Origin: Persicimonas caeni
GTDB taxonomy: Bacteria > Myxococcota_A > Bradymonadia > Bradymonadales > Bradymonadaceae
NCBI RefSeq assembly: GCF_006517175.1
Contig: NZ_CP041186.1
Span: 7,715,074 to 7,779,073 of the forward strand
DNA length: 64,000 nt
Direction of reading: 5' to 3'
In this document: positions 1 to 64,000 of the stretch, in pieces
Layout of the letters: the number at the start of each line of letters is the position of its first letter
Position numbering within the stretch: position 1 is the first letter of the stretch
Made by a program: the position numbers and the translations under genes
Notes under the pieces: model-generated
Databases searched by the model: none
What the model was told of the DNA's origin: nothing
Seen by the model: the letters and a program-made list of their open reading frames with translations, nothing else

Positions 1-881
1 CGATAGGCTGCGATCTCGCGCTCGACATACCAATCGTCGGGCTCGGCAACCGTGGCCTTGGAGTGAAGGGTACGCCCGATATAGGTGCAGGCGTGTCGAA
101 AGCCGCTCTCGCAGGCTTCGAAGTGCAAGGCGACCCAGTCCCGATACGAAATGCTCAGGTTGGTGTGCCACTTGTCGTTGTCGATCGTCTCTTCGACATG
201 CTTGCCTACCTTTTTGCACGCGAACTTGTCGCCGAGGACGCAGGCGCGCTCTCGGAGATCATGGGCGCGCTTATCACTTTTGGGCACGCCCAACCCCTTC
301 TCGTAGACCCTGGCGAAGTCGCGGCAGCCGGGGCCGTGTTCCAGGTCGCAGCTTCGCTTGTAGAGCCCGGCCGCCAACCTGCGCTCGTCCTTCTTCTCGG
401 CGTGGTACTCGTACCAGCCGCCCAGGCGCTGGCACGCCTCGGCGACGTCCTCCCTGCACAGCTTGCGCAGCAGGCTGTAGGCGGCGTTGATTTGCTTCTG
501 GGTCCCCTGCCCCATCGCCGTGGCCTGGCCGATGCACGCGGTCTTGTCGCCGCGGCTGCACCCGTCCTCGCCCAGATCGATGGCCAGGCTGACGTCGTGC
601 AGCTCGGAGTCGTCGTCGATATACTCGAGGGCCGCGACCGCGCACCCCAGGTCGTCCCCGGCGTCGCAGGCGGCGTGCGCCCCCAGCGTGCGGGCGCGCA
701 TCGCGCAATCGTCCCAGAAGCGAAGTTCGTGAGCCTCCTCGTGGTGTGGCGGGCAAAACTCGAGCCACGACTGCGCGTCGGCTTCGCGATAGGCGCCGCT
801 GTGGCTGCACGCGCTCGCGAAGACGCAAACGGACAGCAACAACACGGGGGCGATTCGGGACATCGTCGGTCTTGGCATCAT
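1..881 (-). CDS. Sel1-repeat cysteine-rich lipoprotein, partial (C-terminus off window)
   Basis: The frame is open from an ATG at 881 (alternatives at 878 and 863) to the left edge, giving about 293 residues with no stop, so the 3' end is missing. The N-terminus is a lipoprotein signal with lipobox FASAC. The rest is a chain of Sel1-like repeats of about 36 residues, many carrying a Cys pair (for example SCDLEHGPGCRDFARVYEKG). Cysteine-paired Sel1 repeats form disulfide-stabilised alpha-solenoids in secreted proteins such as the Helicobacter Hcp family, so a periplasmic or outer-membrane-anchored scaffold is inferred. It lies 11 bp downstream of a clear paralogue on the same strand, so the two are probably co-transcribed. 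The ligand is unknown. The upstream SD is weak (AGAGAG next to the start). Confidence 0.8.
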   Translation of the reverse strand, partial: MMPRPTMSRIAPVLLLSVCVFASACSHSGAYREADAQSWLEFCPPHHEEAHELRFWDDCAMRARTLGAHAACDAGDDLGCAVAALEYIDDDSELHDVSLAIDLGEDGCSRGDKTACIGQATAMGQGTQKQINAAYSLLRKLCREDVAEACQRLGGWYEYHAEKKDERRLAAGLYKRSCDLEHGPGCRDFARVYEKGLGVPKSDKRAHDLRERACVLGDKFACKKVGKHVEETIDNDKWHTNLSISYRDWVALHFEACESGFRHACTYIGRTLHSKATVAEPDDWYVEREIAAY

Positions 882-892
882 CTCTCTACAAC

Positions 893-2839
893 TCATCGGC
901 TCGCGTCCGCAGACTCTTCTCCGTCCTCGGCAGGACACGACGCTTCGTGCCCCTCCATGCACGCCTTCTGGCGCAGCATCTTCGCCTTGCCGGCGTCCTT
1001 TTTGACGCCCTTGCCCACCTCGTGCAGGCGGGCGAGCTCCGCGCAGGCTTCGGCGTGGCCGGCGAGGCAGCCCATCTCGAAGTGGTCGGCGGCCTCGATG
1101 GGGCTCGCTTCGTTGGCGGGGTCCTCGCCTTCGGCCAGATCCCCGTCGCCCTCGCCGCTCTCGTACATCTTGGCGAGCTCGAAGCAGGCCAGTCCGTGGT
1201 CGTTGGCGCACGAGCGCGCCAGCAGGTCGCGAGCGTATTCGTCGTTTTCCTCGCCGCCCTTGCCGTCTTTCATCAAAATGCCGTAGCGAGTGCAGGCACC
1301 GACGATGCGCCAGGAGCAGCCGTCGTCGTAGTAGCTGCGCGCCTTCTCGTAGTCGCGGTCGACGCCGAGACCTGCCTCGTGGCGCAGGCCGGCGAACACG
1401 CACGCCTCGCCCTCGTCACGCTCGCACGCCAACTCGGCGTTGGACAACGCGAACTCGACGTTCTCTTCGACGCCTTCACCGTTGGCGTAGGCCATCGCCA
1501 GCGCATAGCACGCGTAGCCGGTACCGCCCTCGCAGGCCTTCGTGTAGTATTTGGCGGCCTCGGCGGCGTTCGAGCGCGTGCCCCACCCTTCGGCGTAGTA
1601 CTTGCCGGCGACCTCGCAGGCCGGGAAGTAGTCGAGCTCACAGCCCTTCTCGAGCAGCCCGAGCGCACGTGATCCGTCGCGGGTGAAGTTGACGTCGTAG
1701 TTGTAGGCCCGCCCGGCCAAGTAGCACGCCTCGCCGTCGCCGCTGTCGCATTTGGCGGCCCACTCGGCAGCTTCGGGCTCGTCCCACAGGCGGTAGCGAT
1801 AGTCGCGGTATTGCTTGCAGCCCAACTCGTAGCCGCCGTCGCACGACTTCTTGGCGAGTCGGACGGCCTCCTTGGTGTTCGCGTCGATGGTCCCGGCGCC
1901 CTCGCGTACGAGGATTGCGAGGCCCCAGCAAGCGGGCAGCGCGCCGCGTTTGCACCCCTCGCGGTAGAAGTTGGCGGCGCGGTCGTAGTTGAGGGTGATG
2001 TACCGGCCGCGAATATCGCCGATCTCGATGCGCAACCCGGCGAGCGTGCAGGCGTGCTTGAAGCCCTTCTTGCAGGCGGTCTCGTAGATCGCCAGGTAGT
2101 CCTCGCTCGTCATGCCGAGCTCCTCGATCCACATATCCTCTTTGTTATGCGGCGGGTCACGGTCGACCGCGAGGCAAGACTGTCGCTCGCCCATCTCGCA
2201 CGCCTTCGTGTAGAGCTGGCGGGCGCGCTTTTTGTTGCGCGCGATCCCGAACCCCTCGTCGTAGACCTCGGCGAATTCACGACATCCTGGCGCGTAGCCC
2301 AGGTCGCAGCTCCGCTTGAAGAAGCCCGCGGCCAAGCGCTTCTCCTTGGCGGTCTCGGGCTCGTCGGCGTACCACTCGCCGATGGAGTAGCAACTCAGCC
2401 CCATCCCATCGAGGCAGGTCTGGCGCATCAAGTTGTAGGCGCGTCCCTTCTCGTAGATATCGCCTTGGAAGAGCACGTAGGCGAAGGCCTGACACGCCGC
2501 CGGGTCGCCCTTCTCGCACGCCCACTCCCCGATCTCGACCGCGCGTTCGTGGTCGCGAATCGGCGAGTCTTCGTCCTCGTAGAGCACCGACGCCAAGAAG
2601 CAGCCGACGTTGTCGCCCGTCGAGCACGCCGCCTCGGCGGTCAGCGTGGTAATCCGATAGTTGCAATCGCGCTCGACCATCAAGCCGTTGGGGTTCGACG
2701 ACTCGCGCGGGCACAACTCCTCCCACGAACTCTTATCGTCGACGGTAAACATGGTCGGCCCGCCGCACGCGCCGAGCGCGCCTAAACAGATCAGTAGCGT
2801 GATGGACGAAAGTGCGGCTCTAAACAGTCGAAGATACAT
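893..2839 (-). CDS. Sel1-repeat cysteine-rich lipoprotein
   Basis: A 648-residue protein. The frame extends upstream to 2959, but the start at 2839 is preferred: it has an SD-like CGGAG and gives a proper lipoprotein signal ending in LGAC. The mature part is almost entirely Sel1-like repeats of 36-40 residues, roughly fifteen, most with two Cys (patterns such as GxxxSCY, KACEGGTGYACYALAMAY). It ends in a short acidic tail. Sel1 repeats are TPR-like protein-interaction solenoids; the paired Cys point to an oxidising compartment, so an outer-membrane lipoprotein facing the periplasm or surface is inferred. It is paralogous to the truncated gene just downstream. A candidate promoter lies at 2905-2933. 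No enzymatic domain is visible. Confidence 0.88.
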   Translation of the reverse strand: MYLRLFRAALSSITLLICLGALGACGGPTMFTVDDKSSWEELCPRESSNPNGLMVERDCNYRITTLTAEAACSTGDNVGCFLASVLYEDEDSPIRDHERAVEIGEWACEKGDPAACQAFAYVLFQGDIYEKGRAYNLMRQTCLDGMGLSCYSIGEWYADEPETAKEKRLAAGFFKRSCDLGYAPGCREFAEVYDEGFGIARNKKRARQLYTKACEMGERQSCLAVDRDPPHNKEDMWIEELGMTSEDYLAIYETACKKGFKHACTLAGLRIEIGDIRGRYITLNYDRAANFYREGCKRGALPACWGLAILVREGAGTIDANTKEAVRLAKKSCDGGYELGCKQYRDYRYRLWDEPEAAEWAAKCDSGDGEACYLAGRAYNYDVNFTRDGSRALGLLEKGCELDYFPACEVAGKYYAEGWGTRSNAAEAAKYYTKACEGGTGYACYALAMAYANGEGVEENVEFALSNAELACERDEGEACVFAGLRHEAGLGVDRDYEKARSYYDDGCSWRIVGACTRYGILMKDGKGGEENDEYARDLLARSCANDHGLACFELAKMYESGEGDGDLAEGEDPANEASPIEAADHFEMGCLAGHAEACAELARLHEVGKGVKKDAGKAKMLRQKACMEGHEASCPAEDGEESADASR

Positions 2840-2904
2840 TCGTGCTCCGTTCGGTGCGTCGCATCCCCCGGGATGTGGTGGGTGGGGTGCTTCTTGTGGC
2901 CGCA

Positions 2905-2933
2905 ACGATAGCGCGCACGGGCGCGCCGGACAA
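2905..2933 (-). promoter_or_regulatory. candidate sigma-70 promoter for the Sel1 lipoprotein pair
   Basis: Reading the minus strand: TTGTCC, 17-nt spacer ending GCGC, then TATCGT. The implied start of transcription is near 2898, giving a leader of about 60 nt before the ATG at 2839. The -10 context resembles the other candidate promoters in this window. Sequence inspection only. Confidence 0.45.
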
Positions 2934-2966
2934 TGCCCGAGTCTGGAAATACTCTGCACGAAGGCC

Positions 2967-2995
2967 TTGAAATCCTTGCCAATCGCGCGTAAGAA
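2967..2995 (+). promoter_or_regulatory. candidate sigma-70 promoter for the zinc-ribbon/AAA/TPR gene
   Basis: TTGAAA, 17-nt spacer, TAAGAA. Transcription would start near 3002, about 32 nt before the ATG at 3034. It is divergent from the promoter at 2905-2933, so the 194-bp intergenic region serves both directions. Confidence 0.5.
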
Positions 2996-3033
2996 AGCCT
3001 CCCGTTTCGAACAATTGGACTGAGGTGTGCGCC

Positions 3034-5979
3034 ATGAATTGCGCCTACTGCGGCTATTTTAACGAAGAACCGACCGAGATTTGCGGGCGCTGTGGCGCCG
3101 ACATCCCCGAGCCGAGCTGCGGACAGTGCGGCGTGGACGTCGATTGGGGCGACGCGTTGTGCGAGCAGTGCGAGAAGCTGACGCGCTCGGCCGACAAGAC
3201 GCCCTGCCCGTCGTGTAGTGCGTTCAACACCGTCTCGGCGGAGTATTGCACCACCTGCGGCACGCCCATGGCGGTGATCACGCGTGTGATGACGCTCAGC
3301 CGCGCCAAGGACCGCGAGCCGCTGGAGACCTGGCGCGTCTACGGTATCGAGACCTCCATGGTCGGCCGCGACGACGAGATGGCCCGCCTCGAGGGCTGGC
3401 TCGAGGAGGCGACCGAGGAGAGCTCGGTGCGCGTGGTCGGCCTGACCGGCTCGACCGGCCTGGGCAAGAGCCGGCTCGTCGCTGAGTTCAACCGCACCCT
3501 CGACAAGTCGTTCTCCGAGGCGGTCTTCGTGCAAGCCGCCAGCCGCGACGAGTCGGGCGGGCCGTACTCGATGTTCGGCCGCCTGCTCAAGAATCGCTTC
3601 TATATCGGCGAGAAGGACCACCCCGACTCGGCGCGCCGCAAGCTCTTGGAGGCCGTCGACGCCATCGTCGCCGACGATGACGAGGCTGAGCGCATCGGCC
3701 ACCTGGTGGGCCACCTCATCGGCATGCAGTTCGAGGATTCGCCGTACGTGCCCGATATTCGCGACTCGGAGGGCGCCTACCAGCTCGACCAGCGAAGCTT
3801 CGACGCCGTGCTCGACCTGCTGGCCGCCGACGCCGCGCAAAACCCGCTGGTCATCGCGCTCGAGGACCTGCAGTACGCCACTACCCAGTCGGGCGCGCTC
3901 ATCGACTACCTGACCAAAAACCTCGTCGAGCACCCCGTGCTCTTCGTCCTGTCGTGGAACCCCGACGAGGTGTTCATGGAGGATGTGCTCGACGAGATGC
4001 CCATCGACGAGCTCATCGAGCTCAAGCCGCTGTCGGACCGCGAGGTGCGCGACTTCGTGCGCGACACGCTGCACAAGGCCGACGAGATCCCCGAGGCGCT
4101 CGTCGAAAAGATCGTCGACGCCGCCCACGGCAATCCGCTGTCGGTCGAAGAGATGCTGCGTATCCTCATCAGCCAGGGCGTCATCGACACCCGCGAGCAG
4201 ACCTGGCGGGTGGGCGCCGAGCGCATCGACGAGGTCGACCTTCCGACGACCGTCGAGGCGACGGTGCGCGCGCGTCTGGCCACCCTGGCCGACGACGAGC
4301 GCCGCGTGCTCGAAATGGCCGCCTGCATCGGCGACGCCTTCTGGTCCGAGCTCGTGCGCTGCCTGTACCGCATGCACGTCGACCACGAAGAGCACCTCCA
4401 GGAGTTCTGGAGCGACGACGAGATCGACGGCCGGGTCGACGAGCTCATCGAGAGTCTCGAGCGCAAGGACATGGTCCGCCGCCGCGACGACACGCTGATT
4501 GCCCCTTACGAGGAGCTCTACTTCAAGCACCGCATCGAGCGCGTGGCCGTCTACGAGGATATCCCCGCCCAGGACAAGCAGCGCTACCACCGCATGATCG
4601 CGCAGTGGCTCGAGCGCGAGGCCTCCGACGACGGCGAGGTGCGCCTGGCCGAGATGGTCGCGCGCCACTTCGACGAGGCGCGCTGCCTGGAGCACGCCGC
4701 CGGCCACTACCTGCACGCCGCCCACCGCGCCGCGCGCCACTACGCCAACCGCAAGGCCGTCAAGCTGTACACGAAGGGGCTGGCGTATCTGTCCGACGCC
4801 GATATCGACCTGAAGCTCGAGGCGTTCCACGACCTGGGAAGCGTCTACGACCTGCTCGGCGAGTACGACCAGTCACTGGCCTATTTCCGCGAGATGCTCC
4901 GCTACTCGTGGCTCGTCGACGACATCGCCAAGGGCGGCGCGGCCTACAACAAGATCGGCCGCGCCTACCGCAGCATGGGCGAGTACGACGAGGCGCTCGA
5001 GGCGTTCGAGAAGGCGCTGGTGCTCTTCCGCGACGCCGACGACACCCGCGGCGTGGCGAGCACCCTCGACGATATCGGCCAGATCAAATGGGTCCGCGGC
5101 CACTACGACGCCGCCCTCAAATACTATTCGGCCGGCCTGCAGCTTCGCCGCGAGCTGGGCGACGAGCGCTCGGTCGCGCTCAGCCTCAACCATATCGGCA
5201 CCGTGCGCTTAGCCCGCGGCGAGCTCAAAGAGGCGATGGTCTACTACCGCGAGGCCCTCGAGCTGCGAAAAGAGATCGGCGACCGCCAGGGCGTGGCCGA
5301 CAGCTTCAATAATCTCGCCGCGCTCTGCCTGGAGCGAGGCGAAAACGCCAAGGCCATCGCGCTGTTCCGCGAGGCGCTGCAGCGCGGCCGCTCCATTGGC
5401 TACCGCTCCCTGGAGATGGTGGTGTTGAACAACCTGGGCGAGACCTACCTGAAGGACGAGGAGCTCGAAGCCGCCCAGGCCTGCCTCGACGAGGCGATGG
5501 AGGTCGCCGAGGAGTCGGGCGACAAGCGCGTCCTCTTCGACGTGCTGCGCAACCTGGCCGCCCTCGCCGTCGAAAACGGCGAGCGCAAGCTCGCCCTCGA
5601 GCGCATCGACGAAGCCCTCGCTTTGGCCGATCAGCTCGACTCGACGGCCCTGCACGGCATCGGCAAGCACTCCCTGGCCGAGATCCACGCCCGCTACGTC
5701 GACCACCCGACACACGGCGACGAGGCGAAGGACAAGGCGCCCGCGTGCTTCGACGAGGCGATCGACGTCCTCGAAGACGTCGGCAACGAGTCGCAACTCG
5801 CCCGCTGCCTGTCGAGCTACGGCGAGTACCTGGCGGGACGCGGCGACGCGAGCGACGCGAGACAAAAACTCGAGCGCGCCCGCGACATCTTCACGCGTTT
5901 GGAGATGCCCAAGCAACGCGAAGCCGTCGACCTGAAGTTGGACGGCCTGAAAGGGGCTGGAGAGCCCGAACCTGCATAA
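3034..5979 (+). CDS. zinc-ribbon / AAA ATPase / TPR signalling protein
   Basis: A 981-residue cytoplasmic protein. The start at 3034 is chosen because TGAGG lies 8 nt upstream; an in-frame GTG at 3025 overlaps that SD. Residues 1-78 hold six CxxC knuckles (C3/C6, C17/C20, C29/C32, C43/C46, C58/C61, C72/C75), enough for three zinc ribbons. An AAA_16-type NTPase follows, with Walker A GSTGLGKS at about 139-146 and a Walker B-like stretch VIALEDLQ. From about residue 550 to the end are TPRs (GEYDQSLAYFREML, GEYDEALEAFEKALVLF). This resembles the AAA-TPR half of large cyclase or STAND-type regulators, but no cyclase or kinase domain is present. A role as a switch or scaffold is inferred; the partner is unknown. 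It is monocistronic and ends just before the repeat array. Confidence 0.85.
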   Translation: MNCAYCGYFNEEPTEICGRCGADIPEPSCGQCGVDVDWGDALCEQCEKLTRSADKTPCPSCSAFNTVSAEYCTTCGTPMAVITRVMTLSRAKDREPLETWRVYGIETSMVGRDDEMARLEGWLEEATEESSVRVVGLTGSTGLGKSRLVAEFNRTLDKSFSEAVFVQAASRDESGGPYSMFGRLLKNRFYIGEKDHPDSARRKLLEAVDAIVADDDEAERIGHLVGHLIGMQFEDSPYVPDIRDSEGAYQLDQRSFDAVLDLLAADAAQNPLVIALEDLQYATTQSGALIDYLTKNLVEHPVLFVLSWNPDEVFMEDVLDEMPIDELIELKPLSDREVRDFVRDTLHKADEIPEALVEKIVDAAHGNPLSVEEMLRILISQGVIDTREQTWRVGAERIDEVDLPTTVEATVRARLATLADDERRVLEMAACIGDAFWSELVRCLYRMHVDHEEHLQEFWSDDEIDGRVDELIESLERKDMVRRRDDTLIAPYEELYFKHRIERVAVYEDIPAQDKQRYHRMIAQWLEREASDDGEVRLAEMVARHFDEARCLEHAAGHYLHAAHRAARHYANRKAVKLYTKGLAYLSDADIDLKLEAFHDLGSVYDLLGEYDQSLAYFREMLRYSWLVDDIAKGGAAYNKIGRAYRSMGEYDEALEAFEKALVLFRDADDTRGVASTLDDIGQIKWVRGHYDAALKYYSAGLQLRRELGDERSVALSLNHIGTVRLARGELKEAMVYYREALELRKEIGDRQGVADSFNNLAALCLERGENAKAIALFREALQRGRSIGYRSLEMVVLNNLGETYLKDEELEAAQACLDEAMEVAEESGDKRVLFDVLRNLAALAVENGERKLALERIDEALALADQLDSTALHGIGKHSLAEIHARYVDHPTHGDEAKDKAPACFDEAIDVLEDVGNESQLARCLSSYGEYLAGRGDASDARQKLERARDIFTRLEMPKQREAVDLKLDGLKGAGEPEPA

Positions 5980-6044
5980 ATTGGAGCGAGCGCATTCCTG
6001 CACTCGCCGCCTCTTCGGTGCGACTGCTTCTAGCTCTCGTGAAC

Positions 6045-6369
6045 GAGGGCAAGATGCCCACGCACCGAATCGAGGGCAAGATGCCCACGCACCGAATCGA
6101 GGGCAAGATGCCCACGCACCGAATCGAGGGCAAGATGCCCACGCACCGAATCGAGGGCAAGATGCCCACGCACCGAATCGAGGGCAAGATGCCCACGCAC
6201 CGAATCGAGGGCAAGATGCCCACGCACCGAATCGAGGGCAAGATGCCCACGCACCGAATCGAGGGCAAGATGCCCACGCACCGAATCGAGGGCAAGATGC
6301 CCACGCACCGAATCGAGGGCGAGATGCCCCCGCGCCGAGACGAGGGCGAGATGCCCCCCGCGCCGAGAC
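6045..6369. repeat. 27-bp tandem hairpin repeat array (10 identical + 2 diverged units)
   Basis: Ten identical 27-bp units (6045-6314) are followed by two diverged copies (6315-6341 and about 6342-6369). Each unit contains GGGCA-AGA-TGCCC, a 5-bp stem with a 3-nt loop. The unit length is a multiple of three and the unit has no stop codon in any of the six frames, which is why several spurious ORFs run through it. Upstream at about 6013-6044 is a sequence closely similar to the palindromic element inside pabB (8806-8885). The array fills the spacer between two convergent genes and could act as a bidirectional transcription barrier; that role is inference. Nothing else is seen in the 407-bp gap 5980-6386. 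Confidence 0.9.
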
Positions 6370-6386
6370 AAGCGCACCGAAAGACA

Positions 6387-6998
6387 TCAGCAGCGACGTA
6401 AGAAGTTCTCGAGCAGCCCGTAGCCACGCGGCGTCAACACGCTCTCCGGATGAAACTGCACCCCGAACGTCGCATGCTCGCGGTGCTGCACGCCCATGAC
6501 AAACCCGTCGGCGCGGGCGCTCACCTCGAGCTCGCGCGGAAGCGGCTCGCGGGCGACGAGCGAATGATACCGCCCCGCCTCGAACGGACTATCCAGCCCC
6601 TCGAAGACGCCCTGCCCGTCGTGTTCCACCATGCTCGGCTTGCCGTGCATCGGGGCGTCGTTGGGGCCGACGTCGCCGCCGAAGGCCGTGACGATGGCCT
6701 GGTGGCCCAGACAAATGCCCAGAATCGGGAGCTCGCCGGAGAATCGGCGGATGGCTGCGACCGAGATGCCGGCGGCGTCGGGGTGGCCGGGGCCCGGTGA
6801 GATGACCAGCGCGCGCGGCTCCCAGCTTGTGAGTTCGTCGACTGTGAGCTCGTCGCTGCGGTGGACGACGACCTCGGCGCCCAGCTCGGCGAAGCGGTGC
6901 GCGAGGTTGAAGACGAACGAGTCGCGGTTGTCGAGCAGCACGATCTCGCCGGTCGTCTTGTGGGTCCAGCGTGTCTGGAGGCTCGGCAGGTACGTCAT
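6387..6998 (-). CDS. pabA: aminodeoxychorismate synthase, glutamine amidotransferase component
   Basis: A 203-residue class I glutamine amidotransferase (PabA/TrpG family). The catalytic triad is visible: Cys96 in GICLGHQ, His183 and Glu185 in FHPES; the oxyanion motif SPGPGHPD is also present. It supplies ammonia to PabB for conversion of chorismate to 4-amino-4-deoxychorismate in folate synthesis. The ATG at 6998 overlaps the pabC stop by 4 bp (ATGA), so translation is coupled; a longer frame reaching 7526 is only the pabC shadow. Its company (pabB with PIKGT, pabC) favours PabA over TrpG, though such subunits can serve both pathways. Confidence 0.9.
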   Translation of the reverse strand: MTYLPSLQTRWTHKTTGEIVLLDNRDSFVFNLAHRFAELGAEVVVHRSDELTVDELTSWEPRALVISPGPGHPDAAGISVAAIRRFSGELPILGICLGHQAIVTAFGGDVGPNDAPMHGKPSMVEHDGQGVFEGLDSPFEAGRYHSLVAREPLPRELEVSARADGFVMGVQHREHATFGVQFHPESVLTPRGYGLLENFLRRC

Positions 6999-7726
6999 GG
7001 CAACCACTCCCGGGCAACCTTCGACCACGTGTCGTCGAGCGTCCTGCCCTCGAGCGAGGCGGCGGCGAGCAGACCGACGCCGGCGGAGAGCAGCACGACT
7101 TCGTCGGCCCCTCGAAGCTCGTCGACGGTGACCTCGCGCACGTCGATGGGCCGGCGGTGGGCGTCGGCGAGGTCGAGGAGGCCTTCGCGGGTCACCCCGG
7201 GCAAGATGCCGCGGATGGGCGGCGTCGCGGCCTCTCCAGACTTCACGACCACCACGTTCGCGCAGCTCGCCTCGCCGACGAGGCCGCTTCGGGAGGTCAT
7301 GACGGCGTCGTCGAAGCCCGCAGCCTGTGCGCGGCGGCGCACCTCGACCGAGCGCAGGTAGCTCGTCGTCTTGTGCTCGGCGAGGAGGTCGTCGGGCAGG
7401 TAGAAGCCCTCGGCGAGGCCGAGGTGGGGTCTCGTGGGGATTGCGAAAGACCGAAAACGCGTCGCCATCGTGCCGGAGCCGCCAAACGGCGCGCCGTCGG
7501 GGGCACGGCTCACGGTGACGCGCCACAGGCCCGGGTCGCGGCCCGCAAGGGTCTCGAGTTCGGCGACGGCGGCGTCGATGGACGTGTCGGGAAAGCCGAG
7601 CGCCTCGCCGGAGCGCCGCAGGCGAGCGACGTGGCGCTCGAGCCAGCGAATCTGGCCGTCCTCGCGCACGCGCACCGTTTCGAAGAGCCCGTCGCCGTAC
7701 AGAAAGCTTCGGTCGTCACTCTGCAT
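6995..7726 (-). CDS. pabC: aminodeoxychorismate lyase (class IV aminotransferase)
   Basis: A 243-residue class IV PLP enzyme. Features of the fold: YGDGLFETVRV near the N-terminus, a Lys in the KTTSYL segment as the likely PLP lysine, GEASCANVVVV, and ILPGVTREGLLDLA in the C-terminal domain. PabC cleaves aminodeoxychorismate to p-aminobenzoate and pyruvate. Branched-chain or D-amino-acid aminotransferases share the fold, but position between pabB (11-bp overlap) and pabA (4-bp overlap) makes PabC the best call. The three genes form a tightly coupled minus-strand unit. Confidence 0.85.
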   Translation of the reverse strand: MQSDDRSFLYGDGLFETVRVREDGQIRWLERHVARLRRSGEALGFPDTSIDAAVAELETLAGRDPGLWRVTVSRAPDGAPFGGSGTMATRFRSFAIPTRPHLGLAEGFYLPDDLLAEHKTTSYLRSVEVRRRAQAAGFDDAVMTSRSGLVGEASCANVVVVKSGEAATPPIRGILPGVTREGLLDLADAHRRPIDVREVTVDELRGADEVVLLSAGVGLLAAASLEGRTLDDTWSKVAREWLP

Positions 7727-9113
7727 CGTCGCCCTCCCCTTCGACCACCGTTTGCAGCGGCCGCGCCTTCACGCACGCCTCCTCGTACTCGCCCATTGGG
7801 TCGGAATCGGCGACCACCGCGCCGCCTGCGCCGTACCAGACGGTCTCGTCGCACAGAACCGCGGTGCGAATGAGCACGCTGCTGTCGAGGGTGCCGTCTG
7901 CCGACGCGAAAAAGAGCGTGCCGGTGTACGGGCCGCGGGCGGTCTCTTCGAGCTCGGCGATGAGCTCGATGGAGCGAAGCTTGGGCGCGCCGGTGATGCT
8001 GCCGGGAGGGAACGAGGCAAGGAGCGCGTCCATCGAGCTCAGGCCTTCTTCGAGGTCGCCTTCGACCGTCGAGATTAGGTGGTGGACGCCCTCGAAGCTG
8101 TAGAGCCCGCAGACCTCGGTCGCCTCGACGCTGCCGAGCTTGCAGACCCGCGTGAGGTCGTTTCGCATCAGGTCGACGATCATGACGTTTTCGGCGCGGT
8201 CTTTGGCGCTCGTGACGAGGTCCTCGGCGAGGCTCGCGTCCTCTTCGGGCGTGTCGCCGCGGCGGCGGGTGCCTTTGATGGGGCGCGTGATGACGTGGCC
8301 GTCGCGCACCGCCAAGAACTGCTCGGGGCTGACCGAGGCGAGTTGGAAATCGCCCGCGTCGAGGTAGGCGCCATAGGCGCCGCTGCTCGTCTGGCGCAGC
8401 GCGTCGAAGAGCGCGAAGCCATCGCCTCGCCAGTCGGCGCAGAAGCGTTCGGTGTAGTTCACTTCGAAGAGTTCGCCCGCGTAGATCGCGTCGATGGCGC
8501 GTTGGACGCGCGCGGCGTATTCGTCGGCGGTGATGGTCAATCGGAAGCGCGCGCCTTCGGCCGTCGACGGGGTCGCGGTCTGCGGGCGACGAACGGCCTC
8601 GCGCAACTTGTCTGCCGCGGGCGAGTCGGCGTCGCCTGTGAGCCACCATCGGCCTTCGGCGTGGGAGTAGACAAGCGCGCAGGGGTAGTCGCCGACCCAG
8701 AGGTCAGGCGTGGGCGCGGGTTTGCGCGGGGCGTGGATGTCATCGAGTTGCCAGGCGAATTCGAAGCCGAGGAGGCCGGCGAGGCCGCCGTGGAACGGGA
8801 GGCTTTTCGGTGCGAGGGCATCTTGCCCTCGTTTCGGTGCGAGTGCTTCTAGCACTCGTGAACGAGGGCAAGATGCCCCCGCACCTAAAGTGAGCCACTC
8901 GACCGGGTCGTCGACCTCGCGCTCGCCGGGAAGCTCGACGAAGCGCCCTTCCCTCTCGGTGAGCACCTTCGTCGGCTCGCAGGCGAGGATCGACCAGCGC
9001 GCGCCCGTGGCGCGGCCGGAGTCGAAAAGCACAAGCCCCGCGACGCCGGCGAGGTGGAGACCTCGCGCGACGTCGACGGGGCTTGCGTCAAAGCCGTACA
9101 GCTCTTCGGCCAC
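7716..9113 (-). CDS. pabB: aminodeoxychorismate synthase, chorismate-binding component
   Basis: A 465-residue chorismate-utilising enzyme. Diagnostic motifs: PIKGTRRRG (the Lys is typical of PabB, against Ala in TrpE), ENVMIVDLMRNDL, SFPPGSITGAPK and GPYTGTLFF. It makes aminodeoxychorismate from chorismate and ammonia delivered by PabA. Residues about 77-103 are unusual: they are encoded by a set of three hairpins (8806-8885) with no counterpart expected in PabB, placed in the N-terminal domain between two conserved stretches and keeping the frame open. The gene lies 5 bp downstream of an OmpA-family lipoprotein gene, so it may share that transcript. Confidence 0.9.
   Translation of the reverse strand: MAEELYGFDASPVDVARGLHLAGVAGLVLFDSGRATGARWSILACEPTKVLTEREGRFVELPGEREVDDPVEWLTLGAGASCPRSRVLEALAPKRGQDALAPKSLPFHGGLAGLLGFEFAWQLDDIHAPRKPAPTPDLWVGDYPCALVYSHAEGRWWLTGDADSPAADKLREAVRRPQTATPSTAEGARFRLTITADEYAARVQRAIDAIYAGELFEVNYTERFCADWRGDGFALFDALRQTSSGAYGAYLDAGDFQLASVSPEQFLAVRDGHVITRPIKGTRRRGDTPEEDASLAEDLVTSAKDRAENVMIVDLMRNDLTRVCKLGSVEATEVCGLYSFEGVHHLISTVEGDLEEGLSSMDALLASFPPGSITGAPKLRSIELIAELEETARGPYTGTLFFASADGTLDSSVLIRTAVLCDETVWYGAGGAVVADSDPMGEYEEACVKARPLQTVVEGEGDDAE
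8806..8885. repeat. palindromic element inserted in frame within pabB
   Basis: Three successive hairpins: CGAGGGCA-TCT-TGCCCTCG (8813-8831, perfect), CGAGTGCT-TCT-AGCACTCG (8840-8858, perfect) and CGAGGGCA-AGA-TGCCCCCG (8863-8881, one mismatch). All have 8-bp stems and TCT/AGA loops. The stretch from GGTGCGA to AAGATGCCC nearly matches 6017-6059 beside the tandem array. Within pabB it adds about 27 codons (GAGASCPRSRVLEALAPKRG and onward) without breaking the frame. Confidence 0.85.
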
Positions 9114-9118
9114 GTCAA

Positions 9119-10315
9119 TCAGTCGTTCGGGATGCGGAAGATGATCTCGACGCGGTCGTTTTTGGACGGGTCGTCCTGGTAGCGTCGGTTGTCCTGGCCG
9201 TACCCGTTGGTGCTGATGCGGCCGGCCTTGACGCCCTGGCCTTCGAAGTAGATCTTGACCGCCTTGGCGCGCAGCGACGAGGTCGCCAGGTTCTCGGTGG
9301 CGTCGCCCTTACGGGTGTAGCCCTCGATGACGATATTGGCTTCCTTGTACTTCTTGGCGATGTCGGCGGCGGCTTTGACCAGCGCCTGGCTCGAAGGCTT
9401 GACCGAGGCCGAGCCTTCGTCGAACAGCATCGCCAGCACCACGCGAACGCCGGTGGGCTCGGCGACGGTGAAGGGGCCGCCGAAGTTGTTCTGCGCTTCT
9501 TTACGAAGCGCTTCGCGGCGAGCCGGGGCCTTCATGTTGGACAGATGCTCTTCGTATTTCGGGCGCGCCTCGTCGGCGGCCTTGCGGAAGAACTGGGCAG
9601 CCTGGTCGGCGGCGTCCATGATGGTGTCGGCGCTGCCGGCCTGGCTCTGCTGCATCGAGATGGCCGACTTGAGCTGGTTGTTGGCGCGGTTGAACGTGCC
9701 CTTGGCGAACTCGTTGGCCTGGACGGCCAGCGCCTCGTCGCGCGCCTTCTTGGCGGCGTCGAGCTTGTTCTTGACGGCCATCTCTTTGGCGCCGCTCGTG
9801 TCGCTGTTGCGCTGGAGCGCGGCGTTTTGAAGCGCCTGCTGTCGGCGCTCCTCTTGAGCCTTTTCGTTGCGGGCGCGGGCGACCTGACGCTCGACCTCGC
9901 CGACTTCCTTCTGGAGCTTGTTACGCTCCTGGCTCAACGCCTGAATCTTGGGGTTGACCTCGCCGACCTTGGCGTTGGCAGCGTCGAGGCGCTCCTTGGC
10001 CTCGAGCTGCTTTTTGATCGCCGCCGCGGTGCGGTAGCGAAGCTTGCCCAGGATGGCGTACTCCTTGGCGCGCTCGAGCTCGCCTTCCTCATAAGCCTCG
10101 AGCGAGACGCGCCGATACTGGCGCGACTCGCGGTAGAATTTGGCCGCGCCCGGCGCCTCTTTGACCGTGCGGGCGTCGGGATCTTTGAGGATGGCCTCGA
10201 GTTCGACCAGCTCTTTGGGTTTGGGAGGCGTCGAGCAGCCGCTGGCGAACATGGTCGTCAGACCAAAGACCAGAAACGCTGCGAGAACCAACCTCAGGGG
10301 GGTTTGCTTCACCAT
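9119..10315 (-). CDS. OmpA-family lipoprotein with coiled-coil/DUF4398-like region
   Basis: 398 residues. Lipoprotein signal with lipobox FASGC. The middle (about 90-300) is Ala/Lys/Glu-rich and predicted coiled coil, resembling DUF4398-type periplasmic helices. The C-terminal about 110 residues are an OmpA-like peptidoglycan-binding domain (MLFDEGSASVKPSSQALV, VIEGYTRKGD, SLRAKAVKIYFEGQGV, NDRVEIIFRI). Expected role: an outer-membrane lipoprotein tethering the membrane to peptidoglycan. Just upstream is a small exported coiled-coil protein that may be its partner; 5 bp downstream is pabB. Confidence 0.87.
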   Translation of the reverse strand: MVKQTPLRLVLAAFLVFGLTTMFASGCSTPPKPKELVELEAILKDPDARTVKEAPGAAKFYRESRQYRRVSLEAYEEGELERAKEYAILGKLRYRTAAAIKKQLEAKERLDAANAKVGEVNPKIQALSQERNKLQKEVGEVERQVARARNEKAQEERRQQALQNAALQRNSDTSGAKEMAVKNKLDAAKKARDEALAVQANEFAKGTFNRANNQLKSAISMQQSQAGSADTIMDAADQAAQFFRKAADEARPKYEEHLSNMKAPARREALRKEAQNNFGGPFTVAEPTGVRVVLAMLFDEGSASVKPSSQALVKAAADIAKKYKEANIVIEGYTRKGDATENLATSSLRAKAVKIYFEGQGVKAGRISTNGYGQDNRRYQDDPSKNDRVEIIFRIPND

Positions 10316-10368
10316 CGATCAACTCCGATAGACATCTACGAACCAGCGGAAGCCGGAAAAAACACAAA

Positions 10369-10824
10369 TCAGCGAAGCTTGCTCAGCTCTTGCTGCAGCT
10401 CTTTTTTCTTGTCCTTGAGCTTTTGGACGTCGGCTTCGAGCTCGGGGATCTGCTTTTCTTTGGCCTTATAGAACGCCTCTTCCTGGTCGTCGGCGGCCTT
10501 CTGGATGTTGCCGGCTTGGACCAGTGCGGTGATCAGATCGAGGCTGAACTTGACGCGGCGCAGGTATTTGGCGGCCGCCTCTTCGTTGCCCTTGGCCAAG
10601 AGCACGTTGGCATTCTCGAGCCACTGGCGGGTGCGCTCGATATCCTTGGCAGCGGCATCGGCGCCGGGGGCGCCAGCCTGTTTGTCGAGCATCTTTTCGA
10701 ACTGAGCGGCCTGCTCTTTGTAGCGCTCATTGGCGCTGGCGAACGCAGGGGATGCGACGCCGACTGAAAGAAAGCAGAACAGCAACAGGGACATCAACCA
10801 TCGGGAAGACCCGCTGAAACGCAT
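10369..10824 (-). CDS. exported coiled-coil protein
   Basis: 151 residues with a signal peptide (hydrophobic LLLFCFLSVGVASPAFA, likely cleaved after AFA). The mature part is all-helical in composition, ending in a heptad-like Lys/Glu stretch (PELEADVQKLKDKKKELQQE). No family recognised. It sits 53 bp upstream of the OmpA-family lipoprotein gene, whose middle region is similar in character, so a periplasmic partner role is plausible but unproven. Confidence 0.75.
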   Translation of the reverse strand: MRFSGSSRWLMSLLLFCFLSVGVASPAFASANERYKEQAAQFEKMLDKQAGAPGADAAAKDIERTRQWLENANVLLAKGNEEAAAKYLRRVKFSLDLITALVQAGNIQKAADDQEEAFYKAKEKQIPELEADVQKLKDKKKELQQELSKLR

Positions 10825-10912
10825 ACGGAAATCTCCGTCTTAGAACACGCTGAGCGCCGCCGTCGGCCTCGACGAGGCCTGCGGCGGCGTCACACCAGCA
10901 TCATTGTCACTC

Positions 10913-13228
10913 TCACTCGTTATACCGATTCGACAACAAGAACGCCACCGCCTCTCTGGCGCACTGGTCGCAATAGCCGTAGCGGTTCTTGAGGTTGTCC
11001 AGAGTCGTCTCGACCGACTCGATCTCGTCGGCGTCCATCTTCTTCTTCTCGTCCTCGAAGTAGCGCAGCAGGCTCTCCTGGATGCGACGGATCTGCTGTT
11101 GGCGCTCCTCGAAGAACTTGCGCTGCAGCGCGTCGAAGAAATTGGGGAACGTCTTGCGATAGTCGATCTGCTCGCCGGGGTGGTCGATCGAGTAGGCGGC
11201 GATGGTCGAGATGAGGCTGTGGCGGAAGTCCTCGATATCCTCTTCGATGTCGAGCATCTCCTCGACGTTGTTCATCAACTCTACGTCGGGCTCCTCGCTG
11301 CGGCCGGTGATGCGGTTGTAGACCTTCTCACCTTTGAGCCACTGGCTGACGTGCTCGATATAGCGAGCAAAGAGGTCTTCGTACTGCTTCTCTTCGACGA
11401 GTCCCATGGCGCTGCGGATCTCGCTGTCGATCAGGTCGAGGTAGCGATCGGTGACCACGTCGATGAAGTCGTCGTGGCGATGATAGTCGCCGTCGGACTT
11501 CATCTGCAGGAACGGGAAGACCGACGGGTCTTTGACCAGCTGGCGAAGCTCTTTGAACACCGCCAGGGGGGATAGGCACGGGAAGTCGTCGTTCTGGCTG
11601 GCGTTGAGCAGAATCATCTTCATCTCACGCGGGCTCGCACCGTAGCGGCCCTCGTAATTGCTCGACCCCTCGCCCTCGCTCATCATGTCGGGGATGACTT
11701 TTTTGAGCTCGCGGGCGTTCTCGGCGCCGATGCCCTCGGGCACCTTGCCGCGCGAGTACAGGTCGGCCTTCTCGAGCGGGGTCAGCCCGCTGATGATCTC
11801 GCGCACGGTGTTCGGATAATTGTCCGGATCGGGGCGCTTGAGGCGGGTCAGGGTCGCCCACAGCGCGGCCACGAAAGTGGTGTGCGGGGCGAGGTGCTTG
11901 ATGAAGTCGACCGACGAGATCTGCTCGTCGTACACGAGCTCCTCGATATTGTAGTCGAGCAGGTACGGCAGCCGGACGAGCTCGATGCGACCCTTGAACG
12001 ACGAGTAGTCGGGGGTCTGCTTGAACGCGTCGAGGTAATCCTCGTTGGCCGTCGCGGTGAGCACCTGGTCGAGGTGCAGGATGCGATTCTCCAACGACAC
12101 GGTGCCCTTCTCGCTGGTGGCGAGCAGGTACTTGTTGAGCTCGGGCTGGCGCTTGAGCAGGTCGTCGTACTCGACGATGCCGCGGTTGGCGTCGACCAGG
12201 TCGCCGAATGGCTCGAACATCGTCTGGTTTTGCAGGCTCGACGGCAGCGCCGAGAGGCTGCGGTCGACGGTGAGCTGGCGCAGGTTGGCGTCGACGCGCA
12301 TCTGCGGCTCGACGACGACTGCGCCGACGCGGTAGCGCCGACTGATGAAGAAACGCTCGACCTGGATATGCTTGAAGACCTTCTCGATGTCGCCTTTGTA
12401 GGCGGTCATCAGCGCGTCGAAGATCTGGCGGCTAGTGTGGCTCAGATCGCCGTCGTAGATGTATTTACTGAGCACGAACGGCGGCTCGGTCTCGTCATCG
12501 TCCTGCGCTTCGCTGTAGCGGGTGCGCAGGCGCTCACCGTCTTCTTGCTCGTAGCCCGGCAAAATCGCATCCGGGATGAACTCTTTGAGCAGAGTGCGGC
12601 GCTGCTCGGTGGGGAGCAGCATCAGCGGGTGGTCCTTCATGTCCGCCGGGATCTTGGCGTCGATCTGGTCTTCGTCCAAGTAGGCGAACGAATCGAGGTC
12701 GGTCTCCTCGACGGCGCGGGCGCTGAAGCCCTCGAAGCCGATCGACGAGCCCGAGGCGAGCCGCTTGTTCGGGAAGACCCAGTTGAACCGAAAGAGCGCG
12801 CCCTCTTCGGTGCACGAGTACGATTCCATCGCGCGCATGAGCATGTTGACGAAGGTGCTCTTGGCGCTGCCGTTGGGCCCGTGCAGCAACACGAGCTTGT
12901 TGACCTCGCCCTGGCGCACGAAGTTGTCGAGCAGTCGGAAGACACGCTGCTGGGCGCGCTCTTGGCCGACGAGGCGGTCTTTGCCCCCGTCGAACGGCGC
13001 GTCGAACATCCGGTAGTGAGTCACGTCACCCCAGACCGCCGGCTTCTGCTCGGTGCCGTAGTGCAGGTAGCAATCGCGCAGGTACTGGACCGCGTTTCTG
13101 GCGTGGCGTCGCGGATGCTCGGCGAACAGATCCAGAAACTCCGCAAAGCTCATGATGCGCTGGTCGCGCCCGTAATCTTCTCGAACTTTGGATGCCAGCG
13201 ACGAGAGAATCTTCTGACCGTCATTCAT
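10913..13228 (-). CDS. prkA: PrkA-family serine protein kinase / AAA protein
   Basis: 771 residues, longer than the usual roughly 640-residue PrkA/YeaG. The N-terminal AAA_PrkA domain carries Walker A GPNGSAKST at 117-125, preceded by the family-typical LVGQERAQQRVFRLLDNFV. A PrkA C-terminal kinase-like domain follows (KGEKVYNRITGRSEEPDVEL, IDYRKTFPNFFDALQRKFF). PrkA proteins act in stress and sporulation-like responses; some have proven ATPase or protease activity, so the kinase label is tentative. The usual partners YeaH and SpoVR are not adjacent. The start at 13228 has AAGGAA about 12 nt upstream. Confidence 0.87.
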   Translation of the reverse strand: MNDGQKILSSLASKVREDYGRDQRIMSFAEFLDLFAEHPRRHARNAVQYLRDCYLHYGTEQKPAVWGDVTHYRMFDAPFDGGKDRLVGQERAQQRVFRLLDNFVRQGEVNKLVLLHGPNGSAKSTFVNMLMRAMESYSCTEEGALFRFNWVFPNKRLASGSSIGFEGFSARAVEETDLDSFAYLDEDQIDAKIPADMKDHPLMLLPTEQRRTLLKEFIPDAILPGYEQEDGERLRTRYSEAQDDDETEPPFVLSKYIYDGDLSHTSRQIFDALMTAYKGDIEKVFKHIQVERFFISRRYRVGAVVVEPQMRVDANLRQLTVDRSLSALPSSLQNQTMFEPFGDLVDANRGIVEYDDLLKRQPELNKYLLATSEKGTVSLENRILHLDQVLTATANEDYLDAFKQTPDYSSFKGRIELVRLPYLLDYNIEELVYDEQISSVDFIKHLAPHTTFVAALWATLTRLKRPDPDNYPNTVREIISGLTPLEKADLYSRGKVPEGIGAENARELKKVIPDMMSEGEGSSNYEGRYGASPREMKMILLNASQNDDFPCLSPLAVFKELRQLVKDPSVFPFLQMKSDGDYHRHDDFIDVVTDRYLDLIDSEIRSAMGLVEEKQYEDLFARYIEHVSQWLKGEKVYNRITGRSEEPDVELMNNVEEMLDIEEDIEDFRHSLISTIAAYSIDHPGEQIDYRKTFPNFFDALQRKFFEERQQQIRRIQESLLRYFEDEKKKMDADEIESVETTLDNLKNRYGYCDQCAREAVAFLLSNRYNE

Positions 13229-13321
13229 GACGTTTTAGTTTCCTTCGAGTACAAGCCGCGCCAGGCCCGATGATGCAAGCCGCGTAGCGCTCGGCTCTCC
13301 AAGTATTCATTGCGAACTATA

Positions 13322-13900
13322 TTACTGTTCTTGCGCCTTCTGCTCTTGCTGCTCTCCAGCTTCTTCTTGCTCTCCAGCCTTTTCTTGCTCGCCTGCCTCG
13401 GCTGCGGGCGCCGCGCCGGCCGCCTCGATCTCGAAGCTCAGCGGCGCCTCCATGATCGGAACACACAGGGTGTCTCGGCAGACGCTGAAGTTGCCCGTCG
13501 CCTCGAGTTTGTGCACCCCGGCGGCCTTGGCCTCCAGCAGAAGCGGGAACGTGGCCTCCATCTCCGAAAACTCGATCTGATCGGAGGTGACCGTCTTCTG
13601 CGCCAGTTGGACGTCGGGCGAGTCGGCAAATTCGATCTTCCAGCTGAACTCGTCGTTGATCTTGAACTCCCCATCGGGAGTCACGGCGAGTTCGACCTTG
13701 GCCTTCTTGCCCACCGGCACCGGCTCCTGGGCCGAGCGCTCGTTCCACTTGTCCTCGTGGTAATTCCTGGCCACTTCGGCGTTGGCCTGCACCGCGGTCG
13801 CCCTTTCGGGCTGAGGCGACTCCTCACACCCCACCACCAGGGCGGTGACCAAGATGCATCCAGTAACGATCAAAACAAGTTTTCGCTCTCTTCGGTTCAT
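13322..13900 (-). CDS. lipoprotein with DsbD-N-like Cys motif
   Basis: 192 residues with lipobox VVGC. The mature domain (about 60-160) is beta-rich and includes FSVCRDTLCVPIMEAPLSFE, whose CxxxxC placement recalls the N-terminal sensor domain of thiol:disulfide interchange proteins; the match is by eye. The last 30 residues are a Glu/Gln-rich, low-complexity tail. A periplasmic or outer-membrane location is inferred. A candidate promoter lies at 13984-14012. Exact function unknown. Confidence 0.7.
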   Translation of the reverse strand: MNRRERKLVLIVTGCILVTALVVGCEESPQPERATAVQANAEVARNYHEDKWNERSAQEPVPVGKKAKVELAVTPDGEFKINDEFSWKIEFADSPDVQLAQKTVTSDQIEFSEMEATFPLLLEAKAAGVHKLEATGNFSVCRDTLCVPIMEAPLSFEIEAAGAAPAAEAGEQEKAGEQEEAGEQQEQKAQEQ

Positions 13901-13983
13901 GCTCGAGCAGTCTGTAGCAGGGGGAATGCGCTCTGCGCGTGTTGCCCGCGGAGTTTACTCGAAGCAAACACCGCGCGACGCCG

Positions 13984-14012
13984 ACCATAGCACAGCCCAA
14001 ATAAGGGCGTAA
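13984..14012 (-). promoter_or_regulatory. candidate sigma-70 promoter (minus) for the 13900 lipoprotein
   Basis: Reading the minus strand: TTACGC, 17-nt spacer ending TGTGC, TATGGT. The extended -10 string TGTGCTATGGT is nearly identical to that of the divergent promoter at 14062-14091. Confidence 0.5.
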
Positions 14013-14061
14013 CCTCACTCTCAATCACGGGAGTTATAACCACGCTGAGGGCCTCCGTCGA

Positions 14062-14091
14062 TTGTCGCAGGATGGCCCACTGTGCTATTGT
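14062..14091 (+). promoter_or_regulatory. candidate sigma-70 promoter (plus) for the FHA/kinase gene set
   Basis: TTGTCG, 18-nt spacer ending TGTGC, TATTGT. Transcription would begin near 14098. This places the in-frame GTG at 14082 inside the promoter, so the ATG at 14139 is the better start for the double-FHA gene. Confidence 0.5.
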
Positions 14092-14138
14092 TTGACAAAC
14101 CACGGGTTCTTCCAAGTATTCCACCGCAGCCGCTGTTC

Positions 14139-15053
14139 ATGGCCCCAAGCACCGACTCGAAAATCGAAGACATGACCGACGCCGTCGACGTACTCGACGA
14201 GCCGACTGATTTTCCGTTTCGCACCGAGCGCACCGCCCAAGATGCGGTCGTCTCGAGCCTCGATGCGCGCGCCGAACTCGTCGAGACCGCCGACCGGCTC
14301 GTGCGGGTGATGGCGAGCGGTTCGGCGCGCCCGGCGGCCCATGCCGCCGCGCCTCAGTCGAGCCCGTCCATGCAGGCGGGGACACAGACAGGCCCCCGGC
14401 CGACGCTGGTAGTGCGCAGCCCCGGCGGGACGATGGAGACCCGGCACACCATCGACGCGCCGCGCTTTTTGGTGGGGCGCGAGAACTGTGACCTCGAACT
14501 CGACGATCGATTCGTCGCGCGTTGGCATATCCAGCTCTTTCAGCGCGACGGTGCGCTGATCTTGCAGGACTTGAACAGCCGCAACGGCGTCTATCTGCGT
14601 ATCGCCGACGACCTCGCCCTCGAAGACGGCGACCAGATCGTCGTGGGCGACCAACGCTTCGAGTTTCGCACGAGCTGGGACTCCCCTGCCCAGCAGAATC
14701 CGACTCACCAGAATCAGACTCAACAAAACAAGGCAGACACCGACGCCCTGGGCGCCTCCTGGGCCGGAAACCCCGTGCGGCTCATTCGGTATATGGAGGG
14801 CGACCACATCGGCGGGGTCTATCCGCTGGGACAACGCATGACCATCGGCGGAGCCAACGCCGACTTGTGTTTTCCGGAAGATTCGATCCTGTCTTCTCCT
14901 CACGCGGTCATCCACCGCGACGGAGATCGTTACCTCCTTCGCGATCTCGAGAGCGAGTCGGGCACCTTTATTCGTATCGCGGACGCCGTCGAACTGATCG
15001 ACGGAGACTGCTTTTTGGTGGGCCGCACGCGTATCCGCCTGACGTTCGCCTGA
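14139..15053 (+). CDS. tandem FHA-domain protein
   Basis: 304 residues from the ATG at 14139; an in-frame GTG at 14082 is rejected because it overlaps the likely promoter, and an ATG at 14172 is another possibility. It has two FHA domains. The first (FLVGRENCDLELDDRFVARWHIQL, then LNSRNGVYLR) has the Gly-Arg and His of phosphothreonine binding. The second (MTIGGANADLCFPEDSILSSPHAVIH, then LESESGTFIR) lacks the usual Arg (GG instead of GR), so its phosphopeptide binding may be weakened. A Gln-rich linker joins them. It opens a plus-strand run that includes a Ser/Thr kinase and an FHA-sigma-54 activator, which suggests a phosphosignalling adaptor. Confidence 0.85.
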   Translation: MAPSTDSKIEDMTDAVDVLDEPTDFPFRTERTAQDAVVSSLDARAELVETADRLVRVMASGSARPAAHAAAPQSSPSMQAGTQTGPRPTLVVRSPGGTMETRHTIDAPRFLVGRENCDLELDDRFVARWHIQLFQRDGALILQDLNSRNGVYLRIADDLALEDGDQIVVGDQRFEFRTSWDSPAQQNPTHQNQTQQNKADTDALGASWAGNPVRLIRYMEGDHIGGVYPLGQRMTIGGANADLCFPEDSILSSPHAVIHRDGDRYLLRDLESESGTFIRIADAVELIDGDCFLVGRTRIRLTFA

Positions 15054-15086
15054 GACGCCCCCAGACACGAGGCGGTCGACATACCG

Positions 15087-18011
15087 ATGGTCACCCTACG
15101 CCAATTAGTGCTCTTTGGCCTCGCCGCCGCCGTTTTCTCCGGCTGCGCGTGGTCCCAGCCCCCTGCCGAACATCAGGCGCTGGCAGCTTCCTACGAGATC
15201 TCGACGGACGCCAAGAAGCCGAGCCTCGGCAAGCTCTTGCTCACCGAGCAGGGCTTGTGGGGCTTCGTGCATGCTCGCGCGGCTAAAGAAGCGCCGACAT
15301 TCTCGCGCGGCGAACTCGTCGCCTTTTTGCCCCACGAAGGAAATGCCCCGGCCCACCTGTTCGGCGTGGTCGCCGAGCGCTCCTGGGGCGTGATGCTGCA
15401 GCGCCTCGACGGGCGCACCATCGCCTTCGACACGGTGCGTGGCGACCTCGTTCCGGTGCGCTCCGAGGCGCAGCTCGAGCGCTGGGGGATCTGTCATGGT
15501 GCCGGGGGGAATCTGGCTGACGACGCCTGCCTGGGCGCGGCGGGTCGCACAGTCGCCTGGCGGGTGTACGGCGCCAACGCCAAGCACCGCCTCTCCGTCG
15601 CCGAGGATGATAATGCGCTCGTCTTGCCGATTCGCACCGACGGCGTCGTACACGCCGGACGGGCCGTCGTTCGCGCCGATTCTCTCGAACGCGGCTGGGT
15701 CGCAGTCCCCGTGCGGGCCAACCGCGCGACCGTGCCCCACGCGCGGGTGCTGCTCGATACGCAGTGTCCGGACATCGATCTAACGCGAAGCATCCAGCCC
15801 ATCGAGATCCTTCGGGGCACCGTGGATGCGTCCGAGCACCCGGTCGAGATCGAAGAGGCGGCGATTGCCGCCGGCGCCGATGCGCTCGTGCGGTGCGCCA
15901 GTGAAGAGGTCACCGTGCAGGTGCCGATGCTCTTCCGCCCTCGCCTGCAGGTCACCAACACCTCGGCGAGCGGGGTGCCTTACGGAGCGATGCGGCCGTG
16001 GAGCTTCGCCAAGGAGAACCGCGCGGCCGTCGAGTCGGCGGTCTTGTTGGCGGCGTCCCTGAGCACGGGCGCAGGGGTTGCTGCGGACTTCTATCTGGAG
16101 CGCACGCTCTTGGCGGCGCCCGAGACGAAAACCGCCGGGCGGCTGGCGCTCGAATTGATGCAGGTCGCCGCCGCAGCGGGACGCCCCGAGGCGGCGCTTC
16201 GCGGCGGGCGTGCGGCCACCAGTGAGGCTTGGCACCGCCAGAATCGCCCGGCCTTCGTGCTCGGCAAGGCGTGGGTGCTCGCAGCTCTCGGCCAAACGAG
16301 GTCCTACGCCGAGGCGATGACGCGAGTGTCCAAGCTCGCCAAAGAGCCCGCGAACCGACAGGCCCGTTTGTGGCTCGCCTGGTCGCAGTTACGAGACGAC
16401 GCGGGCACCTCGGCCAAGCAATCGATCACCCGCGCGATGTCGGTGCTCGAGAAGTCGAACGCGCCAAAGTGGCTGGAAGCCGGTGAGCTTCTCGTCGGCT
16501 GGATCACCAGCGGCCAAAACACGTTGACCGCGCCCAAGACTCGATTGAGCGAGGCCTTCCAACCTTTCGACGCAGGTTGTGAGGACGTGTCGACGTGCAA
16601 GCTCGACGTCTATGGGCGCAACTTCGCGGCGCTCGTCGAGGCGAGCAGCGCCGACGACGGCGCCCAGCTCGTCGAACAACTGCAGAGCACCGCCGTTGCA
16701 GCGATTCGGCCCGGGTTTCGCCTCTCGACGCTCGATGCAGGCAAGCTCGGCGCCGCCGACTCGGTGGCCATGCGCGCCGCGGCGATGCCGCTGCTATCAC
16801 CGGGGCTGCGCGAAGATGGCTTTCGGGAGCTCGTCGAGGATGTCGCCGGCGCCTGGCGTGAGTCGGGGCGCTGCCTGGAGGTCGAACAAACAGACGTGTT
16901 GGTCGCACGTCTCGGCGATGCGCGCCGCGACCACGCTGGCCAGGCGGCTCTCGCAGCCACGCGCTGGTTGCTCGCCGGCGCGCTTCCTTCCGCATGCGAA
17001 TCACCCCGAAAGTTTATTCAGAGCCTCGAGCGAGGCTTGATTAGGTATCCCAAGATCACGACCTACGCCGCGCCATTGCTCGAGGCGCTGACGAGCCGCG
17101 CGAGCAAAGAAGATCGACTCGTGTTGTTGCGCGAGTTTGGCGACTTCACGGCCGAGCACGAAAAAGGCGCGGCCTGTAAGCGCTGGAATCTCGCCCTGGC
17201 CGTCTCGAGCGCCAACGCCGGGCGCCTCGACGAGGCAGAAAAAGAGCTCACGCGCGCCATCAACTGTGAAGCAACGGGCGAGGACGCCTACGAGGCGACC
17301 GAGTTGCTGATCATCGGCTTCTTGCAGTTCGAGCGCAGCGCGGTCGTGCCCTCCGACCTGTCTGCAGGGGCACGCGCACGGCTCGCCGCGCTCGTGCGCC
17401 GTGAGCCGGTGGTCGACCGGGTCGACGAGGTGTGCACCGGTCTGTTGCCGCTCGAGTACAATCTGTCTCGCTACGTCCACCCCAATATCGCCGCCCTCGC
17501 CGTGGCGATGCCGGAGCTGCCGACCGACGAATTAGCGCTCGAGACGAGCTCTAGGAGCGCGTCCCGGGGAATCGCCTCGTTGCTCGTCGCCCGGCGCAAT
17601 CTGGGCGAAGGACGACCGCGTCTGGCGGCCAAGGCGCTCGCCGAGTCCCGACAGGCGTTCGCGCGCATCGACCACAAGGTCGGACTTCGGCGCGTCGCGT
17701 TTTTGGAGTCGGTGATCTTCGGCGGCGATCTCGAGGCGTATTTGGAAGGCGAGGACAAGACCGAGCGCAGCGTAAGCCTCGATTCACCCGACAAACTCGA
17801 CGCGGGTGAATGGGCGCGCGCTCTCATGGCGGGCAAAGCCCGTGAGATTCTGGCGGCGGTGGCCGTCGACGGTGCGCAGCTCGACGATGAGGCGAAGCGC
17901 GCCGCCTTGGCGGCCTCGTTGATCGTCGACTCGGAGGAACAGACCGTCGAAAAGTGGCGTTCCAATGCCGGAGGCGCTCATTTAGCCGACCTGTGTGGTC
18001 GAGACGAGTGA
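15087..18011 (+). CDS. large lipoprotein with alpha-solenoid region
   Basis: 974 residues with lipobox FSGC, so lipid-anchored outside the cytoplasm. The N-terminal about 280 residues look beta-rich; the remainder is Ala/Leu/Glu-rich helical sequence resembling degenerate TPRs (RLDEAEKELTRAINCEATGE). No catalytic motif or named family recognised. It lies 33 bp after the double-FHA gene and about 120 bp before the kinase gene, so it is probably the envelope component of the same locus. Periplasmic sensor or scaffold is an inference. Confidence 0.72.
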   Translation: MVTLRQLVLFGLAAAVFSGCAWSQPPAEHQALAASYEISTDAKKPSLGKLLLTEQGLWGFVHARAAKEAPTFSRGELVAFLPHEGNAPAHLFGVVAERSWGVMLQRLDGRTIAFDTVRGDLVPVRSEAQLERWGICHGAGGNLADDACLGAAGRTVAWRVYGANAKHRLSVAEDDNALVLPIRTDGVVHAGRAVVRADSLERGWVAVPVRANRATVPHARVLLDTQCPDIDLTRSIQPIEILRGTVDASEHPVEIEEAAIAAGADALVRCASEEVTVQVPMLFRPRLQVTNTSASGVPYGAMRPWSFAKENRAAVESAVLLAASLSTGAGVAADFYLERTLLAAPETKTAGRLALELMQVAAAAGRPEAALRGGRAATSEAWHRQNRPAFVLGKAWVLAALGQTRSYAEAMTRVSKLAKEPANRQARLWLAWSQLRDDAGTSAKQSITRAMSVLEKSNAPKWLEAGELLVGWITSGQNTLTAPKTRLSEAFQPFDAGCEDVSTCKLDVYGRNFAALVEASSADDGAQLVEQLQSTAVAAIRPGFRLSTLDAGKLGAADSVAMRAAAMPLLSPGLREDGFRELVEDVAGAWRESGRCLEVEQTDVLVARLGDARRDHAGQAALAATRWLLAGALPSACESPRKFIQSLERGLIRYPKITTYAAPLLEALTSRASKEDRLVLLREFGDFTAEHEKGAACKRWNLALAVSSANAGRLDEAEKELTRAINCEATGEDAYEATELLIIGFLQFERSAVVPSDLSAGARARLAALVRREPVVDRVDEVCTGLLPLEYNLSRYVHPNIAALAVAMPELPTDELALETSSRSASRGIASLLVARRNLGEGRPRLAAKALAESRQAFARIDHKVGLRRVAFLESVIFGGDLEAYLEGEDKTERSVSLDSPDKLDAGEWARALMAGKAREILAAVAVDGAQLDDEAKRAALAASLIVDSEEQTVEKWRSNAGGAHLADLCGRDE

Positions 18012-18028
18012 GCGCCCTCGCTGTATGG

Positions 18029-18056
18029 TTGTGACTTGGGCCACCGTCGATTAGAC
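18029..18056 (+). promoter_or_regulatory. possible promoter ahead of the Ser/Thr kinase gene
   Basis: TTGTGA, 16-nt spacer, TTAGAC in the 124-bp gap before the kinase start at 18136. A weak match; the kinase could equally be read from the upstream promoter. Confidence 0.25.
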
Positions 18057-18135
18057 TCGGCCCGTACTTAGCAACCACGCCAGTGCGGGGCGGCCACGGC
18101 ATTTCCACTTTTTCGTGCGGCTCTACAGGCCAGTC

Positions 18136-20064
18136 ATGATCGGCACCACGATTTCGCGCTACGACATCTTGGAGGAACTCGGCCAAGGGGGCATGTCCGT
18201 GGTGTATCTGGCTCAGGACACTGCTCTGGGCCGCGAAGTCGCCATCAAGTTGCTGCACGAGCACCTGGCCAAGAAGCTCGAAAACCGCCAGCGATTTCGC
18301 CGCGAGGCCGAGGCGATCGCGCGGCTGCGCCACCCCAATATCCTCGACGTGTACGATGTCTCCGACGAGAGCGACGAGCGCTCGTTCATCGTCATGGAGT
18401 ACATCCCGGGGATGAACTTGCGTCAGTTCATCGACCACCACGGCCCTCCCCCGCCCGAGATCGCCGCCCTGCTGGGCGTCGAGATTTGCAACGCGCTCGG
18501 CCACGCTCACAACCACGGCGTCATTCACCGTGATTTGAAGCCCGAAAACGTGATGATCTCCGACGATGGAGACGTCAAGTTGATGGACTTTGGCATCGCG
18601 CACGTCATCGACGCCGAGACGATGACCAAGACGGGCAGCCTGCTGGGCAGCCCCGCGCACATGGCGCCCGAGCTCATCGACGGCAAGAAAGTCGACGAGC
18701 GCGCCGACGTCTTTGCGCTGGGCACGGTTTTGTACTGGATGAGCACCGGCCAGCTCCCCTTTTGCGGCGACAACGCCCCCCAGGTGCTCCGTAACGTCAT
18801 GGAGTGCCGCTACGAGGAGCCCGAGGTCGTCGCACCGACCGTCGGCCACGACCTAGCGCGCATCATCTGCAAATGCCTGAACAAGGAGCCGGAAAACCGC
18901 TTCGCCTCGGTCGAGACGGTCAAGCGAGAGCTCTTTGCCGCGGTCCACTCGGTGGGGATCGAGGAGACCGACAAGGCGGTGCGCGAATACTTCGCAGATC
19001 CGGGCAAGTACACGGAAGCCTACGCCGAGCTGATCGTCCCCAAGCTCATCGCGCGCGGAAAGCAGGCGATGGAGCGCAAAAACGTCCCGGTGGCCATCGC
19101 GCACTTCAACCGCGTGCTCGCCTACGACCCGAAAAACGAAGAGGTGCGCGAGTGTCTCGATCAGCTCAACCGCAACCAGCAGGCGGCTCGCTTCGTGGCG
19201 GCGGCCGCGGTGCTCTTGTTGGTAGGCGTGGCGGGTTGGTGGATGTACGACATGACCGTCGACGAGCCGCAACCGAAGGTGAAGGCGGACGTCGAGGATG
19301 AGATCGCCGCGGCCGCCGAAGAGGAGGCGCAGGCAAAGGAGGCGAGCTTGAGCGCGGCGCTGACGCGCGTCGGTAGCGCTTATGGCGTCGCCGAGGGCGC
19401 CTCGGAGGCCGAGCATGCAGCCCAGACGGCGGTGCCGATTGCGCAGGATGTCGTCGGTCTGGCGCGTCGCGTCGCCAAGAAGGGAAAGCGGTTGGTGCAC
19501 ATCGCCAGCCTCAAAGCTCCTTCGGTCCAGCTCGTCGAAACGTCCGGCAACTCTAAAGAGGAGACGGAGGAGACGGGGAACGATGCCTCGCCCCCCGAGG
19601 CGGCCGAACAGACCTTCGAGGTGCAGTTCAAGGTCTTTCCCGGCTCGGCTCGCCTCGAGGTCGACGGAGAGAAGGTCTTCTGGCAGACCGAGAGCATTCA
19701 ACTCACCCGCGGCAAGCACGTCATCACCGCCAACGCGCCCGGCTGTAAGCCGTATCGCGAGATTCTGGTGGTAAACGAGCCCAGAACCGATAAGAATAAG
19801 GTTCCCGTGGTGCTCGAATGGAGACGAGCGACCATCAACGTCGTGTCGAACAAGAACGCGCTGGTCTACGTCGCCGGTGAGTCCGACCCACGCTCGAACG
19901 CGCGACGCAGCTCGATTTCGGTGCCGTTTCGACGCAAAATGGGCGACCCGACGAAGACGGTAAAGCTTCGCATCGCCGATGCCTCCAACCTGCAACGCGT
20001 CGAGGAGCGCGAAGTCGTCGTACGTGCCGGCGACAGTCGCACGGTCAAAGTCTACTTTCCCTGA
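18136..20064 (+). CDS. membrane Ser/Thr protein kinase with PEGA-like C-terminus
   Basis: 642 residues from the ATG at 18136 (ACAGG nearby; the GTG at 18115 adds seven unlikely residues). The N-terminal Hanks kinase domain looks fully active: glycine loop GQGGMSVV, Lys38 in VAIKLL, HRDLKPEN with Asp133, DFG at 151-153, APE at 177-179. A short TPR-like segment (about 300-340) precedes a single TM helix at about 352-370. Beyond the membrane is an Ala/Glu-rich stretch and two PEGA-like beta domains (FKVFPGSARLEVDGEKVFW). Topology implies a cytoplasmic kinase reading a periplasmic signal. Neighbouring FHA proteins are natural readers of its phosphothreonine products; the pairing is inferred. Confidence 0.9.
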   Translation: MIGTTISRYDILEELGQGGMSVVYLAQDTALGREVAIKLLHEHLAKKLENRQRFRREAEAIARLRHPNILDVYDVSDESDERSFIVMEYIPGMNLRQFIDHHGPPPPEIAALLGVEICNALGHAHNHGVIHRDLKPENVMISDDGDVKLMDFGIAHVIDAETMTKTGSLLGSPAHMAPELIDGKKVDERADVFALGTVLYWMSTGQLPFCGDNAPQVLRNVMECRYEEPEVVAPTVGHDLARIICKCLNKEPENRFASVETVKRELFAAVHSVGIEETDKAVREYFADPGKYTEAYAELIVPKLIARGKQAMERKNVPVAIAHFNRVLAYDPKNEEVRECLDQLNRNQQAARFVAAAAVLLLVGVAGWWMYDMTVDEPQPKVKADVEDEIAAAAEEEAQAKEASLSAALTRVGSAYGVAEGASEAEHAAQTAVPIAQDVVGLARRVAKKGKRLVHIASLKAPSVQLVETSGNSKEETEETGNDASPPEAAEQTFEVQFKVFPGSARLEVDGEKVFWQTESIQLTRGKHVITANAPGCKPYREILVVNEPRTDKNKVPVVLEWRRATINVVSNKNALVYVAGESDPRSNARRSSISVPFRRKMGDPTKTVKLRIADASNLQRVEEREVVVRAGDSRTVKVYFP

Positions 20065-20072
20065 AGCCTCCG

Positions 20073-21050
20073 ATGTTCCAACGGCTGTCCACCTCTGTGC
20101 TGTTCGTGCTCGGCGCCGCTCTCTGGGCGACGCCGTCGCTGGCGCAGACACCGCCGCCGCCCGACGAAGGCACCACCCCCGTCAAGACAGCCCCCACGGC
20201 CGAACACGACTTTCCCGAAGCTCCCAAGGCACGGCTCGAGCGCGCCCAGAAGGCATTCCAGGACGCCGAGTACGACCTGCTGAGACCGCTGCTCGAACCG
20301 ACGCTGTCGCCCACGAGTCAATTCGCCCAGACCGAGTCGGAGCTCGAGGCGCGCACGCTTCTGGGCGTCGGGCTGTACTTCGAGGCCCAGAAAGTCACCG
20401 ACGCCGAGCAGCGGCGCGAGCTCCTCGACACGACACGCCGGCATTTCCTCGAGATCCTGCGCAAGGAGCCCGACCACTCGCTCAACCCCCTGCTCTACCC
20501 GGCCAGCGTCGTCGAGCTTTTCGAGGCGGTTCGCGAGGAGAACGCCGAGGAACTCGACAAGATTCGCGCCCAGCGCGACGACGCCAACGGCGACGTGGCG
20601 GCTCAGGGCCTCAAGAGCATCTATATCCAGCGCGAGGTCGACCACCGGCTGTACGCGGCCAACTTCTTGCCCTTCGGCCTCGGTCAGTTCCAAAACGGCG
20701 AGCAGGTCCAGGGAACGCTATTCGCCGGCGCGCAGACCGCGGCGCTGGGGTTGAACGTGGCGAGCTACGTGATGATCGAAAGCCTTCGCGGTGATGACGG
20801 CTACTATGACCGAGGCGCCGGCGGGACCACTGAACAGGCGCTGCAATGGCGTACCGCTCAATACGTGGGCCTGGGCCTCTTCGTAGGCTTCTATGCCTGG
20901 TCGGTCATCGACGCGCTACGAGACTACGAGCCGTACGACGTGCGCATCCGCAGCCTCGACGAGCCTCCGCCGGAATTATCGGCCGGCGAGGCGGATGACA
21001 AGGGGGCTACTTTTCAAATAGGATTGGGTGGCCTTGGTGTTACGTGGTAA
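20073..21050 (+). CDS. exported membrane-associated protein (DUF5683-like region)
   Basis: 325 residues with a signal peptide (SVLFVLGAALWATPSLAQ). The first half has helical TPR-like character (RAQKAFQDAEYDLLRPLLEP). The second half (about 205-290) contains hydrophobic segments around NFLPFGLGQFQNGEQVQGTL and QYVGLGLFVGFYAWSVIDAL, reminiscent of DUF5683-type small membrane domains. It starts 9 bp after the kinase stop, so co-translation with the kinase is likely and a shared pathway probable. Biochemical role unknown. Confidence 0.75.
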   Translation: MFQRLSTSVLFVLGAALWATPSLAQTPPPPDEGTTPVKTAPTAEHDFPEAPKARLERAQKAFQDAEYDLLRPLLEPTLSPTSQFAQTESELEARTLLGVGLYFEAQKVTDAEQRRELLDTTRRHFLEILRKEPDHSLNPLLYPASVVELFEAVREENAEELDKIRAQRDDANGDVAAQGLKSIYIQREVDHRLYAANFLPFGLGQFQNGEQVQGTLFAGAQTAALGLNVASYVMIESLRGDDGYYDRGAGGTTEQALQWRTAQYVGLGLFVGFYAWSVIDALRDYEPYDVRIRSLDEPPPELSAGEADDKGATFQIGLGGLGVTW

Positions 21051-21100
21051 CAACGAGGCGAAACGCCAATGACCTATTTGGGAACCTGGGAACGACGACC

Positions 21101-22897
21101 ATGCCCACCCTCATTGTCCAATCGGCCGACGGCTCGACGAGCCGTGATTACCCGCTTCGTAAGACGCTGACCTCGATCGGTTCGGGGCGCACCAACGACA
21201 TCGTGCTCGACGACCCGAGCGTCGAGGCGAGCCACGCCATGATCCAGCTCGACGGCGGGGTCTTCGAGATCCAGACCGTCAGCCGCAAGTGCGAAGTGCG
21301 CATCAACGGCAAGAAGAAGCGAAAGCTCAAGCTGTCGCACGACGACGAGGTCCAGATCGGCGACGTGGTGCTGCGCTTCTCCATCTTCGACGGCGCGCCG
21401 GCGGCCGGGCTTGCCGAAGAGAGCGTCACCGGAGAAGAGATCGAGGGCTACCGCAAGCTACACGAGTTCTCGCAAAAGCTGTTGAGCGACTACGAGCTTC
21501 CGGTCCTCCTCGAGAACTTGCTCGACGCGGTCGTTTCGATCACCTCGGCCGACAAGGGCTTTTTGATCCTGCTCGAGGACGAGGAGTTTCGCATCAAGGT
21601 GGCGCGCAACGTCGACCGCGAGAATATCGAGGGCGCCGTCGAGCAGGTCTCCGACTCGATCATTCGCAAGGTCATCGAGAGCAAAGAGCCGCTCATCGTC
21701 AGCGACGCGCTCTCCAACAGCGAGTTCAACAGCTCGCAGTCGGTCATCAACCTGAACCTGTCGAGCGTGATGTGCGTGCCGCTCTTGGACCGCGGCCAGC
21801 TTCTGGGCGTGCTCTATGTCGGTAACGAAAATATCGCCAACCTCTTCGAGCAGCGCCACCTCGACCTGCTGACGGTCTTCGCCTCGCAGGCGAGCCTGAT
21901 CATCGCCAACGCGATCATGGTGCGCGGCCTGAAGCTCGATAAGCAGCTTCTGAGCGAGCGCCTCAGCGAGATGCGCTTTGGCAGCATCATCGGCGCCTGC
22001 GACGCGATGAAGGAGATCTTTCGCACCGTCGAGAAGGTCGCGCCCACCACGGTCAACGTGCTCGTCACCGGCGAGACCGGCACCGGCAAGGAGCTTATCG
22101 CCCACGAGATTCACCAGCGCTCGCCGCGTGTAAAGGGGCCGTTCGTGACGATCAACTGCGGCGCCATCCCCGAAAACCTGCTCGAAAGCGAGCTGTTCGG
22201 CCACGTCAAAGGGGCGTTCACGGGGGCGAATCAGACCCGCGAGGGTAAATTCCAGGCCGCCGACGGCGGTACCATCTTTCTCGACGAGATCGGCGAGATG
22301 CCGCTGAACCTGCAGGTCAAACTGCTGCGCGTGCTCCAGGAGCACACGGTCACCAAGGTCGGCGCCACCAAGTCCGAGAAGATCGACATCCGCGTGGTCG
22401 CCGCGACCAACAAGAACCTCGAGAAGGCCGTGCGAGAGGGTGATTTCCGCGAAGACCTCTTCTACCGCCTCAACGTGGTCCTGCTAAAGCTCCCGCCGCT
22501 TCGCGACCGCGGGAACGACGTGGTGCTCATCGCCAAATACCTCATCAACGAGATCTCGGACGAGATCGGCGTGGGCCACAAGGAGCTGAGCAAGGAGGCC
22601 ATCCAGGCGCTTCGCAAATACGCCTGGCCGGGCAATATCCGCCAGCTCGAAAACCGCCTTAAAAAGGCGATCGTGCTCGCCGACGGCAGCGTGCTCACCC
22701 CCGAAGATCTCGACCTGCCACCTGAGGTGCTCGAGCCGATCATGCCGCTGTCCGAGGCCAAGGAGCGCTTCGCGCTGCGCTACGTCATGGAGGCCTTGGA
22801 GCGAAACGACGGCAACCGCACCCAGACCGCCCGCGAGCTCGATGTCGATCCGCGAACCATTTTTCGCTATCTAGAAAAGGAGACCCCCGAGGCGTGA
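21101..22897 (+). CDS. FHA-GAF sigma-54-dependent transcriptional activator
   Basis: 598 residues from the ATG at 21101 (GGGAACGACGACC upstream; the frame reaches back to 21044 but overlaps the previous gene). Order: FHA domain 1-95 ([19 protein letters not shown]) which should bind phosphothreonine; GAF domain about 115-270; sigma-54 AAA+ domain with Walker A GETGTGKE (324-331), the sigma-54 loop GAFTGA (371-376) and Walker B TIFLDE; Fis-type HTH at the C-terminus ([19 protein letters not shown]). FHA instead of a receiver means control by Ser/Thr phosphorylation, as in Myxococcus FHA activators. The kinase two genes upstream is the obvious candidate signal source. Possible binding dyads lie directly downstream. 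Confidence 0.93.
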
Positions 22898-22925
22898 GTC
22901 CTTTTGGCTAACCTCGCCCGGGCTC

Positions 22926-22979
22926 TGACATTTTCGTCATCGACGCGCCCCGGATATGACACCGCTGTCATATCCGGGG
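22926..22979. promoter_or_regulatory. paired TGACA-type dyads, candidate activator binding sites
   Basis: Two 14-bp dyads of the same form lie 31 bp apart: TGACATTTTCGTCA (22926-22939) and TGACACCGCTGTCA (22957-22970). The second sits at the centre of a perfect 14-bp inverted repeat with a 4-nt CCGC loop (22948-22979). No T-run follows, so a terminator is less likely than an operator. Relative to the -24/-12 promoter at 23024-23039 they fall at about -80 to -125, the usual distance for a sigma-54 enhancer. Confidence 0.55.
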
Positions 22980-23022
22980 CTACACACCCACCGCGCACGG
23001 GCTCCTGAGCAGTATCTCCCGC

Positions 23023-23586
23023 ATGGCACGTCTTCTGCAAAACCTCATGCCGAGCAAAGGGTTGGCTCGACAGCTGCCCTTGTTGCTCGTAGCTGCTGTG
23101 TTGAGCGGCTGCATTTTGTCGCCGCCCATCGAGCCGCGCGATGAGCCGAACTACTCGCCGCGAATCGGGCCATTGTGGCCCAACGGGATCGACCCGTATG
23201 TGCGCGTGACCCGTGACCAGTTTGCCAACGGGAGTATCGAGTTGAGAGCGAAGCTATTCGACGGAAACGACGAGTCCGAGTTGCATTTCCTGTTGGTCAG
23301 CGACCACGACGGCATCATCGAGAACGCGATCGCATTGCCGGCCGCCTGTAGTAGCGAAGACGACGCTGACGAGTACTGCTACGGCGTGGTCGACCATACG
23401 GTTAACCCGTGCGACAGCGGAGTGACCATTCCGGGCACCGAAGTGATCACACTCGTCGTCTCCGATCGACCGTTTCGCACCATCTCACCGCTGCTGAGCA
23501 TGATTGAGGAGGCGCCAGACGCCATTATGGTGACTTATTCGTGGACGTTGAACTACGAAGCCGGATTCTGTCCCCTGGATAACTGA
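23023..23586 (+). CDS. lipoprotein, function unknown
   Basis: 187 residues from the ATG at 23023; a start at 23047 (MPSKGLARQL) still gives a complete lipoprotein signal with lipobox LSGC and is preferred if the -24/-12 promoter is used. The mature protein is beta-rich with six Cys in its second half (AACSSEDDADEYCYG, NPCDSG, GFCPLDN), fitting an oxidised extracytoplasmic domain. No family recognised. It lies just downstream of the sigma-54 activator gene and 2 bp before another lipoprotein gene, so the pair may be the regulator's target operon. Confidence 0.7.
   Translation: MARLLQNLMPSKGLARQLPLLLVAAVLSGCILSPPIEPRDEPNYSPRIGPLWPNGIDPYVRVTRDQFANGSIELRAKLFDGNDESELHFLLVSDHDGIIENAIALPAACSSEDDADEYCYGVVDHTVNPCDSGVTIPGTEVITLVVSDRPFRTISPLLSMIEEAPDAIMVTYSWTLNYEAGFCPLDN
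23024..23039 (+). promoter_or_regulatory. candidate sigma-54 (-24/-12) promoter
   Basis: TGGCACGTCTTCTGCA matches the consensus TGGCACG-N4-TTGCA at every defined position but one, with GG and GC in correct spacing. Expected start of transcription is near 23050. It overlaps the apparent ATG at 23023, so if real, translation must begin at the ATG at 23047 (nearly leaderless) or further in. Confidence 0.45.
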
Positions 23587-23588
23587 AG

Positions 23589-25322
23589 ATGATGTATTCG
23601 AGGCTTCAAAACACCACGATGCTCGCCGTCATCGGCACGCTGGGACTGGTGCTAACCGGTTGCGCAGAGAATGCGACGAGTGGCGCGTCGACGGTCGGCG
23701 GAGTGGATAATTGCGCAGTCGACTCCGATTGCCCCGGCGGTCAAATGTGCCGTGCGGGATTCTGTTCGACGCGCGGCAGCGCAGCCACCGACATCAACTT
23801 TCGTTTCTTGCCGTCCAACACGACCGGCTTTCTGCCGCAGTACCGTGAGAACGTGCGCGTGCAGGCCGATGATTCGGTCGATTTCCTGTTGCAGCGCGGC
23901 GTGACCGTCAGCAGCGGAGGGGCCAGCGGCAACGCCGAGCAATCGGGCGGGATTCGCTACGCTGACTCCACCACCCCGGGCGGTCCCGATGGCACCCTTC
24001 TTTTCCGACCCCAGGACGCCTCCGACGGGCTATTCATCCGTCAGGCCCACGTCGACGACGGGCGCTTCGACACGACCGTCAATCCTGGCGTCTACACGGT
24101 GACGTTCGTTCCTGACGAGAGCGACAAGTTGCCCAAAAAGACTTGGCGAAGACGAGAGTTCAACAGCAACACGGTGCTCTCGCTCTCCGTGCTCCCTTCG
24201 AGCGAGTATCTCGTGGTCGATGGTCGCCTATCGCGCGAGATTGTGTGGCCTGACGGCACGTCCGGAACAGATGAGTCGGTGAACAACGTGCGCGTGTATG
24301 CGCTGTCGACGTCCGGCGAATATAGCAGCACCGAAGTCATCCCAACGGCCAATGGCGAGTTTGACCTGCGCGTCGCCCCCGAGACCGGCACCTATGACCT
24401 CTACGTCGTTCCCGCCAGCTCGGAGTCGATGGTTCCCAGCGTTCGCTTCGACGCCGCATTCGACGCGTTGGCGACCAAATGTGTGACCAGCAGCACTCAA
24501 GGTGGCGGTGAGGTGTGCGCGTGGAGTGGAAGCCTCGGCGCCTACCCTGCCGAGCCCGCCACGGTCAGCGTCCAACTCGTAGCCCCGGACGGATTCAGCA
24601 GTGAGGACAACTGGCAGGGAACGAGCCTCGTCGTCCGCGGTCCGCTCGGACGCGGCAATTTCGCGCGCAGGTTCTCTGCAGACAACGAAGGCAAATTCGA
24701 GCTGACGCTCTTTCCCGCCGATTGGTCCTTCGACGAGCTCCGGCAATACACCCTCGAGGTCATCCCCCCGGCGCGCTCACCATTCGTGCGCAAGACCTTC
24801 GAGCTGACCGGCGCCATCGGCACGGACGTCACGCACCGCTTCGAGCTCGATCTCAAAGAGCGCGTGACGGGCTCGGTGCTCGATGCCGGGGGAAATCCCA
24901 TGGCCTCGGCCGAACTCGAATTCCGCCTCGACTCCGACGCGTACTCCGAAGACGAGCACCTCGACGAACGCGCCATCACGGTGACGACCGATGAGGAGGG
25001 CCGCTTCGAGGCCTGGCTCGAACCGATGCGTTACGATGTGCACGTGGTGCCGCCAGAAAGCTCCGGCCAGCCGCGCACGATCGCCCAGGCCGACGTCTCT
25101 GCGCTCCGCACGGGTGAACCGCTGCAGATCGAGCTTCCCCGCCCGACCGTGCTCGTCGGCTCAGTCTTCGGCGCGGAAAGCTCTGACGGTGACGATATCG
25201 CCGGGGTCGGCGACGTGAGCGTAGAAGCCTACCGGGTCATCGACGGGCGTACCGTCATCCTGGGCAAGGCGCGGACAGATGCCGACGGACGCTTTCGAAT
25301 GGTCGTCTCGTCAGAACTCTGA
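23589..25322 (+). CDS. lipoprotein with carboxypeptidase-regulatory-like beta domains
   Basis: 577 residues with lipobox LTGC. A short Cys motif follows (CAVDSDCPGGQMCRAGFC), common in myxobacterial surface lipoproteins. Then come several beta-sandwich repeats of CarboxypepD_reg type, recognisable from VDGRLSREIVWPDG, VTGSVLDAGGNPMASAELEF and VLVGSVFGAES, each followed by an E/DGRF turn (TDEEGRFEAWL, TDADGRFRMVV). These domains usually mediate adhesion or structural roles. Two bp after the preceding lipoprotein gene, so co-transcribed. Confidence 0.8.
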   Translation: MMYSRLQNTTMLAVIGTLGLVLTGCAENATSGASTVGGVDNCAVDSDCPGGQMCRAGFCSTRGSAATDINFRFLPSNTTGFLPQYRENVRVQADDSVDFLLQRGVTVSSGGASGNAEQSGGIRYADSTTPGGPDGTLLFRPQDASDGLFIRQAHVDDGRFDTTVNPGVYTVTFVPDESDKLPKKTWRRREFNSNTVLSLSVLPSSEYLVVDGRLSREIVWPDGTSGTDESVNNVRVYALSTSGEYSSTEVIPTANGEFDLRVAPETGTYDLYVVPASSESMVPSVRFDAAFDALATKCVTSSTQGGGEVCAWSGSLGAYPAEPATVSVQLVAPDGFSSEDNWQGTSLVVRGPLGRGNFARRFSADNEGKFELTLFPADWSFDELRQYTLEVIPPARSPFVRKTFELTGAIGTDVTHRFELDLKERVTGSVLDAGGNPMASAELEFRLDSDAYSEDEHLDERAITVTTDEEGRFEAWLEPMRYDVHVVPPESSGQPRTIAQADVSALRTGEPLQIELPRPTVLVGSVFGAESSDGDDIAGVGDVSVEAYRVIDGRTVILGKARTDADGRFRMVVSSEL

Positions 25323-25345
25323 GCTCCCCCCGTTTTCGACACAAT

Positions 25346-25708
25346 CTATTTCTCGAGCAGATCTTGGCGGGTCTCCGCCAACATGTCGTACAGCGTGGGA
25401 TGGTCTTCCTGACAGCGCACCAGCCAAGCGCGGTACGGCTCGTCCCATTTGCCAGTGAGCGACTCTTGCTCGCCGGCCTGGACGAGTAGGCGCCGCGCCT
25501 CTTCCTTACAGTCGACGGTGCGCTGGTCGCGCGTGACGGGTCGACCGGTGACGGGATCCCAGATGCGGTCGTTGCTGATGCCCGAACCTACCCCGATGAG
25601 CATCGGGATGAAGATCAGAAGTCCACCTCCCATAAAGACAACGTAGCCCAACCGCCGCACGATTTTGGCGGTGCGCTCCTTGATCTCTTCACGGGTTGGC
25701 TCCGACAT
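25346..25708 (-). CDS. small membrane protein
   Basis: 120 residues. One hydrophobic segment at about 19-42 (RLGYVVFMGGGLLIFIPMLI) follows a charged N-terminus; the C-terminal part is soluble with two Cys. No family recognised. It is convergent with the lipoprotein gene ending at 25322 and stands alone. Confidence 0.6.
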   Translation of the reverse strand: MSEPTREEIKERTAKIVRRLGYVVFMGGGLLIFIPMLIGVGSGISNDRIWDPVTGRPVTRDQRTVDCKEEARRLLVQAGEQESLTGKWDEPYRAWLVRCQEDHPTLYDMLAETRQDLLEK

Positions 25709-25822
25709 GGCTTACACGATGGAAGAAGTGTGGCGCCCCGCCGCTTTCATGGCGGGGCAGACATCGTTGCTCTGGGTGGGTCGGTTGTAGCGGATTGTGG
25801 GGCTTCGGTAAACCCACAGGCG

Positions 25823-26017
25823 TCACTCGGCTGCGCCCTCCCAGTTGCCCTCTTGGAGCTCGACGACGCCGGGCATCGACTCGATTTGCTCACGCGCGAT
25901 GCGCCAGGCCATCTCGATGATCCAACTCATCGAGCGATCGTGGCGAAGCGCCTCTCGCTTGGTTTCGTTGACCAGATTTTCGGGGAAGTACAGGGTCAGC
26001 TTTTTCTTCGAAGCCAT
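25823..26017 (-). CDS. small ribbon-helix-helix-like protein (TIGR04563-like)
   Basis: 64 residues beginning MASKKKLTLYFPENLVNETK, a basic beta-strand then two helices (REALRHDRSMSWIIEMAWRI), the layout of ribbon-helix-helix DNA-binding proteins. It resembles the short TIGR04563 group of delta-proteobacteria, from memory. It has no toxin partner beside it, so a stand-alone regulator rather than an antitoxin is more likely. Confidence 0.6.
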   Translation of the reverse strand: MASKKKLTLYFPENLVNETKREALRHDRSMSWIIEMAWRIAREQIESMPGVVELQEGNWEGAAE

Positions 26018-26069
26018 TGAGCGTCTCCAGAACCAACTACTATCGGTTTACAGCGGTGTTTCTAAGCGG

Positions 26070-26098
26070 TTGTCGTCGCGTGTCCTACACTGTACGAC
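26070..26098 (+). promoter_or_regulatory. possible promoter for the TIGR02757 gene
   Basis: TTGTCG, 17-nt spacer, TACGAC, about 70 nt upstream of the ATG at 26168. A moderate match found by eye. Confidence 0.3.
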
Positions 26099-26167
26099 GA
26101 CCACGGTCCTCACCTTACGTGAGCTGAGCCGACCGTCAAAAAATTAGTGGAAGCAATTGAGGCAAAG

Positions 26168-27013
26168 ATGCTGGACGAACAACAGGCGCAAAAACTTAAA
26201 CCGCTACTCGAAGAGTTGATGCGCGAGTGCGACTACGTCGAGCGCCGTCGGCACGACCCCGTCGAGTTTGCGTGGGAGTACAAGGAGCGCCTCGACCGTG
26301 AGCTGGTCGCGCTTTTGTCGAGTTGTCTGGCTTACGGTCGTGTCGAGCTGCTCAAAGCCGGTGTTAAAGTGATACTCGAACTCTTGGGGCCTCGCCCTAC
26401 TCTGGCGGTCGACGAGATGGGGCCGGACGCGCTCGCCGGCGAGCTCGGTGAATTTGTGTATCGCATGACGAAGGGAGCCGACGTCGTCGATCTGCTGATC
26501 GCAATTCGGAAGGTTCAAAGCGAGTACGGCTCGCTGGAAGCAGCGTATGCGAGCGCGCCCGAAGATGACCATTTGTCGCGGGCGAGCTTTCTGGTGCAGA
26601 AGCTACGCGCCGCTCGCGTCCGCGATGAATTCGTGCGCGGTCTGCGCTACCTCTTGCCGGATCCGGCAGACGGGAGCACGTGCAAGCGGCTGCATCTCTT
26701 CTTTCGCTGGATGGGGCGCGGGCCCGATGGCATCGACTTGGGAACCTGGGAGGTGCTCGACCCCGCCGACCTGATCATGCCGCTCGACACGCACACCAGT
26801 CGACTCTGTCGCTACATCGGGCTATGCGATCGCAAGAGCACAGATCTTAAAGCAGCACTCGAAGTTACCGAGTCGCTCCGCATGATGGACGCCGACGACC
26901 CGCTCAAATACGACTTTGCGCTATGTCATTTGGGGATTTCGGGAAGCTGCATCCACAAGCGCTCCGAGGAGCATTGTCCGAGCTGCCCGATCGAGAGTGT
27001 TTGCACGCTGTGA
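26168..27013 (+). CDS. TIGR02757 family protein, endonuclease III-like fold with FeS-type Cys cluster
   Basis: 281 residues from the ATG at 26168, which has GAGG 6 nt upstream; the GTG at 26147 lacks an SD. It matches TIGR02757/DUF2400. The C-terminal half lines up by eye with endonuclease III: MPLDTHTSRLCRYIGL against the VDTHxxR motif that holds the catalytic Asp, and C-x8-C-x2-C-x5-C (CIHKRSEEHCPSCPIESVC) against the [4Fe-4S] loop. The helix-hairpin-helix Lys (LPGVGRKTA in EndoIII) is not evident. A DNA-repair or nucleic-acid role is therefore plausible but not shown. Convergent with the next gene with no gap. Confidence 0.8.
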   Translation: MLDEQQAQKLKPLLEELMRECDYVERRRHDPVEFAWEYKERLDRELVALLSSCLAYGRVELLKAGVKVILELLGPRPTLAVDEMGPDALAGELGEFVYRMTKGADVVDLLIAIRKVQSEYGSLEAAYASAPEDDHLSRASFLVQKLRAARVRDEFVRGLRYLLPDPADGSTCKRLHLFFRWMGRGPDGIDLGTWEVLDPADLIMPLDTHTSRLCRYIGLCDRKSTDLKAALEVTESLRMMDADDPLKYDFALCHLGISGSCIHKRSEEHCPSCPIESVCTL

Positions 27014-27265
27014 CTACCGAAGCGTGATCACCTGCACGTCGAACCACTTCACGCCCATGACGAAGTGAGCGCCCGTGAGGCCGAGCACGGTCGTGGCGAC
27101 GAAGATGAGCAGAAAGAAGCAGGCCAGTTCGTACCAGCTTCGGCCTTTGGAGAGCACGGCGACCACCGCGAGAGTCGTGAAGAACGAGATCGCCAAGACC
27201 CAGAGCATCAGCAGCGGCTGCACCGTGGTGATGATGGTATAGGGTTCGAAACTACTGCTGTTCAT
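27014..27265 (-). CDS. two-TM small membrane protein
   Basis: 83 residues with two hydrophobic helices (VQPLLMLWVLAISFFTTLAV and ELACFFLLIFVATTVLGLTG). Overlaps the upstream CPBP protease gene by 14 bp, so the two are translated from one message and may form a complex. No family recognised. Confidence 0.6.
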   Translation of the reverse strand: MNSSSFEPYTIITTVQPLLMLWVLAISFFTTLAVVAVLSKGRSWYELACFFLLIFVATTVLGLTGAHFVMGVKWFDVQVITLR

Positions 27266-27866
27266 GTCCGGCCTTCAGGTGTCCGTACTTGCGACCGATC
27301 GACTGCAAATTGAAGAAGTTGATCGTGAAGTGTGCCAGTATCGGGGCGAGCACGTTTCCAGTGTACAGGTACATCCAGCCAAAGCCAGCACCGAGTACGA
27401 CCGCCATGGCCGTCCAGGGCCAGAACTTCTTGATGTCCGGGCCGACGTGCATCAGTCCGAAGATGAGGCTTGCTGCGATGAGACCCGCCCAGTCGGCCCA
27501 GGCGCCGCTGAAGACGGCCTCGGTAAGGATCTGCTGGAGGAATCCGCGAAAGAGCAATTCTTCGCCGACGCCGCTGGCGAGCGCAAAGATGAACGCGTCA
27601 CCGGTGCTCAGAGGCCCGAGGGTGCGTCCGAACTCGCGCCCGAGTTCCCTGGCCCACTCGGCTTTACGGTCGAGCACGTTGCTCGCCAGAACGACGACGA
27701 TGCCGACGGCGACGCCGAGCACGGCGTCGAAGTAGACCGATGTGTCGTTGGCGTCGTGCCACACGAGTAGGTTGATGTCGCCGAAGATGCTCGCCAGCAC
27801 CCAGGCCAACACGCCCAAAAAGGCGTAGAACGCGACGACAAATCCTACCGTGATACTTTTGTTCAT
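27252..27866 (-). CDS. CPBP-family intramembrane metalloprotease (CAAX/Abi type)
   Basis: 204 residues, polytopic. Catalytic motifs of the CPBP/Rce1 family are present: EELLFRG (EExxxR), GLMHVG and HFTINFFN near the C-terminus. The family cleaves within the membrane; bacterial members act in bacteriocin self-immunity, signalling or unknown processing. No peptide substrate gene is seen nearby. Ends overlapping a two-TM protein, starts 21 bp after the preceding gene. Confidence 0.82.
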   Translation of the reverse strand: MNKSITVGFVVAFYAFLGVLAWVLASIFGDINLLVWHDANDTSVYFDAVLGVAVGIVVVLASNVLDRKAEWARELGREFGRTLGPLSTGDAFIFALASGVGEELLFRGFLQQILTEAVFSGAWADWAGLIAASLIFGLMHVGPDIKKFWPWTAMAVVLGAGFGWMYLYTGNVLAPILAHFTINFFNLQSIGRKYGHLKAGHEQQ

Positions 27867-27887
27867 GGGTGCGGCTCGTTTCGGAGG

Positions 27888-28367
27888 TCAGTCGGCGGGC
27901 GTCTCGGAGTCTTCCTCGCCCAACAAAGCGTCAGCCTCACGTTCCAAGCTCGGCTTACGGATCTGACCGCGGAAGCGAATCGTGGCCTTCTCGACCGGAT
28001 AGAGCCGCCAGTCGACATGAAAGCGTTCCTGCCGGTCCTGGCGGAAAAATTCGTAGAGCTGCAGCTTCAAGAACTCGAGGGCGAGTTCCAAGAACCGCTC
28101 CGGGCTGTCGAGCTTCTCGGCCTTTTGGTCGGCCGCCAAGATCGACGCCTCGAGATCGAGGCGAAACGACTCGTCGGCGGAGGTCACCGCGATGGTGCCG
28201 TACACGTAGTCCTCGGACTGCTCGGCGTCGAGCTCCAGGCTTTCGCCGGGTTTCAAGAACGCAGAGAAGCGGGCGGTGAGCGCCTGACGAATGAGCTGCT
28301 TTTGGCGCGGCGCGAGCAATTCGACCTCGCGCTCGCCCTGCGATGTGGTGTTCTTACTGCTGGTCAT
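27888..28367 (-). CDS. conserved-looking hypothetical protein
   Basis: 159 residues from the ATG at 28367; the frame continues to 28634 but that part overlaps tsaE and has no SD. Soluble, mixed alpha/beta, with a helical core (RFLELALEFLKLQLYEFFRQ) and acidic C-terminus. No motif recognised. It stands 119 bp after tsaE and 21 bp before the CPBP gene. Confidence 0.6.
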   Translation of the reverse strand: MTSSKNTTSQGEREVELLAPRQKQLIRQALTARFSAFLKPGESLELDAEQSEDYVYGTIAVTSADESFRLDLEASILAADQKAEKLDSPERFLELALEFLKLQLYEFFRQDRQERFHVDWRLYPVEKATIRFRGQIRKPSLEREADALLGEEDSETPAD

Positions 28368-28486
28368 AGTCGTCGAGCTTGTAAACGCGTCATTGAACGA
28401 GATGTAATCACGGTGGACTCGGCTGTCACGCCGCAAGGAGTCTGTCAAGGGCAACGTCTGTCGAGGCGTGGGTGTTCCGAGGGGCC

Positions 28487-29002
28487 TCAAGAAGTGAGGC
28501 GTTCGGAGATATCGGCGGCCACGGTGTCGAAGCCCGGGGTCGCCCACAGGCGCGCGGTGCGCTGGGAGTCGACCCGCTCCATCTCGAGGATCAGTCCCTC
28601 GCGAGGCCACGCCTCGGGGATGCGGTCGAGCCACTCGACACAGGTGATGGCGAAACCCGATTCGGCGTAGTCCCAGTAGCCGATCGACTCGAGCTCGTCG
28701 TAGGTCTCGAGCCTGTACAGGTCGACGTGGACCACCGGCGGGTCGGTCTCGTACTCGTTGAGGAGTGTGTAGGTGGGGCTGGTCGCCTCGGCGTCGGGGG
28801 CCAGCGTGCGCACCAGCGACTGGACCAGCGTGGTCTTGCCGGCGCCCAGGTTGCCGATCAGCCCGACAAACGCGCCGGCGTCCAGGCTCTGGGCGAGCGC
28901 CCTGCCCAGCCGACGCGTGACTTCTTCGTCGCTCAGGTCGAGGACCAGAGCCGGACTTTCGGGCAGGCCGAACGCCTGCGGGTCAAATTGGGGAGCGTCC
29001 AT
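28487..29002 (-). CDS. tsaE: tRNA threonylcarbamoyladenosine biosynthesis ATPase TsaE
   Basis: 171 residues. P-loop GNLGAGKTT at 50-58, SPTYTLLNEY and HVDLYRLETYDELESIGYWD, then CVEWLDRIPE: the standard TsaE (YjeE) signature set. TsaE hydrolyses ATP to drive the TsaB-TsaD complex that installs t6A37 on ANN-decoding tRNAs in the cytoplasm. tsaB and tsaD are not in this window. 12 bp downstream of a small hypothetical gene. Confidence 0.93.
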   Translation of the reverse strand: MDAPQFDPQAFGLPESPALVLDLSDEEVTRRLGRALAQSLDAGAFVGLIGNLGAGKTTLVQSLVRTLAPDAEATSPTYTLLNEYETDPPVVHVDLYRLETYDELESIGYWDYAESGFAITCVEWLDRIPEAWPREGLILEMERVDSQRTARLWATPGFDTVAADISERLTS

Positions 29003-29014
29003 GAGAATGGTCGA

Positions 29015-29302
29015 CTAGCCGTGGTGGAAGCCGGGACGCGCGTCGGCGGGACGCGCCTCGTAGTCATCTTGGCGCACGCCGAAGAGGCGCTCGACGTCGA
29101 TGAAGTAGCGCTCCTCCTCGGTGGTCACCGACACGTAGTCGGTCGTAAAGCTGATGCGGCGCACGCGGTTGACGGGCATCAACGAGTCGCCGGCCTGCAA
29201 AAGCAGCGTGACGCGTTTGCCGGTCGGGATGAGAAGATCGCCGCCTTCCTTTTCGGCGTCGAATTGCTCGACGAGAATTTCTTCGAGAACTTCTGGAGTC
29301 AT
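29015..29302 (-). CDS. small hypothetical protein
   Basis: 95 residues, good SD (AAAGGAT) ahead of the ATG at 29302. Soluble, probably beta-barrel-like (LIPTGKRVTLLLQAGDSLMP, YVSVTTEEERYFIDVERLFG). No family recognised. It lies between the pseudokinase gene (24 bp) and tsaE (12 bp) in a minus-strand run. Confidence 0.6.
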   Translation of the reverse strand: MTPEVLEEILVEQFDAEKEGGDLLIPTGKRVTLLLQAGDSLMPVNRVRRISFTTDYVSVTTEEERYFIDVERLFGVRQDDYEARPADARPGFHHG

Positions 29303-29326
29303 TTTTTATCCTTTATAAATTTCGAG

Positions 29327-31381
29327 TCATTGTACGCGAAGCGGGAACGTGACGCCCTTGTTGCTCACAGCGCCATGCTCCGGGAACTTCATCGAGCGGA
29401 AGCGACGCTTGAGGCACTGGCCGACCGGGCGGTTCGAGTATTTGCCCTCGCGAATCTTCACGCCACCGGTGGTACCCGACGGACGGATGAAGAACTGCAC
29501 GGTCACACCCTTGAAGGATCGGTTGCTCTTGAGCTCCTGCATGATGCAGCCGCGAAGCTGGCCGAAGTTCGACATGATGATCTGGTTGATCTCGTAGTCG
29601 CTCAGGTGCTTCGAGGAGCCGGACATGCTGCCCATGTCGACCTCGGTGACCCCGCTACCGCCCCCAGAGCCGCTTCGGCGCTTGCCTCCGCGCTTTTTGG
29701 AGCGGCGCTTGATCTTGCGCGCGATTTCTTCCTCGCTTGCTTCGGGGTTGAAGATACTTGCCATCAGGTCTTTGTCCACCGCGACGGTCTGAAAGTCTTT
29801 GGGCGGCGGCAAGAACTTGTAGTCCATCGAGGCGAAGGCCTTCTCCATCGGCAGTGGCTCGGGGTCCGGCAGATTGAGGTACCAGATCACCTGCACGACG
29901 AGGACGACGACGCCGACGGCGACGCCGATCATGAGGCCCACGGAGGCGCCCTTCTTGACCTTTCGCTCCAGCTCGGCGCGGGCCTCGGCTTCGCGGCGGC
30001 GGCGCTCTTCACGCTTGGGGATATACTCCTCGACCTCGGCGCGGAACTCGTCCATTTCGCCCAGATCGACGCGATCTTGGGTGACGCGGTCGAGGACCTG
30101 CGTGTACTCGTCGATGTCGTCGGCGTAGAGCTGGTCGAGAACTTGCTGCTTTGTGAAGGGACCGTAGTCGAGGCCGTCCTTTTGGACGAGATAGCGCTCT
30201 TCGCCGTCGCTGTCGGCTTCGTCGTCGCCAAAGCCGGGCAAGTCGATGTCGAACAGGTCGCTGTCCTCGTCGCCCACGGCGCTGGGGCTATCGTCTTCGA
30301 CGGCCGGCTCGATCGGGAGGCATCCCTCGGGAGGCGGTCCGCCCAGGGTCTCACCGGCTTCGCGAGCGGCGTCTTCGAAGGTGTCGCGGAAGACCCGCAC
30401 GCTAGCGGGCCGGTTGGCCGGCGACGAATCGATACACGAAGCGATCAGGTTGACCAGCGAAGGCGGGTATTTGCCCATGCCGTCGAGAGCCAAGTGTCGC
30501 GCGCGCTTGCGGTCGTTCGGCAGCCCATTTTCGCTCAACAATTCAGCGGCGATCATGCCGAGGCTGAACAGATCGGCCGACGGCTTCAGGTCGGTCGGGT
30601 TCTGCGCGGCTTCCGGAGCCACGTAGATGCTGTCGACAAAGGGGCCAGTGCCCTTTTGCTGGGCAAGATACTCTCCAGCGATGCGGTCGAAGGTCAGGTT
30701 GCCGACCTTCACCACGCCTTTGTGGCTCAGGTAGATGTTGTACGGGGTCAGCACGCCGTGGGTGGTGCGCTTGTGGACCTCTTCGAGGGCATCACAGGCG
30801 TGCGCCAAGATGGTGAAGACATCGCGCAGCGCCAGCGTATCGCCGGCTTCACGTCGCTGAGCGACCACGCGCGAGACGCTCGAGCCGCGCACGTACTCCA
30901 TGGCAACGAACATCTCGTCTTTGCCCGTCTTGCCCATGCCCAAAATCTTGGTCAGATTTTGGTGGCGGATGGAGCTGGCGACCTTGATGCGCTCGCGGAG
31001 CTTTCCAAAGGCCTCATCCCCCGGATAGGGCATCGACAAGACCTTGATGACGACCTGGCTGTCCTTGCCCTTTTCGTCACACAGGTAACTGATGGCGCCA
31101 TCGGAGCTTCCCAAGTAGCGCTGGACGACGAACGCGCCGCCGACGGTGTCGCCGGTGCGAAGCGTGGTCGGCTCGGCCGGCGCCTCGGTGGCGTTGCGCA
31201 CGCCCGGCGCGCGTTTGCTCATCGCTGGGCTCGGCGGTGGACCGGGAGGGCCCGACGGGGGCCCTGACGGCGGCCCCCCCTGAGGACCGGCGGGCCGCTT
31301 GGATGGCGGGCCCGCAGCCTTTGACTGCGTGGGCTTGGGGACGACCGGCTGGTCAGCGCCTTTATTGTTCGAGTCACTCAT
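29327..31381 (-). CDS. pseudokinase with GYF_2 and AgmX/PglI-like C-terminal domains
   Basis: 684 residues. 1-60 Pro/Gly-rich; 75-340 protein-kinase-like fold that keeps the VIKV lysine (113) but has HGVLTPYN at 208-215 in place of HRDLKPEN and NLT at 228-230 in place of DFG, so catalysis is doubtful. 345-395 acidic linker; about 397-450 GYF_2-like domain (YLVQKDGLDYGPFTKQQVLD); charged helix; TM at about 481-501; periplasmic linker; C-terminal AgmX/PglI-TonB-like domain (INQIIMSNFGQLRGCIMQEL, then PVGQCLKRRFRSMKFP). In Myxococcus, AgmX/PglI proteins belong to gliding/adhesion machinery. A membrane scaffold linking cytoplasmic signals to the envelope is inferred. Confidence 0.85.
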   Translation of the reverse strand: MSDSNNKGADQPVVPKPTQSKAAGPPSKRPAGPQGGPPSGPPSGPPGPPPSPAMSKRAPGVRNATEAPAEPTTLRTGDTVGGAFVVQRYLGSSDGAISYLCDEKGKDSQVVIKVLSMPYPGDEAFGKLRERIKVASSIRHQNLTKILGMGKTGKDEMFVAMEYVRGSSVSRVVAQRREAGDTLALRDVFTILAHACDALEEVHKRTTHGVLTPYNIYLSHKGVVKVGNLTFDRIAGEYLAQQKGTGPFVDSIYVAPEAAQNPTDLKPSADLFSLGMIAAELLSENGLPNDRKRARHLALDGMGKYPPSLVNLIASCIDSSPANRPASVRVFRDTFEDAAREAGETLGGPPPEGCLPIEPAVEDDSPSAVGDEDSDLFDIDLPGFGDDEADSDGEERYLVQKDGLDYGPFTKQQVLDQLYADDIDEYTQVLDRVTQDRVDLGEMDEFRAEVEEYIPKREERRRREAEARAELERKVKKGASVGLMIGVAVGVVVLVVQVIWYLNLPDPEPLPMEKAFASMDYKFLPPPKDFQTVAVDKDLMASIFNPEASEEEIARKIKRRSKKRGGKRRSGSGGGSGVTEVDMGSMSGSSKHLSDYEINQIIMSNFGQLRGCIMQELKSNRSFKGVTVQFFIRPSGTTGGVKIREGKYSNRPVGQCLKRRFRSMKFPEHGAVSNKGVTFPLRVQ

Positions 31382-31395
31382 GAGCTCTTCAGGTC

Positions 31396-32037
31396 CTACT
31401 GCTGCTCGCCTTGTTGCCGCCCAGCATCTTGCTGCTGGTCGTGCTGCTGCTGGTCGTGCAGGCTGCCGCCGTCTGCGTCTGTCTCTTCGTCAGCCGAGGG
31501 CTGCTCCGGCTTATCCGCCGCTTGCCCTTCCGGCTTTGGCTCTTGTGCATCTTTCGGAGCCGGCTCCGATGCCTTTTGCTCGAGCGGCAGGTCGACATAC
31601 CAGCGGTCGCCGCCCCAGATCATAGTCGCCTCACCTTCGCGGCCGTCGTGATAAACAAGCTCGAGGGTCACTTTTTGACCCTTGTCAGGCTTGGTCTCGA
31701 GCGGCTCTGCCAGATCGATATCCTTGATGTCGTACGGGTTATCGACCCGCCCGACCACCAGCATGTCGGCCTTGGCGGGCATGTCCTGCGCGTCGAGTTT
31801 GCCCTCGAGTTCATCGAGCGGCTTCGTCAGCACCTGACGGTCTTCCGGCGTGATCGTCTCGAAGGCAGTTTCGTATTCTCCGCGGTACCAATCCATCAAG
31901 AAATTCTCGAAGGAGGCGGCCGGGCCGGGCTCGTCCCAGGTGCTCTCTTTCTCGCACCCGGAGCCCGCAACGCTCACCGCGAGGGCGAGCATCATCGCGA
32001 GGACAACAAACTCGTCTGGAAAAATGCGTCTAAGCAC
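31396..32037 (-). CDS. lipoprotein with Gln-rich tail
   Basis: 213 residues with lipobox GSGC. The mature region (about 35-150) resembles a compact NTF2/DUF4878-like periplasmic fold (FENFLMDWYRGEYETAFETI, WGGDRWYVDL) by eye. The last 60 residues are Pro/Glu then Gln/His-rich and probably disordered. It is 14 bp upstream of the pseudokinase gene, so likely co-transcribed. Confidence 0.7.
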   Translation of the reverse strand: MLRRIFPDEFVVLAMMLALAVSVAGSGCEKESTWDEPGPAASFENFLMDWYRGEYETAFETITPEDRQVLTKPLDELEGKLDAQDMPAKADMLVVGRVDNPYDIKDIDLAEPLETKPDKGQKVTLELVYHDGREGEATMIWGGDRWYVDLPLEQKASEPAPKDAQEPKPEGQAADKPEQPSADEETDADGGSLHDQQQHDQQQDAGRQQGEQQ

Positions 32038-32106
32038 TTTGTAAGCCTACCCTTGCGTGAATAAGATCGTCAAGATAGCAGCCGGTGCGGCCGAGCGCAG
32101 CTACGC

Positions 32107-33753
32107 TCACAATTCTTCATCCGGATCGGGCACTTCCACCGTCTGGGGCAACTGCTCATCGATCTCGAGTCCCTCGGGCACGAAAGTCTCGTCGAGAGCA
32201 TCGGCGAACTCCGACGCGCCGCCAAGTAGCGCATCGTCGAGCAACGCGTCGACGTTGGCCGAGATTCCGTCGACGGGCCACGCGTGGCCACTTCCCTTAT
32301 CGACGTCCATAAACGCGAACCGGCCGCCGCGGGCTTCGCTGAGCCCACGAATCAAGCGTACGGCACGCTCACGCCGCGCGTGTGCGAGGTCGTCCACCCC
32401 GACGAGCTGATCCTCGCGAAGTTGCATGAGAATCGGCGCGCCCAGCTCGTCGTTCAACGACTGCGCGAGCCGCTCATAAACCTCGTGGGCAATGCGGCCC
32501 TGCTCGAGCAAAATCTCGAGAAGAAGCGCGTCGTCGTCGCCCGACAGATTCTCGATGTCATCGAGTACCCCTCCATTGAGGTAAAGCACGTAGTCGTCGT
32601 CGCCAACGGAAAGTTCGAGTCGGCCTCTCAACTGACGGTCGCGTACCGTATTCAAGAGTGCCTCCAGATCGAGCGAGCTCAGGTCACCGCTGAAGCCCCG
32701 GCTGCCAGGAATTCGCTCGACTTCGGCGGCGGCTGCGCTCAGCCCGTCGGTGAAGATCGCGCGCAGGACTCGTCGCATATGGTCGGCCCGATCTCGCGGG
32801 CGAGCGGCCAGGCCGATGCGGCCCCACGAATTCGCCAGCAACTTGGCGACGCTCTCGATTTGTCGCTCGAGCTGCGGCGGAAGTTGAGCCACCGAGCCGT
32901 GCGAGGAGGGAGCGTCGTCGACCGGCGGCTCGGGAAACGGGCCCTCCTCGGAGACCTCGTCGAGCACACTGTCGGGCGCCATCACCGCGGGCGCGTCGGG
33001 CATCGTTTGGCTCAACGTGGGGCTTCGAAGCTGCTCGGGCGCCTCGACGATCGGCTCTTCCCAATCGAACTCGTCTTCAGCAACACTCGCCCGCTCCACT
33101 TCGCCGATAAACGACCCTCCGGCCGCCAACTCTTCGTGGACGTCTTCCAGGTCCTCGACGTCGAGCACAATGCTGCTGGAGGTGTCGATCTCGAGAAACT
33201 CGGCGCCCTCCTCTGCGTTCAGGTCGTGGGTGTCCATGAGCGCAGCGTCGAACTCGTCTTGGTCGTCCTGTCCCTCGGATTTCGGAGGAGCGCTCAAGGC
33301 TCCTTTTTCGAGGCCGAGCTCCTCTTCGAGCTTTTCGGCGTCTTCGAGGGTCAACCGCTGCGTCTCCGGGGTCGAATCTTCGTGCAGCCCCGGATACGCG
33401 GAGTCCAAGCCGGAAGCTGGGGCGGCTTCGTTGAGCCCGAGCAGATTGCGACACTGGGCGATGAAGCTGCTCGGCGAGAACGGCCGCTCGAGCCAATTGT
33501 CCTGCGCGTGCGACTCTCGTGACGGGCGCAACCCGCATACGAGCACCGGACGGTCCTCGGCGGTGTAGCTCGTCTGCAGCAGTTCGACCTCCTCGAGGCC
33601 GCTGTCGACGTCGACGATCAACAAATCGGCGAGCTCTTCATCGGCCTCCCCCATGACTTCAAAGCCCGATTCTTCGAGGGCTTCGGCCATCAAACGCCGG
33701 ACGGTGGCGTTGCCCTCCCTCAGCTGGATTCGATGCGCTGTCGTCTCACTCAT
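32107..33753 (-). CDS. pseudo-receiver / DUF4388-like signalling protein
   Basis: 548 residues. 1-108 resembles a response-regulator receiver (HRIQLREGNATVRRLMAEAL, LLIVDVDSG, LERPFSPSSF), but the N-terminal acidic pair is lost and the usual KPF lysine is Arg, so phosphorylation is doubtful. A long acidic linker (110-300) follows, then a PATAN/DUF4388-type module (LSSLDLEALLNTVRDRQLRG, VLYLNGGVLDDIENLS, LEILLEQGRIAHEVYERL). Such proteins are common in myxobacterial motility and polarity pathways. First gene of the run leading to the pseudokinase. Confidence 0.72.
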   Translation of the reverse strand: MSETTAHRIQLREGNATVRRLMAEALEESGFEVMGEADEELADLLIVDVDSGLEEVELLQTSYTAEDRPVLVCGLRPSRESHAQDNWLERPFSPSSFIAQCRNLLGLNEAAPASGLDSAYPGLHEDSTPETQRLTLEDAEKLEEELGLEKGALSAPPKSEGQDDQDEFDAALMDTHDLNAEEGAEFLEIDTSSSIVLDVEDLEDVHEELAAGGSFIGEVERASVAEDEFDWEEPIVEAPEQLRSPTLSQTMPDAPAVMAPDSVLDEVSEEGPFPEPPVDDAPSSHGSVAQLPPQLERQIESVAKLLANSWGRIGLAARPRDRADHMRRVLRAIFTDGLSAAAAEVERIPGSRGFSGDLSSLDLEALLNTVRDRQLRGRLELSVGDDDYVLYLNGGVLDDIENLSGDDDALLLEILLEQGRIAHEVYERLAQSLNDELGAPILMQLREDQLVGVDDLAHARRERAVRLIRGLSEARGGRFAFMDVDKGSGHAWPVDGISANVDALLDDALLGGASEFADALDETFVPEGLEIDEQLPQTVEVPDPDEEL

Positions 33754-33770
33754 CGGTGCACTCTCCGAAC

Positions 33771-33812
33771 AAAGAAACGGCCGACACGTACACTCGTGCC
33801 GGCCGTTTCTAC
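33771..33812 (-). terminator. rho-independent terminator of the HEAT-repeat lipoprotein gene
   Basis: A 15-bp stem (33774-33788 with 33795-33809; one G.T pair) around a 6-nt loop, followed on the minus strand by TCTTTGTT. Located directly after the stop at 33837. The stem is strong enough to work in either direction. Confidence 0.8.
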
Positions 33813-33836
33813 TGTGTCACAATCGCGGCGATTAGG

Positions 33837-35591
33837 CTACTTCTGAGCCACGGCAGCCACGTTGTTCTCAAGCCACGCTCGCAGAAGCTTCATGCGGTAG
33901 TGGTCGAGCTTGTAAGCTCCGCCCTTGTCCTTCTCGTCTTCGAGAAGTTTGTCGATGGTGTCGACCATACTCTTGGTCGGCACGCGGTAGGCGGCGAAGG
34001 TGAGCACTTCACGCACTTCGAGGTTGTCGTGGGCCAGATTCTTGGCGACGACCGGGCCTGCTGCCTGTGGCGGCAGACGGCTCAGCTCGTAGGCGGCCTT
34101 CTTGGCGACGACTTTGTCCTTGCTGGCGAGCAGCTTACCGAAGCAGTCGGCCTGGTCGGCGGGCTTGCCCTTGGCCAAGCACTTGCCGCCCTCCTTGATG
34201 GCCGGGATGAAGCTCTCGTACTTCTTCTTGAGCTCCTTCTCCTTGGTGTTCTTGATCAGCGCCACGAGCCCGTCGAGGCCGTCGGCGTCGGTCAGGTAGG
34301 CGTAGGCCTGTGCCATCATCCAATTGAACTGGTAACGGTCCGTGATCGGCATCTCGCGCGGGGTGCCCTGCACCTGAACGGCGAGCTTCTCGAGGTCGGT
34401 GATCACGCCCTTTTCGGCCATCTCGAGCAGCGCGTCGGTGCCCGCGCGGTCACCCAGGCGGACCAGCGAGAACGCGGCGTCCTGGCGCAGCTGCAGCTCG
34501 ACCTGGTAGTCGGTGATCTCGTCCCACTCTTCTTCGATCTTCTCCTTCTTGACGATGCCGGCGAGCACCTCGGTGGCTTTCTTGTCGCCGATATCGCCCA
34601 GGCCGTTGATGATCTCGCTGGTGGCCTGCGCCTCGGTCACGCGCCACTGGATGGCGTGCTGACCGGAGAGCTGCTCGGGGGCTTCCTTGGTCGAGTTGAG
34701 GTCGGCCAAAAACGGCTCGACGGCCTTGGAGGTCTTCAGCCCGCCCAAACGCACCGCGGCGACCGCCTTGGTGCGGTTGGCCGGGAACGAGAAGTTCGGC
34801 GGCTTGTTGTACTTGAGGAGCAGGTCTTGGACCTCCTTGTTCTCCCCTTTGAAGGTCTGAATCAGCAGCGGGACAGCCGGGCTGCCCAGCTGTTGGACGG
34901 CCAAGCCGCACTCTTTGGAGACGTTCTGGCCCTTCATGTTGCCCAAGAACAGGCCCTTGACGAGCGCTTGCTTGGCCGGCTCGTCGATGGACTGCGGGGT
35001 CTTCTGGGCGATCTCACCCATGACCTCGCAGCTGTAGGCGTGCAGCGCGATCGGGTAGTTGTCGACGTCGAGGTTGAGCGTCTCGGTCAACAGGCCGACC
35101 ATCTGCGGGTCGGGCATGTGCGCGAACGCCTGCAGAAGTCCCTGCTTGAGCTCGTTGTCGTCGCTCGACTTGTAGAGCGCGATCATGTCCGGGATCGCCT
35201 CTTTGACACCGGCTTCGCCGAGCGCCGAAGCGGCAGCCGACGCGTAGCCGGTTGCGTTCTCCTGCACCTCTTTCATGTAGGCGTCTTTGGCCTCGGGCAC
35301 ACGAAGCTGCACGAGGATCTGCATGGCGTCCTTCTGGTTCTGGCCACCGTCGAGGTAGACCTTAGCCAGCGCGGGAGCGACCTTCTTCTTGGCCTCCTCG
35401 TCGAGCTCGCCGAGCTTCTGCAGCGCCAGCGTGCGTCCGGTCGGATCGTCCTCCATCAGGCGCTTGCTGATGTAGTCGGGGTTCTCCCAATCGGGCTGCT
35501 CACAGGCGGTGAGCGCCGGCACGAGGCATAGGGCGACCAGCGCGGCGGCGAGTTTGCGCCCGGCGGTCGTTTTCAATAGTGCGAGGTTCAT
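33837..35591 (-). CDS. HEAT-repeat lipoprotein
   Basis: 584 residues with lipobox LTAC. The mature protein is a chain of HEAT/PBS-lyase-like helical repeats (GRTLALQKLGELDEEAKKKV, SAAASALGEAGVKEAIPDMI, AAFSLVRLGDRAGTDALLEM). It should form a periplasmic alpha-solenoid scaffold; no catalytic site is visible. It has its own terminator and stands apart from its neighbours. Confidence 0.82.
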   Translation of the reverse strand: MNLALLKTTAGRKLAAALVALCLVPALTACEQPDWENPDYISKRLMEDDPTGRTLALQKLGELDEEAKKKVAPALAKVYLDGGQNQKDAMQILVQLRVPEAKDAYMKEVQENATGYASAAASALGEAGVKEAIPDMIALYKSSDDNELKQGLLQAFAHMPDPQMVGLLTETLNLDVDNYPIALHAYSCEVMGEIAQKTPQSIDEPAKQALVKGLFLGNMKGQNVSKECGLAVQQLGSPAVPLLIQTFKGENKEVQDLLLKYNKPPNFSFPANRTKAVAAVRLGGLKTSKAVEPFLADLNSTKEAPEQLSGQHAIQWRVTEAQATSEIINGLGDIGDKKATEVLAGIVKKEKIEEEWDEITDYQVELQLRQDAAFSLVRLGDRAGTDALLEMAEKGVITDLEKLAVQVQGTPREMPITDRYQFNWMMAQAYAYLTDADGLDGLVALIKNTKEKELKKKYESFIPAIKEGGKCLAKGKPADQADCFGKLLASKDKVVAKKAAYELSRLPPQAAGPVVAKNLAHDNLEVREVLTFAAYRVPTKSMVDTIDKLLEDEKDKGGAYKLDHYRMKLLRAWLENNVAAVAQK

Positions 35592-35748
35592 CGACTCCTC
35601 CTTCTTCGGAATCCGTATGGAAGCGCGCCGGCGCCCCGGGAGTCGGGGGGCCGGTGCGGTACTTCATGCTGGTAATCAACAACTTTCAACGAGTTGCTGC
35701 ATTGTTCGGCGAAGCGCTGCCGAGGTCAAGGGGCGCTTGTGCGTCCTC

Positions 35749-36309
35749 TTACTCGTCGTCAGCTTGGTCCTCTTCCTCGATCTGGGGCACGTAGCCGATA
35801 TACGGCAGGTTGCGATACAACTCGGCGTAGTCGAGCCCGTAGCCGATGACGAACTTGTCGGGGATCTCGAAGCCGGTGTACTCGATGGGCACCTCGACCT
35901 TTCGGCCGGCCGGCTTGTCGAGCAGCGTGACCACCGACAGCGACTTCGGATGACGCGTCTGCAGGTTCTCGAGCAGGTACTTCATCGTCAGGCCGGTGTC
36001 GACGATGTCCTCGACGATCAACACGTTCTTGCCTTCGATGGGATCGGAGAGGTCCTGAGTCATGCGCACCACGCCGCTCGACTTGGTGCTGTCGCCGTAG
36101 CTGGACAGCCCCAGAAAGTCGACCGACAGGTCCAGGTCGATGTAGCGGACCAGGTCGGTCACGAACATGAAGCAGCCCTTGAGCACACCGATGATGTGGA
36201 CTTGCTCGCCTTCGAAGTCGGCGGTGATTTGCTCGGCGAGTTCACGGTTGCGCTTGTCGAGTTCCTCGGCGCTGATGAGGACTTCGATGTCGTCTAGCAG
36301 ATTGTCGAT
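35749..36309 (-). CDS. hpt: hypoxanthine phosphoribosyltransferase, apparent AUC start
   Basis: PRPP loop VLIVEDIVDTGLTMKYL, VVTLLDKP and FVIGYGLDYAELYRNLPYIG identify HPRT, which makes IMP/GMP from hypoxanthine/guanine and PRPP. The first canonical in-frame start is a GTG at 36186, giving 145 residues and cutting off the conserved N-terminal part (LLDDIEVLISAEELDKRNRE, FEGEQVHIIGVLKGCFMF). An in-frame TAA lies just upstream (36322-36324). Between them the only well-placed initiation site is ATC at 36309, 6 nt after GAGAGG, giving 186 residues, the normal family length. CTG at 36300 is an alternative with poorer spacing. Follows upp by 88 bp. Confidence 0.85.
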   Translation of the reverse strand: MDNLLDDIEVLISAEELDKRNRELAEQITADFEGEQVHIIGVLKGCFMFVTDLVRYIDLDLSVDFLGLSSYGDSTKSSGVVRMTQDLSDPIEGKNVLIVEDIVDTGLTMKYLLENLQTRHPKSLSVVTLLDKPAGRKVEVPIEYTGFEIPDKFVIGYGLDYAELYRNLPYIGYVPQIEEEDQADDE

Positions 36310-36357
36310 GGCGTACCTCTCTTAGTTAACGTCTCCAATAAACCCGCCACCCACAGC

Positions 36358-36378
36358 GGCTCGAGAAAGCCTCGAGCC
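36358..36378. other. perfect hairpin between upp and hpt
   Basis: GGCTCGAG-AAAGC-CTCGAGCC, an 8-bp perfect stem, 19 bp after the upp stop and about 50 bp before the hpt start on the minus strand. There is no T-run, so it is more likely an mRNA processing or stability structure than an intrinsic terminator. Confidence 0.5.
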
Positions 36379-36397
36379 CTCCGCGAGCAACTCTGGG

Positions 36398-37216
36398 CTA
36401 AATCCACGCGTTATTCATCAATTCGCCGAAGCCGCCGCCGCCAGGCACGATATAGTGCTTGTCGGTCAACCCGCTCTCCTCGTCCCAGCGCTCGCCGGGC
36501 ACCGTGTCGAGCACCTCGTCGGGGCTCATACCCCGGTCGAGCCGGCAGGCGTACATGATCACGTCGGGGTGGTCATTCTTGAGGCGCCGGACGAACTCGG
36601 GGGTAAAGATCAGGTTCAGCGTAATCAGACGCAGCGGCTCGCCGCCGAAGGTCTCCTTGTAGTAGCTGATCGCCGTCGACAGCGACGAGCCGGTCGCGCC
36701 CATCGGATCGGGGAACAGCACAATGCGCCCGTCGACCGGCCCGCCGATCTTTTCGCCCGAGACCTTGGCGCCGACCACTTCGTCTTGCGGGTTGGTCACC
36801 CGGCTCATGATCAGGTGGTCTTGGCGGACGCGGACGGGGTTCATCAGCTCGTTGAGGTAGGTGTAGCAGACCTGCGAGGGCAAGATGCCGGCGCGAGCGA
36901 TATCGACGGTGACCACCTCGGTCTCGTCGTCGATGAGCTCGCCGCGAAAGACCCCGCGGCGGGTATGCTCCTTCATGCGGCTGTGAACGGTCGCCTTTTT
37001 TCGGGGGAACTCGGTGTTGATGACCGAGATGAGCAGGCGCTGGTACAGAATCTCGATGAGCCGGTTGAACTGCGGCTGGCCCACATCCGGCGAGCACAGC
37101 TTGGCGAGCTGCGACAGCGCAAACGGATCGTTCAGGATATGAACGTTGTCGCCGTAGCGGTGCTCGATCTCGTTGAGGTTGTACGACAGATTCGAGTATT
37201 GAGAATCCACGGTCAT
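36398..37216 (-). CDS. upp: uracil phosphoribosyltransferase-like protein
   Basis: 272 residues against about 208 for typical Upp. PRPP-binding motif FPDPMGATGSS, a substrate loop ITLNLIFTPEF and the uracil-site-like YIVPGGGGFGELMNNAWI near the C-terminus. Earlier, VTVDIARAGILPSQVCYTYL matches the Upp core. It should convert uracil and PRPP to UMP. The longer N-terminus and altered C-terminal loop make it a divergent member. Start overlaps the tdk stop by 4 bp (ATGA), so the two are translationally coupled in a salvage operon. Confidence 0.82.
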   Translation of the reverse strand: MTVDSQYSNLSYNLNEIEHRYGDNVHILNDPFALSQLAKLCSPDVGQPQFNRLIEILYQRLLISVINTEFPRKKATVHSRMKEHTRRGVFRGELIDDETEVVTVDIARAGILPSQVCYTYLNELMNPVRVRQDHLIMSRVTNPQDEVVGAKVSGEKIGGPVDGRIVLFPDPMGATGSSLSTAISYYKETFGGEPLRLITLNLIFTPEFVRRLKNDHPDVIMYACRLDRGMSPDEVLDTVPGERWDEESGLTDKHYIVPGGGGFGELMNNAWI

Positions 37217-37800
37217 GCCTCCTCGTTGGATAGCTGTTCGCTGTAGCCCTGGGCGAAGCAGCGCCGGCAGCGCGCCTCATACCGCTCGTCGGAGCCCACC
37301 AGGACCTGCTGGGGGTTGGTCGCCAGCCGGTAGCTTCGGTGTGCGGGGTTGCCGCACTTGACGCAGATCGCGTGCAGTTTGGTCACGTACTCGGCGGCCG
37401 CCAGAAGCTGGGGCATCGGGCCGAACGGCTCGGCGCGATAGTCTTGGTCGAGCCCGGCGACGATCACCCGGCACTGCTTCTGAGCCATCTCGTTGCAGAA
37501 CTCGATGACGTCGAGGTCGAAGAACTGGACCTCGTCGATCCCGATGACCTCGACGTGCGCGTCGAGCTGCTCACGCATCTCGCCGACATCGGCGACCGGG
37601 TAGCTCGGTAGCGCTTGTTTGCTGTGGCTGACGATCGACTCGGCGTCATACCGGTCGTCGATTTTCGGCTTGAAGATCTGCAGATTCTGACGCGCGTACT
37701 GGGCGCGTTTGAGCCGACGGATGAGCTCTTCGGTCTTCCCGGAGAACATCGGCCCGCAGATGACCTCGATCCAACCGACATCGCGAGGTTGAATAATCAT
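37213..37800 (-). CDS. tdk: thymidine kinase, type II
   Basis: 195 residues from the ATG at 37800 (the frame opens at 37830 but lacks an SD there). P-loop GPMFSGKTEELIRRL, catalytic/Walker B IGIDEVQFFD, lasso GLDQDYRAEPFGPM and two zinc CxxC pairs (ICVKCGNPA, CRRC) are all present. It phosphorylates thymidine and deoxyuridine for salvage. A good promoter lies at 37854-37882. Confidence 0.93.
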   Translation of the reverse strand: MIIQPRDVGWIEVICGPMFSGKTEELIRRLKRAQYARQNLQIFKPKIDDRYDAESIVSHSKQALPSYPVADVGEMREQLDAHVEVIGIDEVQFFDLDVIEFCNEMAQKQCRVIVAGLDQDYRAEPFGPMPQLLAAAEYVTKLHAICVKCGNPAHRSYRLATNPQQVLVGSDERYEARCRRCFAQGYSEQLSNEEA

Positions 37801-37853
37801 GTTCGGCGGCGCACGGAGGCGGGGGGACAACTACACAAATTCGACGCGGCTGA

Positions 37854-37882
37854 TCTTTAGTCGCCGAGTCGAATTGCTGCAA
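37854..37882 (-). promoter_or_regulatory. candidate sigma-70 promoter for tdk-upp(-hpt)
   Basis: Minus strand: TTGCAG, 17-nt spacer, TAAAGA. Transcription would start near 37847, about 47 nt before the tdk ATG. Confidence 0.5.
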
Positions 37883-37930
37883 GGGTCGGAATAAAAAACG
37901 AGACTTTGTTGTCGGATGGGCCCCTCTGCT

Positions 37931-38557
37931 CTAGCCTTCCAACTCCGGGAAATACTTCAAGAGTAGCCCACCGACCTCGAGCCCGAGCGAAAGATCCCCT
38001 TTGATCTTGACCCGGTTCTCCAAGTCCTTGGGGCGCACGTCGCCGCGGGCGAGCTCCTCGCCCATCTCGAAGGTGGCGCCGATGCGCAGGCTGGGGGCGC
38101 CGGCCGGCATCTCGTAGTCGTTGAGGATGAGGTGGACGACGATGGGCTGGTCGAGGTCGTCGGCGCTCAGGTCCAGGACGAATTCGCCATCGTAGCGCTC
38201 GAACTCGTCGAGAAACTCGCGGGTGACCTTGCGTGGCACGTCGGTGTCGTTGGCGCGCTTTTCGGCGAGCTTGGCGACCTCGAGCACGTGGCGCTTGAAG
38301 TCTTCCCAGCGCGCTGCCTCCCCGGCGACGGTGACCACCGGAAAGTCGATCATCTCGTCGGCCTCGACCTCGCAGCCGTCGGGGCGGAACTCGTAGGTGT
38401 ACTTCTCGTCCGTGTCGGTCAGGTGGACCGAGACGATGACGGGCGTGTCGTAGGCCGAGGCGAACAGTTCCCGGCGCGCCTCGAAGAGCGCGGGGACGTG
38501 CTCGAGGAAGAAGGTCTCGGTGTCGACTCCGGGGGCCAGCGCGTCTTCGAGGTTCAT
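37931..38557 (-). CDS. SCP2-like lipid-binding domain protein
   Basis: 208 residues, soluble. The pattern VIVSVHLTDTDEKYTYEFRP, FPVVTVAGEAARWEDFKRHV and, at the end, VKIKGDLSLGLEVGGLLLKY suggests a repeated SCP2 sterol-carrier-like fold; assignment by eye. It would bind lipids or acyl chains in the cytoplasm. 3 bp downstream of a small lipoprotein gene, so probably co-transcribed with it. Confidence 0.6.
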   Translation of the reverse strand: MNLEDALAPGVDTETFFLEHVPALFEARRELFASAYDTPVIVSVHLTDTDEKYTYEFRPDGCEVEADEMIDFPVVTVAGEAARWEDFKRHVLEVAKLAEKRANDTDVPRKVTREFLDEFERYDGEFVLDLSADDLDQPIVVHLILNDYEMPAGAPSLRIGATFEMGEELARGDVRPKDLENRVKIKGDLSLGLEVGGLLLKYFPELEG

Positions 38558-38560
38558 GGT

Positions 38561-38719
38561 CTAGTCTTTCTTCTTGAGGTTAATGGTCGACCAGAGCATC
38601 GCGCAGGTAATGCCCATAAAGAACATGTTGCCTGCGACCAGTGCGCGTCCGTCACACGCGCTCAGAGTCAACGCCACCAGAGCCAACGCCCACACTTTAT
38701 ACATCGTTCGTCCTGTCAT
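38561..38719 (-). CDS. small lipoprotein (52 aa)
   Basis: 52 residues from the ATG at 38719, which has AAGGA 6-7 nt upstream; the ATG at 38704 is possible but has no SD. Signal with lipobox LSAC, then a short mature peptide with one hydrophobic stretch (LVAGNMFFMGITCAMLW) and a KKKD end. Ends 3 bp before the SCP2-like gene. A longer frame to 39334 is a dapF shadow. Confidence 0.6.
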   Translation of the reverse strand: MTGRTMYKVWALALVALTLSACDGRALVAGNMFFMGITCAMLWSTINLKKKD

Positions 38720-38823
38720 CGCTCGTCCTTGACCGCTCTTGTCGCCACCCGTGGCGAATCTCGTGTCCACTGCCAATGCTTGCTCGTTTCTTACCTGCTG
38801 GTTCGTTGCTGATTGCAGACTTG

Positions 38824-39663
38824 TTAGCGTTGTGAAGTCAGCCAGTCGTCGGTGATTTCGCCGCAAAAGACGTACTCGACCGGTCCCGTCATCCAGACGA
38901 CGCCGTCGCGAAGCTCGATGCGCAACACGCCGCCGGGAAGTTCGACCTCGACGGGGGCGTCGGCGTGGCAAAGACCGGCGTCGATGGCAGCCACGGCCGC
39001 GGCGCAAGCGCCTGTGCCGCATGCCTGGGTGCGCCCCACGCCGCGCTCGTAGACGTCGACGCGAATCGCCTGCGGGCCGGTCTGCTCGACGAACTCGACG
39101 TTGACACCCTCGGGAAACTCGGGGTGTGCTGCGTTGAGTAGCTCGCCGATCGCATCGATGGTCTCGATGGGGGCTGCCTGAAAGGTCACCGCGTGCGGGT
39201 TTCCCATGTCGACCTTGACCAATTCGGCTGTGAACCCGTCGTGGTCGACATGTGCCGGCTCGGCATCGAGCTTGGCCTCGCCCATTTCGACGGCGACCTG
39301 CCAGGTGCCTGCGCCCTGCTCTTCTACGCGACACGGGCGCGGCCCGGCGTCAGACACGATGGTGAGCGCGTCGGCACAGAAACCTTCGACTTGCACCAGG
39401 TGGCGCACCACGCAGCGCACGCCGTTTCCACACATTTCGGGGCGCGAGCCATCGCGGTTAAAGATGACCATGCGCGCCTGAGCGTCTTCGAACTCGGAGA
39501 GCACGAGCACGCCGTCGGCGCCGACGCCGCGGTTGCGGTCGCACAGCGCCTCGACATGGGCTTCGACGTCGGGGGCGTCGGCTTCGCGCACCACGACAAA
39601 GTCGTTGCCAAGACCGTGGTATTTGAAGATCGGAAAGGACTTCACCGGTGGAAAACGGCTCAC
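38824..39663 (-). CDS. dapF: diaminopimelate epimerase
   Basis: 279 residues. Both catalytic cysteines are visible: Cys78 in PEMCGNGVRC and Cys215 in QACGTGACA; KYHGLGNDFVVV at the N-terminus and MGNPHAV are further DapF hallmarks. It interconverts LL- and meso-diaminopimelate for lysine and peptidoglycan synthesis. The start is a GTG at 39663. No other dap genes are nearby. Confidence 0.95.
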   Translation of the reverse strand: MSRFPPVKSFPIFKYHGLGNDFVVVREADAPDVEAHVEALCDRNRGVGADGVLVLSEFEDAQARMVIFNRDGSRPEMCGNGVRCVVRHLVQVEGFCADALTIVSDAGPRPCRVEEQGAGTWQVAVEMGEAKLDAEPAHVDHDGFTAELVKVDMGNPHAVTFQAAPIETIDAIGELLNAAHPEFPEGVNVEFVEQTGPQAIRVDVYERGVGRTQACGTGACAAAVAAIDAGLCHADAPVEVELPGGVLRIELRDGVVWMTGPVEYVFCGEITDDWLTSQR

Positions 39664-39781
39664 TTCTACAACGCGTGTGTTTTAACGGCCCACTTCATAT
39701 GCCGGACGTGCCAAAAACTCAACCCAAAAGGCGCATTTAGCCGGGAAAAACCCCGGACCGAGGCGCCGCCGGGTCGCGCGG

Positions 39782-40177
39782 CTAAGCTCCGGCGACCACT
39801 GCACACAGTTCGTGCCAGGTCTCTTCTTCGGTGTCGACGAACTCGTATCCCATGCCGGGTCGAAGGTCGGCACCGGCGAACATATCATCGTCCTGAGGCT
39901 CTTCGACGCGTGCGACGCGCGCCCGAATGCGAAAGATCCCCTTGTCCTCGACACCGAAGATGAGCGTGTGCTCCTCGCCGATCTCGAAGAGGAAGTCCGA
40001 GCGCACAAAGATGCCCGTGGGGCTGATATCGACGCTGTCGAGCGGGATCTCCCAGCCCTCGCTGTCCTGGACGACGACGTTCGTCTCCAGTTCGCGCCGG
40101 TTGTAGCGGCGAAGCCCAGCGAAGGAGGGCTTGGCTTGCGGCGAGCGTCGAATATGCGTGTAGGGTGAGCCGAACAT
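39782..40177 (-). CDS. PilZ-domain protein (c-di-GMP effector candidate)
   Basis: 131 residues from the ATG at 40177, which has GGAGG close upstream; an in-frame ATG at 40195 has none. Contains the PilZ motifs RRYNRRELETNV (RxxxR) and DISPTGIFVRSD (D/NxSxxG), so c-di-GMP binding is expected. The domain covers almost the whole protein, with no output domain attached. The 5' region holds a predicted three-way-junction RNA at 40260-40333, about 82 nt upstream. Confidence 0.85.
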   Translation of the reverse strand: MFGSPYTHIRRSPQAKPSFAGLRRYNRRELETNVVVQDSEGWEIPLDSVDISPTGIFVRSDFLFEIGEEHTLIFGVEDKGIFRIRARVARVEEPQDDDMFAGADLRPGMGYEFVDTEEETWHELCAVVAGA

Positions 40178-40259
40178 GGGGACCTCCGTATCCATTCGAG
40201 CGGTGCGACGTCCGTGTCGCGTCAATTTCAAACAGCCAATGATGTTCACGTGGGTTGCC

Positions 40260-40333
40260 CGAGAGAGCCGACAGGCGGCGCACGTCCTTGTGCGCCCTTT
40301 GCCATCCTTGGCAAGCCTGCCGACTCTTTCTCG
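40260..40333 (-). ncRNA. predicted three-way-junction RNA upstream of the PilZ gene
   Basis: On the minus strand an outer helix pairs 40329-40333 with 40260-40264 (5 bp), then, after a 2-nt bulge, 40315-40326 with 40265-40276 (12 bp, two G.U). It encloses two perfect hairpins: 40299-40314 (TTGCCA/TGGCAA, loop AGGA) and 40277-40296 (GGCGCAC/GTGCGCC, loop AAGGAC). The two G.U pairs would be A.C mismatches if the plus strand were transcribed, which favours minus-strand RNA. Both loops show AGGA, a CsrA/Rsm-type motif. It does not match the c-di-GMP-I consensus. Confidence 0.5.
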
Positions 40334-40407
40334 CGATGCTTTCAAGCGGTTCTAAGCAACGCCTCGGTGCAATACCTACATCCACCGTACATCACGTTGG
40401 AGGGCCG

Positions 40408-42279
40408 TCAAATTTTTTGGGGCGGGGCCTGAGCGGGCTTGTAGAGGGTATCGACCACGTCACGGTACTTCTGGAGGACGGCGCGGCGGCGCACTTTGCC
40501 TGTCGGGGTGAGCTCGCCAGCTTCGGCGCTGAGAGGCTCGGGGAGGATGTGAAATCGACGCACGGTCTCGAAGTGAGGGAGCGCCTCGTTCAGTTTGGCG
40601 ATCTCGCGAGCGACCTGCTCGCGGATTTGAGGGTGGTCGGCGAGCTCGGCGCGCGTCTCGAAGCTGATGCCGTGCTGGATGGCCCAGGTCTCAGCGGTCT
40701 CGTCGAGGGTGATCATGGCGGAGATGAACGGCCGGTCGTCGCCGCAGATGACGGCCTGGTGGATGAACTGGCACTCGTTCAGACGAGTCTCGAGCTGTTC
40801 GGGAGCGACGTTCTTACCGCCGGAGGTCACGATGAGGTGCTTCTTGCGCCCCGTAATGTAGAGGAAGCCGTCGCGATCGAAGCGGCCGAGGTCGCCGGTG
40901 TGGAACCACCCCTCCTCGGCGTCGACTGCAGCCGCGGTCTGGTCTTCGAGGCCGTGGTACCGGCGCATGACCATTGGCCCGCGCACGAGCACCTCGCCGT
41001 CCTCGGCGATCGTCAGGTCGACACCCGGCAGCGGCTTTCCGACACTGCCGAAGCGAAAGTCGTCAGGCAGGTTGAGCGTGGAAACCGCCGCGGTCTCCGT
41101 CAACCCGTAGCCCTCCAAGATGAGGATGCCGGCGGCGTGAAAGAATTCGGCGAGGTCGGCGCGAAGCGGCGCGCCGCCGCAGAACAGAAAGCGCACGTTG
41201 CCGCCGAACAACTCTCGAATCCGGTCGAAGACGACCGTGCGGTACAGCTTGTCTTCCAGTCGGTCGAGCGGGCCGAGCGCCCTGCCCTGCTGACGCAGGC
41301 GGCTAAACTCCTTGCCGCGGCGCATCGCCCGCTCGAACAGCGAGCTGTCCGGGCCGGCCATGCGGTCACGCTCCGAGAGAAGCTGGGCGTGAATCTTCTC
41401 GAAGATTCGCGGCACCCCGGCGAAAAAGGTCGGGCGCACCTCCCGAAGGTTGGTGACGACCGACGGCAGGTTCTCGGCGAACGCCGTTTGCACGCCCGTT
41501 CCAATGGCCGCCAAAAAGAGCATTTTCGCGAAGATATGAGCCAGGGGTAAAAAGAGGAGCTGGCGATCGTCGGGGGTGAGCACCCCCAGTTGAGCGATGG
41601 CATCGACCTCGGCGGCGAGGCTCGCGTGGGTATGCTCGACCCCTTTGGGGGTGCCGGCGGTACCCGAAGTGTAGATAATCGTCGCCAGGTCCGCGGCGTC
41701 GACGCCCTGGCGTCGGTCGGCCACGTAGCGATGGTCCTCGGCCACACGTCGCCGCCCGACGGCTGCGAGCGCATCGAAACTCGCGATCCAGTCGTCGTCT
41801 GCGTCGATGACCTCCTCGAGCCGCACCTGTCGCCTGCCCTTCCAGTCCGGATTGGCCAGCACGGCGGCGTGGTCGAGGTAGACGACATGTCGTAGGCAAG
41901 AGAGCGCCTCGCGCATCTGGACCAGCTTGTCGAGCTGGCTCGGATCTTGGACGAAGGCCACCTGCGCCTGGCTGTCGCGAATGATGTGGGCGCATTGCTC
42001 GGGGAGCGTCGACGGGTAAATCGGCACGATCACGGCCCCCGTCATGGCCACCGCCATATCGATCCACACCCACTCGATGCGCGTGTCGGAGAGCACGCAT
42101 ATGCGGTCACCCGGCTCGACGCCCAGGTCGATGAGTCCGGCGGCGAGACGCTCGGTCTGCTCCCACCACTCCTTCCATGACTGCTCTTCCCACTCGCCGT
42201 TTTGCTTGTGGAGCAGCGCTGCGCGCGGTCCGAATTCGTTGACCCTGCGTTTGAACAGCTCGAGAATGGTCTCAGTCAT
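40408..42279 (-). CDS. long-chain acyl-CoA ligase (AMP-forming), FadD15-like
   Basis: 623 residues from the ATG at 42279 (GAGGA 9 nt upstream; the ATG at 42288 is too close to that SD). ANL superfamily motifs: IIYTSGTAGTPKGVEHTH (P-loop), EGYGLTETAAVSTLN, WFHTGDLGRFDRDGFLYITG and GRKKHLIVTSGGKNV, with the C-terminal Lys region TPTGKVRRRAVL. It activates fatty acids to acyl-CoA via acyl-adenylates, at the cytoplasmic membrane. Chain-length preference cannot be read from sequence. Independent of its neighbours; a terminator precedes it. Confidence 0.9.
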   Translation of the reverse strand: MTETILELFKRRVNEFGPRAALLHKQNGEWEEQSWKEWWEQTERLAAGLIDLGVEPGDRICVLSDTRIEWVWIDMAVAMTGAVIVPIYPSTLPEQCAHIIRDSQAQVAFVQDPSQLDKLVQMREALSCLRHVVYLDHAAVLANPDWKGRRQVRLEEVIDADDDWIASFDALAAVGRRRVAEDHRYVADRRQGVDAADLATIIYTSGTAGTPKGVEHTHASLAAEVDAIAQLGVLTPDDRQLLFLPLAHIFAKMLFLAAIGTGVQTAFAENLPSVVTNLREVRPTFFAGVPRIFEKIHAQLLSERDRMAGPDSSLFERAMRRGKEFSRLRQQGRALGPLDRLEDKLYRTVVFDRIRELFGGNVRFLFCGGAPLRADLAEFFHAAGILILEGYGLTETAAVSTLNLPDDFRFGSVGKPLPGVDLTIAEDGEVLVRGPMVMRRYHGLEDQTAAAVDAEEGWFHTGDLGRFDRDGFLYITGRKKHLIVTSGGKNVAPEQLETRLNECQFIHQAVICGDDRPFISAMITLDETAETWAIQHGISFETRAELADHPQIREQVAREIAKLNEALPHFETVRRFHILPEPLSAEAGELTPTGKVRRRAVLQKYRDVVDTLYKPAQAPPQKI

Positions 42280-42301
42280 CTTTTTCATTCCTCACAAACA
42301 A

Positions 42302-42329
42302 AGACCCACGCCAGTTACGACGTGGGTCT
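42302..42329 (-). terminator. rho-independent terminator after the Pro-rich membrane protein gene
   Basis: AGACCCACG (42302-42310) pairs with CGTGGGTCT (42321-42329); on the minus strand the stem is followed by TTGTTTG. It lies 37 bp after the stop at 42366 and ends just before the acyl-CoA ligase SD. Confidence 0.75.
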
Positions 42330-42365
42330 CGATCTTGCGGCTCGGGCAGGTATACCCGGTCGAGT

Positions 42366-43652
42366 TTAGAAGTTGAGCAACGGCGCCGAATCTTGCGAGC
42401 CGAGCTCTTTGAGCTTCGTCATCATGGTACCGCGGTAGTTCTCGAACTTCAGCAACTGGCGCTGGATACGCGCCACGCGCTGCTGGTAGCGCTTCAGCGC
42501 ATTCGGGCCGCCGGTGTCGAGGATGTCTCCCTTGGGCAGCGGCAAGATGCCCTGAATGTTGGTCTTCACGGTGCGGTCGCTGTTGAGCAGCTCGACCTCG
42601 ATTTTGCCGTCATCGTCCTTTTCGAGCTCCGAAACGGTCACCAGGCGCCCCTGCTTGGGCATGTAGTCTTCGCTGCCGCTGCGCTGGGCCAGGTGGTCGT
42701 AGTCAAAGAGCACCGCGAAGCGGTCCTTCTTGACGACTTCGTTGCCCTTGACCAACTGCTCGAGCTCTTTCTTGTCGGCCTTGGTCGCCTTGGCGTGCTC
42801 GTCGAGCATCTGCTCGAGCATGCTGGCGTCGACGGTGTAGCTCGTCACGTAGTCGATGATTTCCGGGCCGAGGAGCAGGCGGTTGCCGCCCAAAAGGTTG
42901 CCGTCGGGGGCAATCTCGAGGTCGGCGAGCTTTTGGTTGAGCTCGTAATCGGGCTCGGTCGGCTTGAACTGACCAATCAGCTTCTTGGCCTCGTCGAGGG
43001 TAGCCACCTTGGGCTTGAGCGCCTCGTGAATCCGTGCCGCGTCGTCACTGCGCGCGTTGTAGATCTCGCGGTTCTGCATCGAACTCGATGCGACCCAGCC
43101 GAAGATCACGCCGACGAGCAGCAGGCCAACCATCAGAATGACGGTGGCCGGCGAGAACGTCGAGCCACCGGCGGCCTTGAGATCTTCGTCGTCCAGCTGG
43201 ATATCAGCCGCGGGTTTCCGCGAGGCAGTCGAGCTGCTCGAAGTCGCGGACGAAGACGTCGACGGACCCGACGGCTGGGAAGGCTTCGACGGTTGCGGTC
43301 GCTGCGCGGCGGGTTGAGCCGAACGCGGCGGCGCCGACTGCGCGCCGGGAGGCGGCCCCTGTGAGCCAGGAGGCGGGCCGGATGCCCCGGGGGGCGGCCC
43401 AGCCTGGGGGCCGCCGTGCGGCGGGCCTGCCTGAGCGGGTCCACCTTGCGCTGGGCCGGCCTGCGCCGGACCAGCAGGTCCCGGGCCGTCGGCCGGCGTC
43501 TGCGACCCCGGCGCGGCTGCCGCCGGACCGCCTTGCGGCTGACCCGGCGCCGGTTGCGCCTCTTCGGTTTCTTTGGCCGCGCCCTGCTTTTTCAAGCCGA
43601 GGCGCGCCTTCAGGTCAGAAAGATCTGGCTTATTCTTGCCCTGTGCCAACAA
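42366..43652 (-). CDS. proline-rich single-pass membrane protein
   Basis: 428 residues; start is TTG at 43652 or the next codon TTG at 43649, the latter 5 nt after a strong GAGGAGG. Residues about 30-135 are Pro/Gly/Ala/Gln-rich (repeats like GPAQAGPAQGGP), followed by a Ser run, a TM helix at about 170-189 and a helical extracytoplasmic domain of about 235 residues with a coiled-coil end. Cytoplasmic N-terminal Pro-rich tail and periplasmic body is the likely topology. The Pro-rich head resembles that of the pseudokinase at 31381. Function unknown. Confidence 0.72.
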   Translation of the reverse strand: MLAQGKNKPDLSDLKARLGLKKQGAAKETEEAQPAPGQPQGGPAAAAPGSQTPADGPGPAGPAQAGPAQGGPAQAGPPHGGPQAGPPPGASGPPPGSQGPPPGAQSAPPRSAQPAAQRPQPSKPSQPSGPSTSSSATSSSSTASRKPAADIQLDDEDLKAAGGSTFSPATVILMVGLLLVGVIFGWVASSSMQNREIYNARSDDAARIHEALKPKVATLDEAKKLIGQFKPTEPDYELNQKLADLEIAPDGNLLGGNRLLLGPEIIDYVTSYTVDASMLEQMLDEHAKATKADKKELEQLVKGNEVVKKDRFAVLFDYDHLAQRSGSEDYMPKQGRLVTVSELEKDDDGKIEVELLNSDRTVKTNIQGILPLPKGDILDTGGPNALKRYQQRVARIQRQLLKFENYRGTMMTKLKELGSQDSAPLLNF

Positions 43653-44035
43653 GTCCTCCTCAAGCCGTCGTCATTACGCCGAAAAACCGGCGTTTTGAGA
43701 CTTTCGCGGGTGCCGCGAATTACGGTTGTTTCAGCTAGGAATGTCCGCTACAAGCTATCGCAGCCCGCGCTCGTGCGTCAAGCTATCTTGGGCCCAAGCT
43801 GGCTGGTCGGGTCACCGAGTGGCGCACCCTGCTTCAGGGACCCTCATGCGTCGTTTTCACCCACAGAATTTGTACTTGCGGCGGGGTTGCTTGCATTAGC
43901 AAGCGGCTTTTATAAGTATCTTAACGCTTATAGATATTTCGGGCGCTTGTGCCCACACGCTGTTTGGCGGAAAATCCGTCATCGGTAGACCGATTAGTAG
44001 TGTGCTTGTCGCACGATTTTACGATGAGGCATTTG
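43653..44035. promoter_or_regulatory. 383-bp divergent intergenic region with a perfect palindrome
   Basis: Lies between the divergent genes at 43652 (-) and 44036 (+). It is AT-rich near 43870-43945, unlike its surroundings, and carries GCTTGC-ATTA-GCAAGC (43889-43904), a perfect 6-bp inverted repeat just upstream of a TATAAGTAT stretch (43911-43919) that could be a -10 box. An operator overlapping a plus-strand promoter is a reasonable reading. No gene is seen here. Confidence 0.4.
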
Positions 44036-47000
44036 ATGACGAAGGTACGAGCGATGTTGCTCGTGTTGCTGTTGCTTCCGCTCGCCCTGGTGAGCACGAG
44101 TTGTGGCGGCGACGACGGGGAGAAGACGGCCGAGGTCGAAATCACGTCCATCGAGCCGGCAAGCTCCTATCCGGGCGTCGAGACGGCGATCAGCTTCACG
44201 ATCACCCCCGGCGAAGGCACCAGTGCCAGTGAGTTGAGCTGGACGGTCGATTTTGGCGACAACCAAACGGCCTCGGGCGAAGAACTCGAAGACACGGTCA
44301 CCCATGTCTACGAAAACTCGGGGCAGTACCGCGTCGAAGTCGTCGCTCTGGCCGGCGGGTCCGAGGTTGGCAGCGCCACATCTACGGTGCGCGTGCTCGC
44401 GCCGGTCGACCTGGCCATAAGCGAGACACGCGGTTCGCCGGCGAACGTGCAAACCGGTGACACCCTGACGGTCTCCTTCGAGGTGGCCAACCAAGTCGCC
44501 GGCGCCGTCGAGTCTCCTTTCGATGTCTCCGTCTATCTTTCTCCCTCGGCCAGCGTGACGGTCGATGACCTCGAGGGTTTGCCCCTTTTGGCGACCACCA
44601 CGGTATCCGCCTCCCAAGAGGGTGAGCCGGTCATCGCTGCCGGTGAGTCCGTCAGCGCGGGCTTGTCCGCCGAGGTTCCCTCCGACGTGAGCAGCGGCGA
44701 TTATCACCTCGTCAGCTGGATCAACCCCGAGGGCCAGCTCGCCGATTCGGAGCCGGGCAACAACCTCGACGTCGCCCAGGGCATCGTTCGCGTGGAGAAC
44801 CCCGACGAAGTGCTCCCCGACCTCGCCGTCACCGACGTTCTTATCATTCCCGACCGCGCCTTCCCGACGCTCAACCAATTGACTCGGAGCTTTACGGTCG
44901 CCAACCGCGGCAACGTCGAGGCCTTCGACGTCGTCGCCAAGGTATGGTTGTCGCAAGGCGACGCCGAGCTCGACGAAAGCTCCGACATGCTGCTCGAAAA
45001 GACCGACCCGTTCAACGTTCCGCCGAATGACAAAGTCGTCTTCGATCCCGAGGAGTTCGTCCTCGACAACGAAATCGCGCCGACACCGGGCGAAGAGCTC
45101 GAGGTCTACATGATCGTCGAAGTCGCCATTCAGGGCGACTCGACCGAGGCGAACCTCGACAACAACGTGGGCGCCTCGCCCAACCCGACGGTCGTCTCCG
45201 ACGAGCGCGTCGACGGCACCGACATCGTGGTGCGCGACTTCAGCGTCACGCCCAACAGCACGTTCCTCGACGGTACCCTCGAGGCGACCCTCGTCGTGGC
45301 CAATGAAGGCACCCTCGACGCGAGTTCATTCTTCTGCGGCATCTACCTGGGTGATGAGCCGGCGGTGAACACCGACTTGGACCCGCGACTGAGCAACATC
45401 AACATCAGCGGCATCGACAGCGACACCGAGCAGACCATCGAGCAGAGCTTCGTGGTGCCGGCGCTGTATGACCCGGGCACCTACTACATGTACGTGGTCT
45501 GCGACCCGCTCGGCGCGCTGTCCGAGCCGTACCGCAGCAATAACCAGAAGGTGTACCTCGAGCCGGTGACCATCACCGACGAGGCCGACGTCGACCTGTA
45601 TGTCGACTCGCTGACGGTGCCCTCCACCGCCAACGAAGGCGACACGGTCGACCTGACGGCGACGATCTGCGTGTCGGGCTCGAACCCGTCGGGCACCACT
45701 CGCGGCCGACTGTGGCGAAGCCCCAACGCGGCGCCCGACTTCACCGAAGACCCCATCGCTGAGTTCGACATTCCGAATATCAACCCGGGAGGCTGCGAGG
45801 ACGTCACCATTCAGACAGACGCTTCGTGTGCAGACTTCGTCGCCGAGTACGGCTACGCCATCGAGGTCGACTACCAAGACCGGCTCCCCGAGTCCGACGA
45901 GGACAATAACACCGCCACCGGCAGCAACCTGCTCGACGTGAGCGGCGAATTCTGCTCGTGCACCGCCGACGCCTATGCCAACGACGCCTCCAACCAGCCG
46001 CTGCCCCTGACCGCGGGCCAGTTCTCCGACGCAGTGTGTGACCCGGAGATCTGCGACTGGTACGCCGCCGACTTGCAGCAAAACGAAAGCCTGCTGGTGA
46101 CGACGACCTTCGACGCCAACCAGGGCCAGCTCGAGACGCGCCTGTACGATTCGAGCGGCAGCAACGAGCTCGACAGCAGCGTGGCCGACGGACGCCAAGA
46201 GGTCGCCACCTTCTTGGTGCCCAGCGCGGGCCGCTATCTGTTCAAGGTGTGCGGCGAGACGCCCGACATCCAGAATCTGTACGACGTCGACGTCGAGATT
46301 TTGTCGCCCTCACCGGGCGTCGACGTCTTGCCCCGCGAGCTCGAGGTGCCCCAGCGCGACTCGTTCTCGATTGGCGCCCAGCTCGACATCTCGTTCCGCG
46401 TCTACAACATCGGCCAAACGGCCACCTCGGGCGCCTTCGACGCCAACCTCGTGATCAGCCCGAACGACGTGATTGGTGACGGTGACGACATCCCGCTGCA
46501 GCCCACCTCGGTGAGCGTAAGCCAGGTCTCGGGCGGCGGCAGCAAAGACGTCAGCGCCACGGTCGAGATTCCGACCTCGGTCAACGACGGCGACTACTAT
46601 ATCGGCGTGCAGCTCGATATCGCCGACGGTGACACGACCAACAACGCGGTCGCCTCGAAGATGATCACCGTCGAGACGCTGTGCTACGACCCGCTCGAGC
46701 CCAATGACAGCTTCGCCGACGCGCCATCGATGAGCGCTGGCTCGTACAGCAACCTGACGGCTTGCACTGCGGCCGACGACTACTACAAGCTGTGCGTCCA
46801 GAACGGTAAGAAGTTCACCCTCCGCGCCGACTTCTTCGACTCACAGGGCGACATCGACATCGAGCTATTCGACCAGCAGCGCCAGATCATCGACAGCTCG
46901 GCCAACTCCGGCGTCGATTCCGAGTCGGTGTCGGTCGACTATGTCAACGGCGACCAGTGCTACTACGCCCGCGTCTACCTGTTGACGCTGCAGCAAGACC

Positions 47001-47794
47001 TGCAGACTAGCTACGACATGAGCATCAACGTCTCCAACGTCGACCCGTCATTGCAGTGCGACGGCTACTTCGAGCCCAACGACACCACAAGCTCGGCCGC
47101 CAGCCTGCTGGCCGCCCTGCAGCACACCAACACCCTGGACCGCTGCCCGGCCAGCGACACCGACTACTACTACGTCTCGCTGTCGTCGGGGCAGACGGTG
47201 TCGCTTCGCGGCCTCCTCGAGCCGAGCACACAGGCAGGCACGCTTCGCATCCAGCTGTATCAGCCCAACGGCACACCCGGGCCGAATATGGAGACCGCTC
47301 CAGGCGCTCCGGTGGCCGAGATTGCCAATTACACCGCCCCCACAAGCGGCACCTATTACCTGCAGGTGACGCTCAGCGGCACGCAGCGCCGAGCGACATA
47401 TACCTTGGAGGCCGACGGTATCGGCGGTATCGATCTAGAGGCGTCGAATCTGTTGATTGGACCCGGCACGTATCGTGCCAATGATGAAGTTCGCTTCGGG
47501 TTCGACCTCGCCAACCTGCGGTCCGACCCGGCGACGGCGCCGACGTACACGGTGTGGCTGGGAACCGCGCAGGCCCACGACCCGAACGCCGACATCCAAC
47601 TGGGCAGCTTCAGCCTGTCGAGCGATGTGGCGGGCAACTCCTCGACGAGTATCGCCGACCGGGTCGACCTGCCCTCGAGCGGACTGTGGGATGGCACAGG
47701 TTATCTGCACGTGGTCGTCGAGGCCAATGGGCAGACCGACCCGAACCCTGGCAACAACACCACGACGACTACCATTGATTTGTCGACCAATTGA
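44036..47794 (+). CDS. giant surface lipoprotein with PKD and CARDB-type repeats
   Basis: 1252 residues from the ATG at 44036 (TGAGG 7 nt upstream; the frame opens at 43949 and an ATG at 44054 is also possible). Lipobox STSC. Order: a PKD-like domain (SWTVDFGDNQTASG, THVYENSGQYRVEVVAL), several CARDB domains (PDLAVTDVLIIPDRAFPTLN, NRGNVEAFDVVAKVWLS, IVVRDFSVTPNSTFLDGTL), alternating with pre-peptidase-C-like beta domains (EPNDSFADAPSMSAGSYSNL, FEPNDTTSSAASLLAAL, SDTDYYYVSLSSGQTVSLRG). Acidic overall. Such proteins act as adhesins or surface scaffolds. No protease domain is present. The next gene starts 40 bp downstream. Confidence 0.87.
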   Translation: MTKVRAMLLVLLLLPLALVSTSCGGDDGEKTAEVEITSIEPASSYPGVETAISFTITPGEGTSASELSWTVDFGDNQTASGEELEDTVTHVYENSGQYRVEVVALAGGSEVGSATSTVRVLAPVDLAISETRGSPANVQTGDTLTVSFEVANQVAGAVESPFDVSVYLSPSASVTVDDLEGLPLLATTTVSASQEGEPVIAAGESVSAGLSAEVPSDVSSGDYHLVSWINPEGQLADSEPGNNLDVAQGIVRVENPDEVLPDLAVTDVLIIPDRAFPTLNQLTRSFTVANRGNVEAFDVVAKVWLSQGDAELDESSDMLLEKTDPFNVPPNDKVVFDPEEFVLDNEIAPTPGEELEVYMIVEVAIQGDSTEANLDNNVGASPNPTVVSDERVDGTDIVVRDFSVTPNSTFLDGTLEATLVVANEGTLDASSFFCGIYLGDEPAVNTDLDPRLSNINISGIDSDTEQTIEQSFVVPALYDPGTYYMYVVCDPLGALSEPYRSNNQKVYLEPVTITDEADVDLYVDSLTVPSTANEGDTVDLTATICVSGSNPSGTTRGRLWRSPNAAPDFTEDPIAEFDIPNINPGGCEDVTIQTDASCADFVAEYGYAIEVDYQDRLPESDEDNNTATGSNLLDVSGEFCSCTADAYANDASNQPLPLTAGQFSDAVCDPEICDWYAADLQQNESLLVTTTFDANQGQLETRLYDSSGSNELDSSVADGRQEVATFLVPSAGRYLFKVCGETPDIQNLYDVDVEILSPSPGVDVLPRELEVPQRDSFSIGAQLDISFRVYNIGQTATSGAFDANLVISPNDVIGDGDDIPLQPTSVSVSQVSGGGSKDVSATVEIPTSVNDGDYYIGVQLDIADGDTTNNAVASKMITVETLCYDPLEPNDSFADAPSMSAGSYSNLTACTAADDYYKLCVQNGKKFTLRADFFDSQGDIDIELFDQQRQIIDSSANSGVDSESVSVDYVNGDQCYYARVYLLTLQQDLQTSYDMSINVSNVDPSLQCDGYFEPNDTTSSAASLLAALQHTNTLDRCPASDTDYYYVSLSSGQTVSLRGLLEPSTQAGTLRIQLYQPNGTPGPNMETAPGAPVAEIANYTAPTSGTYYLQVTLSGTQRRATYTLEADGIGGIDLEASNLLIGPGTYRANDEVRFGFDLANLRSDPATAPTYTVWLGTAQAHDPNADIQLGSFSLSSDVAGNSSTSIADRVDLPSSGLWDGTGYLHVVVEANGQTDPNPGNNTTTTTIDLSTN

Positions 47795-47834
47795 TCTCGT
47801 TGTTTGAGCTGTCGACCAACTCCAAAAGTGCACC

Positions 47835-48770
47835 ATGAAAATCGGACACATCTCCGATCTCCATATCCTCAAGCTGGACGACCCTCGCCCGTGGGAGTTC
47901 TTGAACAAGCGCCTGGTCGGTGGGGCAAACCTGCTGTTCAAGCGCTCGAAGAGCCACTCGTCGAGGGTCGTGCGCGAGGCCTTACGCCACCTCGACGAGG
48001 ATTGCGGGGTCGATCACATCGCCATCACCGGTGATCTATCGAACCTCGCCCTCGCCTCCGAGTTTGCCGAGGCTGCCGATATTCTGGCCGAGATCCCCTT
48101 CTCGGAGGAGCGCGTCAGCGTCATCCCGGGCAACCACGACTATTACACCCGGGAGACCGAGGCGAGTCGACGCTTCGAGCGCTACTTCGCGCCGTATATG
48201 CAGTCGGATATGCCCGGGTACCGCACCGAGTCGGGCTATCCGTTCTGTCAGTTCAAGAACGACGACATTGCCATCATCGGAATGAAATCGGCGGTGCCCA
48301 CGCCGTGGTTCTTTGCCACCGGCGAGGTCGACCGCATGCAACTCGAGGCGACCGCCGCGCTGCTCGACGACCCGAAGGTGCGCGACCGCTTCAAAATCGT
48401 CATGATCCACCACCATCTGGTGCCCTTCGAGCACAGCCGCGTGGAGTACAGCCGCCGACTGATCAACGCCGACGAGGTGCTCGAGATGCTTCGCTGGCAC
48501 GACGTCGACCTGGCCATTCACGGGCACAACCACCACTTTGCCACCATCGAGGTTCCCCACCTGCGTGGCAAAGGCACCCTGCGTATCTGCGAGGCGGGAA
48601 GCACGTCCATCGGCAGCTACGAAGACCCGTATTTCGGCGGCAAGTTCAACGTCTATCACATCGAAGACGGCCGCCTCCTCAAAATTGAGACGCACCTCTT
48701 CGAGAGCCACGACGTCGGCTTCGTCCAGTGGAAGGAGCAGGCATTCGAACAGCAGATCGCGGCCTCCTGA
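47835..48770 (+). CDS. metallophosphoesterase (calcineurin-like)
   Basis: 311 residues. All five blocks of the family are visible: HISDLH, ITGDLSN, PGNHDYY, VMIHHHL and HGHNHH, which bind the two metal ions. The fold covers cyclic-nucleotide, nucleotide and lipid-A-type phosphoesterases; the substrate cannot be decided here. First of a set of closely spaced genes (17 bp to the next) with two DUF1444-like proteins and a DUF1285 protein. Confidence 0.9.
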   Translation: MKIGHISDLHILKLDDPRPWEFLNKRLVGGANLLFKRSKSHSSRVVREALRHLDEDCGVDHIAITGDLSNLALASEFAEAADILAEIPFSEERVSVIPGNHDYYTRETEASRRFERYFAPYMQSDMPGYRTESGYPFCQFKNDDIAIIGMKSAVPTPWFFATGEVDRMQLEATAALLDDPKVRDRFKIVMIHHHLVPFEHSRVEYSRRLINADEVLEMLRWHDVDLAIHGHNHHFATIEVPHLRGKGTLRICEAGSTSIGSYEDPYFGGKFNVYHIEDGRLLKIETHLFESHDVGFVQWKEQAFEQQIAAS

Positions 48771-48787
48771 ACCCACGCGGCGAACCG

Positions 48788-49702
48788 ATGACCGACGGCT
48801 TCACCATTTCTGATCTGGCAGCGATCCTCAGCCTGGAGACCGACGAGCGAGACGCGCACGTTGCGTTCGGGCGCCACGGCCATTCGGTCGCCGTGCCCGG
48901 GCCCGTCGTGGAGCGTTTTGCTCCCGCCACCGTGCTCGGGCGGCACCTGGCGTACGGCGCCCTCTTTGGACTGCGTCTGGCGATCGACCGGGCCGCATGT
49001 GGATTCGACGTCGCCCAAGAGCGCCCCGAAAAGCCCGCGCAGGTCTACCACCACCACGAAATCCCGTCGATTTACGGCGACCGCTTGCCGCGGTTGGTGC
49101 CGCAGCTGACGCTCGAGTGGTTCGAAGCGCTGACCGGCGAGCAGCCGGTGTCGACCGGCTGGATCATCGACGGCTTGCAGTTCGTGTACATTTTGGAGAC
49201 GGGGAAGTTCCTGCACGTGCTCTGCGAGAGCGACCTCGAAAAGATGGAACTCGGGCGCGACAAGCTGATTCGCGACGCGCGCCACGCGCTCTTCTATGAC
49301 TCGTACAAGCTCAAGCCGCGCGAGAAAGAGCGCACCGACGGCGGTCTGATTCGCATCTTTCGTACAGCGGAAGGCGTCACGGCTGGTCGTGTGATGTTGC
49401 TGCCCGACTTCGACTACGACGCCGCCCGAGCGCATGGCTGCTTTGCCATGCCCTCGCGCGACACGATGGTCATCGGTCGGCCCTCCTCGAAGGAGCACAG
49501 CGACGAGGTGTTCGAGCGCGTAAGCGAGGTCACCGTCGATCTGCTCGACTCCGAGGCGCTCCCGCTCTGCTCGCACGTGCATCGGATGGACACCGACGGC
49601 GTGTCTGCAGGCGAGTTCGCAGGTGACGACAAGCTCCCCGCGTCGAGCGAGGCAGTTTCTTTGCCCGACGACGCCACAATCGAGAACACAAGGAACGCGT
49701 GA
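48788..49702 (+). CDS. DUF1444-like protein A
   Basis: 304 residues from the ATG at 48788. The central and C-terminal part has the layout of YtpQ/DUF1444 proteins (FVYILETGKFLHVLCESDLE, LIRDARHALFYDS, then HGCFAMPSRDTMVIG), by eye. Its neighbour at 49702 shares this layout (LAYFVDLDMGMRVLTQSQVE, ARSLLFHKS, FSMPTQDALLFTR), so the two are probably paralogues. The biochemical function of the family is unknown. Stop and next start overlap (TGATG), implying coupled translation. Confidence 0.65.
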   Translation: MTDGFTISDLAAILSLETDERDAHVAFGRHGHSVAVPGPVVERFAPATVLGRHLAYGALFGLRLAIDRAACGFDVAQERPEKPAQVYHHHEIPSIYGDRLPRLVPQLTLEWFEALTGEQPVSTGWIIDGLQFVYILETGKFLHVLCESDLEKMELGRDKLIRDARHALFYDSYKLKPREKERTDGGLIRIFRTAEGVTAGRVMLLPDFDYDAARAHGCFAMPSRDTMVIGRPSSKEHSDEVFERVSEVTVDLLDSEALPLCSHVHRMDTDGVSAGEFAGDDKLPASSEAVSLPDDATIENTRNA

Positions 49703-50517
49703 TGGCAGACGAAAACAGTTGGCTGGAGGCTCTCGAGGACAAGCTCGTCGAGCGTCGTCTGGAGGTCGAAGACGTCGAGGGCACCCTCAACGTCAAGGCC
49801 GGCAAGGGCGTCATTGCGGCCAAGGCCAATATCGACCCCAAGCCGTTGTGGGCGGTGCTGTCTGACACGGCCCCCGAAGGCAGAGAGCGCCTGATTGCCG
49901 GTTACGCCAGCGGCGTCAAACATGTGCTCATGGAACCCCGGCGCTCCGATGCGAGCGAATGGGATTACGTGAAGACGGCCGGACGGCTCTTGCCCAACAT
50001 CGAGGTGCACACCTTTGTGCTCGGCGCCGAGGCGGCCGCCGGTGAGTCCCCCTGGACGATGGATTTCCACGAGGACCTGGTGCTCGCCTACTTCGTCGAC
50101 TTGGATATGGGAATGCGCGTGCTCACCCAGAGTCAGGTCGAGGGTTGGTCGGCCACCGAGAACCGCGTCACGTCGGCCGCGCGAAGCCTGCTCTTTCACA
50201 AGTCGCGCAGCTTGAAGACGAGCAAGCTCGACGACTTTGAAGGCGTCGAAAAGATCCACACCGGCGACGGCTACGACGCCATGCGCTGCATCGTGGTCGC
50301 CGACCTCTTCTTTGGCGACTTCGACGACAGCTACCGCTTCTCGATGCCGACCCAAGACGCCCTGCTCTTCACCCGCGGCGACGACGAGGCGTTGGTCGAC
50401 GCGCTGCGCACCGCCACCGACGCACATTACGCCAAAGCCGACTACCCGCTCACCCGCTCGATCTACGCATTCGAAACTGGACGACCCGTGCTCGCCGAAC
50501 CGAGGGCCAAGCAATGA
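49702..50517 (+). CDS. DUF1444-like protein B
   Basis: 271 residues from the ATG at 49702 (AGGA upstream; a GTG one codon earlier is also in frame). DUF1444/YtpQ-like core as described for its neighbour: a beta-strand block, a helix with conserved AxxLL, and SMPTQDALLF near the C-terminus. Cytoplasmic, no signal. It overlaps both neighbours (upstream by 1 nt, downstream by 4 nt), so the four-gene set is likely one translational unit. Confidence 0.65.
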   Translation: MADENSWLEALEDKLVERRLEVEDVEGTLNVKAGKGVIAAKANIDPKPLWAVLSDTAPEGRERLIAGYASGVKHVLMEPRRSDASEWDYVKTAGRLLPNIEVHTFVLGAEAAAGESPWTMDFHEDLVLAYFVDLDMGMRVLTQSQVEGWSATENRVTSAARSLLFHKSRSLKTSKLDDFEGVEKIHTGDGYDAMRCIVVADLFFGDFDDSYRFSMPTQDALLFTRGDDEALVDALRTATDAHYAKADYPLTRSIYAFETGRPVLAEPRAKQ

Positions 50518-51044
50518 CGGACGAACCGAACGCCGACGCTAGCCAAGACACCGACATCGAGATCGACGAGACGCTGCCGGAGACGGTCAAGAAGTTCCTG
50601 CGCCAGGGATACGAGCTCGAGGAGATTCGCCTCGACGCCACCGGCAGGTGGACACACGAGGGGCTCGATTTCGAGAACTCCAAGATCACCGACCTCTTCA
50701 GCCGAAACGTCGGCCGCACCGAAGGGGGCACCTGGGTGCTCGAGATCGGACGGTTCACCTATCCCATCACGGTCGACGACACCGGCTTTTTCGTCGAACG
50801 CATCCAGCTCGACGAAACCCCGCCCAAGCTGCATCTGTCCGACGAGACCACCGAAGAACTCGACCCGACCACGCTGGAGTACAAGCCCGAAGGCCGGCTC
50901 TACTGCGAAGTCAAAGGCGGCGAGTTCCGCGCGCGCTTCAAAAAGCCCGCCTACTACGCACTCGCCGACCATTTCGTCGAGGAAAACGGCACGATCTACG
51001 TCGAGTTCGGCGACGAGCGCTACGAGCTGACCGACATGGAGTGA
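50514..51044 (+). CDS. DUF1285 family protein
   Basis: 176 residues. The run GRWTHEGLDFENSKITDLFS, WVLEIGRFTYPITVDDTGFF and VEENGTIYVEFGDERYEL fits DUF1285, a small beta-rich family of unknown role. Acidic N-terminal tail. Start overlaps the preceding stop by 4 bp (ATGA). Confidence 0.75.
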   Translation: MTDEPNADASQDTDIEIDETLPETVKKFLRQGYELEEIRLDATGRWTHEGLDFENSKITDLFSRNVGRTEGGTWVLEIGRFTYPITVDDTGFFVERIQLDETPPKLHLSDETTEELDPTTLEYKPEGRLYCEVKGGEFRARFKKPAYYALADHFVEENGTIYVEFGDERYELTDME

Positions 51045-51154
51045 CGGTTGCTGCGCGAGTCGATGTCTACTCGCGCCGCGTCGTTCGACAGCGGAACGCG
51101 CGTCGCGTATCCTCCCGTCCACCATTGCACCCCACCATCAATGAAGGGCGGGAC

Positions 51155-51766
51155 GTGAAGTACAGCAGCAGTCGCATGGTTGTAGCGCTTCTGAGCGCAT
51201 GCGCCATCTCCTCAGCCAATCTCGCAACGGCCGCGGCCGAGACGCCCGAAGCGCCCGCACCGTCGTGGCTGTCGGTTGACGCCCTCATCGGGGTTTCAGT
51301 CGGCCAGTCGAACGTTCGAGAAGGCCAAGATAGTTCAGTGCGCGCGGACCTCCGCTCCCCCGCATTCGATCGGCCGAGTTATTGGTCGGTCAGCTACCTG
51401 TTCGTGCCCAAGGCGACGTTCGGCGAATTCGAATTTGCCGCGAGCTTGCTCCTGGAGCAGTGGATGAGCGACCAGCCCAACGCGGAGGCTGCGTTCGAGC
51501 TCGGTGAAACTCTGCTGCACGCGCGTTGGAAGGGATACGAAGCGCCCGAGGCGGGCTTTTCGGCCTCGCCTGCGGCGACCTTCGTGTTGCCGACCTCCAA
51601 CCTGCACGAGAGGTCTCGGCTTTGGGTCGGTGCGGAGTTAGGCGTCGACCTGACGCAGCGATTGCACGAGCGCGTGCGACTCGGCGCAAACGTATCCTAT
51701 CGCCAGAATTTTCATAACACGCCAGCCACAGCTACTGAGCCGATGGCGCGGGCGTTTTACTGGTAG
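51155..51766 (+). CDS. outer-membrane beta-barrel-like protein, probably truncated
   Basis: 203 residues from a GTG at 51155 with AAGGGCGGG upstream. Signal peptide ending ATAAAE. The mature sequence shows alternating amphipathic strands typical of small porins (WSVSYLFVPKATFGEFEFAA, SRLWVGAELGVDLTQRLHER, RVRLGANVSYRQNFHNT). It stops abruptly at 51766, with the last bases overlapping the end of the convergent lipoprotein gene; the terminal aromatic strand and Phe expected of a complete barrel are missing, so a 3' loss is suspected. Confidence 0.55.
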   Translation: MKYSSSRMVVALLSACAISSANLATAAAETPEAPAPSWLSVDALIGVSVGQSNVREGQDSSVRADLRSPAFDRPSYWSVSYLFVPKATFGEFEFAASLLLEQWMSDQPNAEAAFELGETLLHARWKGYEAPEAGFSASPAATFVLPTSNLHERSRLWVGAELGVDLTQRLHERVRLGANVSYRQNFHNTPATATEPMARAFYW

Positions 51767-52446
51767 CCGAACGCCTCGAGGTCCGCGGCGGAGCCGTCCG
51801 CGGCGAGGATGAACCCGCAGGTGGTCTCGCCTTCGCTAGAGACCACGCACGAGTGATTGGCTCCGTCGATCACCGCGCCCGGTTGCTGGGCGAGTTCGGC
51901 GTTCAGGAACCCGGCGACCCTCTCGGCGGGCTCGCCGGTAAAACGCACGCGCAGCATCTTCTTGCCGTCGCTTTCCTCTTCGGAGACGGTGGTCTCGGTC
52001 ACGACGATCTCCTGCTCACTGGCACCGCCGGCTTCGTCGTAGCCCAGGTGTTCGAGATCGTAGCCCTTGCCCTCGGCGTCGAGGATTTGTCCGCACGTCG
52101 TCTTCGAGTCTTTGCTGACCACACACCCCATATTCTCGCCCTTGATGACCCCACCAGCCTCGGCGGCGAGTTCGGCGTTGACGAGCTTTGCCAGCTTAGG
52201 GGCGTCGTCGCTGCGAATCAGCACGCGCAGATACTCGGCATCTTCCTCGCTCGTTTCAGCTTCGGCGGCTTCCTGATTCTCGGCAGTCGGCTCGCCTGCC
52301 TCGTCGGCAGCCGTGGTGGACTCTTCTGTCGTCGAGCTCTCCTCGGCAGCCTCGGTCTGCTCGTCTGTCTGGTTTTCCTTCTTTGTCGAGCAAGCGCAAA
52401 CAAGTGTTGCGGAAACTAGCAAAGTCAGCAGGTATCGAGTCGACAT
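51757..52446 (-). CDS. lipoprotein with internally duplicated domain
   Basis: 229 residues from the ATG at 52446 (GAGGA 5 nt upstream). Lipobox VCAC. A Glu/Thr/Ala-rich linker (about 25-75) is followed by two copies of a roughly 65-residue module: first LVNAELAAEAGGVIKGENMG then CVVSKDSKTTCGQILDAEGK; second FLNAELAQQPGAVIDGANHS then CVVSSEGETTCGFILAADGS. Each has a Cys pair about 8 residues apart and ends near FGY/LGY. No family recognised. Its 3' end overlaps the convergent truncated porin gene by 10 bp. Confidence 0.75.
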   Translation of the reverse strand: MSTRYLLTLLVSATLVCACSTKKENQTDEQTEAAEESSTTEESTTAADEAGEPTAENQEAAEAETSEEDAEYLRVLIRSDDAPKLAKLVNAELAAEAGGVIKGENMGCVVSKDSKTTCGQILDAEGKGYDLEHLGYDEAGGASEQEIVVTETTVSEEESDGKKMLRVRFTGEPAERVAGFLNAELAQQPGAVIDGANHSCVVSSEGETTCGFILAADGSAADLEAFGYQ

Positions 52447-52503
52447 CGGTTCCTCATCCAAATCAGTATCAATTAGGCCATCAGTATGCGGGACACTCTA
52501 CAA

Positions 52504-52538
52504 AAAAGCCCGGAGCGTTTGAACCGCTCCGGGCTTTT
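52504..52538 (-). terminator. bidirectional-looking terminator after icd
   Basis: AAAAGCCCGGAGCG (52504-52517) pairs with CGCTCCGGGCTTTT (52525-52538) around a 7-nt loop. A and T runs flank both sides, so it can stop transcription either way. Lies 34 bp beyond the icd stop. Confidence 0.88.
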
Positions 52539-52571
52539 CTTGTGCTCTATGTCAACTCATGTCGACCGAGA

Positions 52572-53837
<1,266 letters not shown>

Positions 53838-53889
53838 GATAATGCCTCCAGATGGGTTGGTGGTAGGATTACGTTGGTCAGCCGTGCGT

Positions 53890-53919
53890 GCTATAGCGCA
53901 CGTGGAGGCAGGCGTGCAA
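53890..53919 (-). promoter_or_regulatory. candidate sigma-70 promoter for icd
   Basis: Minus strand: TTGCAC, 18-nt spacer ending TGCGC, TATAGC; the transcript would start near 53883, about 46 nt before the ATG. A 6-bp hairpin (53883-53902) spans the -10 region and could be an operator. Confidence 0.5.
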
Positions 53920-53925
53920 GCGAGA

Positions 53926-54005
53926 CTCCTCCCCGCGGCGGGGAGGTGGCGGCGGAGTGAAACGGAGCCGCCGGAGGGGGCCGCAGCACCGGTGCCCCTC
54001 CGCCT
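53926..54005. repeat. REP-like palindromic element
   Basis: CCTCCCCGC-G-GCGGGGAGG (53928-53946, perfect 9-bp arms) is followed by GGTGGCGGCGGAGTG, a GGCGGC/GCCGCC pair, then GGAGGGGGC and a GGTGCCCCTCCGCC end that mirrors it. GGGGAGGTGGC...GGAGGGGGC palindromes are widespread intergenic elements in high-GC genomes. Lies between the icd promoter and the small gene ending at 54050. Confidence 0.55.
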
Positions 54006-54049
54006 CGTAAACCGTAAACTGAGCTCGGCACCTCACCACTGGGGCGCGG

Positions 54050-54373
54050 CTACTCGATCCCGAAATCCTTCTTCGTCGAGAACTCCGGCTCGCCCTCCTC
54101 GGACTGGTACTTCTCGTGGTCGTCGAGATCGCCCACGTACACGCCCAAATTCGAAAATGACATCGGCTGATGGTTATACTCGGCCGTCTGCTCGTCGGCG
54201 AATACGTAGTTGACGTGCTCGAGGGGCTCGCCGTCGTCGGTCTCGCCCGACTGCTTCTGCTTGACCCAACCTTGAAGCTCGTCGCTGGGGACCAACGTCT
54301 TGGACTTGTCGAACTCGCGGTAGACCCACATTGTCTTGTTCTTCTTATCGTAGCGCGTCTTTTTGTCAGCCAT
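54050..54373 (-). CDS. small hypothetical protein
   Basis: 107 residues, soluble, rich in charged and aromatic residues (MADKKTRYDKKNKTMWVYRE at the start; SNLGVYVGDLDDHEKYQSEE later). SD GAGGAGAT about 5-10 nt upstream of the ATG. No motif or family recognised. It starts about 100 bp from the divergent PLP-enzyme gene. Confidence 0.6.
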   Translation of the reverse strand: MADKKTRYDKKNKTMWVYREFDKSKTLVPSDELQGWVKQKQSGETDDGEPLEHVNYVFADEQTAEYNHQPMSFSNLGVYVGDLDDHEKYQSEEGEPEFSTKKDFGIE

Positions 54374-54473
54374 TTCAATATCTCCTCAAGTAAGTAAACT
54401 GCTCGACGATAGCGATCCGCGTATCAGCGCATCCGCGACTCGAGACCCCGAAACCCGAGACCCTAGAGTCCCA

Positions 54474-55550
54474 ATGCTAGCCCTCTTTGAAACACTGCCG
54501 TCGACCCAAACGATTCCACACGCCGAGCTCGGTCAGTTTCCGACGCCCGTCGAAAAGCTCGACGAGCTTGGCGATGAAGTTGGGGTTGAGTCGCTCTACG
54601 TCAAGCGCGATGACCAGTCTGGCACAGTCTACGGGGGCAATAAAGTGCGCAAGCTGGAGTTTCTGTTGGGTCAGGCGCGGGCCGAAGGCTACGACGAGGT
54701 GTGGACGGTAGGCGCCATCGGAAGCCACCACGCGCTGGCCACGTCCATCTACGCTCGTCAACTCGGTCTGACCCCCTCGGTGCTTCACTTTCCCCAGCCG
54801 GTGACCGACCACGTGCTCGACAACTTGCGCGCCATCAGCACCACCCAACCCAAGCTCAAGCTGGCCACCCACAAGGTCCAGCTGCCGGTCGAGGTGGGCA
54901 AGATGAAGGTCAAGCAGTGGCTGTCGACGGCCAAAGACGTCTACTATATCCCCGGTGGCGGCTCGTCGCCGGTCGGCGTGCTCGGCTACGTCAACGCCGC
55001 GCTCGAGCTCCAGCAACAGATCGACGCCGGCGAGTTGCCCGAACCGGACGTCATCTTCGTGGCCGCCGGCACCTGCGGTACCCTCGCCGGGCTGATGCTC
55101 GGCTGCCGCCTCGCCGGCATGAAGACCGACGTCGTCGGCGTGCGCGTGGTCGACAAGATTATGGCCAACGCGACGATGACGGCACACCTTGCGAACAAGG
55201 CCGGCAAGATTCTGACCGAGCATGGCGTCGAGGACGTCCCGCGCATCTCGAGCTCCGAGGTGACCATGCTCGACGACTATTTTGGCAAAGACTACGGCGT
55301 GCCCACCGACGCCGGCATGGAGGCGATCGCGCTCGCCAAGGCCCACGGGGGGCTGAAGCTCGAGCCGACCTATACGGGGAAAGCCTTCGCCGGGCTGCTC
55401 GGGGAGCGCGAACACCTTGAACTTGCTAACAAAAATGTGTTGTACTGGCACACGCTCAGCAGCGCCGATTTGAGCGAGCGCATCGCCCAGGCCGACGTCG
55501 AGCACGACCTTCCCTCCGAGTACCAGAAGTTCTTCGAGACATCCGCGTGA
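54474..55550 (+). CDS. D-cysteine desulfhydrase / ACC deaminase family PLP enzyme
   Basis: 358 residues from the ATG at 54474 (the frame reaches 54363 but that part overlaps the divergent gene). Fold type II PLP enzyme: YVKRDDQSGTVYGGNKVRKL with the Schiff-base Lys57, GAIGSHHALATSIYARQLGL, AAGTCGTLAGLMLG (phosphate loop) and PTYTGKAFAGL. Members deaminate D-cysteine to H2S and pyruvate or 1-aminocyclopropane-1-carboxylate; the choice cannot be made here. The stop overlaps the next start by 4 bp. Confidence 0.85.
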   Translation: MLALFETLPSTQTIPHAELGQFPTPVEKLDELGDEVGVESLYVKRDDQSGTVYGGNKVRKLEFLLGQARAEGYDEVWTVGAIGSHHALATSIYARQLGLTPSVLHFPQPVTDHVLDNLRAISTTQPKLKLATHKVQLPVEVGKMKVKQWLSTAKDVYYIPGGGSSPVGVLGYVNAALELQQQIDAGELPEPDVIFVAAGTCGTLAGLMLGCRLAGMKTDVVGVRVVDKIMANATMTAHLANKAGKILTEHGVEDVPRISSSEVTMLDDYFGKDYGVPTDAGMEAIALAKAHGGLKLEPTYTGKAFAGLLGEREHLELANKNVLYWHTLSSADLSERIAQADVEHDLPSEYQKFFETSA

Positions 55551-56017
55551 GCACCATGACCAACAAGAGCAAAACCCGACGCATCGTCTTTGTCTGCAGC
55601 GGCAATATCTGTCGCTCCCCCCTCGCCGAGGCGATGGCCAAGCCGATGCTCGAAGAGCGCGGCATCCCCGCGGTGGTCATCTCGGCGGGCACCCTCGGCC
55701 TGCAGGGGCGCTCGGCGGCGGCCAACTCGGTCACCGTCGCCGGCGAAGTGGGCATCGACCTCGAGGGGCATCGCTCCCAGGGCGTCTCCATCCCGCTCAT
55801 GCGCATGGCCGACCACATCGTGGTCATGGCGCCGCGCCACGAGGCCGAGCTCGTGGGCAAAGACCGCGGGCTTACCGGCAAGATTGTCCGGCTGTGGGAG
55901 TATCTCGACGAAGATCTGGACCATATCCCCGATCCGGTCGGTCAGGATGTAGAGACGTTTCGGGTGATGCGGGACCGTGTGCAGGAGGCGTTGGAGCGGT
56001 GGATTGGGAAGTTGTAG
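55547..56017 (+). CDS. low-molecular-weight protein phosphatase (arginine/tyrosine)
   Basis: 156 residues from a GTG at 55547 (ATG at 55556 possible). P-loop VCSGNICRSPLAEAM with Cys17 and Arg23, and the catalytic Asp in HIPDPVGQDVETF. LMW-PTP fold. The Ile after Asn in SGNICRS resembles protein-arginine phosphatases (YwlE has TGNTCRS) as well as tyrosine enzymes, so the specificity is open. Translationally coupled to the PLP enzyme upstream. Confidence 0.88.
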   Translation: MSTMTNKSKTRRIVFVCSGNICRSPLAEAMAKPMLEERGIPAVVISAGTLGLQGRSAAANSVTVAGEVGIDLEGHRSQGVSIPLMRMADHIVVMAPRHEAELVGKDRGLTGKIVRLWEYLDEDLDHIPDPVGQDVETFRVMRDRVQEALERWIGKL

Positions 56018-56093
56018 GGGTTTTGATTTTTGATTGAGGGTTGTTATGGGTTTGCGTGTTCACAAACACGCCCACCTACACGAGGACCAAGCC

Positions 56094-56894
56094 ATGGCAG
56101 GCCACAGTAAGTGGAGCAACATCAAGCATAAAAAGAAGAAGAAGGACCGCCGGCGCGCCAAGGTCTGGAACAAGATCATCCGCGAGCTGACCGTCGCCGC
56201 GCGCGAGCAAGGCGGCGACCCCGAGTACAACCCGCGCCTTCGGCTGGCCATCGAGCGGGCCAAAGACGCGAATATGCCCAAGGACAACATCGAGAACGCC
56301 ATCAAGCGCGGCACCGGCGAGCTCGAGGGGGTCGACTACGAGGAGAAGACCTACGAGGGCTACGGCCCCAACGGCGTGGCGGTCTTCGTGGAGACGATGA
56401 CCGACAACATCAATCGCACCGTCGCCGAACTCCGCTACATCTTCGACGAGCACGACGCCAGCCTCGGCGAGGACGGCTGCGTGGCCTGGCAATTCGAGCG
56501 CAAGGGCCTCATCCAGGTCGACGCGGGCTCGGTCGACGACAAGGACGCCTTTTTGCTCGAGATCATCGAGTACGGCGGCCAAGAGATGGAAGAGTCGACC
56601 TACGAGAGCGACGACGAGGACGGACCCGATGAAGTGCCCGTCTACTCGGTCTACACCGCCTTCGAGGCATTGCACGACGTGCTTGATGAGCTCGAAGCTG
56701 CCGGGTACAGGATCCGCGACGCAACGCCGGTGCGCGTGGCCAACCAGACGATGGGGCTCGACGACGACGCCCTCGACGCCTTCTTGGCGTTCTACGAGGA
56801 GCTCGACGACCACGACGACGTCCAAGAGATCTACGTCAACTTAGAGGTCGACGGCGACGCCGAGCTCGACGATGTTTTGGCCGCCACGGGCTAG
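56094..56894 (+). CDS. yebC: YebC/PmpR family protein
   Basis: 266 residues from the ATG at 56094 (CGAGGA 8 nt upstream). MAGHSKWSNIKHKKKKKDRR and KDANMPKDNIENAIKRGTGE are the YebC signature; the YxxYGPxGVAxxVE block is TYEGYGPNGVAVFVE. Acidic C-terminal domain with an unusually Asp-rich tail. YebC proteins act as regulators and, in recent work, as translation factors relieving stalling. As in many bacteria it sits directly upstream of ruvC. Confidence 0.95.
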   Translation: MAGHSKWSNIKHKKKKKDRRRAKVWNKIIRELTVAAREQGGDPEYNPRLRLAIERAKDANMPKDNIENAIKRGTGELEGVDYEEKTYEGYGPNGVAVFVETMTDNINRTVAELRYIFDEHDASLGEDGCVAWQFERKGLIQVDAGSVDDKDAFLLEIIEYGGQEMEESTYESDDEDGPDEVPVYSVYTAFEALHDVLDELEAAGYRIRDATPVRVANQTMGLDDDALDAFLAFYEELDDHDDVQEIYVNLEVDGDAELDDVLAATG

Positions 56895-56927
56895 ATTCGG
56901 CAAGATTCGACATCTGAGAGGTCTTCT

Positions 56928-57413
56928 GTGCTCATACTGGGTATCGACCCGGGCTCCCGCTACACCGGCTACGGAGTCGTCCGCAAATCGGGCAGTGAAA
57001 TCATCTATGTCGCCAGCGGGCGCATCAACGCCGCGCGCGCCGGCGACCTCTCCGAGCGCTTGCCCGTCATCTACGAGGGCATCTGCGAGATCATCGAGGA
57101 GTTCGAGCCGGCCCAGTCGGCCGTCGAGTCGATCTTTTTCGCCAAGAACGCCATGTCGAGCCTCAAACTCGGCCACGCCCGCGGCGTCTCCCTGCTCGCC
57201 CTGCAGATGGCCGACGTCCCCCTGCACGAATACCCTCCCGCCTCGGTCAAACAGGCGGTGGCCGGCCACGGCCGCGCCACCAAGGACGAGGTCAACCGCA
57301 TGGTCAAGATGACGCTTCGCCTCGAGGGCGAGCTCGCCGAGGACGCCGCCGACGCCCTCGCCGTGGCCATCTGTCACTGCCAAGCCGCCGGCTTTGCCGA
57401 CCGCCTGAAGTAA
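56928..57413 (+). CDS. ruvC: Holliday junction resolvase RuvC
   Basis: 161 residues, GTG start with GAGAGG upstream. The four catalytic acids are in place: Asp7 (LGIDPGSRYTGYG), Glu67 (AVESIFF), Asp139 and Asp142 (EDAADALAVAICH). Cleaves Holliday junctions together with RuvAB in recombinational repair. Next gene is ruvA, 77 bp downstream. Confidence 0.96.
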   Translation: MLILGIDPGSRYTGYGVVRKSGSEIIYVASGRINAARAGDLSERLPVIYEGICEIIEEFEPAQSAVESIFFAKNAMSSLKLGHARGVSLLALQMADVPLHEYPPASVKQAVAGHGRATKDEVNRMVKMTLRLEGELAEDAADALAVAICHCQAAGFADRLK

Positions 57414-57490
57414 GCTGCTCAACATTTGCAGATTCGCCCCGCCGGTGGTACTGATACATTCGTTCAGTTGTTGTATCTTCGAGACGCCCC

Positions 57491-58090
57491 ATGATCGCCA
57501 GACTCAAAGGCCAGCTCCACCTCCTCTCGCTCAACTCGATCATCGTCGACGTCAACGGCGTGGGCTACCACGTTCAGGTGCCCACCGGCACCGCCGGGCG
57601 CATCAAGGCCGGCGACGACGGCGAGGTCAGCATCCAAATCCACACCAGCGTGCGCGAAGACGCCATCACGCTGTACGGGTTTGCGACCGCCGAGGAGAAG
57701 CGCCTCTTCACCAAGCTCACGTCCGTCTCGGGCATCGGCCCCAAGCTCGGCCTGGCCGTGCTGTCGGACCTGAGCCCCTCGGAGTTCATCCGCGCGGTGC
57801 GCAACAGTGACGTCAAAGCCCTCAAGCAGGTCAGCGGCATCGGCAAGAAGACCGCCCAGCGGGTGATCTTGGAGATGAAGAGCTCGGTCGACGAGTTCGA
57901 GTTCGCCGAGCTCGCTCCGGCCACGCCAGGCGCGACCGATGGCATCGCCGACGATCTTCGCTCGGCGCTCGCCAACCTGGGCTACGCCGACGCCGAGGTC
58001 GACAGCGTCGTCAGCGTCATGGCCGACGATCTCGACGATGGCGCCGACCTCGAGCCGCTTCTAATGGACGCCATCAAAATGCTAAGCTGA
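57491..58090 (+). CDS. ruvA: Holliday junction DNA helicase subunit RuvA
   Basis: 199 residues: N-terminal OB fold (MIARLKGQLHLLSLNSIIVD, GVGYHVQVP), two helix-hairpin-helix motifs (VSGIGPKLGLAVLS, VSGIGKKTAQRVILEMK) and a C-terminal RuvB-contacting domain (DDLRSALANLGYADAEVDSV). Normal length. It targets RuvB to the junction. SD weak (GAGACG). Confidence 0.96.
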   Translation: MIARLKGQLHLLSLNSIIVDVNGVGYHVQVPTGTAGRIKAGDDGEVSIQIHTSVREDAITLYGFATAEEKRLFTKLTSVSGIGPKLGLAVLSDLSPSEFIRAVRNSDVKALKQVSGIGKKTAQRVILEMKSSVDEFEFAELAPATPGATDGIADDLRSALANLGYADAEVDSVVSVMADDLDDGADLEPLLMDAIKMLS

Positions 58091-58140
58091 CCCGATGCGA
58101 AGCTGACCGCCCCCGCCGGTTCCACGAGGAAGTCACACGG

Positions 58141-59262
58141 ATGTCGAACGACTCGAATATCGAACGAAGCAACGTACGTCGAAGCCCCGACGCGGTCGCG
58201 TCTGCGCCCGAGGATGCCCCGAATAGTCCAAACCAGCGCAATCCGAACCTGGAGCGCGCGGCCACCGAAGACGACGAGTCGATCGATCGCTCGCTTCGGC
58301 CCCAATCTTTCGACGAGTTCGTCGGCCAGGACTCCATCAAGGAGAACCTGGGCGTGATGGTCCAGTCGGCCAAGATGCGCGAGGATACCCTCGACCACGT
58401 CCTCTTGTGCGGCCCGCCCGGGCTGGGCAAGACGACCATGGCGCATATCCTGGCGCGCGAGATGAACGCCAATATCCACGTCACCAGTGGCCCGGCGCTC
58501 GAGCAGAAAAAAGACCTCGCCGGCATCTTGAGCTCGCTCGACCACGGCGACATGCTCTTCATCGACGAGTGCCACCGGCTCAACCCGGTCATCGAGGAGA
58601 ACCTCTATCCGGCGATGGAGGACTACTACTTCGACATCGTCATCGGAAACGGGCCGCACGCGCGCAGCATGAAGCTGTCGCTGCCGCCGTTCACGATGGT
58701 GGGAGCGACCACCCGCGCAGGGCTCGTCTCGGCGCCGCTTCGCAGCCGCTTCGGCCAGGTCGCCCGCCTCCAGTACTACGACTTTTCCCAGCTCAGCCTC
58801 GTCATCCGACGCAGCGCCAAGCTGCTCGAGATCGGCATCACCGAGACCGGCGCCCACGAAATCGCTCGGCGCAGCCGCGGCACGCCGCGTATCGCCAACC
58901 GGCTGCTTCGCCGCGTGCGCGACTACGCCATCGTCGACGGCGACGGGCATATCGACGGAGACCTCGCCGACTACGCGCTGGCCAAGCTCAAGGTCGACGA
59001 CGCCGGCTTCGACGACCTCGATCGACTTTACCTCGAGGCTTTGACGGCCAAATTTGGCGGTGGCCCCGCCGGCCTGAGCACCCTGGCCTCGGCGATCGAC
59101 GAAGAGAAGGATACCATCGAGACGGTCATCGAGCCGTATCTGCTCCAGCAGGGCTACATCCAGCGCACGCCCCAGGGACGCATGGCCACGCGCATGGCCT
59201 TCGAGCACATGAACGTGCCGATCCCGCAGAATGGGTCCAATAACCAGAACAAGCTCTTTTAA
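58141..59262 (+). CDS. ruvB: Holliday junction branch migration ATPase RuvB
   Basis: 373 residues. Walker A GPPGLGKTT (91-99), Walker B FIDECHRL (the usual Ile is Cys), sensor 1 VGATTRAGLVSAPLRSRFG and the winged-helix end QQGYIQRTPQGRMAT. The first about 45 residues are an extra Asn/Ser/Pro-rich tail compared with typical RuvB. With RuvA it drives branch migration. GAGGAAG lies 11 nt before the ATG. Confidence 0.96.
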   Translation: MSNDSNIERSNVRRSPDAVASAPEDAPNSPNQRNPNLERAATEDDESIDRSLRPQSFDEFVGQDSIKENLGVMVQSAKMREDTLDHVLLCGPPGLGKTTMAHILAREMNANIHVTSGPALEQKKDLAGILSSLDHGDMLFIDECHRLNPVIEENLYPAMEDYYFDIVIGNGPHARSMKLSLPPFTMVGATTRAGLVSAPLRSRFGQVARLQYYDFSQLSLVIRRSAKLLEIGITETGAHEIARRSRGTPRIANRLLRRVRDYAIVDGDGHIDGDLADYALAKLKVDDAGFDDLDRLYLEALTAKFGGGPAGLSTLASAIDEEKDTIETVIEPYLLQQGYIQRTPQGRMATRMAFEHMNVPIPQNGSNNQNKLF

Positions 59263-59273
59263 GTGAGTCACTC

Positions 59274-59873
59274 ATGTCAGATGAAGCCGTCGAACACGCA
59301 CGCGCCCTGCTCCACGCGTTGGGCCTCGACGAGACGGTCGATCCGGAGCTACGCACCGCTCCGGAGCGATTCACCGAGCTCTTGAAGACCATGTTCTCCG
59401 GGGTGACCGACGAGCCGCCGGTGCTGAGCACCTTTCCGGTCGAGGCGACGGACACCTCCTCGGAGAGCCGCCCCGACAACGACGCCGCGCTCGAGCCGGT
59501 CGTCCTGCTCGACCTCCCCTTCCAGAGCATGTGCGTGCATCACCTGGTGCCGATGTTCGGCTCCATCGACGTCGCCTACGTGCCGCGGGACCGCATCGTC
59601 GGCTTCGGCAGCATCGGACGCGCCATCGACTTCGTGTGCGCCCGCCCGCAGGTCCAAGAGCGCATCGTCACGCAGCTCGCCGACCTCATCGAGCGACACC
59701 TCGAGCCCGAGGGCCTCTTGGTGCGCTGTCGCGCCCGCCAGCTGTGCATGGAGATGCGCGGCGCCAAAAAGCGCGGCACGCTGGTGTCGACCGCCTCGCG
59801 CGGCTCGCTTCGCTCCGGCGAGCGTCGCCTCGAAATCATGCGCCAGTTCGCCCAGGCTGACTCCGCGCTATGA
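59274..59873 (+). CDS. GTP cyclohydrolase I family protein, altered active site
   Basis: 199 residues. Overall FolE fold: MCVHHLVPMFGSIDVAYVPR, ARPQVQERIVTQLADLIERH, QLCMEMRGAKKRGTLVSTAS. The zinc ligands Cys87, His90 and Cys158 are kept. Other usually invariant positions differ: CEHH is CVHH (Val88), the substrate-binding Ser-Lys of GLSK is Gly-Ser (GFGSIGR), and the His of the H-x-CM block is Gln156. GTP cyclohydrolase activity is therefore uncertain; a changed substrate is possible. Overlaps the downstream flavoprotein gene by 4 bp (ATGA), suggesting a joint pathway. Confidence 0.8.
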   Translation: MSDEAVEHARALLHALGLDETVDPELRTAPERFTELLKTMFSGVTDEPPVLSTFPVEATDTSSESRPDNDAALEPVVLLDLPFQSMCVHHLVPMFGSIDVAYVPRDRIVGFGSIGRAIDFVCARPQVQERIVTQLADLIERHLEPEGLLVRCRARQLCMEMRGAKKRGTLVSTASRGSLRSGERRLEIMRQFAQADSAL

Positions 59874-60823
59874 ACGCCCCCAAGGCTCAGACCGACAAAG
59901 TCGATACGGACTGCGTGATCGTCGGCGCCGGACCGGCCGGCATCAGCGCCGCCAAGTGGCTGCTCTCCTTTGGCGTCCCCTTTCGCTGGTTTAGCACCGA
60001 CGGCGACGTGGGCGGGCTCCTCCACCGCGTCAGCAACGCCATCCACAACTATCCGGGCGGGCATTTCGGCTCGGGGCTCGACCTCGTCGACGCGCTGCGC
60101 GCCGACGTCGCCGACCTCGACGACACATCCCCGGTCGCCGCCCACGTCCGCCAACTGCGCCTGTCGGACGGCCGCTGGCACGCCACCTTTCTCGACGCCG
60201 CGCCTGTGAGCGCCGACTCGGTCATTTTGGCCACCGGCACCCGCTACCGCACGCTGGGCGTGCCCGGCGAAGACGAGGCGATGGGCGACTGCGTCAGCCA
60301 GTCGGCCACCGCCGACGGCGAGCACTACACGGGCCGCACCGTCGCCGTGGTTGGCGGCGGCGACGCCGGCTTCGAGAACGCCCTTCGCCTGGCCGAGCAC
60401 GGCTGCAACGTGTGGATGCTGCTGCGCAACGACCAGTTCAAAGCCCGCCCCCATTTTGTCGAGCGTGTGGAGGCGAACCCGAATATCGAGTTCTACCCCT
60501 TTCCGACGACCGTGACCGAGATTCGCCCCGGCGAAGGTGATGACGCCTGTCGGCTCATCCTCGACGTCGCCGGGCGACGCCAACTCTTGGACGTCGCGTG
60601 TCTGTTCGTGCGCATCGGCGTCGAGCCGGTGCTCCCGGCCATCATGCCGTCGCTCGAAACCTCCGGCGGCTTCGTCGTCGTCGACTCCCACCAACAGACC
60701 TCGGCTGACGGCCTCTTCGCCGCCGGCGACGTGACTGACTGCCTGCTGCGCTCGGTCGCCACCGCGGTGGGCGCCGGAGCAACCGCCGCAAAAGCCGCGG
60801 CGCTCCGGCTCGGTTACCTGTAA
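59870..60823 (+). CDS. thioredoxin-reductase-like flavoprotein lacking CxxC
   Basis: 317 residues. FAD motif CVIVGAGPAGISAAKWLL, FAD contact GGLLHRVSNAIHNYPGG, NADPH motif AVVGGGDAGFENALRLAE, and ATG/GD motifs LATGTRYR and GLFAAGDVTD. The position of the redox cysteines (CATCDG in TrxB) reads QSATADG, so it cannot reduce thioredoxin in the usual way. Similar CxxC-less TrxR-like enzymes act as ferredoxin/flavodoxin-NADP reductases or as small-molecule oxidoreductases. Coupled to the altered FolE homologue upstream. Confidence 0.85.
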   Translation: MNAPKAQTDKVDTDCVIVGAGPAGISAAKWLLSFGVPFRWFSTDGDVGGLLHRVSNAIHNYPGGHFGSGLDLVDALRADVADLDDTSPVAAHVRQLRLSDGRWHATFLDAAPVSADSVILATGTRYRTLGVPGEDEAMGDCVSQSATADGEHYTGRTVAVVGGGDAGFENALRLAEHGCNVWMLLRNDQFKARPHFVERVEANPNIEFYPFPTTVTEIRPGEGDDACRLILDVAGRRQLLDVACLFVRIGVEPVLPAIMPSLETSGGFVVVDSHQQTSADGLFAAGDVTDCLLRSVATAVGAGATAAKAAALRLGYL

Positions 60824-60858
60824 GTACAGCCTACTGAGCACAGCCCACTGAGCACAGC

Positions 60859-63615
60859 CTACTGCAGGCTGCACTCGATCATGCTGCCGACGACGAGCGA
60901 CCATTCTTCGGGGTCGTCGCTCGTCTTCTCACTCCAGAAGAACACCAACCCCTCCGGACCGCTCGCCATCTGCGGGAAGTTCGACGACCCGCTGGTCATG
61001 CCGAACTGATCGAAGCGCATCGGCTTCTCGGTCGGCATCCCATCGGCGTCGTGTCGGTAGAGATCCCGGTTGAGCGTGCGCAGCCTTCCGTCGACGACCT
61101 CCACATCGATGCGCTCACAGTAGTTGTAGCTGCCGCCGTGACTGAACTCGACCAGCGGAGCACTCCCCTCGAGCTGCAACGACGCGTCCAACGCGACGAC
61201 TGTCGGGCGATCACTGCTCGACTGGCCGCCCCACACGACCCAATAGCCGCCGCCGGGCCGCTGAACGATATTGGCGTGCGCGGCGTGATAGATGTCCGCG
61301 TCGACGCTGAACGTCGTCGTCTTGTTGGCGCCAATCTCGATGGGCGTGCCTTCGACGGTGCCGTCCAAGCCGATCACCGCCGCCTCGAGCAAATAGCGCT
61401 TGTCGCCCGAGGAGCTGCCGTCGTCGGGGTTGGCGCGGCTCGACCACACCCCGAGCCATCGGTCTTCGTACGGCGCCAGCGTCAGCCCGCGAGCTTTCGC
61501 GTCCAGATCGCCTACCTTCACCGACGCCGAGGGCGCCTGCAAGGCCTCGTCGAAGACGCGGAAGCCTGCGTAGTAGCCACTGTCGTACTCGTCCCAGGTC
61601 ACTGTAAGCTCTCCGTTGCGGTGAAAGACGCGGGGGAACTCGCCGCGTCCGACTTCCACGGGCGGCTCGGTGCGCGGCTGTCCTCCGTCGAGTCGCTGGA
61701 TGTAGACCCGTCCACTGCTGTCCCAGACCACCCAGGTGGCTTGGCCGTCGGTCGCGGTGTCCGGCGTCTGCTCGGCATAGGCGCCGAGCCTGACGGGCGT
61801 GCCCTGCACCGTGAAGTTCGAGTCGATCTGGACCGTCATCAGCGAGCCGCCGCTCGATCCGAGCGTGCGCTGATTCCAGAAGAGCTGCCACCCGCCGTCG
61901 ACCGGCGTGATGTACGGGTGATAGGCGGCTTCGCCGTCGAACGGAATCCGCAACTCCTCGACGAGGGGCATGTCGTCGACCAGGCCGTTGCAGTTGTTGT
62001 CCAGCCCGTCGCACTGCGGCACGTCGCCCAGGGTATTCGGCACGCACGTCGGCCCCGTCTGCGTGCAGGCGTACGAGCCCTCGCCGCACACGCCCGGAAG
62101 ACCGGTGGCACATTCGCCATCGGGCGCCGGTCGGTCCTCGATGAGTCCGTCGCAGTCTCGGTCCCAGCCGTCGCAATGCGTGGCCGGCTCTCCGCAGCTG
62201 TCTTCTCGTACCGGACACGCAATCGGTCCGCCGCGCAGTTGATAGCGCTTGCTGCCGTCGGCTTGTCGGATCGAGGTGGCCCACAGCCAACCGGCGTTGC
62301 TACGCGCCGTCGCGATACCCTCGATACGACACTCCTCGCAGCCTTCGATGGCCGACGACTGCGGGAGCTCGAGCCCGCTCTCCGCGCCGACGTCCGGCAT
62401 GCCGGGCTGACCGTCGCGCGTCCAGGCGTAGACTTTGGTCATGTCGTTGCCGAACGCCGTAATCCCTCGGCCGTTCCAGAAGACGTCGAGGTTGCGCGCC
62501 CCGTAGGTATCGATGGGCATCTCGATGACGTCGGTGCGCGGCGCGCCCTCTTTGTCGAACTCGCGGCCAAACAACGACGAGCCCGCCGCCCACACCGCCA
62601 AGAACCCCGCGTCGACGCTGAACAGCCCCAGCGCTTTGGTGCTCTCCTGTTGGTCGCTCACACTGATCGGCTCGACGAGTTCGCGGCCGTAGTGGTCGTG
62701 CAGGTGGAGCTTGGGTGCTTCGTCGGCGTTCGTGCTCGACAACACGCCGTATCGGTCGGGCAGCGTGGCAAGTTTCAAGTCGGCGCCCTCACCGGCGCTC
62801 ACCCAATGAACGGCGGTGTCGAGCGGCACGCCGTCCATGCCGAGACGCGTGCCGCTCATCCGACCGTCGTAGATGCGCGCCATGAGCACGCCGCCGGCCG
62901 CCGGCAGCAACTCGATGCGGCCGCTGAAGTTTCGGCTCCCCACGAATTCGTAGGGGCCCTCGACCACGGCGCCCTCGTCAGAGACGACCACCGTGTGCAG
63001 CACACGGCCGAAGCTGTAGGCGATGAGCAAGCCCTCATCGACGGGCAACAGCGCCTCGACGATCTGTGGGTCGTCGGCGCTGACTGGGATCACCGTCGGC
63101 TCGAGATCGAATGAGCCATCGGCATTGAGTCGCGCCACCTTCATTTCGCCTGGCTCGCTGACGGTCGAGATTTGACCCCAGGCCGCCCAGACACGGTCTC
63201 CATCGGCCGCCAAAAGCGGTGGCAGCCCCAAAATATGCGATTCATCGAGCCAGAACGCCTCGAAGCCCAACGGCTCGATATTGTCGACCAGGCCGTCGCA
63301 GTTGTCGTCGATCCCCGAGCAGGTCTCCTCGCCTGGTTCGACCTGGCCTTCGCAGGCGCTCCACTCTCCTCCGGCGCAGGTCTGCGTGCCTGCCGTGCAC
63401 GCGCCTTCGTCGGTGCCGCATGCTCGCTCTTCGCCGTCGGTGCACCCGCCTGCGTCGGCGTCCGCAACTTCGGTATCCGCAATGTCTGCGTCCGCATTGC
63501 CGGCATCTGAAAGGGGGTCTTTTTGCTTCGGGGCATCGTCACTGCAGGCAGTGGCGACGACCATCACGAGTAAAACGAGGAGGCTTCGCAGCCTGGGCGG
63601 GTCGACGTACTTCAT
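60859..63615 (-). CDS. lipoprotein with putative-metal-binding (MopE-type) motifs and beta-propeller-like body
   Basis: 918 residues, lipobox ATAC, then an Asp/Ala-rich linker. Three copies of the Asp-rich putative metal-binding motif: ETCSGIDDNCDGLVDN, THCDGWDRDCDGLIED, PQCDGLDNNCNGLVDD (PF11617-like), each beside Cys-rich ACxGxxTxxxC segments. The rest (about 115-480 and 560-900) is Trp/Asp-rich repeated beta blades (GDRVWAAWGQ, ATWVVWDSSGRVYIQRLDGG, GGGYWVVWGGQ), fitting a propeller. Surface-exposed Ca2+- or Cu-binding scaffold is the best guess. Stands alone. Confidence 0.83.
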   Translation of the reverse strand: MKYVDPPRLRSLLVLLVMVVATACSDDAPKQKDPLSDAGNADADIADTEVADADAGGCTDGEERACGTDEGACTAGTQTCAGGEWSACEGQVEPGEETCSGIDDNCDGLVDNIEPLGFEAFWLDESHILGLPPLLAADGDRVWAAWGQISTVSEPGEMKVARLNADGSFDLEPTVIPVSADDPQIVEALLPVDEGLLIAYSFGRVLHTVVVSDEGAVVEGPYEFVGSRNFSGRIELLPAAGGVLMARIYDGRMSGTRLGMDGVPLDTAVHWVSAGEGADLKLATLPDRYGVLSSTNADEAPKLHLHDHYGRELVEPISVSDQQESTKALGLFSVDAGFLAVWAAGSSLFGREFDKEGAPRTDVIEMPIDTYGARNLDVFWNGRGITAFGNDMTKVYAWTRDGQPGMPDVGAESGLELPQSSAIEGCEECRIEGIATARSNAGWLWATSIRQADGSKRYQLRGGPIACPVREDSCGEPATHCDGWDRDCDGLIEDRPAPDGECATGLPGVCGEGSYACTQTGPTCVPNTLGDVPQCDGLDNNCNGLVDDMPLVEELRIPFDGEAAYHPYITPVDGGWQLFWNQRTLGSSGGSLMTVQIDSNFTVQGTPVRLGAYAEQTPDTATDGQATWVVWDSSGRVYIQRLDGGQPRTEPPVEVGRGEFPRVFHRNGELTVTWDEYDSGYYAGFRVFDEALQAPSASVKVGDLDAKARGLTLAPYEDRWLGVWSSRANPDDGSSSGDKRYLLEAAVIGLDGTVEGTPIEIGANKTTTFSVDADIYHAAHANIVQRPGGGYWVVWGGQSSSDRPTVVALDASLQLEGSAPLVEFSHGGSYNYCERIDVEVVDGRLRTLNRDLYRHDADGMPTEKPMRFDQFGMTSGSSNFPQMASGPEGLVFFWSEKTSDDPEEWSLVVGSMIECSLQ

Positions 63616-63775
63616 ACTTCCATCCTGGGAGCAAGAGAGCGCTTACAATACGGATTCACCTGTGCTTGGAGATGTCCCGGTGAACCCAAAACCAAATGAA
63701 GCGGGTAGTCGTGCGCGTTCGACGAAACCGGTGCTGCTTTATTCAAAATTTGAAGTTTGCTATCCCGTCCCCAAT

Positions 63776-63805
63776 TTGACGCTGCTCGCGTGCGTGTGCT
63801 AATTC
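63776..63805 (+). promoter_or_regulatory. candidate sigma-70 promoter for the biotin carboxylase gene
   Basis: TTGACG, 18-nt spacer ending TGTGC, TAATTC; transcript start near 63812, about 44 nt before the ATG. The rest of the 240-bp gap 63616-63855 is AT-richer than average (63730-63780) and shows no gene. Confidence 0.5.
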
Positions 63806-63855
63806 ACGCCTGTCTAACTTAGTGTTTACTAACCAAGGCCCTCGAGGACCGAACC

Positions 63856-64000
63856 ATGTTCGATCGAATTCTTGTTGCCAACCGTGGAGAAATCGCCGCT
63901 CGGGTCATCCGGACCTGCAAGAAGATGGGGATCCACACGATCGCCGTCTATAGCGAAGCTGACGAGGGTGCCCCGCACACGCAGCTCGCCGATGAGGCGC
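63856..64000 (+). CDS. biotin carboxylase / acyl-CoA carboxylase alpha subunit, partial (N-terminus)
   Basis: 48 codons are visible before the window ends. [20 protein letters not shown] and [13 protein letters not shown] are the unmistakable N-terminus of biotin carboxylases (AccC and the alpha subunits of propionyl- or methylcrotonyl-CoA carboxylase). Which one cannot be told without the C-terminus. GAGGA lies 8 nt upstream of the ATG. Confidence 0.9.

Follow-up and report, generated by a model that had tools for sequence, protein, structure and literature searches.

The window, the whole 64-kb stretch of DNA analysed here, lies in a complete 8.05-Mb genome. Its gene row encodes, in order, a 974-aa predicted lipoprotein, a Ser/Thr kinase, an unknown protein of 325 aa, an FHA/GAF/sigma-54 activator, and lipoproteins 1 and 2. 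The row is retained in family f1, with identities of 53-75% for the activator and 24-48% for lipoproteins 1 and 2. The features discussed below are, in window coordinates:

18115..20064, + strand: Ser/Thr protein kinase (Pkinase domain; synteny in family f1)
20073..21050, + strand: conserved gene between kinase and activator (synteny in family f1)
21044..22897, + strand: FHA-GAF-AAA+ (sigma-54 activator)-Fis-type HTH protein, 617 aa as listed (Pfam domains, GAFTGA motif, orthologues)
22926..22939, no strand: distal dyad TGACATTTTCGTCA, 9/10 of TGACA-N4-TGTCA, centred at about -117 from the predicted +1
22947..22980, no strand: perfect 34-bp palindrome around the proximal dyad (15-bp arms, 4-base loop; not conserved)
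22957..22970, no strand: proximal dyad TGACACCGCTGTCA, 10/10 of the same motif, centred at about -86 from the predicted +1
23023..23586, + strand: lipoprotein 1, 187 aa from ATG 23023, lipobox LSGC with its Cys codon at 23110-23112 (homologues behind the activator in family f1)
23024..23039, + strand: -24/-12 element of the predicted sigma-54 promoter, TGGCACGTCTTCTGCA (consensus match and conservation)
23050, + strand: predicted transcription start (+1), 12 nt past the C at -12 by standard sigma-54 promoter geometry
23589..25322, + strand: lipoprotein 2, 577 aa, CarboxypepD_reg domain; start 539 nt past the predicted +1

The activator contains FHA (residues 43-106), GAF (153-287), Sigma54_activat (315-481) and HTH_8 (580-608) domains in Pfam. 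It thus combines the hallmarks of a bEBP: an AAA+ sigma-54 interaction domain, a GAFTGA loop visible in the translation and a DNA-binding HTH. One clear orthologue was present in 51 of the 57 genomes of the class. The listed GTG start (21044) overlaps the preceding gene; as orthologues begin with MPTL or MPSL at ATG 21101, the true start is probably there. The kinase is a plausible partner of the activator's FHA domain, and no Pfam domain was found in the gene between them. About 35 proteins of the window's genome match the activator. The genome has a single match to a sigma-54 gene, identified as rpoN by its Sigma54_DBD domain (E 7e-65, G000:C1:2438794-2439273).

Promoter and dyad motifs behind the activator gene

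Promoter and terminator scans revealed neither a sigma-70-like promoter nor an intrinsic terminator between the activator and lipoprotein 1 genes. The initial annotation had described a box one mismatch from the -24/-12 consensus with exact GG/GC spacing, and this description was accurate. The element TGGCACGTCTTCTGCA matches 11 of the 12 defined positions of TGGCAYR-N4-TTGCW, with exactly 12 bp from GG to GC, and is the only match of at least 11/12 on either strand of the 64 kb. With its GC at -13/-12, transcription is predicted by rule to begin at about 23050, so that ATG 23047 lies just upstream, outside the mRNA.

The two TGACA-type dyads, annotated as 31 bp apart, were located at 22926-22939 and 22957-22970; this separation equals three helical turns. 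Both have the form TGAC-N6-GTCA, and they are the only matches to TGACA-N4-TGTCA of at least 9/10 on either strand of the window. They stand 98 and 67 bp, respectively, before the TGG of the promoter element, the arrangement of a UAS (a conserved inverted repeat roughly 70-150 bp upstream). In 20 trials with mononucleotide shuffles of the window, promoters (at least 11/12) averaged 0.85 and dyads (at least 9/10) 1.2 per trial, while the dyad-promoter combination never arose (0/20). Single motifs are therefore attainable by chance in 64 kb; the combination is not. What settles the reality of the element is its conservation in relatives.

A perfect 14-bp inverted repeat had also been noted. The repeat is present but longer, with 15-bp arms, a 4-base loop and a total of 34 bp, and is missing from the nearest relative. 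The 64 kb contain a single further perfect hairpin with arms of at least 10 bp, at 52504-52538; with its 14-bp arms and TTTT end, it looks like an intrinsic terminator.

Conservation within and beyond the order

Conservation of the dyads and of the GG/GC dinucleotides in relatives, on which the initial annotation had staked its reading, was borne out. Of the order's 24 loci, 22 carry an element of at least 11/12 within 200 bp past the activator stop, where dinucleotide shuffles would give 0.05. When loci were aligned on the element, T-GG-C-A and TGC were near-invariant (one A excepted), while flanking columns mostly carried 0-0.5 bits, save for a T/A preference just past the box. The conserved columns are partly a selection effect, as matches were picked for those very positions, and it is for this reason that the shuffle control matters. 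Of 25 loci examined, 23 have a dyad of at least 8/10, which usually stands 90-100 bp ahead of the -24 box. Behind the activator, 28 dyads scored at least 8/10 (1.3 expected) and 20 at least 9/10 (0.1 expected). These data support a real, conserved sigma-54 promoter, as predicted from sequence, with enhancer-type dyads directly behind the activator gene.

The distal dyad of the window is the equivalent of the conserved dyad position in relatives. A second dyad was seen in a minority of them only (e.g. G015, G003, G010). Thus the pairing described by the initial annotation exists here but is not the rule, as most relatives have one recognisable dyad. Judged by this comparison, a single dyad is the conserved feature, and the proximal dyad and its palindrome are additions of the window's genome. 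The distal, conserved dyad is probably the activator-binding enhancer, and from adjacency and co-conservation we infer that the neighbouring activator would bind the dyads. In genus g13, most of genus g3, G006 and G027, the TGA of a TGACA-type dyad is itself the activator stop codon, so that operator and stop codon share DNA.

Families f3, f5 and f7 showed no such element behind their activator orthologues, save weak or misplaced matches, and f6 (G031) has a weak 10/12 box only; the arrangement is thus not class-wide. Beyond these, a -24/-12-like box was observed behind distant orthologues on two contigs titled Proteobacteria and Myxococcales (L141, L142) and in an Archangiaceae MAG (L143). 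In all three the box is in frame with a lipoprotein gene and lies at its start, and in L141 and L142 a dyad lies 69 bp before it. Because these distant loci repeat the arrangement, it may be older than the order.

A reading frame across the promoter

Lipoprotein 1 opens with codons that are also the promoter: ATG GCA CGT CTT CTG CA. No convincing Shine-Dalgarno sequence was found ahead of this ATG at 23023. Two further in-frame starts are ATG 23047, upstream of the predicted +1, and TTG 23062, downstream of it. Across family f1 the lipoprotein 1 frame traverses the promoter in all 19 members, placing the promoter inside a translated reading frame, and in nine it falls within the signal-peptide core. 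The box is always read as nTG GCA nnn nnn nTG. It is separated from the lipobox Cys by nine different distances (26, 35, 38, 59, 65, 74, 80, 86 and 89 nt), all 2 mod 3, which indicates that indels between promoter and lipobox have been filtered by translation starting no later than the box. For its Ala, the box uses GCA at 19/19 sites. Since the activator genes encode on average about 10% of their Ala residues by GCA, and the window's activator gene 0%, its invariance in the box points to selection on the DNA as well as on the protein.

In the nearest relative (G008), an in-frame stop lies 36 nt before the predicted +1 and the equivalent of the 23047 start is absent. Ahead of its hydrophobic core only two starts occur, an ATG that shares bases with the -24 box and a GTG that does so with the -12 box. 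The -24-box ATG is the usable start in G008 as well as in G004, and the latter has an AGGA 12 nt ahead of that ATG, i.e. upstream of the promoter. In g3, g13 and G007 the lipobox Cys codon follows the predicted +1 after 0-12 nt, so the sigma-54 transcript cannot encode a signal peptide there. From the predicted +1 to the lipoprotein 1 stop is 462-537 nt in f1.

We consider it likely that the locus holds a functional sigma-54 promoter with its enhancer, that it is the cis target of the upstream activator, and that the promoter is intragenic and mainly supplies lipoprotein 2. By sequence, the sigma-54 transcript would lack the true lipoprotein 1 start. From the geometry we infer which lipoprotein gains: the promoter most likely yields chiefly an mRNA for lipoprotein 2, whose leader would run to about 540 nt. 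As the promoter sits within the first codons of lipoprotein 1, activation probably boosts lipoprotein 2 rather than simply both. The genes of lipoproteins 1 and 2 often overlap or almost touch (ATGA or a few bases), which suggests that the two are translationally coupled; if so, a transcript without the lipoprotein 1 start might translate lipoprotein 2 poorly.

In the mechanism we propose, the FHA and GAF domains would switch the activator, probably via the Ser/Thr kinase of the same gene row. The activator would bind the TGACA-N4-TGTCA dyad(s) and loop to RNA polymerase-sigma-54 held at 23024-23039, and a transcript would begin near 23050. The -24/-12 box would at the same time provide lipoprotein 1 with its start and first codons. 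The sigma-54 mRNA, without the normal lipoprotein 1 start, would chiefly supply lipoprotein 2 behind its roughly 540-nt leader, and full-length lipoprotein 1 would probably come from read-through mRNA of the kinase-activator operon.

Other readings of the motifs fit less well. That chance or coding constraint produced the -24/-12 box, as a mere reflection of a conserved lipoprotein gene start, is hardly credible. In f1 the element often begins at the ATG and is never out of frame, as a coding origin would have it, but the box is kept with differing residues (MARLLQ, LARVLH, VAWFML, LAYFVL) and always with GCA; in f2 (G025) it is out of frame, and it is accompanied by upstream dyads. Codon choice, together with conservation despite different residues, refutes this origin. 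We hold it very unlikely that the 34-bp palindrome is the activator gene's terminator and the inner dyad a by-product of the hairpin. The perfect 15-bp stem with its 4-nt loop, 50 bp past the stop codon, would form a very stable fold, yet the hairpin at 22947-22980 has no T-run and is absent from the terminator scan. The palindrome is not conserved whereas the dyads are, and both TGAC-N6-GTCA dyads match a motif that precedes many sigma-54 promoters without long hairpins. A terminator role was rejected on the missing T-run and the missing conservation; the palindrome could attenuate read-through in the window's genome. Alternatively, the promoter might be real but its dyads read by another sigma-54 activator or a repressor, adjacency being an accident of gene order. 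The roughly 35 activator matches in the genome leave room for such a regulator, similar dyads precede many other sigma-54 promoters, and a related motif, yGTCA-N6-TGACr, has been proposed for a different Desulfovibrio activator (PMC4641369). This is quite unlikely, given that almost all genomes of the order have the dyad behind the activator orthologue, often inside the stop codon, and that it lies behind distant orthologues too (L141, L142). G011, the sole family member without an orthologue, gave no dyad/-24/-12 pair in the pattern searches, a point drawn from one genome and shared by several genomes that do have the orthologue.

The initial annotation had the enhancer and promoter controlling both lipoproteins. 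Its conserved sigma-54 promoter with dyads stands (22/24 loci), but control of both sits poorly with a frame that traverses the promoter in 19/19 f1 members. For both to be served, lipoprotein 1 would be made from a nearly leaderless mRNA at ATG 23047 or from TTG 23062, which we regard as unlikely. The TTG, 12 nt past the predicted +1, leaves a minimal but possible lipoprotein signal peptide (MARQLPLLLVAAVLSGC). In family f2 the promoter precedes its gene in the normal order with an ordinary leader in at least two genomes (G025 and G023), so the intragenic position is not universal, and most of the other regulon promoters described below that precede a gene have ordinary leaders. Against this, the predicted +1 lies 3 nt past the A of ATG 23047, and the equivalent start is missing in G008, G004 and most other members. 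In g3, g13 and G007 the +1 coincides with the lipobox Cys or precedes it by a few bases, which leaves no signal peptide possible. The conservation of frame through the promoter argues that ribosomes read across it. An mRNA starting almost at ATG 23047, as had been suggested, finds no support in that form: the predicted +1 falls after that ATG, which has no equivalent in the nearest relative. Leaderless translation at 23047 was rejected on the +1 rule and the missing start in relatives. A further variant, to which we give little probability, is a product switch in which read-through mRNA would yield exported lipoprotein 1 and sigma-54 mRNA only a form that lacks the signal and stays in the cytoplasm. 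The eight g3 and g13 genomes examined all have, 36-57 nt past the predicted +1, a GTG accompanied by a Shine-Dalgarno-like sequence. As TTG 23062 in the window's genome would still give a signal peptide, such a switch would hold for part of the family at most.

The regulon and its relation to known systems

By pattern search, exact TGACA-N4-TGTCA occurs at eight places in the window's genome. Besides the window site, four of these (1863567, 3369543, 3540724 and 3990235) have a -24/-12 element 70-122 bp downstream, the one at 3369543 reading CGGCA. Across 26 genomes, a dyad followed after 50-80 bp by TGGCA-N7-TGC was found at 21 sites (3 with reversed-pattern controls), and after 80-110 bp at 29 sites (0 with controls), or 50 versus 3 for both spacings together. 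Among class genomes outside the order, 2 of 31 match a similar pattern, one again behind the activator gene. The recurrence of these pairs across genomes points to a regulon. Many of the genes downstream of its sites are predicted lipoproteins, and three in genus g13 are, by eye, Ser/Thr-kinase-like. Unlike the window promoter, regulon promoters that precede a gene mostly have ordinary leaders.

At one of these sites (G000:C1:3540724-3540960; L134/L224) a conserved sequence of about 100 nt follows instead of a gene, and similar loci were found elsewhere (L066, L137, L116, L138, L136, L226, L236-L238). Its core, GGGAG...TTCCCCAAC...CTCCC, forms a GGGAG/CUCCC stem with a C-rich loop, with a terminator-like hairpin in most copies. 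The copies have a -24/-12 promoter and most a TGACA-N4-TGTCA dyad; no dyad was found for those in genus g13. The sequence had no Rfam match, and an Rfam search of the window stretch gave nothing credible. A model built from it found a second set of matches, and on their other strand lies the leader of a Fic-family gene (PF02661), in the window's genome:

G000:C1:2247550-2247591 (L233), opposite strand: Fic-family gene leader (also L234, L235, L229-L232, L239)

Exact antisense complementarity between small RNA and Fic leader spans 25-30 nt in G000, G008 and genus g13, 16 in G004 and 15 in G003, and is mostly longer within a genome than across genomes. The sequence looks like a candidate sigma-54-controlled antisense small RNA with one main target. 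In G010, the gene homologous to the Fic-family gene seems to have a dyad/-24/-12 promoter of its own (L131).

In a bacterial order that has received little study, these predictions connect an operon for Ser/Thr-kinase/FHA signalling with a DNA motif and with a regulon; a limited literature search found no target of such an activator in this order. The motif opens up that regulon, including the apparent sigma-54-driven small RNA. A sigma-54 site that doubles as start codon or signal peptide would be a clean natural case of dual-coding DNA, and the model predicts that throwing the switch alters the ratio of the two lipoproteins, not only their amount.

The locus resembles NtrC/NifA-type systems, in which a bEBP-dependent sigma-54 promoter lies beside the gene of its own activator. 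Shared features are the GG/GC spacing, the consensus, two dyads separated by three helical turns and centred some 86 and 117 bp ahead of +1, and an AAA+ GAFTGA activator with a Fis-type HTH encoded next door. The locus differs in having an FHA+GAF sensor, tied to a Ser/Thr kinase gene, in place of a receiver domain, in its TGACA-N4-TGTCA dyad, and in a promoter placed inside the target's first codons. An activator motif predicted for DVU2894 of Desulfovibrio vulgaris, yGTCA-N6-TGACr (PMC4641369), is likewise a short GTCA/TGAC inverted repeat with a 6-base spacer in an autogenous context, but its half-sites are in the opposite order and the activator is a different one.

Intragenic sigma-54 promoters have precedents in E. 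coli and Salmonella (nagB/nagE, yqeC/yqeB, rlmD/relA; PMC4591121, PMC3844500), which are conserved and lie in sense orientation inside a gene. In E. coli, three conserved promoters of this kind drive the next gene (PMC4591121); the leaders of 360-760 nt in the E. coli and Salmonella cases compare with about 540 nt predicted here. Unlike those, the promoter described here sits at the very start of its host gene, where it shares DNA with the start codon or with codons of the signal peptide, and has its enhancer and activator immediately upstream.

Follow-up and report, generated by a model that had tools for sequence, protein, structure and literature searches.

In Persicimonas caeni, the sole candidate of a known type for GTP cyclohydrolase I is a FolE variant with an altered active site

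The predatory marine bacterium Persicimonas caeni encodes a single FolE-like protein, and this variant is the only candidate of a known type for the GTP cyclohydrolase I step in its genome. We say so because the genome contains one PF01227 gene and no FolE2, and other genes of the pathway are present. Our preferred explanation, which we hold with moderate confidence, is that the variant would be a functional cyclohydrolase I-type enzyme with a T-fold, dependent on zinc and with its ribose/phosphate half rebuilt, and that it would supply pterin for both folate and queuosine. Almost all bacteria synthesise folate, and the active site of the enzyme that begins the pathway is regarded as fixed. 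In the present case, a large bacterial group (the predatory Bradymonadia) appears to rely on a version of FolE that is missing several of the residues for binding and catalysis, with no known substitute. Should the variant work, either the residues now accepted as essential are wrongly listed or the step proceeds by another chemistry. Should it fail to work, then dozens of genomes contain a folate entry enzyme that is not recognised.

By the window, we mean the whole stretch of DNA that we analysed, which is 64,000 nucleotides long (positions 7,715,074 to 7,779,073 of contig NZ_CP041186.1). In window positions, the relevant features are:

56928 to 57413, plus strand: presumably ruvC, as named from the order of the operon; neighbour query
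57491 to 58090, plus strand: ruvA
58141 to 59262, plus strand: ruvB, the upstream neighbour of the folE variant
59274 to 59873, plus strand: variant GTP cyclohydrolase I-like (FolE-like) protein, an open reading frame of 199 amino acids with an ATG start
59532 to 59543, plus strand: C87-V88-H89-H90; CEHH with Val for Glu, the zinc ligands C87 and H90 and the catalytic histidine H89 unchanged
59601 to 59612, plus strand: GLSK changed to G110-F111-G112-S113, without the Ser that binds ribose and the Lys that binds phosphate
59655 to 59660, plus strand: Q128-E129, the guanine-binding Gln-Glu pair, retained
59739 to 59747, plus strand: Q156-L157-C158; zinc cysteine retained, N7-protonating histidine (E. 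coli H179) replaced by Gln
59870 to 60823, plus strand: thioredoxin-reductase-like FAD/NAD(P)H flavoprotein of 317 amino acids, whose first 4 bases (ATGA) overlap the folE stop

PF01227 matches the genome (a single contig of 8,047,206 bases, or 8.05 Mb) just once, at 59274-59873. The protein scores 144.4 bits against a cut-off of 27, which places it with FolE in Pfam, and it matches no other Pfam family; in particular, the Pfam scan gave no match to PF02649 (FolE2). It falls below all of the NCBIfam cut-offs for folE, namely TIGR00063 (124.5 vs 181.6), NF006826 (146.3 vs 162), NF006825 (124.2 vs 174), and NF006824 (90.9 vs 202). We rejected the idea that it belongs to QueF, as TIGR03139 gives 21.7 bits against a cut-off of 86.9. 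Thus, when the protein was compared to the FolE, FolE2, and QueF families, as a first-pass annotation of this DNA had suggested, the match to PF01227 stood, and the thresholds of the NCBIfam folE models, PF02649, and TIGR03139 were not reached. The AF2 monomer model has a pLDDT of 92, and all 50 rows shown from a Foldseek search with this model were GTP cyclohydrolase I. FolE from M. tuberculosis aligned to it with a TM score of 0.82 and 34% identity.

The residues of the variant map without gaps onto GTP cyclohydrolase I from Thermus (1wm9). Giving the variant first, the correspondences are C87=C108, V88=E109, H89=H110, H90=H111, G112=S133, S113=K134, R116=R137, E129=E150, Q156=H177, C158=C179, and R162=R183. 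According to PMC4005822, zinc in the Thermus enzyme is bound by Cys108, His111, and Cys179, guanine by Glu150, and the triphosphate by Lys134, Arg137, Arg183, and Arg64; Ser133 makes contact with the hydroxyls of the ribose, on which His110 acts, and His177 protonates N7. The sequence of the variant retains the zinc site (C87, H90, and C158), the neighbouring histidine H89, Q128 and E129, and the phosphate-side arginines R32 and R116, plus R162 in the window protein. It contains neither the ribose Ser nor the phosphate Lys nor the N7-protonating His. Hence the first-pass annotation was right that the zinc ligands are kept while CEHH became CVHH, GLSK became GFGS, and the histidine became glutamine: all of this is confirmed by the alignment to 1wm9 and codon by codon (C87 TGC, V88 GTG, H89 CAT, and H90 CAC at 59532-59543; Q156 CAG at 59739-59741 and C158 TGC at 59745-59747). 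It had also stated that the changed positions bind the triphosphate or act in catalysis. Such roles are given to the Lys (phosphate), the Ser (ribose), and the His (N7) in the available part of the account of the FolE active site, which gives none for the Glu of CEHH (PMC4005822). The same part of that source states that replacing the N7 histidine (H179) in E. coli FolE abolishes activity (PMC4005822).

It appears, then, that the guanine-ring half of the pocket is untouched and that the ribose/phosphate half and the N7 acid have been rebuilt. Judging from sequence, we call the window protein a FolE variant rather than a FolE: the fold, the zinc site, and the guanine site agree with FolE, and the ribose/phosphate site, the His179 position, and the NCBIfam scores do not.

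To see how widespread these changes are, consider the class. PF01227 is present in 47 of the 57 genomes in our class survey, at 51 places, which are 8 canonical copies (224-260 bits), 42 variants, and 1 fragment that was excluded. All 42 variants (42/42) have C110, H112, H113, C181, Q151, and E152, in what we take to be E. coli numbering, and the equivalents of E111, S135, and K136 are always lost. At the H179 position, 30/42 have Gln and 12/42 have His. The window's own family, f1, has 19 loci, and its new states are Gly in 19/19, Gln in 19/19, Val in 17/19, and Ser in 15/19. The altered active site is a conserved lineage trait in the class. The changes are not chance, as the same replacements recur across a bacterial family. 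They are also fixed across that family and under purifying selection, which agrees with the view of the first-pass annotation that they are not drift.

Outside of the class, the same core is seen with fewer consistent changes around it. The 20 loci from the wider phylum (19 non-class places below 180 bits among the matches listed, plus one second copy of 217 bits) have all lost E111 and have all kept the zinc ligands, H112, and the Gln-Glu pair, while the other positions are mixed. Together with the class, the zinc ligands, H112, and Gln-Glu are invariant in 62/62 variants (class and wider-phylum matches listed). We also assembled a comparison set of 88 sequences, comprising 80 contig-search loci among the matches listed and the 8 canonical class copies, in which the usual residue is present in 80 (E), 84 (S), 80 (K), and 87 (H). 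This set is not random, as it was found with patterns derived from the variants. The matches listed from the underlying contig search are mainly canonical FolE and may omit near relatives, and the exact variant may occur outside the class as well. C[ASC]HH with GLSK and the His intact is found in 8/80 of the contig loci listed, all from Acidobacteriota (Thermoanaerobaculia and kin: L102, L103, L105, L106, L107, L109, L111, and L112), and L102 exceeds the TIGR00063 cut-off for folE. Loss of E111 is common and probably tolerated; the unusual feature appears to be its combination with the loss of Ser, Lys, and His. A DNA pattern for the GFG motif was non-specific across the phylum, as it matched 282/282 genomes and a control matched about as often.

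These intermediates raise the question of whether the variant is just an ordinary FolE that has relaxed, with Glu, Ser, Lys, and His positions that tolerate change, slow formation of dihydroneopterin triphosphate from GTP, and a flavoprotein that is an unrelated passenger. The eight Acidobacteriota loci, the passing score of L102, and the many mixed states among the twenty phylum variants (among the matches listed) are as this would predict, and FolE turnover is slow anyway, according to the available part of PMC7750480. We nevertheless consider it improbable: the replacements in f1 are fixed rather than scattered (Gly 19/19, Gln 19/19, Val 17/19), and the flavoprotein is kept in 19/19 f1 loci.

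Selection on the variant gene appears to be strong. In six close pairs, three from variant-only genomes and three from genomes that also have FolE2, dN/dS is 0.058-0.134. Nine other pairs, which are more distant and partly saturated, have values of 0.08-0.39; the most distant pairs are not among these. With the fixed replacement residues, the low dN/dS led us to reject drift or a pseudogene, and the loss of activity that the first-pass annotation had offered as one outcome is unlikely. A change of substrate, its other suggestion, or of product is possible. A catalytically dead remnant, or a pseudoenzyme with a regulatory role, could account for the loss of several active-site residues and for the missed folE cut-offs. 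It is hard to reconcile with the zinc ligands, H112, and Gln-Glu being invariant in 62/62 variants (class and wider-phylum matches listed), with dN/dS of 0.06-0.13 in the close pairs, and with the variant being the only candidate in many genomes, and we think it very unlikely. The best tree has two clades, one of which unites f1, f2, f4, f5, f6, and a single phylum row and the other the CPHH variants (f3 with most of the phylum rows). A single clade of all variants without E111 has a p-AU of 0.084, so one origin is not rejected; this topology test left out f6 plus eight more rows that were long or odd, used a quick method, and includes long branches.

The neighbouring flavoprotein was part of the original observation, and its coupling to the folE variant is real and conserved: the two genes are adjacent in 19/19 loci of f1 and 5/5 loci of f4 (24/24). 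Its model has a pLDDT of 93, and the closest solved structures are thioredoxin reductases. The active-site CxxC is replaced by S-A-T-A (VSQSATADG), which leaves it without a redox-active CxxC, and across 20 aligned flavoproteins the sole invariant position of the SATA stretch is the Ser at residue 145. We rejected the idea that the flavoprotein replaces an absent DHFR, as DHFR is present in the window genome.

The pair adjoins ruvB in 18 f1 loci and 5 f4 loci, and across the class the folE variant adjoins ruvB on the same strand in 26/41 loci checked. At L033 the pair is still together though ruvABC is on the other strand. The gene pairing in f1 and f4 points to a shared function. The flavoprotein cannot be needed by every FolE variant, because it is absent next to the variants of f2 (0/3), f3 (0/9 checked), f5 (0/4, with two loci at contig ends), and f6 (0/1), which share the core residue changes. 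By eye, the neighbourhoods of the f2, f3, f5, and f6 variants contain no common partner. One f3 genome that also has canonical FolE carries a CPHH variant with the gene of a short-chain dehydrogenase downstream of it, head to tail (L038:4890-6196). Two other neighbours in the window may be mentioned. At 54363-55550 is a PLP enzyme of the D-cysteine desulfhydrase group, which scores below the NCBIfam cut-offs (the best is CuyA, 209.7 vs 450) and, in many f1 loci, its place upstream of ruv is conserved. At 60859-63615, on the minus strand and convergent with the flavoprotein gene, is a lipoprotein-like ORF of 918 amino acids that is rich in Cys and Asp.

The main rival to our preferred explanation is that the variant is a neofunctionalised paralogue. 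It would open or modify a purine or pterin without a ribose triphosphate, or stop at the formamidopyrimidine, and hand its product to the flavoprotein in a separate pathway, while the pterin for folate would come from an unrecognised enzyme or from prey. We find this possible, if somewhat doubtful. It is attractive that exactly the ribose and phosphate contacts and the N7 acid were lost while the zinc and the guanine half were kept, that the two-gene unit with the flavoprotein is present in 24/24 f1 and f4 loci, even away from the ruv genes (L033), and that in f4 genomes with both the variant and FolE2, purifying selection on the variant is strong. Moreover, by its title, Bracher 1999 reports that E. 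coli FolE mutated at H179 forms formamidopyrimidine triphosphate, which makes this compound a concrete product to look for. On the other hand, 27/57 class genomes have no other GTP cyclohydrolase I of a known type, and most other genes of the pathway are there. Furthermore, f2, f3, f5, and f6 have the same core changes without the link to the flavoprotein.

A further reading is more tentative still. A cyclohydrolase I that does not read the ribose triphosphate and has no N7 acid might release formamidopyrimidine or a less phosphorylated dihydropterin, which the NAD(P)H flavoprotein might convert onward. The predatory Bradymonadia would then have a two-gene route from purine to pterin, either in place of the GTP cyclohydrolase I step of folate and queuosine synthesis or for making a new cofactor. 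We put this forward as a speculation that is rather unlikely to be right as a whole.

The rest of the genome speaks for a role in folate synthesis. A search of the whole genome found no FolE2 (PF02649), and the check for a second, canonical folE that the first-pass annotation had proposed found neither a canonical folE nor a folE2. FolB, HPPK/FolK, DHPS, and DHFR are all present, as is one PTPS (QueD-like), which we take to be an E. coli-like QueD. A separate pathway that runs beside a normal folE, as originally suggested, is therefore not supported as stated: there is no other folE or folE2, and FolB, FolK, DHPS, DHFR, and PTPS are present. The first-pass annotation had conceded that its view would fail if a folate prototroph had no other folE. 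There is indeed no other folE; that the organism is a folate prototroph is something that we infer, and the group has other auxotrophies. In the available part of PMC7460792, the auxotrophies of the Bradymonadia group are for amino acids, biotin, thiamin, B12, and B6, and folate is absent from that list.

Across the 57 class genomes, 27 have the variant only, 11 have the variant with FolE2, 4 have the variant with canonical FolE, 4 have canonical FolE only, 4 have FolE2 only, and 7 have none of these; FolE2 is thus present in 15/57. Variant-only genomes make up 17/29 of those with good quality (completeness of 90% or more, contamination of 5% or less). HPPK was detected in 24/27 of the variant-only genomes and not found in G002, G009, and G048, and DHPS was detected in 55/57 class genomes. 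The coexistence of the variant with FolE2 (11 genomes) or canonical FolE (4) means that its role is not simply replaced by either, and because it is under purifying selection in three genomes with FolE2, it does something that FolE2 does not simply replace. FolE2 may be a low-zinc backup only.

The seven genomes with neither PF01227 nor FolE2 are G034 (99% complete), G014, G024, G028, G039, G044, and G046, and they keep most other folate genes. They could reflect assembly gaps or an unrecognised GTP cyclohydrolase I. Because most of the pathway is there without either enzyme, an unrecognised GTP cyclohydrolase could exist; pterins derived from prey are also possible. There is an older parallel in Chlamydia and Wolbachia, which have later folate genes and neither folE nor folE2, according to the available part of PMC1971073.

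The distribution of QueD is compatible with a link to queuosine as well. PTPS is of two types. The E. coli-like PTPS/QueD is present in 21/24 of the variant-only genomes that have a PTPS vs 2/22 of those with FolE2 or a canonical FolE (Fisher p 1.2e-7, not corrected for kinship, with E. coli-like defined as 115 bits or more, a threshold set after the scores were seen). Within f1, the counts are 13/13 vs 1/4. The exceptions are G005, with an E. coli-like QueD alongside FolE2, and G043, with one alongside canonical FolE. At two places, FolE2 and a second type of PTPS are adjacent on one strand, as if gained together (G004:C28:7351-8573 and G023:C324:1099-2334). These patterns are most simply explained by the acquisition of a FolE2-QueD cassette that took the place of the older QueD. 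Such a gain agrees with the variant having earlier served the queuosine route and does not prove it. In the 8.4 kb around QueD in the window genome, no other queuosine gene was recognised by eye.

Returning to the working enzyme that we prefer: since we found nothing else in the genome that is known to catalyse this step, the variant most likely carries out a cyclohydrolase-I-type conversion that ends in a dihydroneopterin species. As in FolE, a zinc-bound water would attack C8 of a guanine nucleotide that E129 holds in place. Because glutamine cannot donate a proton as an acid would, the proton that normally comes from H179 would have to be supplied by another group or by water. As the ribose/phosphate side would be read differently, the substrate might be GTP in another binding mode or a guanosine nucleotide with fewer phosphates, and the product might be dihydroneopterin triphosphate or a lower phosphate. 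This precursor would then feed folate (through FolB, FolK, and DHPS) and queuosine (through QueD). The flavoprotein, which lacks the usual disulphide, might act on or near the product with NAD(P)H; this is the weakest step. The explanation is supported by the variant being the sole candidate in 27/57 class genomes, the invariant core residues, the low dN/dS, and the association with QueD. Counting against it, the histidine that was replaced is reported as needed, the ribose Ser and phosphate Lys are gone, and the NCBIfam cut-offs are missed. The coexistence of the variant with FolE2 or canonical FolE, the limits of the QueD association, the seven genomes with neither enzyme, and the possible supply of pterins from prey count against it too.

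Our literature searches of titles and abstracts found no description of such a FolE variant, and a search on FolE and GTP cyclohydrolase in Myxococcota gave no papers. The closest known system is FolE, or GTP cyclohydrolase IA (PF01227 and TIGR00063; M. tuberculosis 9p8z/11yz and Thermus 1wm9), with which the window protein shares its fold, its length, the zinc ligands, the catalytic His112, the guanine-binding Gln-Glu, and two or three phosphate-side arginines. Unlike FolE, it has other residues in place of the CEHH glutamate, the Ser and Lys that bind ribose and phosphate, and the N7 His; it misses the NCBIfam cut-offs; and its gene overlaps a flavoprotein gene. FolE2, or GTP cyclohydrolase IB (PF02649), would fill the same step and is absent from both the protein and the genome. 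QueF, or preQ1 synthase (TIGR03139), is from the same T-fold superfamily and matches the window protein only weakly. The flavoprotein resembles bacterial thioredoxin reductase (TIGR01292) in its FAD and NAD(P)H domains, with 200.6 bits; it differs in having SATA for CxxC, and its score is below the cut-off of 343.45. Finally, there are CxHH variants of FolE elsewhere, in the CPHH clade of the phylum and in Thermoanaerobaculia. Many of these retain Ser, Lys, or His, and f3 has no flavoprotein partner (0/9), but they share with the window protein the loss of E111 and the retention of the zinc site and the Gln-Glu pair.
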